A stretch of 36,197 bases of DNA, from positions 1 to 36,197 of the forward strand of contig CALWNI010000014.1 of assembly GCA_944382775.1 (NCBI GenBank). The letters run 5' to 3'. Of the stretch, positions 1 to 36,197 are shown piece by piece. The position numbers and the translations under genes were made by a program. Below the pieces are notes generated by a model. The model made no database searches. It had not been told where the DNA came from and saw only the letters and a program-made list of their open reading frames with translations. Numbering within the stretch: position 1 is the first letter of the stretch; each line of letters opens with the position of its first letter. The DNA comes from an uncultured Allofournierella sp. (GTDB lineage: Bacteria; Bacillota; Clostridia; Oscillospirales; Ruminococcaceae).

Positions 1-12
1 GAGGTGGTACGA

Positions 13-276
13 ATGCCTAACATTAAATCGCAGAAGGATCGTGTCGTTCAGTCCAAGAAGGAAGCCCTTCACAACAAGGCGATTAAGTCCAACCTGAAAA
101 CAGTCGTCAAGAAGGCAGACGCTGCCATCGCTGCAAACGCAGCTGATATGGACGCCGTCGTTGTTGCTGCTATCTCCGCTATTGATAAGGCTAAGAGCAA
201 GGGTGTACTGCACAAGAACACCGCTTCCCGCAAGATCAGCCGTATGGCGAAGCGCGCTAACAAGGCGAATGCTTGA
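13..276 (+). CDS. rpsT: 30S ribosomal protein S20 (bS20)
   Basis: This is a small, basic, Ala/Lys-rich protein of 87 residues, the usual length for bS20, which binds 16S rRNA in the body of the small subunit. The N-terminus MPNIKSQKDRV and the C-terminal segment NTASRKISRMAKR are typical of the family. I start at the ATG at 13, because GAGGTGG at 1-7 forms the ribosome site; the in-frame GTG at 4 lies inside that site. The promoter lies outside the window. The gene is followed by its own intrinsic terminator and looks monocistronic here. Identification is by family sequence pattern and is secure. Confidence 0.97.
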   Translation: MPNIKSQKDRVVQSKKEALHNKAIKSNLKTVVKKADAAIAANAADMDAVVVAAISAIDKAKSKGVLHKNTASRKISRMAKRANKANA

Positions 277-290
277 TTTTCGACTAGACT

Positions 291-320
291 GAAGACCTGC
301 TCAATGAGCAGGTCTTTTGT
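291..320 (+). terminator. Intrinsic terminator of rpsT
   Basis: A perfect stem of about 11 bp (AGACCTGCTC with GAGCAGGTCT) has a 3-nt loop and is followed by TTTTGTTTTT. It lies 15 bp after the rpsT stop codon. Confidence 0.9.
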
Positions 321-332
321 TTTTATCCAGAT

Positions 333-371
333 GCAAAAAAATCCCGGTGGAACTTGTCCACCGGGATTTTT
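333..371 (-). terminator. Terminator of the Na/Pi cotransporter gene (could act on both strands)
   Basis: The arms AAATCCCGGTGG and CCACCGGGATTT pair around a short loop, with A-runs on one side and T-runs on the other, so it can terminate either strand. It directly follows the stop of the minus-strand Na/Pi gene and backs up the rpsT terminator. Confidence 0.85.
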
Positions 372-372
372 G

Positions 373-1995
373 TTATGCCAAGGTTTGCTGTGTAGCGTTG
401 AGTTCCTGTGCAATGTTCAGCACATGGTCGCCCACACGTTCAAAGTCGGTTAAAATTTCCGAATACAAAATGCAAGCTTCTTCGCTGCACTGGCCGTTTT
501 TCATACGGTGAATGTGTGCTTCGCGATAGCGTGCCGTCATATCGTCAATTTTTTGCTCAATACCTTCTACTGCTTTCAAGCTTACGGTGCTACGCAGTGC
601 CATCAAAGCCTTTTCGCATACCTCTTTCATTTCCAGCAGCTCTTTCATGGCTTCGTCCGAAACATGAATGTTTTCTCGCTCCATACGCTGACCATACCCC
701 AAAATGTTCATGGCGTGGTCGCTGATGCGTTCAATGTTTCCTGCAATGCGGAAGCCCGCTGCCACACAAGCCGAGTCCTTATCGTTGGTTTCTCGTACCA
801 TAGCTTTGGCCACATATTGGCTAATTTCTTTGTTTAAAAGATCCACTAGTTCCTCGGTTTGCAACGCCTTTTCTGTGCTTTCATCCGGGCCGCTTAACAC
901 AGTTTGAAATGCGCTATTCACATTTTCACGCGTTAAATCCAGCATACGACCCAGTTCGCGCTGCAAGTTGCCCAGCCAAACAGCAGAAGAGCCAAGGGTG
1001 GTCTTGTCCAGATAAGCCAGACCCATCATCTCACGGCTATCTGCCTGTGCGGGCTGTACAGCATCCGGCAGAATACGTTCTGCCAGAGCTGCCAGCTGCA
1101 TACCAAAGGGCAACAGCAACAAGGTGGTAACAACATTAAACAGTGTATGCATATTTGCAATTTGCGCTGCAATATTGCCCGGTGTAACCGATGCAACCCA
1201 GTTTGCCAAGGGGAATGTTACACAAATTGCAGTGAACAAAATAGTACCTGCAATGTTGAACATCAGATGAATAATAGTGGTGCGCTTTGCATTGCGGCTG
1301 GTGCCGATGCTTGCCAATACCGCTGTAATGCAGGTACCGATGTTTTGGCCAAACAGAACAAAGACGGCACTGGAAAAGCCAATTGCACCACTTGCTGCAA
1401 GCGCCTGCAAAATACCTACGCTTGCACTGGAAGACTGAATCAGTGCGGTAAATACCGCGCCTGCCAAAATGCCCAAAATGGGATTTTCAAAGCGTGTCAT
1501 CAACGATACAAAGCCCGGCTCATTTGCCAGCGGCTTCATGGCACTGCTCATCATATCCATACCGATAAACAGTACACCCAAACCTGCCAAAATACTGCCG
1601 TAGTTATGTAACTTGGGGCTTTTGAAGAATACCACCAAAGCTACACCCAAAAATGCCATTAACGGTGCCAACGCGCCCACATCCAACGCAATGAGCTGGC
1701 CGGTAATGGTAGTACCGATATTGGCACCCATAATAATCCAAACCACTTGCCGCAAGCTCATCAAGCCACTGTTTACAAACCCAACTGCCATAACAGTAGT
1801 TGCACTGGACGACTGGATTACCGCTGTAATGCCTGCACCCACCGCAACACCTAAAAAACGGTTTGCCGTAAGTTTTTCCAAAATGCCTTTCATGCGATTG
1901 CCGGCAGCTGCTTCTAAGCCACTGCTCATCATATGCATGCCGTACAAAAAGAGGGCCAGGCCTCCCAGCAAGCCAAGTATATTGGTTAGCTGCAT
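373..1995 (-). CDS. Na/Pi-cotransporter family protein with C-terminal PhoU-like domain
   Basis: The 540-residue membrane protein matches the bacterial Na/Pi-cotransporter (NptA/YjbB-type) family, thought to move phosphate with sodium. Two inverted transport repeats carry the diagnostic QSSSATT (residues 61-67) and QSSSASVG (187-194) motifs. After about residue 340 the chain becomes soluble, helical and charged, as in PhoU domains, which usually link transport to phosphate signalling. I start at the ATG at 1995 because GGAGGAGAAACAACG lies just upstream; the longer reading frame adds a basic, non-membrane leader without a ribosome site. It is transcribed alone, between the spoVA terminator and its own. 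I could not identify a convincing promoter. Direction of phosphate flow cannot be read from sequence. Confidence 0.9.
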   Translation of the reverse strand: MQLTNILGLLGGLALFLYGMHMMSSGLEAAAGNRMKGILEKLTANRFLGVAVGAGITAVIQSSSATTVMAVGFVNSGLMSLRQVVWIIMGANIGTTITGQLIALDVGALAPLMAFLGVALVVFFKSPKLHNYGSILAGLGVLFIGMDMMSSAMKPLANEPGFVSLMTRFENPILGILAGAVFTALIQSSSASVGILQALAASGAIGFSSAVFVLFGQNIGTCITAVLASIGTSRNAKRTTIIHLMFNIAGTILFTAICVTFPLANWVASVTPGNIAAQIANMHTLFNVVTTLLLLPFGMQLAALAERILPDAVQPAQADSREMMGLAYLDKTTLGSSAVWLGNLQRELGRMLDLTRENVNSAFQTVLSGPDESTEKALQTEELVDLLNKEISQYVAKAMVRETNDKDSACVAAGFRIAGNIERISDHAMNILGYGQRMERENIHVSDEAMKELLEMKEVCEKALMALRSTVSLKAVEGIEQKIDDMTARYREAHIHRMKNGQCSEEACILYSEILTDFERVGDHVLNIAQELNATQQTLA

Positions 1996-2100
1996 CGTTG
2001 TTTCTCCTCCTGCTTGCCGCAATTGTTTTCTTTTGCGGACTTTTCCAAATTTTAAAAATTTTTTACGCAAATTTAAACGTATCATAATATACATACCTTA

Positions 2101-2131
2101 AAAGAAAAGCCTCGGTCAACAGACCGAGGTA
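2101..2131 (-). terminator. Terminator of the spoVA operon
   Basis: CCTCGGTC (2111-2118) pairs with GACCGAGG (2123-2130). On the minus strand the stem is followed by CTTTTCTTTT. It lies about 50 bp after the spoVAE stop. Confidence 0.85.
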
Positions 2132-2177
2132 AAACTTTACATAGATTTTTCATTTCTACGTCAAAATATGCCATTTT

Positions 2178-2534
2178 TTAGTTTTGGTCATGGGAATGGC
2201 TGCTTACCGCCGCAATAACGCCACAAACCAAACTGGCGGTTATGCCCGCCGCTGCTGCGGTAAATCCACCCGTTAACGCACCCAGCAAGCCCATGCTTTC
2301 CACCGCATCCATTACCCCTTGTGCAAGCAGATGACCAAACCCAATGAGCGGAACCGATGCACCCGCCCCTGCCAAATTCACCAAAGGTTGATACCAACCC
2401 AATGCAGAAAGCACCACACCCGAAACCACAAAGGTTACCAGAACTCTTGCAGGGGTAAAACTGGTTAAATCAATCAGCAACTGACCCACAACACAAATTA
2501 GTCCTCCAATTACAAACGCCCAAACAAAGCCCAT
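2178..2534 (-). CDS. spoVAE: Stage V sporulation protein AE (SpoVAE/SpoVAEb)
   Basis: This small hydrophobic protein of 118 residues belongs to the SpoVAC/SpoVAE membrane family. These proteins form part of the inner-membrane channel that loads Ca-dipicolinate into the forespore and releases it at germination. It has several predicted membrane segments and the family-type stretch SALGWYQPLVNLAGAGASVP, which closely resembles the TSLGWYQRLAAKAGAG region of the SpoVAC protein encoded upstream. The ATG lies 2 bp after the spoVAD stop and is preceded by AAAGGGAGGG, so translation is probably coupled. It is the last gene of the operon. The short C-terminus (SSHSHDQN) is polar. Confidence 0.92.
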   Translation of the reverse strand: MGFVWAFVIGGLICVVGQLLIDLTSFTPARVLVTFVVSGVVLSALGWYQPLVNLAGAGASVPLIGFGHLLAQGVMDAVESMGLLGALTGGFTAAAAGITASLVCGVIAAVSSHSHDQN

Positions 2535-2536
2535 AG

Positions 2537-3556
2537 TTATCCCTCCCTTTGTGAAGACAATTCCAACAAGTGCGCTACGCCCGGAATGCTTTCGCCCTGT
2601 AAAAATGTGATTTGACTCATCAGTGCGCCGGTGGACAAAAACAATACCCGATTGTGTTCTTTACGGCGCAGCATCGGCAGCACATGGGCAGCCAACACAC
2701 TGGCAGAGCATCCGGCTCCACTGCCGCCTGCCTGCACCTCTTGGGTATCGATATCATACAGCAAAAGACCGCAGTCTTTGTGATTGTGCAAGGCGACGCC
2801 TTCTTTTTTCAATAGTTCCGCCAGCAAACGGCTGCCCACAATGCCCAAATCTCCCGTATATACCGCATCAAAATCCGCCGGGGTGCGTCCGGTATCGGCG
2901 CAATAGCGCAGAATCGTTTCCGCTGCTGCCGGTGCCATTGCTGCCCCCATATTGTTAATATCGCAAATTTCATAATCCCGCACACGGCCAAAGGTCACCG
3001 CCTTAACATACGGCCCATCGCCTTGGGGTTTTACAATGCAGCAGCCCGATGCCGTTGCAGTCCACTGGGCGGTGGGGGTACGCTTTGCCCCATAGGTTAA
3101 CGGGGTGCGAAACTGCCGCTCTGCGGCACAAAAATGGCTGCTGGTCAGTGCTGCCACCGTATCCGCAAATCCACCTGCGGTAAAGCATGCCGCCAAGCCC
3201 ACCGCCTCTGCCATGGTGCTGCACGCCCCATACAACCCGGCAAAGGGCACATCCACATTTCGCATGGTATAAGCGGTTGCGGTACATTGATTCTGCAAAT
3301 CACCGCCCAGCAAAAGATTGACCTGCTCCGGCTTACAATGTGCCTTTTTTAAGGTTAAATCCAGGCAATGCCGCTGCAATCTGCTTTCAGCCTTTTCCCA
3401 GGTTTCTTCGCCAAAGGTGTTTTCTTCAAACAGCAAATCAAATTGTGCCGCCAAGGGCCCTTGCCCTTCTTTTTTTCCGCCCACTGCTCCAAATTCCACA
3501 ATACTGGGCGGTTCAGAAAATCGAATGGTATCCCCCGTACGCTGTTGTGTACTCAA
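2537..3556 (-). CDS. spoVAD: Stage V sporulation protein AD (SpoVAD)
   Basis: SpoVAD is the soluble, thiolase-fold, dipicolinate-binding partner of the SpoVA membrane proteins, attached to the outer face of the spore inner membrane. The product is about 339-342 residues, normal for the family, with recognisable segments such as SIVEFGAVGGKKEGQGPL near the N-terminus, the GACSTMAEA region, and the C-terminal GAGCSASVLAAH. No ATG is available near the start; an in-frame TAG closes the frame upstream. The candidates are TTG at 3565 and TTG at 3556. I prefer 3556 because the ribosome site AAAGGGGG then stands 10 nt away, versus 1 nt for 3565. It lies between spoVAC and spoVAE. Confidence 0.92.
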   Translation of the reverse strand: MSTQQRTGDTIRFSEPPSIVEFGAVGGKKEGQGPLAAQFDLLFEENTFGEETWEKAESRLQRHCLDLTLKKAHCKPEQVNLLLGGDLQNQCTATAYTMRNVDVPFAGLYGACSTMAEAVGLAACFTAGGFADTVAALTSSHFCAAERQFRTPLTYGAKRTPTAQWTATASGCCIVKPQGDGPYVKAVTFGRVRDYEICDINNMGAAMAPAAAETILRYCADTGRTPADFDAVYTGDLGIVGSRLLAELLKKEGVALHNHKDCGLLLYDIDTQEVQAGGSGAGCSASVLAAHVLPMLRRKEHNRVLFLSTGALMSQITFLQGESIPGVAHLLELSSQREG

Positions 3557-3591
3557 TGTTTGCAATCCCCCTTTTTCCTAATCCGAGCCAT

Positions 3592-4035
3592 TTATAATGT
3601 CCGAATAAAACAATAAATAACACCCCATACCGCACTGGCTGCCAGTCCGTACACAATCACCGGCCCGGCAATGAGAAACATTTTTGCACCCACGCCCGGC
3701 ACATATCCCTCGCTTTTAAACTCAATGGCAGGGCTTACCACCGAGTTTGCAAACCCGGTAATGGGCACCAGCGTGCCTGCACCCGCTTTTGCCGCCAACC
3801 GTTGGTACCAGCCCAGTGACGTTGTAACGGCCGAAATAACAATTAGCGTAACACTTGCCATTGTGCTGGCATCGGTAAGGGTAAACCCTTTTGCCAGATA
3901 CGACTGGCGCAAAATCTCGCCCAGAAGGCAGATTGCGCCGCCCACCCCAAACGCCCACAGACAGTCTTGCAGCAATTTGGATTTTGGGCTGGCTTGTTTG
4001 CTTAATCCGTCATATTCTTCGGGAGTCAGTTTCAT
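3592..4035 (-). CDS. spoVAC: Stage V sporulation protein AC (SpoVAC)
   Basis: The 147-residue membrane protein is the first gene of the spoVAC-D-E operon. In Bacillus SpoVAC has been described as a mechanosensitive component of the dipicolinate channel. A short polar N-terminus (MKLTPEEYDGL) is followed by four or more hydrophobic segments and the family stretch TSLGWYQRLAAKAGAGTLVP. I use the ATG at 4035 because CAGGAGGAAATTG lies just upstream; the frame remains open further but that extension is antisense to pyrB. Only the A-less, B-less three-gene version of spoVA is present, the usual minimal set in Clostridia. Expression in the forespore is likely; see the candidate sigma-G promoter. 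Confidence 0.93.
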   Translation of the reverse strand: MKLTPEEYDGLSKQASPKSKLLQDCLWAFGVGGAICLLGEILRQSYLAKGFTLTDASTMASVTLIVISAVTTSLGWYQRLAAKAGAGTLVPITGFANSVVSPAIEFKSEGYVPGVGAKMFLIAGPVIVYGLAASAVWGVIYCFIRTL

Positions 4036-4091
4036 GACAATTTCCTCCTGCAACTTGTGTGTTTTATTTGAAGTATGTGCCATTTTGTGCA

Positions 4092-4121
4092 AAGTATGTG
4101 TTTTAAAAAAACATCTTTTCA
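4092..4121 (-). promoter_or_regulatory. Candidate sigma-G promoter of the spoVA operon
   Basis: On the minus strand TGAAAA (4121-4116) is separated by 17 bp from CATACTT (4098-4092). This resembles the sigma-G pattern (G-A/C-AT-A/G, then CATA-T-A). A second CATACTT lies at 4077-4071 with CACATA 17 bp before it, so two start sites are possible. This is inference by pattern only. Confidence 0.45.
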
Positions 4122-4125
4122 GATA

Positions 4126-4154
4126 TTGCAATTCTTTGTACCTTATAGTAGAAT
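4126..4154 (+). promoter_or_regulatory. Sigma-A promoter of pyrBI with AATTTG start region
   Basis: TTGCAA (4126-4131), a 17-bp spacer and TAGAAT (4149-4154). Standard spacing puts +1 at A4161, so the transcript would begin AAUUUGCAAAGG. The leader would be only about 22 nt, leaving no space for a PyrR-type attenuator. Confidence 0.65.
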
Positions 4155-4182
4155 AAAAAAAATTTGCAAAGGAGGCTCTTTT

Positions 4183-5097
4183 ATGAAGAAGAAAATTATC
4201 AGCCCCCTGGATCTTTCTACCCAGGATATTGATGAACTGCTCACTCTTTCTGACCGAATCATTGAAAATCCCCAGGCTTTTGCACACAAGTGTGACGGCA
4301 AAATTCTGGCTACTTTATTTTTTGAACCCAGCACCCGTACCCGTTTGAGCTTCGAGTCCGCAATGCTCAGTCTTGGTGGTCAGGTGTTGGGTTTTTCTTC
4401 GGCTAATTCCAGCAGTGCCGCAAAGGGTGAAAGCGTTGCCGACACCGTTCGCACCGTAGAATGCTATGCCGACATCATCGCAATGCGCCATCCCAAAGAA
4501 GGTGCTGCTACCGTTGCCGCTGCAAAAATCGACTGCCCCTTAATCAACGCAGGCGACGGCGGCCATCATCACCCCACCCAAACCCTAACCGACCTTTTGA
4601 CCATTCACCGCTTAAAGGGCCATCTGGACAACCTGACCATTGGTCTTTGCGGCGACTTGAAATTCGGCCGTACCGTACACAGCCTAATTCGTGCCATGAT
4701 GCGCTACCAAGGGGTAAAGTTTGTACTGATTAGCCCCAAGGAGCTGCAAATCCCCGATTATATCCGCAGTGATTTGGAGGACGGCGGCTTTGACTTTGTG
4801 GAAGCCGAGCGTTTGGAAGAGGTAATGCCCACACTGGACATCCTGTATATGACCCGTGTACAGCGCGAACGCTTTTTCAACGAGGACGACTACATCCGCC
4901 TGCGCGACAGCTATATTCTGGACAAGAGCAAGATGGAGCTTGCAAAATCCGATATGATTGTGATGCATCCGCTGCCCCGTGTAAACGAAATCAGCGTAGA
5001 GGTGGACGATGACCCCCGTGCCGCTTACTTTAAACAAGCCAAATTTGGACGTTTTGTTCGTATGGCATTGATTCTAAAATTGCTGGAGGTAGCCTAA
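4183..5097 (+). CDS. pyrB: Aspartate carbamoyltransferase catalytic subunit
   Basis: The enzyme condenses carbamoyl phosphate and aspartate, the committed step of pyrimidine synthesis. The 304-residue length is normal. The carbamoyl-phosphate signature [11 protein letters not shown] lies at residues 48-58, with [11 protein letters not shown] and [10 protein letters not shown] further on. The start ATG is preceded by AAAGGAGG at 4168-4175; an open extension upstream overlaps the spoVA promoter and is not used. pyrI follows after 1 bp, with its ribosome site inside the end of pyrB, so the two subunits are co-translated. Other pyr genes are not in the window. Confidence 0.98.
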
Positions 5098-5098
5098 C

Positions 5099-5527
5099 AT
5101 GCTTAACATCGACAGTTTGCAAAAAGGTGTTGTAATCGACCACATCGAGGTGGGCAAAAGCATGGAGATTTACCGTGCATTGGAGCTGGACAAGCTGGAT
5201 TGCAGCGTTGCAATTATTAAAAATGCACGCAGCAAAAAAACCGCCCGCAAGGACATTATTAAAATCGAAGACCGCATAGACATCGACCTGGACATTTTGG
5301 GTTTTATCGACCCCAACATCACCGTAAACATCATTGATAACGGCGAAATTGTGGAGAAAAAACATCTGAGCCTGCCCCAGCGTATTGTTAACGTGGCACG
5401 CTGCAAAAACCCCCGCTGCATTACCAGCGTAGAGCAGGAACTGGACCATGTATTTTTACTGACCGACGAAGCCCGCGGCATCTACCGCTGTGCTTATTGC
5501 GAGCATCAATACCAAGACCACAAATAA
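5099..5527 (+). CDS. pyrI: Aspartate carbamoyltransferase regulatory subunit
   Basis: PyrI is the nucleotide-binding, zinc-containing subunit that gives allosteric control to the PyrB trimers. The 142-residue chain has the N-terminal allosteric domain (IDHIEVGKSMEIYRAL) and the C-terminal zinc domain with four cysteines arranged CKNPRC and CAYC, the expected CX4C...CX2C pattern. Its presence means a dodecameric, feedback-controlled enzyme rather than the unregulated Bacillus type. GGAGGT at the end of pyrB serves as ribosome site. An intrinsic terminator follows at once, so the operon is pyrBI only. Confidence 0.97.
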   Translation: MLNIDSLQKGVVIDHIEVGKSMEIYRALELDKLDCSVAIIKNARSKKTARKDIIKIEDRIDIDLDILGFIDPNITVNIIDNGEIVEKKHLSLPQRIVNVARCKNPRCITSVEQELDHVFLLTDEARGIYRCAYCEHQYQDHK

Positions 5528-5537
5528 TCCCCTGCAA

Positions 5538-5577
5538 AAAAACAGCTGCCAACTTGTTTGGCAGCTGTTTTCTTGTT
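5538..5577 (+). terminator. Terminator of pyrBI
   Basis: AAACAGCTGCCAA pairs with TTGGCAGCTGTTT across a short loop, followed by TTCTTGTTTT. It lies 10 bp after the pyrI stop. Confidence 0.88.
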
Positions 5578-5616
5578 TTATTATTTGTTTTTCGTTCATG
5601 AACTTTGCAGAAAACA

Positions 5617-5625
5617 TGGTATAAT
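5617..5625 (+). promoter_or_regulatory. Extended -10 promoter of prmA-rsmE
   Basis: TGGTATAAT is a consensus -10 with the TGn extension. The -35 region 17-18 bp upstream (around CATGAA) is poor, which fits an extended -10 promoter. It gives a leader of about 40 nt. Confidence 0.55.
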
Positions 5626-5673
5626 AAAAAAGATATTTGTTTATTATCTCAAAGAAACCGAGGTTATTTTATT

Positions 5674-6597
5674 ATGCAGTGGACTGATATCCGCATTACC
5701 GTTCCCAAGGCTCACGCCGAAACCGCCGAAGCCATCGCCACCGGTATTTCTGGCGGTGGTATTTACATTGAAGATTACTCCGACCTGGAAGCACAGGTAC
5801 AGCAGATTGCCCATGTGGATTTAATCGAGCAGGACTTGCTGGACAAAGACCGCACCCAGGTCATTGTCCATCTATATCTTGCTCCGGACGAAAACCCCGT
5901 AGAGGTTCTGGACCTGCTGCAAAGCCGTTTAACTGCCAGCGAAGTTCCCTACACCTTATCCACCGAAGGCGTGGAGCAGGAGGACTGGGAAACCGGTTGG
6001 AAAGCCTACTACCATGCACTGACCATTGGCAAGCGTTTGGCCATTGTACCCAGCTGGGAAGAGTTTGAAACCGACCGCATCACCATAAAGCTGGACCCCG
6101 GCATGGCCTTTGGCACCGGTACCCACGAAACCACCGCTTTGTGCCTTGCCGCTTTGGATGAACTGGTAAGCGGCGGCGAGCGTATGCTGGACATTGGCAC
6201 CGGCAGCGGTATTTTGGCAATTGCCGCCTTAAAGCTGGGTGCAGCCGAAGCCGAGGGCGTGGACATTGACCCCATGTGCGTTCGCACCGCCGGCGAAAAT
6301 GCCGCCTTGAATAACGTACAAGACTACCTGAAGGTTTTGATTGGCGATTTGTCGGATAAGGCAAGCGGCACATATAATATTATTACCGCCAACATTGTTG
6401 CCAATGCAATTCTGAGCCTAGCCCCCCATGTGCCTGCCTTAATGGCACCGGGTGCAACCTTTATTGCCAGCGGTATCATTGACACCCGTCGGGACGAAGT
6501 GGTGGCCGGTTTGACCACCGCAGGTTTGCAGGTAACCGAGGTACGGGAGCAAAACGGCTGGGTTGCCATTTTGTGCAAAAACGGGGGCATGGTATAA
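5674..6597 (+). CDS. prmA: Ribosomal protein L11 methyltransferase
   Basis: PrmA trimethylates lysines and the N-terminus of ribosomal protein L11 using S-adenosylmethionine. The 307-residue chain shows the family signature DPGMAFGTGTHETT (residues 141-154), the SAM motif LDIGTGSG (172-179) and a TANIVAN segment that corresponds to the catalytic-loop motif of the family. I use the ATG at 5674, preceded by CCGAGG; an in-frame ATG at 5605 overlaps the promoter. rsmE begins 1 bp after its stop. This prmA-rsmE pairing is common in Firmicutes. Confidence 0.96.
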   Translation: MQWTDIRITVPKAHAETAEAIATGISGGGIYIEDYSDLEAQVQQIAHVDLIEQDLLDKDRTQVIVHLYLAPDENPVEVLDLLQSRLTASEVPYTLSTEGVEQEDWETGWKAYYHALTIGKRLAIVPSWEEFETDRITIKLDPGMAFGTGTHETTALCLAALDELVSGGERMLDIGTGSGILAIAALKLGAAEAEGVDIDPMCVRTAGENAALNNVQDYLKVLIGDLSDKASGTYNIITANIVANAILSLAPHVPALMAPGATFIASGIIDTRRDEVVAGLTTAGLQVTEVREQNGWVAILCKNGGMV

Positions 6598-6598
6598 G

Positions 6599-7318
6599 AT
6601 GCCGCACCGCTATTTTACCGACCACATCAGCGATACCACCGCACATTTGTGCGGTGCCGATGCGCACCATCTGGGGCGTGTGATGCGTGCCAAAATTGGG
6701 GAAGAAATCATCTTGTGCGACGGCAAAGGCTTTGACTACACCGCACAAATCACTGCCATTGAGCCGGAACAAATCAAGTGTTCTATTTCTGACAAACGCC
6801 CCTGCACCGCTGAACCCAGCGTAGACGTTACCCTGTTTGTGGGATATCCCAAGCAGGACAAATTAGAGTTGATTATTCAAAAAGCAGTGGAACTGGGTGC
6901 AACCCGTATTGTGCCCTTTTTCAGCCGCTATTGTGTTACCACACCCAAAAAAGAAGACCAGAAAAACCAGCGTTATCTGCGCATTGCCGCCGAAGCCGCA
7001 AAGCAGTGCGGTCGTGGCATTCTTCCCGTTGTGGAAATGCCTTTGACCCTGGCACAGGTTGCACAGCAATTTGCAGACTTTGATGCGGTGCTGTTCTGTT
7101 ACGAAAAAGGCGGCAAGCCCATTCGCACCTACCTGCAAAATGCAAAAAATATTGCCATTGTAACCGGTGCCGAAGGTGGTTTTTCGGAACAAGAGGCGCA
7201 AAGCCTGTTGGATGCCGGTGCTTCGGTAATTGGACTGGGCCCGCGGATTCTTCGCTGTGAAACCGCCCCCATTGCAGCGCTTTCCGCTGTTATGACCTTA
7301 ACCGAAAACCTGGAATAA
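6599..7318 (+). CDS. rsmE: 16S rRNA (uracil(1498)-N3)-methyltransferase
   Basis: RsmE methylates N3 of U1498 in 16S rRNA. It is a SPOUT-class enzyme, and the knotted C-terminal motifs are clear: GAEGGFSEQE and GLGPRILRCETAPIAAL. The 239-residue length is standard. The N-terminal PUA-like part begins MPHRYFTDHI. The ATG at 6599 follows the prmA stop by 1 bp, so the genes are probably translationally coupled; no separate promoter is seen. No clear terminator follows, so read-through into the next gene is possible. Confidence 0.95.
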   Translation: MPHRYFTDHISDTTAHLCGADAHHLGRVMRAKIGEEIILCDGKGFDYTAQITAIEPEQIKCSISDKRPCTAEPSVDVTLFVGYPKQDKLELIIQKAVELGATRIVPFFSRYCVTTPKKEDQKNQRYLRIAAEAAKQCGRGILPVVEMPLTLAQVAQQFADFDAVLFCYEKGGKPIRTYLQNAKNIAIVTGAEGGFSEQEAQSLLDAGASVIGLGPRILRCETAPIAALSAVMTLTENLE

Positions 7319-7330
7319 CCCTTATTTCGG

Positions 7331-7397
7331 TATAATAACTTCCCTTGTTGACACACTAAAACAGCACGTACAAACACATTGTTTCAACAAGGGAGTT
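7331..7397 (+). promoter_or_regulatory. TATAAT box and inverted repeat in front of the VanY-type gene
   Basis: TATAAT lies at 7331-7336, without a good -35. Right after it, TCCCTTGTTGA (7341-7351) is the exact complement of TCAACAAGGGA (7384-7394); 3 more pairs follow past a bulge. The right arm contains the ribosome site AAGGGAG (7389-7395) of the gene at 7404. If both arms are in one transcript, the site would be buried in a stem. Confidence 0.5.
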
Positions 7398-7403
7398 AGT
7401 AAC

Positions 7404-8294
7404 ATGAACAAAGCAATTGGCTTTTTGGTTGCACTTTCTGCCGTCATTGGCTTAACCGCCTGCGGCGAATCCGCAACCGAACATTCACAATCCATGCCCG
7501 AATCCCAAAGCAGCAGCATCGCAGGCAGTCAGCCGCAATACGCCGGTTCCGGTGCTACCACCGAAACCATGGAGGATTTAAAAGAGCAGCTGCTGGGCCG
7601 TTCTTCGGTTCCTTCTGCGCCAACGGCAAACGAACCCGGTGGACTCTCGGCACAAGAAAGTAAACCCGCACAGGCAGCCGCCCCGTCCCAAGCGTTTGCA
7701 GAGGGCGATTGGTCGCTTGTGCTGGTCAATGCCCAAAATCCGCTGCCGGAAACCTTTACGGTGGAAACCCAAGCCATTCCGGGCTACGATGACCGTCAGT
7801 TCGACGCACGAGCCGCACAAGCACTTGTTTCCATGTTGGATGCTGCGCAGGCGGACGGCTGTCACCTGTATCTGGTTTCGTCCTACCGCAGCGTTAGCCG
7901 TCAAACCGCTTTGTTTACCCGCAAAACCAATTTTTACAAAGCACAAGGCTACAGCCAACAAGATGCCGAAACCGAAGCGGCAAAACTTGTGGCACGCCCC
8001 GGAACGAGTGAGCATAACCTTGGGCTTGCAGCGGACATTGTCAGTGCCGACTGGTATCAAACCCACGATGATTTAACCGCCGACTTTGAAACCACCCAAG
8101 CATTTGCTTGGCTGCAAAACAATGCGGCCTCTTACGGGTTTATTCTGCGCTATCCCAACGGCAAACAAGCCATTACCGGCGTGGACTATGAGCCTTGGCA
8201 CTACCGCTATGTTGGCCCCACCGCCGCCGCACAAATTACCGCACAGCAATTGACCTTAGAAGAATACATCGAACAACGAGGCGAACACGCATGA
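7404..8294 (+). CDS. VanY-type D-alanyl-D-alanine carboxypeptidase, lipoprotein
   Basis: The 296-residue protein has a lipoprotein signal with lipobox LTAC (Cys20), a disordered Ser/Gln/Pro-rich linker to about residue 100, and a C-terminal VanY/M15 domain. The zinc ligands and catalytic Glu can be assigned as H204 (TSEHNLG), D211 (LAADIV), E263 and H266 (EPWHYR), with SSYRS at 159-163. Such enzymes trim the terminal D-Ala of peptidoglycan stem peptides at the outer membrane face. It could equally be a D,L- or L,D-endopeptidase of the same fold. The start is set by AAGGGAG. Its last four bases overlap the next gene (ATGA). Confidence 0.88.
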   Translation: MNKAIGFLVALSAVIGLTACGESATEHSQSMPESQSSSIAGSQPQYAGSGATTETMEDLKEQLLGRSSVPSAPTANEPGGLSAQESKPAQAAAPSQAFAEGDWSLVLVNAQNPLPETFTVETQAIPGYDDRQFDARAAQALVSMLDAAQADGCHLYLVSSYRSVSRQTALFTRKTNFYKAQGYSQQDAETEAAKLVARPGTSEHNLGLAADIVSADWYQTHDDLTADFETTQAFAWLQNNAASYGFILRYPNGKQAITGVDYEPWHYRYVGPTAAAQITAQQLTLEEYIEQRGEHA

Positions 8295-8989
8295 AGCAAC
8301 AACTAAAAAAATGGAGTCCTCTTATTGTTTTGTTGGCTTTAACGGTGGCAGGCACTGCTGCCACCGTTGTTTGGAGAAACGAAATTTGGGCCATTATTAC
8401 CAGCCAAGCCGCCCGTGACCATTTTATTGCATGGGTGCAAAGCAAAGGCATTTGGGGTATTTTGGTTTTTCTTGCCTTACAGATACTACAGGTTGTGGTG
8501 GCTGTACTGCCCGGTGAACCGGTTGAACTAATGGCCGGTGCCTTGTTTGGTCCCATTGGCGGTTTGCTGATTTGCCTAACCGGAGTACTGTTGGGCAGCT
8601 GCTTTATCTACGCCTTTATGAAGATGCTTGGTGCAAAAGCCCTGCCTTTGGAAGCCTTAAAAAAATATCATTTTTTACAAGATGAACGCAAAGCCCGACG
8701 GGCCCTTTATCTGTTGTTTTTTCTGCCCGGAATCCCTAAGGATATGCTAACCTACGCGGGGCCGTTTTTCCCCATTCGTGCCGGTGAGTTTTTCTTTATC
8801 TCCACCCTGGCACGTATTCCCAGCATTGTTACCAGCACCATTGCCGGGTCCAGCTTAATGGAGGGACAGATTTGGCTGCCCATTGTAATTTTTATCATAA
8901 TGGGCATTGCAGGTTTGGCTTGTATCTATTTTGAAAACCGTATTTTAAACTGGCTGCATGGGCATATGAAACACAAATCAAACAGCTGA
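8291..8989 (+). CDS. TVP38/TMEM64-family (VTT domain) membrane protein
   Basis: The 232-residue integral membrane protein has a VTT (SNARE-associated/DedA-like) domain. Visible hallmarks are an N-terminal membrane helix, the reentrant-type segment VVAVLPGEPVELMAGALFGPIGG and the later FFLPGIPKDMLTYAGPFFPI. Related proteins are lipid scramblases or transporters; the substrate here is unknown. It overlaps the preceding VanY-type gene by ATGA, so the two are co-translated and may serve the same cell-envelope process. The longer frame (from 8195) is only the overlap with the VanY gene. No terminator is obvious after it. Confidence 0.88.
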   Translation: MKQQLKKWSPLIVLLALTVAGTAATVVWRNEIWAIITSQAARDHFIAWVQSKGIWGILVFLALQILQVVVAVLPGEPVELMAGALFGPIGGLLICLTGVLLGSCFIYAFMKMLGAKALPLEALKKYHFLQDERKARRALYLLFFLPGIPKDMLTYAGPFFPIRAGEFFFISTLARIPSIVTSTIAGSSLMEGQIWLPIVIFIIMGIAGLACIYFENRILNWLHGHMKHKSNS

Positions 8990-9137
8990 TTTTAGGTTTA
9001 CAACTGTATCATTATTTTGTCTGATTACTGGTCTTTTGAAAGGTTCTATGCTACAATTGGATTATTATAAGGTATTTTGGCGTCCGATGAAAGTTGTGAT
9101 TGCAGCGGTACTGTAACGCAAAAGGAGTGTATTGACT

Positions 9138-10007
9138 ATGGCCGATTATGTACTGTTTACAGACTCTACCACCGACCTGTCTGTACTGTTAATTCAAGAA
9201 TTAGGCATTGAAGTGTTGCCGTTGTCGTTCACATTAAACGACATGACCTACAAAAACTACCCCGATAATCGGGAGCTTTCCGCCTCTGATTTTTACAACC
9301 AGCTGCGCTCCGGCAGTATGTGCACCACCAGTCAGCTGAATCAGAACGATTTTATTACCGCGTTCACTCCTGTATTGCAACAAGGCAAAGACATTTTGTA
9401 TCTGGCTTTTTCCAGCGGATTATCCGGTACTTACAATTCGGCACGCTTAGCAGCCGAAGACCTGCGGGAACAATTTCCCGAACGCACCATTGCGGTTGTG
9501 GATACTCTGCAAGCCAGCATGGGCGAAGGCTTATTGGTTTACTATGCGGCTTGCTTGAAAAACGAGGGCAAAAGCCTGCAAGAAGTGGTGGACTGGATTA
9601 CAGAAAACGGGCAATCCATCTGCGCCTGGTTCACCGTAGATGACCTGATGTTTTTAAAGCGTGGCGGCCGTGTAAGCGGTGCTGCTGCTGTGGCAGGAAC
9701 ATTGCTGGGCATTAAGCCCATTTTGCATGTGGATGCCGAGGGTCATCTGATTCCCATGGAAAAAATCCGCGGACGCAAAGCAAGCTTAGATGCACTGGTA
9801 AAACATTTTGAAGCCAGCACCTTTGACCGCAGCGAACAAGTTGTGTTTGTAAGCCACGGCGATTGTTTGGACGACTGCCAGTATGTGGCGGACAAAATTT
9901 CTGCACTGGGTGTAAAGCGGGTTTGCATTTCCACCATCGGCCCCGTAATCGGCGCCCATTCCGGCCCCGGTACGGTTGCACTGTTTTTCCGTGGTCAAAA
10001 CCGTTAA
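9138..10007 (+). CDS. DegV family fatty-acid-binding protein
   Basis: DegV (FakB-like) proteins bind a fatty acid and, with a FakA kinase, feed exogenous fatty acids into phospholipid synthesis. The 289-residue chain has the N-terminal TDSTTDL motif, the central FSSGLSGTYNSA with the ligand-carboxylate Ser residues, KRGGRVSGA, and the C-terminal GAHSGPGTVALFF. The ATG at 9138 is 10 nt after AAAGGAG; a TTG at 9132 is too close. No kinase gene is nearby. A TGCTACAAT extended -10 at 9049-9057 may be its promoter, but no good -35 is present. Which lipid it binds cannot be told. Confidence 0.92.
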   Translation: MADYVLFTDSTTDLSVLLIQELGIEVLPLSFTLNDMTYKNYPDNRELSASDFYNQLRSGSMCTTSQLNQNDFITAFTPVLQQGKDILYLAFSSGLSGTYNSARLAAEDLREQFPERTIAVVDTLQASMGEGLLVYYAACLKNEGKSLQEVVDWITENGQSICAWFTVDDLMFLKRGGRVSGAAAVAGTLLGIKPILHVDAEGHLIPMEKIRGRKASLDALVKHFEASTFDRSEQVVFVSHGDCLDDCQYVADKISALGVKRVCISTIGPVIGAHSGPGTVALFFRGQNR

Positions 10008-10017
10008 TTTTTACAAC

Positions 10018-10052
10018 AAAAAAGCCTGCCGCATTGCGGCAGGCTTTTTTCT
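10018..10052. terminator. Bidirectional terminator between degV-family gene and dapH
   Basis: A perfect 15-bp stem, AAAAAAGCCTGCCGC with GCGGCAGGCTTTTTT, around an ATT loop. It serves both converging genes. Confidence 0.92.
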
Positions 10053-10054
10053 TA

Positions 10055-10747
10055 TTACAGGGTACGCAGAGCATCCTGCAAAGCAGTTTTTTGCGAAGTC
10101 TTATCGTCCTTTTGCTTGATGATGCGAGCGGGTACACCGGCAACCACTGCACCGGCAGGAACGTCTTCAATAACAATGCTGCCGGCTGCTACAACGGCAC
10201 CTTCGCCGATGCGAACACCCTCGATTACCACAGCATTTGCGCCAATCAAAACATCGTCTTCTACAATAACGGGAGTTGCACTTGCAGGCTCAATTACACC
10301 TGCCAATACTGCACCTGCACCCACGTGGCAACGCTTGCCCACGGTAGCACGGCCGCCCAATACAGCACCCATATCAATCATGGTGCCGTCGCCGATGACT
10401 GCGCCAATGTTGATGATTGCACCCATCATGATAACGGCAGCATTACCGATTTCCACCTGCTCACGAATGATTGCACCGGGCTCAATGCGGGCGTTGATGT
10501 TTTTCATATCCAGCAGAGGAATGGCGGAGTTTCGGCAGTTGTTTTCCACTACCATATCCTCAATTTTATCGGCATTTGCCTCCAGAATGGGGCCCAGTTC
10601 CTTCCAGTCGCCAAATACGGTTTTTGCGCCATTGCCAAACACCTTAGCGGTGCCGTAGTCGATGGGCTCTTTTTCCTGAATGGTTACTTTTACGGGAGTC
10701 TTTTTCTCTGCGTTTGCAATGTATTGAATAATCTGTTCTGCATTCAT
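10055..10747 (-). CDS. dapH: 2,3,4,5-tetrahydropyridine-2,6-dicarboxylate N-acetyltransferase
   Basis: DapH acetylates tetrahydrodipicolinate, opening the acetyl branch of diaminopimelate/lysine synthesis. The 230-residue chain has an N-terminal alpha domain with DYGTAKVFG and a left-handed beta-helix made of hexapeptide repeats (residues about 85-205, e.g. [54 protein letters not shown]). CoA and acetyl transfer are expected rather than succinyl transfer because the whole chain is DapH/YkuQ-like. Ribosome site AAAGGTGG. It is divergent from an M20 deacetylase that would act two steps later. Confidence 0.95.
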
Positions 10748-10780
10748 GATTCAAATACCACCTTTGTATCAATTTGGTTT

Positions 10781-10809
10781 ATTATCTCATATTTTATACA
10801 GCGTTTCAA
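10781..10809 (-). promoter_or_regulatory. Promoter of dapH
   Basis: On the minus strand TTGAAA (10809-10804), a 17-bp spacer and GATAAT (10786-10781), preceded by TGA (TGn extension). The predicted leader is under 30 nt, so no lysine riboswitch fits. Confidence 0.65.
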
Positions 10810-10890
10810 ACCCTGTTTGCCATTTTATTGATTTTCGGCGAAAATATTATTTCACTGCGCAATGTTTCCCCTGTTATGGTGATGAAATCA

Positions 10891-10919
10891 TTGTGTATTT
10901 TACACCCTACCCTTATAAT
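10891..10919 (+). promoter_or_regulatory. Promoter of the M20 deacetylase gene
   Basis: TTGTGT (10891-10896), a 17-bp spacer and the consensus TATAAT (10914-10919). The leader is about 25 nt and ends in the ribosome site AAAGGGGG. Confidence 0.7.
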
Positions 10920-10950
10920 AAGAAACAAACTTGATAAAGGGGGTTCACCC

Positions 10951-12051
10951 ATGCAGCAGCTGTTAACCGGCTACCGCCGTGATTTACACCAAATTCCCGA
11001 AACTGATTTTGATTTGCCCAAAACGCTGGCTTATATTCGCCATGTGTTAGAGCAGTATCCCTGCACCATTACCACACCCTGCAAAAGCACCCTGTGTGCC
11101 TATTTTGACGCAGGCAAACCCAAAACAACCGCTTTTCGTGCAGACATGGACGCCTTGCCCATTCAGGAACGCAGCCAACCGGACTATGTTTCCCAACATG
11201 CAGGCAAAATGCACGCCTGTGGTCACGATGGCCATATGGCTATGGTATTGGCTTTGGCTCAATCGGTAACCGAGCGCATCCATGAGCTGCCCCGCAACGT
11301 GTTGCTTGTGTTTCAACCTGCCGAAGAAACCACCGGCGGTGCCCGCCTGGTGTGCGAAAGCGGTGTGTTTGAGCAATACCACTGCGACCGCATTATTGGC
11401 TGGCATCTCTGGCCGGATCTGCCCAAAGGAGTCATCGCCAGCCGACCTGGACCGCTGCTGGCGCGTTCCAGCGAAGTTACCGTTACCATTGACGGAAAAA
11501 GCAGCCACATTGCCAAGGCCGACGAAGGCGCCGATGCCCTGTACTCGGCTGTACGGTTTGTATGCGAAGCCTACCGCCGCTTGGAAACCTTGGGCGATGC
11601 CGAGGAACGTCGCCTGCTGAAATTCGGAAAGCTGGAAAGCGGCAGCGCACGCAATGCCATTAGTGCCAAAAGCCAACTGCTGGGCAGCTTGCGTGTATAT
11701 TCCCAATCCATGTTTGACAGTGCCGTTTCGATGCTGAAACAGCTGGCACAGGAAATCGAGCAGGAAACCGGCTGCCGTTTTACCCTGCATTTTTCCGAAG
11801 GCTATCCCCCTGTCATTAACGATGCCGATTTGTTTGCATTGGCAAGCAAAGCATTGCCCGAACTGGAGTATCTGCCCGAGCCCTTGATGATTGCAGAGGA
11901 TTTTTCCTTTTATCAGCAACATTTGCCCGGCTTGTTTTTGCTGCTTGGCACCGGCAGCGAAACACCGCTGCATGCAGATGTATTTGACTTTGACGAAACG
12001 GTACTTTCCATTGGTTTGCAGGCAGATGAACGCTTATTGTATTTAGAGTAA
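10951..12051 (+). CDS. M20 family amidohydrolase, probable N-acetyldiaminopimelate deacetylase
   Basis: This 366-residue metallopeptidase-like hydrolase belongs to the M20D amidohydrolase family (IAA-amino-acid hydrolase/YkuR type). Visible metal-site motifs are FRADMDALPIQE, MHACGHDGHM, FQPAEETTGGA, and the late PLMIAEDFSFYQQ. The neighbouring dapH suggests that it removes the acetyl group from N-acetyl-LL-diaminopimelate; the sequence alone cannot exclude another N-acyl amino acid. The ATG at 10951 follows AAAGGGGG; the open frame further upstream runs through its own promoter and is not used. Confidence 0.88.
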   Translation: MQQLLTGYRRDLHQIPETDFDLPKTLAYIRHVLEQYPCTITTPCKSTLCAYFDAGKPKTTAFRADMDALPIQERSQPDYVSQHAGKMHACGHDGHMAMVLALAQSVTERIHELPRNVLLVFQPAEETTGGARLVCESGVFEQYHCDRIIGWHLWPDLPKGVIASRPGPLLARSSEVTVTIDGKSSHIAKADEGADALYSAVRFVCEAYRRLETLGDAEERRLLKFGKLESGSARNAISAKSQLLGSLRVYSQSMFDSAVSMLKQLAQEIEQETGCRFTLHFSEGYPPVINDADLFALASKALPELEYLPEPLMIAEDFSFYQQHLPGLFLLLGTGSETPLHADVFDFDETVLSIGLQADERLLYLE

Positions 12052-12054
12052 ACT

Positions 12055-12097
12055 AAAAACACGCAGCCGCTCAAAACGCGCGGCTGCGTGTTTTTTT
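12055..12097. terminator. Bidirectional terminator between the M20 deacetylase and the aminotransferase
   Basis: ACACGCAGCCGC pairs with GCGGCTGCGTGT around a 9-nt loop, with A-run before and T7 after. It serves both converging genes. Confidence 0.9.
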
Positions 12098-12098
12098 C

Positions 12099-13235
12099 TT
12101 ATAAAGATTGCAAAAACTGCTCCAGACGGTCCAGACCCTTTTGCAATTCTTGTTCTGCACAGCAATAGGAAAGGCGGATATACCCTTCGCAGCCAAAGCA
12201 GCTGCCCGGTACGGTTGCAACGCCTGCTTGCTGAATCAAACGGGTACAAAATTCCTCACTGCTCAGCCCGTACTGTTCAATGCTGGGAAAAATATAGAAT
12301 GCACCTTCCGGCTTGTTGACCTTCATGCCCATTTCACACAAGCGGTTGTACACCAAATCTCGCCGTTTTTGATAGCTTTGCTGCATTGCGGTAATGTCGC
12401 TTTGTAAAGCAGTTACGCACGCCTTTTGGGTAAAGCTGGTTACCGAAACCACGCTGTACTGGTGTACCTTTTGAATCTGCTGCTTGACCGCCTGTTCTGC
12501 CATAAGCCAGCCCAACCGCCAACCGGTCATGGCATAGGGTTTGGAAAAGCTATCAATGACAATGATGTTTTCCTTTAAGTCCGGATAGCAAACCGCAAAC
12601 CGCTGAAACTGGTCGGTATACGCCAGTTGATTGTATACGTCATCACAAATCACATAAATGCCCTTTTCCCGTGCCAATTGCGCCACTGCCTGCAAGGAAG
12701 CCTCGTTGTAAATGCATCCGGTGGGATTGTTGGGTGAGATCAGCACAATCGCCTTTGTCTTTTCACTTACCACGCTTTGCAGTGACTCGGCATCAATCTG
12801 AAAATCACACGGAGCCGTGTTAAGTGGAACATATCGACCTCGGCACAGACCGACAATGGATTCATACAGCCCAAAAGCAGGTGTGGGCACAATTACTTCG
12901 TCCCCCGGATTGAGCAGGGCGGTAAAGGTGCTAAACAACGCTTCGGTTGCACCGCAGGTTACAATGATTTCATCGGGCGGATAGTGCAGCCCCTGCTGTT
13001 CTGCCTGTTGGGATAACGCCTGTAACAGATATTCCTGCCCATTGTTGGGCGGATAGTGGGTTTCGCCCGCTTGTAGGGATTCCACCACCTGTTCACAAAT
13101 GGAGGCCGAAGTGTCAAATTCCGGCTCGCCCAGTGTGAGCATAACACAGCCCGGTTTTTGCTTTGCCATTGCGGTAAAACGGCGGATTCCGGATAACTGT
13201 AAGTTATCCAGTGCGGTATTCATCGGTAATCTCAT
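12099..13235 (-). CDS. Class I PLP-dependent aminotransferase, possibly N-acetyl-LL-diaminopimelate aminotransferase (PatA-like)
   Basis: The 378-residue fold-type I aminotransferase has the N-terminal GEPEFDT, ISPNNPTG (residues 167-174), the PLP-phosphate region, and Schiff-base Lys232 in DSFSKPYAMTGWRLGW. It resembles the PatA/aspartate aminotransferase subgroup. Its position beside dapH and the M20 deacetylase supports the missing middle step of the acetyl-DAP branch (N-acetyl-2-amino-6-oxopimelate to N-acetyl-LL-DAP); this role is inference. It could instead be a general aspartate or aromatic aminotransferase. I start at the ATG at 13235, preceded by GGGAGGTACC; the longer frame has no ribosome site. 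Confidence 0.88.
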   Translation of the reverse strand: MRLPMNTALDNLQLSGIRRFTAMAKQKPGCVMLTLGEPEFDTSASICEQVVESLQAGETHYPPNNGQEYLLQALSQQAEQQGLHYPPDEIIVTCGATEALFSTFTALLNPGDEVIVPTPAFGLYESIVGLCRGRYVPLNTAPCDFQIDAESLQSVVSEKTKAIVLISPNNPTGCIYNEASLQAVAQLAREKGIYVICDDVYNQLAYTDQFQRFAVCYPDLKENIIVIDSFSKPYAMTGWRLGWLMAEQAVKQQIQKVHQYSVVSVTSFTQKACVTALQSDITAMQQSYQKRRDLVYNRLCEMGMKVNKPEGAFYIFPSIEQYGLSSEEFCTRLIQQAGVATVPGSCFGCEGYIRLSYCCAEQELQKGLDRLEQFLQSL

Positions 13236-13271
13236 GCTGGTACCTCCCACATCAATCGCTTTTATTTTATG

Positions 13272-13280
13272 AGTATACCA
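13272..13280 (-). promoter_or_regulatory. Extended -10 promoter of the aminotransferase
   Basis: On the minus strand TGGTATACT. The -35 region is poor. It lies about 35 bp upstream of the start codon and after the ptsI terminator. Confidence 0.4.
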
Positions 13281-13302
13281 CATTTGCCCTTTGTTGCGGC
13301 AT

Positions 13303-13333
13303 AAAAAAGAGGAGCGAACCGCTCCTCTTTTTT
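13303..13333 (-). terminator. Terminator of the fruR-fruK-fruA-ptsH-ptsI operon
   Basis: AAAAAAGAGGAGC pairs perfectly with GCTCCTCTTTTTT around a 5-nt loop, immediately after the ptsI stop. Confidence 0.92.
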
Positions 13334-13334
13334 A

Positions 13335-15044
13335 TCACTTTTTAATCATGGAATTCAGATAGCCTTGGATACCCTTTACGCTGGACAACGCCATGGCTTC
13401 TGCCTGTACGTCATCGGCTTCCTGTGCGCTCCACAAACTAATGGTACGTCTGGTTGCAAGTACTGCGCTTGCGCTCACGCTGAACTCATCCAAGCCCCAT
13501 GCCAGCAACAGCGGAATCAACGCAGGGTCGGCAGCTGCTTCACCGCACATACCAACCGGAATGCCTGCATTGCGTGCGGCGTGGATTACATGACGGATGC
13601 TGCGCAATACCGCAGGATGGAAGTGGGTGTACAACGGTGCCACATCCGGGTTTCCGCGGTCTACCGCCAAGGTGTACTGGGTTAAATCGTTGGTACCAAT
13701 GCTGAAGAAGGCAGCTTCCTGTGCCAGCAAATCTGCAATTTGGCTTGCGGCAGGGGTTTCGATCATAATGCCCACTTCGGCATCTGCATCAAAGGGCAAG
13801 CCTTCTGCTGCCAATTCCTTTTTGGCTTTTTCCAACATTGCCTTTGCCGCACGGATTTCCTCTAAACCGGTAACCAACGGCAGCATAATCTTAATGTTTT
13901 TATGGTCTGCACCTGCACGCAGCAACGCACGCAGCTGCACCATATAGGTTTCGGGGGTATCCAAGCAGTAGCGGATGGCGCGATGACCCAAGAAGGGGTT
14001 TTCCTCTTTTTTCATGTTCAGATAAGGAATCTCCTTATCGCCGCCCACATCCAAGGTACGGATGATAACCTCTTTGCCTGCAAACAATGCCGATACCTGA
14101 CGATATGCGTTCATCTGCTCTTCTTCGCTGGGCAGGCTATCACGGTCCATGAACAAGAACTCGGTACGGAACAAACCAATGCCCTCGGCACCTTTTTCCA
14201 AGGCTGCCTGTGCATCTTCCGGTTTGCCGATGTTTGCATACAAGGCTACCTTTGTGCCGTCTGCGTTGACGGTGGGCTGATTCAGATATGCTTTCAGCAT
14301 TTGACGCTGCTGCTCAAACTCTTCCTGGCGCTTTTTGTAATCGCCCAAGGTGCGCTCATCCGGATTAACGTATACATGGCCCAGTTCGCCGTCCATGGCA
14401 ATGGCATCGCCGTTTTGAATGGTGTCTGCCACCCCTTCAATGCCCAGTACTGCCGGAATTTCCAGCGCACGGGCCAAAATGGCAGAGTGACTGGTGCGTC
14501 CGCCGATTTCGGTAATAATGCCCACCACGTTTTCGCGGCTGATGCCTACGGTCATGCTGGGGGTAAAATCTTTTGCAATAATCACAGTACCTGCCGGCAC
14601 CTGTGCCAAATCGATATCATCCAGCCCCATTAACTGCTTGAGCAAACGTGCCCGCAAATCGCCGATATCGGTGGCGCGCTGGCGCATCATCTCATCTTCC
14701 ATGGAGCGGAACATGGCAATAAAGCTTTGGCAAACGGTATCCACCGCTGCTTCGGCGGTATTGCCTGCCGCAATTTGCTCCTCCATTTGACCCATCATAA
14801 AGGGGTCGCTCAGCATCATAATCTGACCGGAAAGGATTTCTGCCGCATGGGCACCAACCTTTTCTGTCATGGAAGTTGCCATTGCCTGCAACCGCTCGCT
14901 TACCTGTTCTGCTGCTGCGGAAAGACGTTGCTTCTCCTCGGCTTCACCGGAAAATTTTACACCGGAAAAATCCAATACTTGTTCTTTTACAACCAAGGCA
15001 TGGCCAATGCCCACACCTGCGGATGCTCCTGTACCTTTTAACAT
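13335..15044 (-). CDS. ptsI: Phosphoenolpyruvate-protein phosphotransferase (PTS Enzyme I)
   Basis: Enzyme I takes phosphate from phosphoenolpyruvate and passes it to HPr. The 569-residue chain is of standard length. The phosphorylated His is H186 in GGRTSHSAILARALEIPAV; the PEP-binding half shows GLFRTEFLFMDRD, RTLDVGGDKEIPYL, MIETPAAS, GTNDLTQYTLAVDRGN and PVGMCGEAA with the catalytic Cys. All key residues are present, so this is the working general Enzyme I. I start at the ATG at 15044, which stands 11 nt after AAAGGAG; an ATG at 15053 is only 2 nt away from it. It is the last gene of the fructose operon, separated from ptsH by a strong hairpin. Confidence 0.96.
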   Translation of the reverse strand: MLKGTGASAGVGIGHALVVKEQVLDFSGVKFSGEAEEKQRLSAAAEQVSERLQAMATSMTEKVGAHAAEILSGQIMMLSDPFMMGQMEEQIAAGNTAEAAVDTVCQSFIAMFRSMEDEMMRQRATDIGDLRARLLKQLMGLDDIDLAQVPAGTVIIAKDFTPSMTVGISRENVVGIITEIGGRTSHSAILARALEIPAVLGIEGVADTIQNGDAIAMDGELGHVYVNPDERTLGDYKKRQEEFEQQRQMLKAYLNQPTVNADGTKVALYANIGKPEDAQAALEKGAEGIGLFRTEFLFMDRDSLPSEEEQMNAYRQVSALFAGKEVIIRTLDVGGDKEIPYLNMKKEENPFLGHRAIRYCLDTPETYMVQLRALLRAGADHKNIKIMLPLVTGLEEIRAAKAMLEKAKKELAAEGLPFDADAEVGIMIETPAASQIADLLAQEAAFFSIGTNDLTQYTLAVDRGNPDVAPLYTHFHPAVLRSIRHVIHAARNAGIPVGMCGEAAADPALIPLLLAWGLDEFSVSASAVLATRRTISLWSAQEADDVQAEAMALSSVKGIQGYLNSMIKK

Positions 15045-15079
15045 GAACTCCATTGCTCCTTTCAAACATCGATTGACAA

Positions 15080-15115
15080 AAGGCCTCGGTCTGCCTTATG
15101 GCAGGCCGAGGCCTT
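15080..15115 (-). terminator. Intercistronic hairpin between ptsH and ptsI (possible attenuator or mRNA-stability element)
   Basis: A 16-bp stem (15080-15095 with 15100-15115; one G-U pair) has a 4-nt loop. On the minus strand it is followed by only four T (TTTTGTC), so termination would be partial. It begins 15 bp after the ptsH stop and ends 36 bp before the ptsI start. Confidence 0.7.
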
Positions 15116-15129
15116 ACAATGCTTATTGC

Positions 15130-15393
15130 TTATTCGCCCAGGCCGCTCTCAATCAGCTCGATTGCCTTGTTCAGTGCAGCTTCTTCATCTGCACCGTTGC
15201 AACGAACTTCCAGCTCGCTGCCGCACTTCAGGCAAGCTGCCATCAGGTTCATAATGCTTTTTGCGTTGATTTCTTTGTCGTTGAATACCAGCATTACATC
15301 GCTGTTAAACTTCATCATTTCCTGGGCAAACATGCCGGCAGGACGCATATGCATACCCATGGGATTTACGATTTTTGTCATTTTGCTTACCAT
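15130..15393 (-). CDS. ptsH: HPr phosphocarrier protein
   Basis: HPr relays phosphate from Enzyme I to the IIA domains. The 87-residue chain has the phospho-His at H15 in NPMGMHMRPAGMF and the regulatory Ser46 in NAKSIMNL, so HPr kinase control is possible. The usual active-site consensus is G-L/I-HARPA; here Met replaces the residue on each side of His (MHM), a variant worth noting. The ATG at 15393 follows TTAAGGAGAAG. It lies 44 bp after fruA and is followed by a strong hairpin before ptsI. A long overlapping frame upstream (from 15693) is a shadow of fruA. Confidence 0.95.
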   Translation of the reverse strand: MVSKMTKIVNPMGMHMRPAGMFAQEMMKFNSDVMLVFNDKEINAKSIMNLMAACLKCGSELEVRCNGADEEAALNKAIELIESGLGE

Positions 15394-15437
15394 AATAAAC
15401 TTCTCCTTAAAGCTAATTTTTATTGTTTGTAAAAGGT

Positions 15438-17402
15438 TTATGCCTGCTCTTTGTTCTTTTTCAGAACAGCCAGCATCAGCATACCAACCACGCTGCCCAC
15501 AACCAGGCTGATTACATAGCCCAATACGTTGCTTACCAGCGGGAATACAAAGATACCACCGTGAGGTGCCATTAAGCCACAGCCAAAGAACATGGACAAT
15601 GCACCTGCCACCGCAGAACCAACCACACAGCTGGGAATCACGCGCAGGGGGTCGGCTGCTGCAAAGGGAATTGCGCCTTCCGAAATAAAGCACAGACCCA
15701 TAATGTAGTTGACCACGCCGGATTTGCGTTCTTCGGCGGTAAATTTCTTTTTAAAGAAGGTGGTGCAAAGGGCAATTGCCAGAGGGGGAATCATACCACC
15801 CACCATAACAGCTGCCATCATCTGATATTCAATTGCACCCTGTGCTGCACCTGCAGCCGCTGCGGTTGCAATGGCACCGGTGCCGGTAACATAAGCTGCT
15901 TTGTTGAAGGGGCCGCCCATGTCAATGCTCATCATGCCTGCCAAGATTGCACCCAGCAAAATTTTGCTGGTACCGCCCAAGCCTGCCAGAAAATCCGTTA
16001 ATCCGGTGTTCAATGCGCCCATAATGGGGTTTACCAAGCACATAAAGGCACCCATGAACAGAACGCCCAGTACCGGGTAAAGCAAGATGGGTTTAATGCC
16101 TTCCAAGCTGTTGGGCAGTTTATCGCAAACCTTGCGCAGACCCAACATGAAGTAGCCGCCCACAAAACCGGCAAGCAATGCGCCCAAGAAGCCGGCGGGA
16201 ATTGCGGCTGCATCGGGGTTTACAATGGTTGCAAAGCTGGTGCCTGCCGCAGCCAAGCTGCCGCCCACAAAGCCAACCACCAGACCGGGACGGTCTGCAA
16301 TGCTCATGGCAATGTAACCTGCCAGAATGGGCAACATAAAGTTAAATGTCACACCGCCAATGGTTTTAAAGAACGCAGCCACGGGGGTATTCATACCAAA
16401 GTTTGCAGGGTTAATGCTGTAATCGTCCAGCAAGAAAGCCAGTGCAATCAGAATACCGCCGCCAATAACAAAGGGCAGCATGTGAGAAACACCGTTCATC
16501 AGATGTTTGTACAGCTGACGGCCCAAGCTTTCGTTGTTTTCGCTCTCTGCGGCTTTAACTTCGCCGCTGTGCTGATACACGGGAACCTGACCGTCCACTA
16601 CCTTTTGAATCAGCTTTTCGGGGTTGTGAATACCCTCGCTTACCGGTACAAACAAAACCGGCTTTCCGTTAAAGCGTGCGGTTTCTACATTTTTATCCGC
16701 TGCCACAATAATACCGTCAGCCTGTTCAATTTCCGCTGCGGTCAGTACATTTTTTGCACCGCCCGAACCGTTTGTTTCAACCTTTACCGAAATGCCCATG
16801 GTCTTGCCGGCTTTCTCCAATGCTTCGGCTGCCATATAGGTATGGGCAATGCCGGTGGGGCAAGCAGTAACCGCCAAAACCCGACAGCCTTGGTTCTTCT
16901 GCTGGGCTGCTGCGGGCTGCTCGGATACAGTTTGTTCTGCACCGTACTTGGCATATTCGGCTTGGTCAATAATTGTCAAGAACTGCTCCACCGATTCTGC
17001 CGCGCGCAAATCTGCGGTAAAGGTGGGGTCCATAAGCAGAACCATCAAACGGCTTAAAATTTCCAGATGCAGGTTGCCGTCCAGCGGGGCTGCAATCATA
17101 AAGAACAAATCACTGGGCTGGCCGTCCATTGCGCCGTAATCCACACCGCTTTGCAAGGTCATGGCTGCCAAACCGGGCTGCTTTACCGCTGCGCTTTTTG
17201 CATGGGGAACGGCAATACCTGCTTCGATTGCAGTACTGCTTTGTTGTTCACGCTCTAAAATTGCATCTTTGTATGCTTTTGGATTTTCCAAATTTCCTGC
17301 GGTTGTTTGCAGGGCAATCAGCGTGTCAATGGCAGTATTTTTGTCTTCTGCCGTGGTGTGCAGCAGCACACTTTCGGGCTTTAATAAGTCTGTAATACGC
17401 AT
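15438..17402 (-). CDS. fruA: PTS fructose transporter subunit IIABC
   Basis: This 654-residue permease imports fructose and phosphorylates it to fructose 1-phosphate. The domain order is IIA (residues about 1-150, phospho-His H67 in AVPHAKS), a Gln/Ala linker, IIB-Fru (about 172-270, phospho-Cys C181 in TACPTGIAHTYMAAEAL) and the membrane domain IIC (about 300-645, with many hydrophobic helices). GAAAGGAT precedes the ATG. The context, between fruK and ptsH, supports fructose as substrate. It depends on HPr from the same transcript. Confidence 0.96.
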   Translation of the reverse strand: MRITDLLKPESVLLHTTAEDKNTAIDTLIALQTTAGNLENPKAYKDAILEREQQSSTAIEAGIAVPHAKSAAVKQPGLAAMTLQSGVDYGAMDGQPSDLFFMIAAPLDGNLHLEILSRLMVLLMDPTFTADLRAAESVEQFLTIIDQAEYAKYGAEQTVSEQPAAAQQKNQGCRVLAVTACPTGIAHTYMAAEALEKAGKTMGISVKVETNGSGGAKNVLTAAEIEQADGIIVAADKNVETARFNGKPVLFVPVSEGIHNPEKLIQKVVDGQVPVYQHSGEVKAAESENNESLGRQLYKHLMNGVSHMLPFVIGGGILIALAFLLDDYSINPANFGMNTPVAAFFKTIGGVTFNFMLPILAGYIAMSIADRPGLVVGFVGGSLAAAGTSFATIVNPDAAAIPAGFLGALLAGFVGGYFMLGLRKVCDKLPNSLEGIKPILLYPVLGVLFMGAFMCLVNPIMGALNTGLTDFLAGLGGTSKILLGAILAGMMSIDMGGPFNKAAYVTGTGAIATAAAAGAAQGAIEYQMMAAVMVGGMIPPLAIALCTTFFKKKFTAEERKSGVVNYIMGLCFISEGAIPFAAADPLRVIPSCVVGSAVAGALSMFFGCGLMAPHGGIFVFPLVSNVLGYVISLVVGSVVGMLMLAVLKKNKEQA

Positions 17403-17461
17403 GATACGGATCCTTTCTCTCTTTCAATCGAGTTATTGATTTTATGTGACTGAACCGCCGG

Positions 17462-18364
17462 TTATGCTCGGTTCATGAGTTCCATAATTTCACTATGGGT
17501 CGCTAAGGTGTCCGAAAATGCGGTGGCACTGCCTGCCGCACTGCCCAAACGCAGCGCATAGCCATAATCGCCGGTTTGCAGATAACCTGCCAAAAATCCA
17601 GCCACCATAGAATCGCCTGCGCCCACCGAGTTTTTCACGGTACCCTTATGGGCTGCTACCCGATGGCAAACACCGTATTCATCCAGCAGCATTGCGCCAT
17701 CGCCTGCCATGCTGACCAGTACATTTTTTGCACCTTGCTGCTGTAACTTTTTCGCACATTCTAAAATTTCTTCATCACTGTTCAGCTGTTTGCCAAAAAT
17801 TTCGCCCAACTCATGATTGTTTGGCTTAATAACAAACGGCTGATACTTCAGCACATTTACCAGCAAATCCTGGGTTGCGTCCACCGCACACAGCACCTGC
17901 TTGCCCTGCATATGTGCCAGAATATTCTCGTATACATCGTTGGGCAAGCTTGCCGGAATGCTGCCCGCCAGCACAAGCACATCGCCCGGCTGCAGCTGAT
18001 CCAGCTTATCATAAAGTTGTTGCAGCGCTTGGGGTGAAATTTCCGGGCCTTTGCCGTTAATCTCGGTTTCCTGCTCTGCTTTAATCTTTACATTGATACG
18101 GGTTAAACCGGCAGGCAGGTGGATAAAATCGGTTGCAATCCCCTTTTGCTGCAATCCTTCTTCAATGGCTTTTCCGGTAAAACCAGCCACAAATCCCAAC
18201 GCAACATTGTCTTGCCCCAGTTCGCGCAAAACACCGGATACATTGATGCCTTTTCCGCCCAGCTGTACTTCTTCGCTTTGGGTTCGGTTGACCTTGTCTA
18301 ACACCAGTTGATTTAACCGCACCACATAATCCAATGCAGGATTAAAGGTTACTGTATAAATCAT
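17462..18364 (-). CDS. fruK: 1-phosphofructokinase
   Basis: FruK phosphorylates fructose 1-phosphate, the FruA product, to fructose 1,6-bisphosphate. The 300-residue protein is a PfkB/ribokinase-family kinase: N-terminal TVTFNPALDYVV, the conserved QLGGKGINVSGVLRELG, and the C-terminal catalytic motif NSVGAGDSMVAGFLAGY containing the base Asp. The start codon overlaps the fruR stop (ATGA), with AAGGAGGTAG as ribosome site inside fruR. A tagatose-phosphate kinase would look similar, but the fru context decides. Confidence 0.95.
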   Translation of the reverse strand: MIYTVTFNPALDYVVRLNQLVLDKVNRTQSEEVQLGGKGINVSGVLRELGQDNVALGFVAGFTGKAIEEGLQQKGIATDFIHLPAGLTRINVKIKAEQETEINGKGPEISPQALQQLYDKLDQLQPGDVLVLAGSIPASLPNDVYENILAHMQGKQVLCAVDATQDLLVNVLKYQPFVIKPNNHELGEIFGKQLNSDEEILECAKKLQQQGAKNVLVSMAGDGAMLLDEYGVCHRVAAHKGTVKNSVGAGDSMVAGFLAGYLQTGDYGYALRLGSAAGSATAFSDTLATHSEIMELMNRA

Positions 18365-19116
18365 GTTGCATCTACCTCCTTAATAACCGCATGCTTTCGA
18401 TAGGTTTTATCCGGCAAACAATCGGTAATGATACAGGCTTTTCCAATGGGTGCCACGGTAACAGCCGAAACTTTACCGAACTTTGAAGAGTCTGCCAAGA
18501 TATATTTAATGTAAGCTTGCTGCATTGCCGTTGCTTTTACCACTGCTTCTTCCGGGTCCGGTGTGGTGTAGCCTTGCCCTACGGTAATGCCGTTAATGCC
18601 AATAAACGCCTTTGTAAAATTGTACTGCGCCAAACTTTGCACCGCCTGTGCGCCCACAATGGCTTCGGTTCCTACCTTTAACAGACCGCCTAAAATATAG
18701 GTTTTAAAGCCTTTTTTCACCAACCGCTGTGCATGTAGAATACCGTTTGTTACAAACACCGTATTCCCGCCCGGTTGCAGGTATTCCAGCATGCGCAAAG
18801 TTGTGCTGCCTGCATCCAGAAACACCATGTCATCGGTGTGAATCTGCGCCGCCGCATAGCGGGCAATGGCATCTTTTTGCTCTTGCTGCAACTGTTCTTT
18901 TGCAGCCATGGGCGGTTCGCCCGTTTCATAGGTTGTTTGGCACACCGTTGCGCCGCCATGCACTTTATTTAGTTTGCCCTGTTCGGCAAGAACAATCAAA
19001 TCTCGCCGAATGGTGGATTCCGAGGTGTCCAGTGCCTGCGCCAATTCGGTTACGGTAACCGCACGCTGTTTTTTTAGCAAATTTAGAATCACTGCAAACC
19101 GTTCCTCTGCCAGCAT
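18361..19116 (-). CDS. fruR: DeoR family transcriptional regulator of the fructose operon
   Basis: The 251-residue repressor has an N-terminal DeoR winged helix-turn-helix (residues about 6-57: VTVTELAQALDTSESTIRRDLIVLAEQGKLNKVHGG) and a sugar-phosphate-binding C-terminal domain with DAGSTT and GxNGI-type motifs (FIGINGITVGQGYTTPD). Its likely inducer is fructose 1-phosphate, as in related FruR proteins. It heads the operon, so it is probably autoregulated through the repeats overlapping its promoter. Start ATG at 19116 follows AAGGAGGTAG. Confidence 0.93.
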   Translation of the reverse strand: MLAEERFAVILNLLKKQRAVTVTELAQALDTSESTIRRDLIVLAEQGKLNKVHGGATVCQTTYETGEPPMAAKEQLQQEQKDAIARYAAAQIHTDDMVFLDAGSTTLRMLEYLQPGGNTVFVTNGILHAQRLVKKGFKTYILGGLLKVGTEAIVGAQAVQSLAQYNFTKAFIGINGITVGQGYTTPDPEEAVVKATAMQQAYIKYILADSSKFGKVSAVTVAPIGKACIITDCLPDKTYRKHAVIKEVDAT

Positions 19117-19149
19117 ACGGCTACCTCCTTACTTGGTTTTGTTACCTTC

Positions 19150-19178
19150 AATATAGCACAGCAAAAAATCAAATTCAA
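19150..19178 (-). promoter_or_regulatory. Promoter of the fru-pts operon
   Basis: On the minus strand TTGAAT (19178-19173), a 17-bp spacer and TATATT (19155-19150), preceded by TGC (extended -10). It gives a leader of about 30 nt before fruR. Confidence 0.75.
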
Positions 19179-19205
19179 GCATTTTCAATCAAATTTAATC
19201 AAATT
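19167..19205 (-). promoter_or_regulatory. Candidate FruR operator: three phased direct repeats
   Basis: AATCAAATT (plus strand; AATTTGATT on the transcribed strand) occurs exactly at 19167-19175, 19187-19195 and 19197-19205. The spacings of 20 and 10 bp put all copies on one face of the helix. The first copy overlaps the -35 element. DeoR regulators often use direct repeats; assignment to FruR is inference. Confidence 0.6.
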
Positions 19206-19261
19206 TGACGGCTATTTTTTGAAAAAATTTGTTTCTTTTTGATTGATTTTGCGTTTTTAAC

Positions 19262-19298
19262 AAAAAGAGGCTTTGCATTTTATGCAAAACCTCTTTTT
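19262..19298 (-). terminator. Terminator of the Enzyme I paralog
   Basis: AAAAAGAGG and CCTCTTTTT pair, then after one mismatch TTTGCAT pairs with ATGCAAA around a short loop. It lies just after the stop of the gene at 19312 and upstream of the fru promoter. Confidence 0.85.
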
Positions 19299-19311
19299 CT
19301 TTGTTTTTCAA

Positions 19312-20928
19312 TTAACTTCTTGGCACCAAGTCCACATCCAACAAGTGTGCTTTAATTTGCATCAAACAGCCCGATTCCAGCGACAGGCCCGTTACACCCT
19401 GCCGGATGTATCGCTCTGCTGTGTCCGGGTCGCTGGCATTTACCCCACAGGCATATACCGGAATTTTGTAATACCGTGCCGCCTGTACCACCATGTCAAT
19501 TAAACGGCTCACCGCTCTTGGCCATCCGGTAAAATAGCTGCTCATGCGGCTGTCCTGCCGGTCTGCTGCATATGTATATTGAATCAGGTCATTGGTTCCA
19601 ATGTTTACAAAATCGCACCGATTGCCTAAAATTTCATCGGCCAACAGTGCCGCACTGGGAACCTCAATCATTGCACCAATTGGTACTTCGTCGCAGAACG
19701 GCACCCCTTCTTGCCGCAGTTGGCGCTTTGCCAAATCCACCAATTCCAACGCTTCTTCCCAATCGGCAGGGCTGGTAATCAGCGGAAAAATCACCCTCAA
19801 ATTTCCGTATACAGCTGCCCGCAGCAATGCGCGTATCTGATTTAAAAACAAGTTGGGATGCGCCAGTTGAAACCGTATGCCGCGCAAGCCCAGTGCCGAG
19901 TAGTGAATTGGGTCATCCAAACCTTCCAGCTTGCGGTCTTCACCAATATCAAAGGTGCAAACCGTAATGGGTTTCCCCTCTGCCACAGACAAACATTGCC
20001 GATAATGCAGATACTGTTCTTCTTCGCCCGGTACATGGTCGCCGGCAATTAAAAATTCACTGCGCAGCAATCCCACACCATCGGCACCCAGTTCGATTGC
20101 CTGCCGTACGTCTTGGGCACTGGAACAGTTGGCAAACAAGGTAACCGAAGTACCGTCTTTTGTGATGCAGGGCTGATGTTTAAGCCCTAACAATAAGTTT
20201 CGGCTGCGGTCTTGGTGAACCATGTGCATCTGCGCCTGTTCAATGGCCTGTTCGTTGGGATTTAGGGTTACCTGTGCATGGTATGCGTCTAAAATAATAA
20301 ACTGCCGGTCGTCGCAATTTAAGATATCCGCCCCTAACTGAATAATGGACGGAATCCCCATAATCCGCGCCATAATGGCTGCATGGCTTTGCACACTGCC
20401 TGCACTGGTGGCAATGCCTAAAATTTTGCTTTTATCGATTCCGATTAAATCACTGGGGTAGATTCGATCGCTTACCAAGATACTGGGGTGCTCGATTTGC
20501 GGCGGCATGCGGGATTCTCCGTCCAGAATTTTTACCACCCTGCGGCAAACATCCAGCACATCAATGGACCGCTGGCTTAGATATTCATCGTCAATGGCTT
20601 CAATCATGGCTGCATATTCTTTGCCCACATGCTCCACCGCACGGGCCGCTCCCATGCCCTGCGCAATGCATTCTTTGATTTGTTCCAGCAAGCTGTAATC
20701 TTCCAACATTACACGCTGAAACATTAGAATATCACGTTGGGGGCCATCGTTTTTTTCTTCCATCTGCAAAATTTCATCTTTTGCCAGAATAACCGCCGCA
20801 TCAAACAAAGCCTGTTCGTGTATGGGCAGTTCCACTACGCGGGTTAAGCCTGCAATTCCATGCCGCAACCGATAAATAGGCCCCATTACCAAACCCGGTG
20901 AGGCACTAATTCCTTGTAACTTTTTCAC
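19312..20928 (-). CDS. Divergent PTS Enzyme I paralog (PEP-utilising enzyme)
   Basis: The 538-residue protein aligns with Enzyme I throughout but has diverged. Conserved features are H182 in GSVQSHAAIMAR (the phospho-His position), R289 in LLRSEF, E422 in MIEVPSA, GTNDLIQYTYAADRQD (445-459), and C494 in YACGVNASD. Changed features are the His motif (GGRTSH becomes GSVQSH) and the PEP-binding RTxDxGGDK, which here reads CTFDIGEDR, so the Arg contacting PEP is Cys324. It may have low or altered activity, serve a special PTS branch, or be regulatory. The start is GTG at 20928, 7 nt after AAGGGAG. It has its own promoter and terminator. No Enzyme II gene is next to it. Confidence 0.85.
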   Translation of the reverse strand: MKKLQGISASPGLVMGPIYRLRHGIAGLTRVVELPIHEQALFDAAVILAKDEILQMEEKNDGPQRDILMFQRVMLEDYSLLEQIKECIAQGMGAARAVEHVGKEYAAMIEAIDDEYLSQRSIDVLDVCRRVVKILDGESRMPPQIEHPSILVSDRIYPSDLIGIDKSKILGIATSAGSVQSHAAIMARIMGIPSIIQLGADILNCDDRQFIILDAYHAQVTLNPNEQAIEQAQMHMVHQDRSRNLLLGLKHQPCITKDGTSVTLFANCSSAQDVRQAIELGADGVGLLRSEFLIAGDHVPGEEEQYLHYRQCLSVAEGKPITVCTFDIGEDRKLEGLDDPIHYSALGLRGIRFQLAHPNLFLNQIRALLRAAVYGNLRVIFPLITSPADWEEALELVDLAKRQLRQEGVPFCDEVPIGAMIEVPSAALLADEILGNRCDFVNIGTNDLIQYTYAADRQDSRMSSYFTGWPRAVSRLIDMVVQAARYYKIPVYACGVNASDPDTAERYIRQGVTGLSLESGCLMQIKAHLLDVDLVPRS

Positions 20929-21035
20929 CTACTCACTCCCTTTTGCATCCTCTTATTGAAAAACGCATCCATTACACATGTGAAAGCACCTTACTTTTGT
21001 AATGCTGCGCTTTGTTATATTGTTTATTTCTTTCT

Positions 21036-21064
21036 ATTATAACGAACCAACGTAGAAATGGAAA
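21036..21064 (-). promoter_or_regulatory. Promoter of the Enzyme I paralog
   Basis: On the minus strand TTTCCA (21064-21059), a 17-bp spacer and consensus TATAAT (21041-21036). Leader about 100 nt. Confidence 0.65.
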
Positions 21065-21073
21065 TGATTTTTA

Positions 21074-21082
21074 AATCAAATT
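21074..21082 (-). promoter_or_regulatory. Fourth copy of the candidate FruR operator motif
   Basis: AATCAAATT lies 9 bp upstream of the -35 of the Enzyme I paralog promoter, in the same orientation as the fruR promoter copies. It is a single copy, so binding is uncertain. Confidence 0.35.
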
Positions 21083-21132
21083 TACATTTTTTCCTTATAT
21101 TGAAAATATTTTTTGTGCATTGTGTTTGTTTT

Positions 21133-21181
21133 ACACGCAAAAATCCCGCCAAAGCAATGCTCTGACGGGATTTTTGCGTGT
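21133..21181 (-). terminator. Terminator of cysK
   Basis: A perfect 16-bp stem (21133-21148 with 21166-21181; core AAAAATCCCG/CGGGATTTTT) surrounds a 17-nt loop. It is about 70 bp after the cysK stop. Confidence 0.75.
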
Positions 21182-21249
21182 TTAGGGATTATGTGAGGAG
21201 AATATCACGAAGGAGTTTTCAACAGCTCCCCGGATTCTTTGTGAAAATC

Positions 21250-22185
21250 TTATTTATCTTCAAACATTGGGGTAGACAGATAACGGTCACCGGTATCCGG
21301 CAACAATACCACAATGTTTTTGCCCTTATTTTCAGGGCGCTTTGCCAGCTGAATTGCAGCCCATACCGCTGCACCGGAAGAAATGCCCACTAAAACGCCT
21401 TCGTTTTGGCCAATCTCTTTGCCGGTTGCAAAGGCATCGTCATTGGAAACGGTTACGATTTCGTCGTATACTTCGGTATTTAACACATTGGGCACAAAAC
21501 CTGCACCAATGCCCTGAATTTTATGGGGGCCTGCTGCTCCGCCGGATAATACGGGAGAATCTTTCGGCTCAACCGCCACAATGCGAATGTCAGGATTTTG
21601 TTCTTTTAAGTATCGACCGGTACCGGTAATGGTGCCGCCGGTGCCAACACCTGCAACAAACAAATCTACCTGACCATCGGTATCTTGCCAAATTTCCGGG
21701 CCGGTGGTTGCATAATGAGCCGCCGGGTTTGCCGTATTTTCAAACTGACTGGGAATAAAGCTATTGGGCAGCTCCTGTGCCAGTTCATTTGCTTTGGCAA
21801 TGGCACCTTTCATGCCTTTTGCGCCTTCGGTGAGTACCAGTTCGGCGCCGTATGCCTTCATAATCTGACGGCGTTCCACCGACATGGTTTCGGGCATGAC
21901 AATAATAATACGATACCCACGGGCTGCTGCTACCGATGCCAAACCAATGCCGGTATTGCCACTGGTGGGCTCGATGATAACCGAATCCGGCTTTAACAAG
22001 CCTTTTGCTTCGGCATCGTCCAACATTGCTTTGGCAATGCGGTCTTTTACAGACCCTGCCGGATTAAAATATTCCAACTTTGCCAGCAGTTTTGCCTGCA
22101 AGTTGTATTTTTGTTCCAGGTGGGTAAGCTCTAACAAAGGGGTGCGACCAATCAACTGGTCGGCAGAAGTATAAATACGAGACAT
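21250..22185 (-). CDS. cysK: Cysteine synthase A (O-acetylserine sulfhydrylase)
   Basis: CysK makes cysteine from O-acetylserine and sulfide using PLP. The 311-residue chain is of standard length, with the PLP-binding K47 in [11 protein letters not shown], the substrate loop [12 protein letters not shown], the phosphate-binding [12 protein letters not shown], and [11 protein letters not shown] near the end. The ATG at 22185 follows AAAGGACG. A long transcribed leader of about 170 nt precedes it and contains a short Cys-rich reading frame. No serine acetyltransferase gene (cysE) is adjacent. The gene is monocistronic. Confidence 0.96.
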
Positions 22186-22220
22186 GGGATAACGTCCTTT
22201 CAATTCCGATTTATTTAACA

Positions 22221-22303
22221 ACGATGTGCTTTTTTTGGGGGGTGTTTGCGCTTAGTGCAAACAGTAACATCGTGCCGTGGTACAATGCTTGCTTTTATTG
22301 TAC
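22221..22303 (-). promoter_or_regulatory. Candidate attenuator structures in the cysK leader
   Basis: Three 7-bp stems can form in the leader: GTACAAT (22280-22286) with ATTGTAC (22297-22303); ACGATGT (22221-22227) with ACATCGT (22267-22273); and, inside the latter, TGTTTGC (22243-22249) with GCAAACA (22257-22263). All overlap the Cys codons or stop of the small reading frame. No U-run follows, so classic intrinsic termination is not evident. Confidence 0.45.
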
Positions 22304-22329
22304 AACAAAACGGTAGAACGTCGTGTCAT
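22252..22329 (-). CDS. Putative Cys-rich leader peptide (25 aa) upstream of cysK
   Basis: Within the cysK leader an ATG at 22329 opens a 25-codon frame ending in TAA at 22252. It begins MTRRSTVLLYNKSK and ends HCTTARCYCLH. Cys codons (all TGT) occupy positions 16, 21 and 23, a density far above the usual roughly one percent. A weak ribosome site (GCAGGCG) stands about 7 nt upstream. The frame starts about 27 nt after the predicted +1 and ends 66 bp before cysK. Position, Cys clustering and overlap with hairpins suggest a cysteine-sensing leader peptide. Chance is possible; no homolog is known to me. Confidence 0.5.
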   Translation of the reverse strand: MTRRSTVLLYNKSKHCTTARCYCLH

Positions 22330-22362
22330 GTTTTCGCCTGCTTTCTTTGTGAGATTGATTTT

Positions 22363-22391
22363 ATAATACCCCATATTTCCTATCTTGTCAA
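22363..22391 (-). promoter_or_regulatory. Promoter of cysK
   Basis: On the minus strand the consensus TTGACA (22391-22386), a 17-bp spacer and TATTAT (22368-22363). Predicted +1 near 22356 gives a leader of about 170 nt. Confidence 0.82.
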
Positions 22392-22431
22392 TAGGGATTA
22401 AGAAATTTATTTGTTACATTCCTTCTTCTGT

Positions 22432-22463
22432 AAACAAAACGGGCAAAATTGCCCTTTTTGTTT
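22432..22463 (+). terminator. Terminator-like hairpin upstream of the XRE gene
   Basis: A 14-bp stem with one mismatch (22432-22445 with 22450-22463) and loop AAAT; the core GGGCA/TGCCC is followed by TTTTTGTTT. It sits between two divergent promoters, where no obvious transcript ends. Confidence 0.5.
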
Positions 22464-22464
22464 G

Positions 22465-22493
22465 CTGAAAGCTGTGTGCGTTTCTTTTATAAT
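22465..22493 (+). promoter_or_regulatory. Promoter of the XRE regulator
   Basis: CTGAAA (22465-22470), a 17-bp spacer and consensus TATAAT (22488-22493). Leader about 27 nt ending in CAAAGGAG. Confidence 0.65.
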
Positions 22494-22526
22494 AAAAGCA
22501 GAAAATCTTACAAAGGAGCGATTGGC

Positions 22527-22988
22527 ATGGCACTGGGAAACAGCTTGTTTCAAGCCCGCAAAAACAAAGGACTTTCACAAGAAGAGGTTGCCGAAAAACT
22601 GGGGATTAGCCGCCAAACCATTTCCAAGTGGGAAACCGACGAAACCCTGCCGGATATTCGGCAATCCAAACGGCTGGCACTTTTATACGGCTTATCGCTG
22701 GACGAGCTGATTGATTTTGATGTGGACATCAAAGAAATCCAAGATATTATTGACCGAACCAGCGATACTTTAAACGATAAAGTGGATTGGACCAAGGCAT
22801 GGAGCAAAAAGTATCCCATTTTGGCCCAGTACCAATCCCAAGTAGATACCCGATACTATTCTGCCGAACTGCTGAAATTGTTGATTGATTTGGAAAAACA
22901 GTACGGATACAGCGAACTGGATTCGATGCTTGTATTAAAGGATATCTTGGCGTCGGTTTGGAAAAACCGCACCAAAAAACAGCGATAA
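22527..22988 (+). CDS. XRE family helix-turn-helix regulator
   Basis: The 153-residue protein has an N-terminal Cro/CI-type helix-turn-helix (residues about 5-60: LFQARKNKGLSQEEVAEKLGISRQTISKWETDETLPDI), then an acidic stretch and a helical C-terminal part of about 80 residues without a domain I recognise. No membrane helix is seen, unlike many regulators with this N-terminus. The ATG at 22527 follows CAAAGGAG. It is monocistronic with its own promoter and a strong terminator. It is divergent from cysK; control of cysK or of itself is possible but not shown. Targets are unknown. Confidence 0.88.
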   Translation: MALGNSLFQARKNKGLSQEEVAEKLGISRQTISKWETDETLPDIRQSKRLALLYGLSLDELIDFDVDIKEIQDIIDRTSDTLNDKVDWTKAWSKKYPILAQYQSQVDTRYYSAELLKLLIDLEKQYGYSELDSMLVLKDILASVWKNRTKKQR

Positions 22989-23030
22989 CAAAACGTCCGA
23001 ACCGTTATAGGTTCGGACGTTTTGTTTTTT
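22988..23030. terminator. Bidirectional terminator between XRE gene and DUF1653 gene
   Basis: A perfect 16-bp stem (22988-23003 with 23010-23025; core ACGTCCGAACC/GGTTCGGACGT) and 6-nt loop, then a T-run. It serves both converging genes. Confidence 0.92.
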
Positions 23031-23031
23031 C

Positions 23032-23262
23032 TTATTCTTCTACCCGCTCAAACCGCCAAGTTTGGGTTACATCGGGATATTTATCATGGTCTACCTCGCC
23101 GGCAAACATTTCATAGGGGCGAACCCACAAGCCGCCCTCGCCATACAATGGCTGATACACCACCAGCTTTTCTTGGGTTTCGCTGTGGGTTGCCACGCCT
23201 ATAACCTGATAATAGTTGCCTTTAAAATGCCGATACTTACCCGGCAAAATTTCTCGCTGCAT
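23032..23262 (-). CDS. DUF1653 domain protein
   Basis: The 76-residue protein matches the DUF1653 family by its pattern: PGKYRHFKGNYYQVIGVATHSETQEKLVVYQPLYGEGGLWVRP followed by EMF. This small beta-rich domain is common in bacteria, often beside or fused to nucleotide- or DNA-related enzymes; its function is not known to me. It starts 3 bp after the stop of the GIY-YIG/GNAT gene with GAGGAA as ribosome site, so it is the last gene of a three-gene operon. The chain is complete and of normal size. Confidence 0.88.
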   Translation of the reverse strand: MQREILPGKYRHFKGNYYQVIGVATHSETQEKLVVYQPLYGEGGLWVRPYEMFAGEVDHDKYPDVTQTWRFERVEE

Positions 23263-23265
23263 GTT

Positions 23266-24174
23266 TTATTCCTCGCTTATGTGATTGGCAGGCTCTTTCT
23301 CTGTACAAATTTGCTGCCAAGAATAGCCTAAACCGGCCGCTGCTGCAATCTGTGCCAGCCTGCCCTTTGGCAGTTCTGTGGGAATCTGCGGCGGCTCTTG
23401 CATGGCACCGGGGCATAAATCCAACAGCCAATAGCTTACCCCCTGCCAGCCCTGTTTCCAGCCGGTGCGTTTTTGCCTGCCTTCGCAGACAAACCCAAAG
23501 GATTCATGGAAGGCTTCGCTGGCGGGGTTGGGGTCCGCCAATACCGCATAGGCATTCCAATAGCCCTGCTCCTTTAATGCTGCCAAAAGGGCATGGTACA
23601 ACATTCGCCCTACCCCTAACCGCCGGGCACTAGGGGCAAGATAGATGGTGGTTTCGGTATCCCACGCATAGGCACCCGTACCGTAACGCCAAGGGTGTGC
23701 ACAGGCATAGCCCAAAACCTGACCTACCCCATTGCGCGCCACCAAAAAGGGCAAGTGTTTTCCTGTGGTACGAATTTCCTTTTCGTAATGCTGCACCGAA
23801 GGGGTGTCGTATAAAAACGATGCGGTTGAATGGTGCACATAGTAATCAAAAATATCATGCACCGCCCAGGCATCCTTTGCCGTGGCAGGCTGGACAAATA
23901 CAAAGGTATGTGCATCAAATTGGGCCGCCAATGCCTCTTTTTGCTGTTTGCTTTGCTTTTTCAGTTCGGCTTCCCGTTTGAGGGCTTGGCTTTTGTTGGG
24001 TAACGCCTCGGCATATACCAACTGCATGCCGCCAAACCCTTTGGTATACTTTGCCCCGGTTCCGCTTTTGTGCGCTTGCATACGGCGAACCAGGTCGTTG
24101 GTCCAACCGGTATACAGCGAGCCATTTTCACAACGCATCATATAGACATAGGCCGGCTGAATTATTTCTGACAT
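23266..24174 (-). CDS. Fusion of GIY-YIG nuclease domain and GNAT acetyltransferase
   Basis: The roughly 302-residue protein has two domains. The first (about residues 5-85) is a UPF0213-type GIY-YIG domain: YVYMMRCENGSLYTGWTNDLVRRM, then KYTKGFGGMQLVYAE and KREAELKKQSKQQKEAL. The second (about 90-255) is a GNAT resembling phosphinothricin-type N-acetyltransferases: VQPATAKDAWAVHDIFDYYV, YLAPSARRLGVGRMLYHALL (acetyl-CoA loop RRLGVGR), and EAFHESFGFVCEGRQ. A 45-residue tail follows. The two are normally separate proteins. I choose ATG 24174; an ATG at 24186 abuts its GGG ribosome bases. Substrates of both domains are unknown. It lies between the MYG1-like and DUF1653 genes. Confidence 0.85.
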   Translation of the reverse strand: MSEIIQPAYVYMMRCENGSLYTGWTNDLVRRMQAHKSGTGAKYTKGFGGMQLVYAEALPNKSQALKREAELKKQSKQQKEALAAQFDAHTFVFVQPATAKDAWAVHDIFDYYVHHSTASFLYDTPSVQHYEKEIRTTGKHLPFLVARNGVGQVLGYACAHPWRYGTGAYAWDTETTIYLAPSARRLGVGRMLYHALLAALKEQGYWNAYAVLADPNPASEAFHESFGFVCEGRQKRTGWKQGWQGVSYWLLDLCPGAMQEPPQIPTELPKGRLAQIAAAAGLGYSWQQICTEKEPANHISEE

Positions 24175-24189
24175 ATTCAATTTCATCCC

Positions 24190-25020
24190 TTACTTTTTGC
24201 CGCCATTCAACACAAAATAGCAGGCTGCAATGGCATCTTCTTTGGTTTCGGCAGTAATCAAAAAGCGGCTGGCGTGGCAGAAGCGCAGGCTTTCAATGCC
24301 GGACGAACGGCGCAGATGCTCTTGCGGCTGCCCTGCCCAACCCATAGGGAATGGCTTTTTGGGGCGTTTTGTCATACGGTCGTTGACACACTGGGCCGAC
24401 CAGCCACCTCGCTGGCTGGGATATACCACAAAAATCGCGTCGCTGCGATACAGCGCATTTTTCCACGGTGCATAGCAGGGCAAAATGACAATGCCGTCCT
24501 TGCTTTCTTTGTAGGCGGTTTGCACCAAATCATCGGCACGGTTTACCGCCAGTGCATTGTTAATGTTATTTTGTAAAATCACCTGTGCAAATTCTACCGC
24601 ACGGGCAAAACAAGCATCGGGGTCTTCGTCGGAGTCCCACTGTGGGTTAAAGCTGCCAATGGCATCTGCCAGCAAGCAATCTTCGCCGGTGTTATCGTTT
24701 AAATCCAGCGGCTGAACAAAGTTTTCATCCAACAAGCGAGCCTGATTTTCGCCCACCAGCCGGGCACCAAACACACGCCAAAGCAGACCAAACGCTGCAT
24801 AGGGCACCCCGTTTGCACGCTCTTCTCGCTCGGCTGCATGGTGGTCAAATTCTCCGTTGCCAATGTCGTAAACAATTCCGTCAAATTCTTGCGGCACTTC
24901 AAAACCGCGAATTACCGTAAACTCCGGATTCAGAATTTTTAACAGCGCGGTGCTGAAAACATCATCTGCATGGAATTTGCCGCCATGGGTAAAACCTTTT
25001 TGTGGTACATTCATTGTCAT
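24190..25020 (-). CDS. MYG1/UPF0160 family protein (DHH-type exonuclease-like)
   Basis: The 276-residue protein belongs to the MYG1 family, related to DHH phosphoesterases; the eukaryotic protein is described as a 3'-5' RNA exonuclease. Signature motifs are THGGKFHADDVFSTALL (residues 11-27), YDIGNGEFDHHAAE (51-64, the DHH-like metal motif), and the C-terminal PFPMGWAGQPQEHLRRSSGI with FCHASRFLITAETKEDA. The start is ATG 25020, because TGAGGA stands 5 nt before it; an ATG at 25032 is part of that ribosome site region. It is the first gene of a three-gene operon with the GIY-YIG/GNAT fusion and DUF1653, hinting at nucleic-acid processing. Confidence 0.88.
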   Translation of the reverse strand: MTMNVPQKGFTHGGKFHADDVFSTALLKILNPEFTVIRGFEVPQEFDGIVYDIGNGEFDHHAAEREERANGVPYAAFGLLWRVFGARLVGENQARLLDENFVQPLDLNDNTGEDCLLADAIGSFNPQWDSDEDPDACFARAVEFAQVILQNNINNALAVNRADDLVQTAYKESKDGIVILPCYAPWKNALYRSDAIFVVYPSQRGGWSAQCVNDRMTKRPKKPFPMGWAGQPQEHLRRSSGIESLRFCHASRFLITAETKEDAIAACYFVLNGGKK

Positions 25021-25059
25021 AACGATCCTCATTACATTGGTTGTTTTATTGTTTGTATC

Positions 25060-25068
25060 AGTATATCA
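25060..25068 (-). promoter_or_regulatory. Extended -10 promoter of the MYG1-like operon
   Basis: On the minus strand TGATATACT: TATACT with a TGn extension, 40 bp before the start. The -35 region is a T-run without a clear hexamer. Confidence 0.4.
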
Positions 25069-25158
25069 CATTTTTTCTGTAAAAAATACATCTGTGCCGG
25101 GGATGTATATCCTGCTTTGTATTTTGCATAATTTTATAACAATTGGCGTTACCGCCTG

Positions 25159-25167
25159 TGTTATAAT
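25159..25167 (+). promoter_or_regulatory. Extended -10 promoter of the amidase gene
   Basis: TGTTATAAT: consensus TATAAT with TGn extension. No strong -35. The leader is about 75 nt. Confidence 0.5.
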
Positions 25168-25249
25168 AAAACAAATTTAGGCGAATCTCGACACATTGTT
25201 TTCTGCTTCGCCAATCGACTGCTATTGTATTTGGAAAGTGAGGGATTCT

Positions 25250-27433
25250 ATGCAGACCAGCACAAAAACACGTCGCCGGGCAGTTCGCATTTTGGGTGCG
25301 CTTTTGTGCGTTTTTTTCCTTGTTGTCGTTGCCCTTATTGCGGTTATTTCTTTTTTGTCTAACCCCCATAAGGTGGATATGCGCAAGCTATCCAATGTGA
25401 TTGCTGTAGAGCTGGGTGAAACCTGGGCCAGCTATTTTGATACCGAGGCAACCCGAGAAGAACAGCAAACCTATTTAAGCAGCACCTTGGACGAAGCCCA
25501 ACAGCTTGGCGCAAATACGGTACTATTGACGGGCCGTGTTTCGCAAAATGCGCTATTGTTTCGCACCAAACTGAACGATGCCCCGCAAACAGCCCAGAGC
25601 ATCTGCCAGCAGGACTCGCTGTTTTCTCGCTTTGACCCTATCTTATTGTTGATGCAGCAGGCAAAATCCCGCAATATGCAGGTAGCTGTGTTGGCAACGG
25701 ATGAAACCGGAGCCTATGTAAGCGATGCATCACAAATCCCCAACTGGCTGCAAACCATTGCCGATGATTACAGGCTAAATTTATACACCTTGCAGGATAC
25801 GGATACCGGTTTAGCGGTATACACCTCCACCACCGAACAACCCACCCTGCTGCGCATGGATGACAGCCCCGGTATGCTTACCGCTGCTTATCAAACCCAA
25901 TCGGGTTATGGTTTGATTTTGGGTAGTTTGGATTCCTTGGTTCAGGATTCTTCCAACGCTGCCATGACCCTTTCCTTTTTGCAAAACGGGGACGAGCTGC
26001 CCGACATCGCCTACAAAGAAATTCCCCAAACCCTGGCCATTGTTTCCCCTGACAACAACACAAAGGTATACACCGAGCAAACCTTTTTAATGGGTACATC
26101 TGACCCTAACCTTCCCCTCACCGTAAACGGACAGGAAGTAGTGCGCTATGGAACGCTTGGGGTATGGGGGCTTGCAGTTACCTTGACCGACGGTGAAAAC
26201 ACCTTTACCGCACAGCAGGGCGATACCACCGTTACCATTACCTTAACCAAGCCAATTCCCAGCGGTGGCGGCGGTACAACCTCCAGCGAACCGCAATCCG
26301 ATGGTTCCGTTGCCGCAGAATGGGGACAAAAGGTACGGGTTACCTCGACCCTTGCCAGCGAACTGAGCGACTACACCAACGCGGACAGCATTACCATGAC
26401 CGCTTATCAAGGTGCCGTTGCCGAGGTTGCCAACAGTGTTTCCTTTGTGAGCGGAAATAAAATTACATACGCCTACCAACTGCACAACGGTTCGTATCTG
26501 CTGGCAAAGGACTGCGAACTCTTAGACCCCGGCACACCCGATGCCGCCTTTACCGGCATAAGCACATCCACCGAAGGTAACACCGAATATCTGGCCTTTG
26601 TTGGAAGCGGCACGCCCTTTTACACCCATGCGTGGGAGGGCAACACCTTAACCCTTCATTTTTACTCGGCAAGCTTTAGCGGAACCTTACCGGACAGCTT
26701 TGGATTTTCCGGCGCAAGTGCAACCGTTACCCCCGAAGAACACGGCTTTGCACTGGAGCTTGTTTTTGATGACAGTGACCCCTTGTGGGGCTATTTTGTG
26801 GATTATCTGGAAGACGGCACAACACGGATTGCGCTGAAGCATCAGCCCCACAAGAGTGACGATGCCGCAAAACCTTTGACCGGTATTACCGTGATGTTGG
26901 ACCCCGGCCATGGCGATACCGACATGGGAGCTCCCGGTACCGCTTCCACCACCTTTCCCATGGAAAAAGACCTGAACCTTTCCGCTGCACTGGCCGCCAA
27001 ACATCGGTTGGAGCAGCTTGGAGCCACCGTTTTGATGACACGGGACAGCGATGTATTCTATGAACTGGGCGAACGCATGCAAATGCTGAACCAACAAAAA
27101 CCGGATTTCTTTATTTCGGTGCATCATAACAGCGTTGGATTTACCAAAGATGTAACGGATATTGTTGGAACCGAAGCCTATTGGTTCTACACCGAAAGCA
27201 AACCCTTAGCATCCAATTTGGTAAGCAGTGTATGCACCGCCACCAACCGCAACGACCGTGGTGCCATGTACCGCTATTTTTATGTAACCCGCTCAAACAT
27301 CTGCCCTGCTGTATTGTTGGAGCTTGGCTTTGTAAGCAGCCCCATTGAATACGAATCCTGTGCCGGATTGGCCGGAATTTGGGCCGAGGGCGGCGCCATT
27401 GCACAAGCTGTTTATAACAGCATTCCCGATTAA
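25250..27433 (+). CDS. N-acetylmuramoyl-L-alanine amidase with large N-terminal extension
   Basis: The 727-residue envelope protein has an N-terminal membrane anchor (about residues 13-35) and a C-terminal zinc Amidase_3 domain (about 545-725). Metal and catalytic residues are visible: H554 (MLDPGHGD), E572 (FPMEKDLNL), H625 (ISVHHNS) and E691 (VLLELGF). It would cleave the MurNAc-L-Ala bond of peptidoglycan. Residues about 45-250 resemble the start of a GHL10-like (YngK-type) glycoside-hydrolase fold (GANTVLLTGRV, FDPILLLMQQAKSRNMQVAVLA) but appear short and may be non-catalytic. The middle is beta-rich with a Gly/Ser linker near 345-365. The ATG at 25250 follows GTGAGGG. Monocistronic. Confidence 0.9.
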   Translation: MQTSTKTRRRAVRILGALLCVFFLVVVALIAVISFLSNPHKVDMRKLSNVIAVELGETWASYFDTEATREEQQTYLSSTLDEAQQLGANTVLLTGRVSQNALLFRTKLNDAPQTAQSICQQDSLFSRFDPILLLMQQAKSRNMQVAVLATDETGAYVSDASQIPNWLQTIADDYRLNLYTLQDTDTGLAVYTSTTEQPTLLRMDDSPGMLTAAYQTQSGYGLILGSLDSLVQDSSNAAMTLSFLQNGDELPDIAYKEIPQTLAIVSPDNNTKVYTEQTFLMGTSDPNLPLTVNGQEVVRYGTLGVWGLAVTLTDGENTFTAQQGDTTVTITLTKPIPSGGGGTTSSEPQSDGSVAAEWGQKVRVTSTLASELSDYTNADSITMTAYQGAVAEVANSVSFVSGNKITYAYQLHNGSYLLAKDCELLDPGTPDAAFTGISTSTEGNTEYLAFVGSGTPFYTHAWEGNTLTLHFYSASFSGTLPDSFGFSGASATVTPEEHGFALELVFDDSDPLWGYFVDYLEDGTTRIALKHQPHKSDDAAKPLTGITVMLDPGHGDTDMGAPGTASTTFPMEKDLNLSAALAAKHRLEQLGATVLMTRDSDVFYELGERMQMLNQQKPDFFISVHHNSVGFTKDVTDIVGTEAYWFYTESKPLASNLVSSVCTATNRNDRGAMYRYFYVTRSNICPAVLLELGFVSSPIEYESCAGLAGIWAEGGAIAQAVYNSIPD

Positions 27434-27440
27434 GACAAAC

Positions 27441-27473
27441 AAAAAAGTCCCCGCTAAGCGGGGACTTTTTTTA
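27441..27473. terminator. Bidirectional terminator between amidase and oppA paralog 1
   Basis: A perfect 14-bp stem, AAAAAAGTCCCCGC with GCGGGGACTTTTTT, and a TAA loop. It serves both converging genes. Confidence 0.93.
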
Positions 27474-27477
27474 TCCA

Positions 27478-29286
27478 TTATTCAGCAGCGGAAGCAGATG
27501 CGCTTTCAGCAACTTCAGAGGAAGCTGCGGAAGTGCTCTCGGCCTCAGAAGAAGCAGCGGTGCTCTCAGCAGCTTCGGAAGAAGCTACGGAAGTGCTCTC
27601 AGCTTCAGAAGCTGCTACAGAAGTGCTATCGGCAGCCTCGGAAGATACGGTGGTATCATCAGCAGCTTCGCCGGTGTAAGCGTACTGCAGGTAGAAGTAG
27701 CCGTAGGGGCTGTACCATACGCCCTGCAGGTCTTCGCTTTGCAGCCACTGAGTGGTGCCGTATACCAGCGGAATCAGTGCGTAGTCATCCATGATAATCT
27801 TCTCTGCCTCGTGCAGGCTGCTGTAGTGTACAGTGGAATCAGCAGTCTTGGAAGCTTCCAGAGCGGCATCGAATGCTGCGTTGGAGTAGCGGCCGTCGTT
27901 GTTGCCGTTGCCGGTAGCAAACAGCTCCAGAATGTTGGAAGGATCATCGTAGTCCAGAACCCAGCCGTTACGTGCCAGCTGGTAATCACCGGCACGACGC
28001 TGTGCGCTGAAGGAAGACCATTCTACAATTTCGATTTCCATGTTGATGCCCAGAACTTCTTTGTAGCACTGCTGCATGTACTCAGCAACAGTCTTGTTGT
28101 AACCGGCATCGTTGGTGGTAAAGGTAATGGTGGGGAAGCCCTCGCCATTGGGGTAGCCTGCCTCTGCCAAAGCAGCCTGTGCTTCGGCCTTAGCCTGCTC
28201 GTAATCGGTGGGAATGTTGGTGTAGCTTGCAGCGTTATCTACAAACTGAGAACCGTCTTCATCGGTTACACCGGGGCATACCAGGCTGTAAGCAGGGGTG
28301 TACAGACCCTTCATCAGGGTGTTTGCCAGGTAGTCACGGTTGATTGCCAGGCTCAGAGCCTTGCGAACGTTTACATCCTGGAATACTTCGTCTTCCAGGT
28401 TGATGCTCTGGTAAGAAGTGCTCAGGTATGCAGCCTGCTTGTATTCCGGAGTGTTCTTGATGCTATCAATCTCTTCGGTGGGGAAATCGCGAACCAGCTG
28501 AGCCTGACCGGTCTGGAATGCGGTGTAAGCTGCAGTGGAATCTTCCATCAGCAGGAAGGTGATGGAATCTGCCTTAATCTTGCTGGTATCCCAGCCGCCA
28601 ACGTAGTTGGGGTTCTTGGTGAACACGATTTTCTGACCTACAACCCACTCGGTCATGTAGAAGGGACCGTTGGATACATAGGTGTCAGCTTCGGTTGCCC
28701 AGCTCTCGCCGTTTTCTTCAACGGTAGCCTTCTGAACAGGGTTCAGGGTGGAGAAAGCAGCCAGCTTATCAAAGTAGCTGCAGGGGTAGCTCAGATGTAC
28801 CACAAAGGTCTTTGCATCGGGAGCTTCTACCTGCAAAGCATCTACGTTGCCGTTAACAGCTTCTTCGTAACCGGCTACCATGCCCAGAACGGTGTCGGAG
28901 TAAGGAGCAGCGGTTGCAGGGTCTACAACACGCTTGTAGCTGTATACAAAGTCTTCGGCGGTCAGGTCGGTGCCGTCAGACCATTTCAGGCCTTCACGCA
29001 GGTGGAAGGTCCAGGTCAGGCCGTCTTCGCTCACTTCGTAGCTTTCTGCCTGGCCGGGCTGTACCTCGTTGTTTTCGTCCACAATCAGCAGGCCTTCAAA
29101 TGCAGTTAAAATTACGTTACCGCCGTCTAGTGCCGCATTCAGCGCAGGGTCTAAGGTTTCAGGGTTGGGGCCAATCTGAACGGTTACGTTCTTATTGCCG
29201 GTTGCAGAACTGTTGGTGTTGCCACCGCAAGCAACCATGCTGAATGCCATTGTAGCAGCCAGAATCAGTGCTAACATCTTTTTCAT
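27478..29286 (-). CDS. oppA: Peptide ABC transporter substrate-binding lipoprotein (paralog 1, with Ser/Ala/Glu tail)
   Basis: This 602-residue family 5 binding protein captures oligopeptides for the Opp importer. It has a lipoprotein signal with Cys20 in FSMVACGG, the family segment around LREGLKWSDGTDLTAEDFVYSYKRVVDP, and a normal C-terminal domain to about residue 540. After that comes a tail of 61 residues made almost only of Ser, Ala, Glu and Thr, absent from its paralog. Residues about 38-138 are identical to the paralog, including at the DNA level. It has its own promoter and terminator. Exact ligand unknown. ATG 29286 follows AGGAGGATTTG. Confidence 0.93.
   Translation of the reverse strand: MKKMLALILAATMAFSMVACGGNTNSSATGNKNVTVQIGPNPETLDPALNAALDGGNVILTAFEGLLIVDENNEVQPGQAESYEVSEDGLTWTFHLREGLKWSDGTDLTAEDFVYSYKRVVDPATAAPYSDTVLGMVAGYEEAVNGNVDALQVEAPDAKTFVVHLSYPCSYFDKLAAFSTLNPVQKATVEENGESWATEADTYVSNGPFYMTEWVVGQKIVFTKNPNYVGGWDTSKIKADSITFLLMEDSTAAYTAFQTGQAQLVRDFPTEEIDSIKNTPEYKQAAYLSTSYQSINLEDEVFQDVNVRKALSLAINRDYLANTLMKGLYTPAYSLVCPGVTDEDGSQFVDNAASYTNIPTDYEQAKAEAQAALAEAGYPNGEGFPTITFTTNDAGYNKTVAEYMQQCYKEVLGINMEIEIVEWSSFSAQRRAGDYQLARNGWVLDYDDPSNILELFATGNGNNDGRYSNAAFDAALEASKTADSTVHYSSLHEAEKIIMDDYALIPLVYGTTQWLQSEDLQGVWYSPYGYFYLQYAYTGEAADDTTVSSEAADSTSVAASEAESTSVASSEAAESTAASSEAESTSAASSEVAESASASAAE
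27481..27663 (-). repeat. Low-complexity repeat encoding the Ser/Ala/Glu tail
   Basis: Degenerate units encoding variants of SEAESTSVASSEAAEST repeat several times; at the DNA level GAAGTGCTCTC and CAGAAGAAGC-like blocks recur. Such tracts can change length by slippage. Confidence 0.75.
28907..29207 (-). repeat. 301-bp tract identical to 30915-31215 (copy in oppA paralog 1)
   Basis: Reading the two regions base by base at an offset of 2008, I find no difference over 301 bp. The bases just outside differ (A versus T at both edges), and beyond them the genes diverge at many positions. Confidence 0.9.
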
Positions 29287-29412
29287 GCTTGCAAATCCTC
29301 CTATAAACAAATTTCTCTAAAAGCATAAAATAACAGTTTTTTCGTGTTTGTAGGTTCCAGATACAAACACACTGTTTTTGTGCCAACTACATTTTTGTAA
29401 TGGACTGTTAGT

Positions 29413-29442
29413 AGTGTATCACTTTATAGAACAAAAGTTCAA
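29413..29442 (-). promoter_or_regulatory. Promoter of oppA paralog 1
   Basis: On the minus strand TTGAAC (29442-29437), an 18-bp spacer and TACACT (29418-29413) preceded by TGA. The stretch AAAGTGATACACT closely matches the promoter of paralog 2 (AAAGTGATACAAT). Confidence 0.6.
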
Positions 29443-29590
29443 TGCCCAATGGTGTTTTGTAAAAAAATTGTTTTCTTTTTTGTATGTTTATTCTATGATT
29501 GTGCATAAATCTAAAATTATTTTTAAACACTTTTACGGTTTTTATGTTGTTCATTTGGACAAAACTCATTTTCTCTTTTTCCAAATTTTA

Positions 29591-29632
29591 AAAAACGAAA
29601 CAATCCCCCAACCAAAAAGTTGGGGGATTGTT
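29591..29632 (-). terminator. Terminator of oppA paralog 2
   Basis: A perfect 14-bp stem (AACAATCCCCCAAC with GTTGGGGGATTGTT) and 6-nt loop; on the minus strand TTTCGTTTTTT follows. Confidence 0.9.
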
Positions 29633-29674
29633 CCTATGCTTGCTAGAGAAATTTGCTCTCTGGAGGAGCCATTG

Positions 29675-31327
29675 TTATTCTGCAACGTAAGCGTATTGCA
29701 GGTAGAAGTAGCCGTTGGGGCTATGCCATACACCCTGCAGGGAATCGCTTTGCAGCCACTTGTCTGTGCCAAAGGTCAGCGGAATCATTGCGTAATCTTC
29801 CAGCAACAGCTTTTCTGCTTCGTGCAGCTTCTGGTAGTGTACTTCTTTGTCCGAGGTCTGAGACTCTTGCATCAACTTATCAAACTCGGGATTGTTGTAC
29901 TGACCGTCGTTGTTGTCGTTGGTGTTGCCAAACAGCTCGATGATGTTGGAGGGATCGTTGTAGTCCAGAACCCAACCGTTACGTGCCAGCTGGTAGTCAC
30001 CGGCACGGCGCTGTGCGCTAAAGGTGGACCATTCTACGGTTTCAATCTCCATGGTGATGCCCAGAACCTCTTTGTAGCACTGCTGCATGTACTCAGCAAT
30101 GGTTTTGTTCGAACCGGCATCGTTGGTGGTAAAGGTGATGGTGGGGAAGCCTTCACCATTGGGATAGCCTGCTTCTGCCAGAGCAGCCTGTGCCTCGGCC
30201 TTAGCCTGCTCGTAATCCTCGGGGATATTGACGTAATCGGCATTGTCCACAAAGTCCTTGCCGTCGATATCGGTTACACCGGGACATACCAGTGTATAGG
30301 CAGGCTCTAACAGACCGTTGCCGATTACCTCAGCGATGTAGCTGCGGTCGATTGCCAGGCTCAATGCTTTACGAACGTTCACATCCTGGAATACTTCCTC
30401 ATCCAGGTTGATGCTCTGGTAAGAGGTGCTCAGGTATTCGCCCTGCTTAAACTCGGGAGTTTCTTTCAGAGTTGCGGTTTCTTCGCTGGGGTAGTTCTTT
30501 ACCAGCTGTGCCTGACCAGTCTGGAATGCGGTCAGAGCAGCACTGTCATCTTCCATCAGCAGGAAGGTGATGGAGTCGGAAACAATCTTGCTGCTGTCCC
30601 AACCGCCTTGGTAGTATGGGTTTTTGCTCAGAACAATCTTCTGGCCTACTACCCACTCGGTCATGTAGAAAGGACCGTTGGATACATAGGTATCGGCTGC
30701 GGTTGCCCAGCTTTCGCCGTTTGTTTCAACGGTAGCCTTTTGCACCGGATTCAAGGTTGCAAATGCTACCAGCTGATCAAAGTAAGCACAGGGATAGCTC
30801 AGGTGTACTACAAAAGTAGTGGCATCGGGAGCTTCTACCTGCAAGGCATCTACGTTGCCGTTTACTGCCTCTTCATAACCGGCTACCATGTTCAAAACAG
30901 TGTAGCTGTAAGGTGCAGCGGTTGCAGGGTCTACAACACGCTTGTAGCTGTATACAAAGTCTTCGGCGGTCAGGTCGGTGCCGTCAGACCATTTCAGGCC
31001 TTCACGCAGGTGGAAGGTCCAGGTCAGGCCGTCTTCGCTCACTTCGTAGCTTTCTGCCTGGCCGGGCTGTACCTCGTTGTTTTCGTCCACAATCAGCAGG
31101 CCTTCAAATGCAGTTAAAATTACGTTACCGCCGTCTAGTGCCGCATTCAGCGCAGGGTCTAAGGTTTCAGGGTTGGGGCCAATCTGAACGGTTACGTTCT
31201 TATTGCCGGTTGCAGTGGCTGAAGTGCTGGTTGCGGTAGATGCACTACCAGGATTAGCATTACCGCCGCAAGCTACCATGCTAAATGCCATAACGGTTGC
31301 CAGCACAAGAGCTAACATCTTTTTCAT
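29675..31327 (-). CDS. oppA: Peptide ABC transporter substrate-binding lipoprotein (paralog 2)
   Basis: The 550-residue family 5 binding protein has a lipoprotein signal (Cys20 in FSMVACGG), a short Ser/Thr/Ala linker, and the full two-lobe binding fold ending in GVWHSPNGYFYLQYAYVAE. It is strongly similar to paralog 1 along its whole length but lacks the Ser/Ala/Glu tail. Substitutions concentrate in the middle and C-terminal lobes, which could change peptide preference. It lies next to oppF but is separated from it by a terminator and has its own promoter, as expected for a binding protein needed in excess. ATG 31327 follows AGGAGGAG. Confidence 0.94.
   Translation of the reverse strand: MKKMLALVLATVMAFSMVACGGNANPGSASTATSTSATATGNKNVTVQIGPNPETLDPALNAALDGGNVILTAFEGLLIVDENNEVQPGQAESYEVSEDGLTWTFHLREGLKWSDGTDLTAEDFVYSYKRVVDPATAAPYSYTVLNMVAGYEEAVNGNVDALQVEAPDATTFVVHLSYPCAYFDQLVAFATLNPVQKATVETNGESWATAADTYVSNGPFYMTEWVVGQKIVLSKNPYYQGGWDSSKIVSDSITFLLMEDDSAALTAFQTGQAQLVKNYPSEETATLKETPEFKQGEYLSTSYQSINLDEEVFQDVNVRKALSLAIDRSYIAEVIGNGLLEPAYTLVCPGVTDIDGKDFVDNADYVNIPEDYEQAKAEAQAALAEAGYPNGEGFPTITFTTNDAGSNKTIAEYMQQCYKEVLGITMEIETVEWSTFSAQRRAGDYQLARNGWVLDYNDPSNIIELFGNTNDNNDGQYNNPEFDKLMQESQTSDKEVHYQKLHEAEKLLLEDYAMIPLTFGTDKWLQSDSLQGVWHSPNGYFYLQYAYVAE
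30915..31215 (-). repeat. 301-bp tract identical to 28907-29207 (copy in oppA paralog 2)
   Basis: This is the second copy of the identical block. It encodes the start of the mature protein (from TGNKNVTVQIG to DPATAAPYS) in the same frame and orientation. Confidence 0.9.
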
Positions 31328-31430
31328 GGTTGATTCTCCTCCTAATAAACATTTCACCCTGCACGAAGTATTCACGCTAGGTGTTTTTGAGCAAAAAAAC
31401 AATTGTTCTTTTGTTTGTCGCTGTGGTAAC

Positions 31431-31459
31431 ATTGTATCACTTTAAAACAGAAAAGTAAA
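31431..31459 (-). promoter_or_regulatory. Promoter of oppA paralog 2
   Basis: On the minus strand TTTACT (31459-31454), a 17-bp spacer and TACAAT (31436-31431) preceded by TGA. The leader is about 100 nt. Confidence 0.6.
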
Positions 31460-31540
31460 TACCATTTTTTGCTTGTAAGAATTTTGTTTCTTTATTTTGC
31501 ATTATTGCTTTTATATTAAATAATTGTTTTATCTTTACAC

Positions 31541-31575
31541 AAAAAAATACCGCAGCAATTGCTGCGGTATTTTCA
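31541..31575 (-). terminator. Terminator of oppBCDF
   Basis: A palindrome, ATACCGCAGC with GCTGCGGTAT around AATT; on the minus strand seven T follow. It begins right after the oppF stop, so the binding-protein genes are outside this transcription unit. Confidence 0.9.
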
Positions 31576-32589
31576 TTACTTAACGCGATCCAAGTGGTGG
31601 CAAGCAGCCCAGTGGCCGGGGCCAACCTCTTTAAATTCGGGCACTTCACAAGCACACTGCTCATCCGCATAGGGGCAACGGGTGCGGAAACGGCAACCGG
31701 AAGGCGGATTCAGGGGGCTGGGTACGTCGCCCTCCAAAACAATACGCTGAGAAGTACGGGCAGTTTTGGGGTCTGCAATGGGAATTGCAGAAATCAAACT
31801 GCGGGTATAGGGGTGCACGCTGTGGAAGGTCAGCTCGTAGCTATCGGCCAACTCAACCATGCGGCCCAGATACATAACACCAATGCGATTGGAGATATGC
31901 TTTACAATGCTCAAGTCATGTGCAATGAACAGATAGGTCAGACCCATCTCGTTTTGCAAATCTTCAAACATGTTTACAACCTGTGCCTGAATGGAAACGT
32001 CCAGCGCAGAAACAGGCTCGTCACACACAATGAACTCGGGGTTTACTGCCAGAGCGCGGGCAATGCCTACACGCTGACGCTGACCGCCGGAGAACTCGTG
32101 GGGGTAACGGTTTGCATGCTCCGAGTTCAGGCCTACGCGCTGCAACATGCTAATGATGCGGTCGCGGCGGTCTTTCTCGTTTGCAGCCAACTTGTGAATG
32201 TCGATGGCTTCGCCAACAATATCGCCAATGGTCATGCGGGGGTCCAGAGAAGCGTAAGGGTCCTGGAATACAATCTGCATCTTGCGGCGATAGGGCAGCA
32301 TATCAACAGCAATCTTACCCTTAGAATCGGGCAGCTTGCCAGAGTCGTAGATGGTTTGGCCGTCATAGATGATACGGCCATCGGTGGGCTCGTACAAACG
32401 CAGCAGGGTGCGGCCGGTGGTGGTTTTACCACAGCCGGACTCACCTACCAAGCCCAGTGTTTCGCCTTTGTTGATGAAAAAGCTTACATCGTCTACAGCC
32501 TGCACATACTTGCGCTTTTTACCAACGCCGCCTGCATGGAAATACTGTTGCAGATGTTGCACTTCAACCAGTTTTTTCTGCTCGCTCAT
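31576..32589 (-). CDS. oppF: Oligopeptide ABC transporter ATP-binding protein OppF
   Basis: One of two ATPases driving peptide import. The 337-residue chain has Walker [11 protein letters not shown]-loop [12 protein letters not shown], signature [15 protein letters not shown], Walker [14 protein letters not shown] and switch His AHD. The C-terminal oligopeptide/dipeptide extension holds a four-Cys cluster ([19 protein letters not shown]) that in related Opp/Dpp ATPases binds an iron-sulfur cluster. Its ATG overlaps the oppD stop by one base (TAATG), so the two subunits are co-translated, fitting an OppDF heterodimer. Confidence 0.96.
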
Positions 32590-33590
32590 TAAGCTTTTCC
32601 TCCTTTGGCTTCAAATTGTTCTTTTTGCACCATCCAGCACTGAGTGTAGTGTGTATCGCTCAAATCGCTGCGGGGAGGCATCTCACGCAGACAAATCTTC
32701 ATGCAGCTTTTGCAGCGAGGTGCAAAGGGACAGCCGGCAGGAGGATTCAGCAGGTCAATGGGGCTGCCCTCGATGGGTACCAGACGTTCCTTTTCTTTTT
32801 GGTTCAGCTTGGGAATAGAATTAATCAGACCCTTAGTGTACTCGTGCTTGGGATTGTAGAAAATTTCATCGGTGGTACCGTATTCTACAATACGGCCGGC
32901 GTACATAACGGCGATTTTTTCACACATTCTTGCAACAACGCCCAGGTCATGAGTAATCATGATGATGCTCATGCCCATTTTTTCACGCAGTTCCATCATC
33001 AGCTCCAGAATCTGAGCCTGAATGGTAACGTCCAGCGCGGTGGTGGGTTCGTCGGCAATCAACAATTTGGGTTCACATGCCAGCGCAATGGCAATCATAA
33101 CACGCTGACGCATACCACCGGACAGCTCATGGGGATACTGCTTCAAACGGCGGTCAGGCTCGTTGATGCCTACCAGTTCCAGCAGTTCACGAGCACGCTC
33201 GTAGGCCTGCTTTTTGTCCTTATCGGTGTGCAGACGAATCATTTCGATGATCTGGTTGCCGATGGTGTAAACCGGGTTCAAGCTGGTCATGGGGTCCTGG
33301 AAGATAATCGAAACTTCCTTGCCGCGCATTTTGCGGAATTCTTTTTCGGTCATCTTCTCTACTTCATGGCCGTTGAAGTGCAGCTCGCCGCCAATCAAGC
33401 GGCCGGGATAGGCGGTAAGACCCATCAAAGAATAAGCGGTAACCGACTTACCGGAGCCGGATTCGCCTACAATGCCCAGAACTTCGCCCTGCTTCATCGC
33501 AAAGGATACGTTGTTCAGTGCCTTTACCTCACCTGCAGGGGTAAAGAAGGAGAGGCGTTCGTTTTTAATGTCCAGCAATAAATCACTCAT
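32589..33590 (-). CDS. oppD: Oligopeptide ABC transporter ATP-binding protein OppD
   Basis: The second ATPase, 333 residues: Walker [11 protein letters not shown]-loop [15 protein letters not shown], signature [15 protein letters not shown], Walker [14 protein letters not shown] and switch THD. The C-terminal extension has [15 protein letters not shown], again a four-Cys cluster of the Opp type. AAAGGAGAAG precedes the ATG, 18 bp after oppC. Gene order B-C-D-F is the classical one for oligopeptide importers; dipeptide or nickel specificity cannot be excluded from the ATPases alone. Confidence 0.96.
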
Positions 33591-33608
33591 GGTTCGCTTC
33601 TCCTTTCG

Positions 33609-34661
33609 TTAGTTTTTCAGTTTGGGGTCAAAGGCATCGCGCAAGCCGTCGCCCAACAGGTTAAATGCCAAGATGATGATACTAATGGTAGCTGCGGGCA
33701 AGAACAGCAGATACGGATAGGTGTTCATACCGTTCAGACCATCGGTAGCCAAGCTGCCCAAGCTGGGCATGGGTACTGCAACGCCCATACCCAAGAAGCT
33801 CATGAAGCTCTCGGTAAAAATAGAGGACGGAATTTGCAGTGTGGTGGTAACAATCAGAGTACCGATGCAGTTGGTCAACAGGTGCTTGCGGATAATGCGG
33901 CTATTGGACGCACCCAAAGCACGGGCTGCGGTTACATACTCAGACTCTTTCAGAGCCAATACCTGACCGCGCACGATACGGGCCATACCTACCCAGTACA
34001 GCAGCGCAAATACAATAAAGATGCTGACCAGGTTGGGGCCAACGGTTTGCAGCCAGCCAAAGCCGGGGGCCTCTGCCAACTGCTTTAAGGGCTCTTTTAA
34101 GGCAAAGCCCAACAGAATGATAAGCAAAATGTCGGGAATGGTATAGATGATATCGGTAATACGCATCATAATCATATCGACCCAACCGCCGAAAAATGCG
34201 GCAATGGAGCCGTAGATGGAACCGATCACCAAAATCATAACGCTGGCTACCAGACCAACCAACAGGCTGATACGTGCACCCATCATCAGACGGATTGCAT
34301 AGTCACGGCCCAGTTTGTCGGTACCGGCAATGTGCGGAAATACCTTTTCACCGTTTGCAATGGCTTCCAGTTCCTGTGCAGAGTACTGCATAGGTGCCAG
34401 GTTTTCGCTGCCGCGAATCTGCTGCTCGTAGCCATAGGGATAGAAAAAGGGCACGATAAAGGCCAAAACCATGATGATTAAGATAACAATCAGGCTTGCC
34501 ATTGCAATTTTGTTTTTGCGGAAACGGCGCATGCCGTCTTTCCAGAAGCTTACGCTTTCACGCATGACAACCAGACTTTGCTGTTCATCTTTGGAAGCAG
34601 GCAAAAAATCTTCCGGTTTCAAATCCAACTGAAAGCTTAAAGGATTCTTCTGCATATCCAT
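33609..34661 (-). CDS. oppC: Oligopeptide ABC transporter permease OppC
   Basis: The 350-residue membrane subunit has a cytoplasmic N-terminus of about 55 residues, the OppC-type N-terminal helix (IAMASLIVILIIMVLAFIVPFF), a periplasm-side loop with GTDKLGRDYAIRLMMGARISLLVG, and the coupling EAA loop EYVTAARALGASNSRIIRKHLL, followed by SFLGMGVAVPMPSLGSL. These are diagnostic of the second permease of peptide importers. The ATG at 34661 follows AAGGAGG; it lies 15 bp after oppB. Confidence 0.95.
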   Translation of the reverse strand: MDMQKNPLSFQLDLKPEDFLPASKDEQQSLVVMRESVSFWKDGMRRFRKNKIAMASLIVILIIMVLAFIVPFFYPYGYEQQIRGSENLAPMQYSAQELEAIANGEKVFPHIAGTDKLGRDYAIRLMMGARISLLVGLVASVMILVIGSIYGSIAAFFGGWVDMIMMRITDIIYTIPDILLIILLGFALKEPLKQLAEAPGFGWLQTVGPNLVSIFIVFALLYWVGMARIVRGQVLALKESEYVTAARALGASNSRIIRKHLLTNCIGTLIVTTTLQIPSSIFTESFMSFLGMGVAVPMPSLGSLATDGLNGMNTYPYLLFLPAATISIIILAFNLLGDGLRDAFDPKLKN

Positions 34662-34676
34662 TTATGTGTATCCTCC

Positions 34677-35594
34677 TTACTTCAGCTTAATGCGGGGGTC
34701 AATAATCTTGTACAGAATATCAACGATTACGTTGGCTGCAATAACCAGACCGGCCAAGAAGATGGTGGTACCCATAATCATGGTGTAGTCACGGTTGGTA
34801 ATGGCAGAAACGAATTCGCGGCCCAGACCGGGAATGGTGAAAATCTTTTCTACAACAAAAGAACCGGTGAGCAATGCGGCCAGCATGGGACCTACATAGG
34901 TTACAATGGGCAGAATTGCGTTGCGCAATGCGTGCTTAAACAATGTTTTAAAGCTGGAAACACCCTTTGCACGCGCGGTGCGCATATAATCTTGGCCCAT
35001 TACGTCCAGCAGACTGGAACGCATCAAACGGGCAATGTATGCGGTGGGATAAAATGCCAGTGCTGTTACCGGCATGATGTAATGCATTGGCGAATCCAGA
35101 CCAATGGTGGGCAATAGCTTTAATTTGTTGCCGAATACATACAGCAACAGTGCACTGGTTACAAAGCTGGGTACTGCAATGCCGCAGGTTGCCAGGAAAA
35201 TGGTGGTGTTATCAGCCCATTTGCCGCGGTTGTAAGCAGCTACGCAGCCCAGAGGAATACCGATTACCAAAGCAACCGCAACGGCGCTGCCGCCCAGGCG
35301 AGCAGATACCGGGAACTTGGTTGCAATAATATCACTTACAGTACGTCCGCGCTGCTTCAAGCTCCATCCAAAGTCGCCCTGTACTGCACTTAACATATAA
35401 TTTTTATACTGCACCATCAAAGGTTTATCCAAACCGTATTTGGCCTCCAATGCAGCCTGTGCTTCTTTGCTGATGGATTTTTCCGCCACGAAGGGGCCGC
35501 CGGGGACGGCGTTCATGAGGAAGAAGGTGAGGGTCGCCACAATAAACAGGGTCAGCAGGCCCATGGCGATTCGCTTAATGGCATACTTTGCCAT
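34677..35594 (-). CDS. oppB: Oligopeptide ABC transporter permease OppB
   Basis: The first permease, 305 residues with six membrane helices. The N-terminal helix region contains TFFLMNAVPGGPF, matching the typical F-x-L-x-x-x-xPGDP/G of OppB/DppB; the coupling loop reads DYMRTARAKGVSSFKTLFKHALRNA, followed by IFTIPGLGREFVSAI. I start at the ATG at 35594 because AAAGGAGTGAAAG lies just upstream; the longer frame has a Trp/Glu-rich leader without a ribosome site. It is the first gene of oppBCDF and has a leader of about 195 nt. Confidence 0.95.
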   Translation of the reverse strand: MAKYAIKRIAMGLLTLFIVATLTFFLMNAVPGGPFVAEKSISKEAQAALEAKYGLDKPLMVQYKNYMLSAVQGDFGWSLKQRGRTVSDIIATKFPVSARLGGSAVAVALVIGIPLGCVAAYNRGKWADNTTIFLATCGIAVPSFVTSALLLYVFGNKLKLLPTIGLDSPMHYIMPVTALAFYPTAYIARLMRSSLLDVMGQDYMRTARAKGVSSFKTLFKHALRNAILPIVTYVGPMLAALLTGSFVVEKIFTIPGLGREFVSAITNRDYTMIMGTTIFLAGLVIAANVIVDILYKIIDPRIKLK

Positions 35595-35797
35595 CTCTTT
35601 CACTCCTTTATCTTCATTACTTTCCCACCACCACCGTGCAGCAGGGGGTAAAGCGCTTACTTGCATACATTTCCACAGAAAAACGCCTTAAATGAATATG
35701 TTGCAGCAAACAAAACCTTGAAATGACCTTGAGCCACAAACATTCTTTTCATTTTTTTCGGAATATTTATGTTGAAATGTACACAGATATACGTTAT

Positions 35798-35826
35798 ATA
35801 CTACTTTATTAAGCTAAATTTGTCAA
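35798..35826 (-). promoter_or_regulatory. Promoter of oppBCDF
   Basis: On the minus strand consensus TTGACA (35826-35821), a 17-bp spacer and TAGTAT (35803-35798). Predicted leader about 195 nt. Confidence 0.6.
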
Positions 35827-36078
35827 TGGCATTTTTAAAGTTAAATTATATGTAATTTTGAAAAATTTGGCGGTGCAATCCCATTTTTATGGATAGCCAA
35901 ACAATTACCTTTCTTTTACCGGTTGTTTTTTATTTGACGGATAAATGTATTTTACACAACTACATTTTACAAGTTTATTTTGTGTGTTTTTTTGCAAGAA
36001 TCGACTTTAATTGAATATTTATACCGACCAAAGATTTTTTTGTAACTATTTTCCTGTTTGAATTTTTTTAAAAATTTG

Positions 36079-36110
36079 TTGACAAATCGCTTTTCATCTG
36101 CTAATATAGT
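36079..36110 (+). promoter_or_regulatory. Promoter of tRNA-Arg
   Basis: Consensus TTGACA (36079-36084), a 17-bp spacer and TAATAT (36102-36107) preceded by TGC; TATAGT (36105-36110) is an alternative -10 at longer spacing. The tRNA starts 10-13 bp later. Confidence 0.75.
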
Positions 36111-36120
36111 TCTTGCACCC

Positions 36121-36197
36121 GCGCTGGTAGCTCAGTTGGATAGAGTGTCTGACTACGAATCAGAAGGTCAGGGGTTCGAATCCCTTCCAGCGCACCA
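36121..36197 (+). tRNA. tRNA-Arg (anticodon ACG)
   Basis: The 77-nt sequence folds as a cloverleaf: acceptor GCGCTGG with CCAGCGC, D arm with AGCTCAGTTGGATAGAG, anticodon stem TCTGA/TCAGA with loop CTACGAA (anticodon ACG, decoding CGN, with A34 likely edited to inosine), and T arm with GGTTCGAATCC. The terminal CCA is encoded in the DNA and ends exactly at the window edge; more tRNA genes could follow. Confidence 0.97.

Follow-up and report, generated by a model that had tools for sequence, protein, structure and literature searches.

A leader ORF with a conserved Arg-Cys codon pair as a candidate cysteine sensor of cysK in Allofournierella and relatives

The cysK gene of an uncultured Allofournierella sp. 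is preceded by a leader that carries a small open reading frame (ORF) with three Cys codons, and this raises the question of whether the ORF reports the supply of cysteine to cysK and, if so, by what route. The stretch of DNA analysed here, referred to as the window, comprises the 36,197 nucleotides of contig CALWNI010000014.1 (assembly GCA_944382775.1). On the basis of conservation and codon choice, we propose that the leader ORF is probably a cysteine sensor of cysK that works by ribosome stalling and acts on translation or on mRNA stability. The argument draws on the following features, given in window positions.

22391-22363, minus strand: promoter of cysK, TTGACA-N17-TATTAT, 11 of 12 consensus matches
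22329-22252, minus strand: leader ORF of 25 codons, MTRRSTVLLYNKSKHCTTARCYCLH followed by a stop codon, from its translation and from positional counterparts in all six genus cysK orthologs found
22303-22297/22286-22280, minus strand: hairpin 1, 7 bp, within the leader ORF, functional evidence none
22273-22267/22227-22221, minus strand: hairpin 2, 7 bp, with hairpin 3 nested inside, conservation not significant
22272-22267, minus strand: codon pair CGA TGT (Arg20-Cys21), the proposed sensor, from genus and wider conservation and from codon choice
22263-22257/22249-22243, minus strand: hairpin 3, 7 bp, nested in hairpin 2
22200-22195, minus strand: AAAGGA, Shine-Dalgarno-like element of cysK, with predicted pairing to the 5' part of the leader ORF
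22185-21250, minus strand: cysK, cysteine synthase A, 311 aa (NCBIfam TIGR01139)
36121-36194, plus strand: tRNA-Arg(ACG, read as ICG), C32 present

The cysK leader in the window

The cysK product scored 470.5 bits against TIGR01139, for which the cut-off is 350.95. The promoter and the 25-codon frame reported in the initial annotation were both recovered, the latter with Cys at positions 16, 21 and 23, none of them adjacent, and since the ATG of the ORF lies 34 nt past the end of the -10 box, a transcript from that promoter would have an untranslated stretch ahead of the ORF, which would thus not be leaderless. Of 2000 dinucleotide-shuffled leaders, 26 contained an ATG frame of 8-45 codons that has at least three Cys, so that the frame by itself is unusual but not decisive. 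The ribosome site ahead of its own ATG (AAAGCAGGCGAAAACATG) is poor, which counts against our reading of this locus, and the genus relatives have AAAGGCGGCG at the aligned position. For the small-ORF counts that follow, a ribosome site was defined by at least four exact Shine-Dalgarno bases; the window passes this filter only via an earlier in-frame ATG inside the promoter, and it is on that account included in the tallies of frame lock, frameshifting, terminators, leader length and gene match.

The same annotation had placed the Cys codons on three alternative 7-bp stems and had suggested that ribosome stalling could refold the leader. All three stems are present, but they are mutually compatible, since the third nests in the second, and their number is within chance (mean of 0.93 in shuffled leaders, with 113 of 1000 shuffles reaching three). 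No conserved helix emerged over 39 leaders (mean z of 0.26) and refolding among the three stems is thus unsupported. Pairing of CGATGT with an ACATC-like word further downstream gave a p value of 0.05 in the window and was rejected as a conserved helix, as it was not significant over these 39 leaders. The consensus fold of four genus leaders contains 45 pairs, of which just two show double-sided changes (covariation term of +0.5), and the fold of the window leader has a z of -1.74, with 10 of 200 shuffles equally good.

Known RNA elements were also sought. A T-box had not been seen before cysK at first, and this holds: no Rfam family, T-boxes included, reached its gathering score in the leader region of the window, and in the loci of 10 relatives the only matches at gathering score were tRNAs, the list of weak matches being likewise without a T-box. 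None of ten NCBIfam leader-peptide models matched up to an E-value of 10. The initial annotation had remarked that no U-run follows the stems. In none of 41 leaders, window included, is the codon pair separated from cysK by an intrinsic terminator.

Conservation and codon choice of the Arg-Cys pair

When 61 genomes were searched at the DNA level with the leader region, just 4 of the 60 others matched, three in the promoter stretch and one where cysK begins, so that the conservation of the leader is one of position and not of plain DNA. The promoter stretch (22408-22361), where the DNA-level matches of the three relatives fall, is a possible regulator site. In promoters of other relatives, for instance that of locus L109, an inverted repeat, AAACCTAT..ATAGGTTT, directly follows the -10 box; an Rrf2-type regulator possibly binds here, which would add a second layer of control.

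Orthologs of cysK were found in six of the seven genus genomes, the seventh giving a weak match only, and all six are preceded by a leader ORF in which Arg-Cys is written CGA TGT T. The peptide of the window ends in TTARCYCLH, and the others read MRRIIQRVAWQGALARCCRSAVRAPLTGITL, MKRLSICAAAGGLARC, MKRLCVCIAAGGLARC, MKQLCVCMAAGGLVRC and MNRMYLCPAAGGLARC, each terminated by a stop codon. Arg-Cys is invariant among them and the additional Cys codons are variable, so that, of the three Cys in the window, only that following CGA is matched by a fixed counterpart. The alignment of related leaders, to which the initial annotation had looked for support of frame, Cys codons and stems alike, therefore sustains the frame and this one Cys codon, but not the other Cys codons or the stem pairing, the conservation of which is not significant. 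A pattern search of the genus gave 18 matches, four of which are cysK leaders, and its reversed control gave seven.

The wider sample consisted of the upstreams of 170 cysK loci, 168 of them distinct, taken from 90 family places (30 loci and 60 fetched) and from the 80 closest records. CGATGT occurs between -130 and -40 in 40 of 167 cysK leaders, compared with 2.65 expected from dinucleotide shuffles; of the 6-mers present in at least 12 leaders, just one, the -35 word TTGACA, exceeds it in enrichment. A hexamer this close to invariant, the window copy of which can pair with 22227-22221, could be an RNA or DNA site that reads as CGATGT (or as CGAATG, described below) by accident and functions independently of translation. 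The frame argues otherwise: among 45 occurrences between -150 and -30, a start codon with ribosome site lies in the CGA-TGT frame in 40 cases, the window being one of them only by its promoter ATG, compared with 3 and 4 for the other frames. The surrounding sequence moreover diverges synonymously, two motifs are tied to two genes and, as noted, the downstream complement is not significantly conserved, and we regard a translation-independent motif as quite improbable.

An Arg-Cys leader ORF was identified in 38 of the 65 cysK leaders that extend 75-330 nt behind a found promoter. The 54 shorter leaders have none and, where no promoter was found, 4 of 51 upstreams have one, a split that indicates a common but not universal device. 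One example comes from an isolate, Pygmaiobacter massiliensis (L143), with the leader peptide MQIIRAAGVVFRC ahead of its stop codon. Overall, 42 of 170 cysK loci have such an ORF, a minority of the distant relatives. Together with its retention in all six genus orthologs found, this favours the earlier proposal of a cysteine-sensing leader peptide before cysK, although stem refolding is not supported and the Rho option is contradicted in this genus; the translational route named there is retained as a candidate.

Codon choice was assessed in 232 small ORFs with a ribosome site from 245 of the fetched loci, each followed within 150 nt by a longer ORF; thinning of these small ORFs at 70% identity left 226 (six removed). 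Arg is encoded by CGA in 33 of 42 cases before Cys (p of 5e-19) and in 22 of 26 before Met (p of 6e-15) but in 42 of 342 before other residues, these p values serving as guides and not as exact figures since the loci were mostly gathered via cysK or metY similarity and share ancestry. Conversely, all 33 Cys codons that follow CGA are TGT, the other Cys codons being divided between 99 TGT and 82 TGC. The same loci contain 725 long open frames, in which CGA accounts for 8.1% of 15939 Arg codons, for 31 of 276 before Cys and for 20 of 259 before Met, and this low use indicates that the preference is no general codon-pair habit. The fixed CGA-UGU pair, like its CGA-AUG counterpart before metY, was absent from the initial annotation.

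The upstreams examined for CGA pairs were those of cysK, metY, cysE and trpE. For cysE, 30 loci were fetched and those of at least 1500 bases scanned, which gave four small frames containing Cys and CGA-Cys in none of them. The 15 trpE-type upstreams examined gave one weak candidate lacking CGA-Trp and thus no usable non-sulfur contrast. At locus L052, 170 nt ahead of the second cysK of genome G080, there is a frame MRCCCRCLYCC, closed by a stop codon, whose Arg codons are CGT and not CGA.

The metY counterpart and the decoding of CGA

The metY loci were defined as tblastn matches to the protein of locus L156 at an E-value of 1e-20 or better, and therefore include homologs; two of the encoded proteins, from L156 and L141, were tested and score above the TIGR01326 cut-off (O-acetylhomoserine/O-acetylserine sulfhydrylase). 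The metY genes often have a leader ORF of their own, with CGA ATG and then a Cys or stop codon, as in MKNYFERLVRANFRFGRMYC (one codon later), MNNYFQSLVRANFRFGRMCRC and MTDIFEELVRRNFRFGRM, all followed by stop. Some of these leaders, which end in GRM and stop, have no Cys codon, and that of L252 has CGA ATA instead of CGA ATG. The pair corresponds to the downstream gene. Among 171 cysK loci, 41 have CGA-Cys only, none has CGA-Met only and two have both; among 61 metY loci, none has CGA-Cys only, 17 have CGA-Met only and 12 have both. Most upstreams (128 of 171 for cysK, 32 of 61 for metY) contain neither pair, which weighs against our reading, as do the metY leaders just mentioned that have no Cys codon or have CGA ATA. 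In L141, L168 and L169, the metY leader begins MRCRMC(K/N) with the pairs back to back, as CGA TGT CGA ATG TGT; these loci belong to metagenome-assembled genomes labelled Fibrobacter in their own records, and L162, with the same label, has neither pair.

A FRFGRM-like block was compared by hand entry in eight of nine metY leaders, L131, in which the last Arg is also CGA, being left out. All pairs of the eight together show 105 synonymous and 40 non-synonymous codon differences, which is a coding pattern, and the last Arg is CGA in all eight, the other two Arg columns having four codons each. That FRFGRM is conserved as protein would be expected of a nascent-chain arrest peptide, in which the residues RC or GRM stall the ribosome on a small molecule and codon choice is secondary, and the frequent end of short ORFs right after Arg-Cys (TGA directly follows CGA-TGY in 15 of 57 cases) also fits such a peptide. 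Yet the codons are fixed despite synonymous alternatives, with the CGA and TGT counts given above, and the cysK leader peptides have little in common beyond Arg-Cys, so we consider an arrest peptide unlikely. A search for the metY pattern CGNTTYGGNCGAATGTG across the phylum (398 genomes) gave four matches, which by eye lie inside ordinary coding frames; this says little on the spread of the motif, since the pattern is narrow and only 6 of the 398 genomes come from the order of the window.

Both codons of the pair would be poorly read synonymous codons for their amino acids. In the Salmonella his leader, CGA is described as read slowly or poorly relative to CGU and CGC, and the same source cites the Cys tRNA as reading NNC faster than NNU (PMC4046918). 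The tRNA-Arg genes found in the window genome have the anticodons CCT, ACG (two genes) and CCG, of which ACG is the only kind able to read CGA; no tRNA-Arg(TCG) was found in this genome, which is 84% complete and in which 3 of 47 tRNA-like stretches received no ARAGORN call. Most likely, CGA is a slow codon placed just ahead of the sensor codon, where it would sharpen the response to uncharged tRNA. One of the tRNA-Arg(ACG) genes lies ~14 kb from the leader that uses CGA, on the same contig.

The choice of CGA over other rare Arg codons could also be accounted for by tRNA thiolation. In E. coli, tRNA-Arg1(ICG) with 2-thiocytidine at position 32 (s2C32) cannot wobble-bind CGA (PMC5372741). If this applied here, the leader would be a two-input sulfur sensor, in which CGA reads the s2C32 of tRNA-Arg(ICG) and hence spare sulfur, and the next UGU or AUG reads charged tRNA-Cys or tRNA-Met, the metY leaders with both pairs combining the two amino acids. 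The tRNA-Arg(ACG) of the window has C32, there is no tRNA-Arg(TCG) among those found and a TtcA-like protein is encoded in G000. Its score of 185.9 bits, however, is below the curated cut-off of 272 bits, as are the TtcA-like matches in all 61 genomes searched. Furthermore, a stall at CGA and one at the next codon would be just one codon apart, which leaves the switch unclear, and the link of CGA to sulfur genes rests on the four sets of upstreams named above, with trpE offering no usable contrast. A read-out of thiolation, and with it a two-input sensor, is therefore doubtful.

Output step and relation to known leaders

In the proposed mechanism, a ribosome that translates the leader ORF would pause at CGA-UGU near the 3' end of the ORF when charged tRNA-Cys is scarce. 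The paused ribosome would raise cysK output with neither intrinsic termination nor Rho: it could free or couple the ribosome site of cysK, or it could keep RNase J away from the 5' end of the transcript. CGA-AUG would serve metY by the same grammar, with the Met codon inside the ORF as putative sensor, and both pairs precede some metY genes.

Two other routes to cysK were considered. The combination of weak P-site wobble and a hungry A-site codon is a recipe for +1 shifts, and starvation could in this way carry ribosomes from CGA-UGU into cysK. At L100, L113 and L138 the +1 frame does run in frame into cysK. Over 42 leaders, however, the +1 frame stays open beyond the start of cysK in 15 cases and the -1 frame in 14, compared with 14.1 and 10.9 expected, and the distances are not conserved modulo 3; frameshifting is not supported and we give it hardly any credence. 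Rho-dependent attenuation, which is known for the tna operon and has been proposed for mycobacterial cys leaders, was one option offered in the initial annotation. The interval after the ORF is C-rich and G-poor in cysK leaders (skew of 0.246 vs 0.013, p of 5e-6), which speaks for Rho, but the same skew is not significant for metY leaders (0.103 vs 0.033, p of 0.11). No Rho over the curated cut-off was found in the seven genus genomes (G000-G006), where the best matches reach about 35 bits, and 8 of 14 control genomes exceeded that cut-off in the same search; five of the seven genus genomes are at least 94% complete and the window genome is 84% complete. Rho is therefore not the route in this genus, which contradicts the earlier option, and attenuation by Rho is very improbable as an explanation, the search among carriers of such leaders having covered this genus. 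Readings based on Rho are for this reason unlikely at other loci of the genus too.

For our preferred reading, a stalled ribosome that acts on translation or mRNA stability, RNase J was found in all seven genus genomes. In Firmicutes, the 5' end of ermC mRNA is protected by a stalled ribosome (PMC7509114), so that stalling near the 5' end can prolong mRNA life with neither terminator nor Rho. How far stalling itself sets the stability of erm mRNA is debated, to judge from the title of PMC5118997. Protection of the 5' end fits the cysK leaders, because it needs no conserved structure and RNase J is present. Control of the cysK ribosome site is the other candidate. Predicted pairing of this site with the stall region was 0.153 in native and 0.083 in mismatched leaders (41 leaders, p of 0.058), and the gain from stall-dependent opening was small (0.05-0.06); in the window this pairing is nil, which is a further point against our explanation, and the predicted partner of the site is instead the 5' part of the ORF. 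Pairing of the ribosome site with the stall footprint is thus only suggestive as the output step, and control of the ribosome site and mRNA protection are both kept as candidate routes. In comparison with ermC, the signal here would be an amino acid and not a drug, and a sequestering hairpin is not established.

There is a close likeness to the Cys-rich leader ORFs of Actinobacteria, where such ORFs with no terminators were predicted (PMC1262725), and to the cysteine-responsive polycysteine short ORFs shown in mycobacteria (Canestrari et al. 2020, as cited in later work). The mycobacterial leaders share with those described here a small Cys ORF before genes for cysteine, the position of Cys codons close to the stop codon and the lack of a clear terminator, and translational control is cited for mycobacteria. 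The window has a Cys-containing short ORF upstream of a cysteine gene, kept in close relatives, but lacks the leaderless ORF with consecutive Cys codons: mycobacterial ORFs are described as leaderless with Cys-codon runs, whereas the ORF here lies downstream of the transcription start and often has a single Arg-Cys, with CGA-UGU fixed and a CGA-AUG counterpart for metY. The uORFC-8-2 motif upstream of cysS in Rhodobacterales shares a leader ORF with conserved Cys codons but has tandem Cys codons, a terminator-like stem with a U run and a dominance of UGC (PMC8632094), unlike the UGU after CGA seen here. Attenuators of the trp and his type likewise have codons for the product in a leader ORF; they differ in having a terminator, which the window and the other 40 leaders lack in the interval from the codon pair to cysK, and the stems of the window are compatible and within chance, with no significant helix, rather than mutually exclusive and conserved.

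Some leaders do resemble classical attenuators. A Cys leader ORF together with a terminator-like stem and U run precedes cysK in L106, L111, L121, L130 and L153, where the stem lies upstream of the Arg-Cys ORF, and this tandem layout possibly represents two cysteine controls in series. In L106 and L121, a first leader ORF that contains several Cys codons clearly precedes the stem. Cys leaders of the terminator type were also recognised by eye before metY in L002, L125 and L248 and before a metY homolog in L018. The antiterminator pairings in all these attenuator-like leaders were judged by eye.

No CGA-Cys or CGA-Met leader before cysK or metY was found in the titles and abstract openings listed by searches of an open-access collection, which lacks most subscription journals. 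What appears to be new is that the codon pair is fixed and that it goes with the downstream gene. The regulatory codon is usually considered alone; here its 5' neighbour shows a strong preference too (CGA), the wobble base of the sensor codon itself is kept constant (UGU) and a different gene downstream comes with a different pair. Such a codon-pair rule would provide a sequence criterion for these leaders, and synonymous swaps would probe how codon context tunes starvation sensing. In Firmicutes, T-boxes and not attenuators are the usual device for synthetase genes (PMC1262725). If true, our reading would add a leader-peptide route to sulfur control in Clostridia.

Two neighbouring genes were also noted. 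A divergent gene at 22449-22988 (plus strand), which adjoins the cysK promoter, encodes a helix-turn-helix protein (Pfam HTH_3), and at 23266-24186 (minus strand) a single ORF fuses a GIY-YIG catalytic domain to a GNAT acetyltransferase domain.
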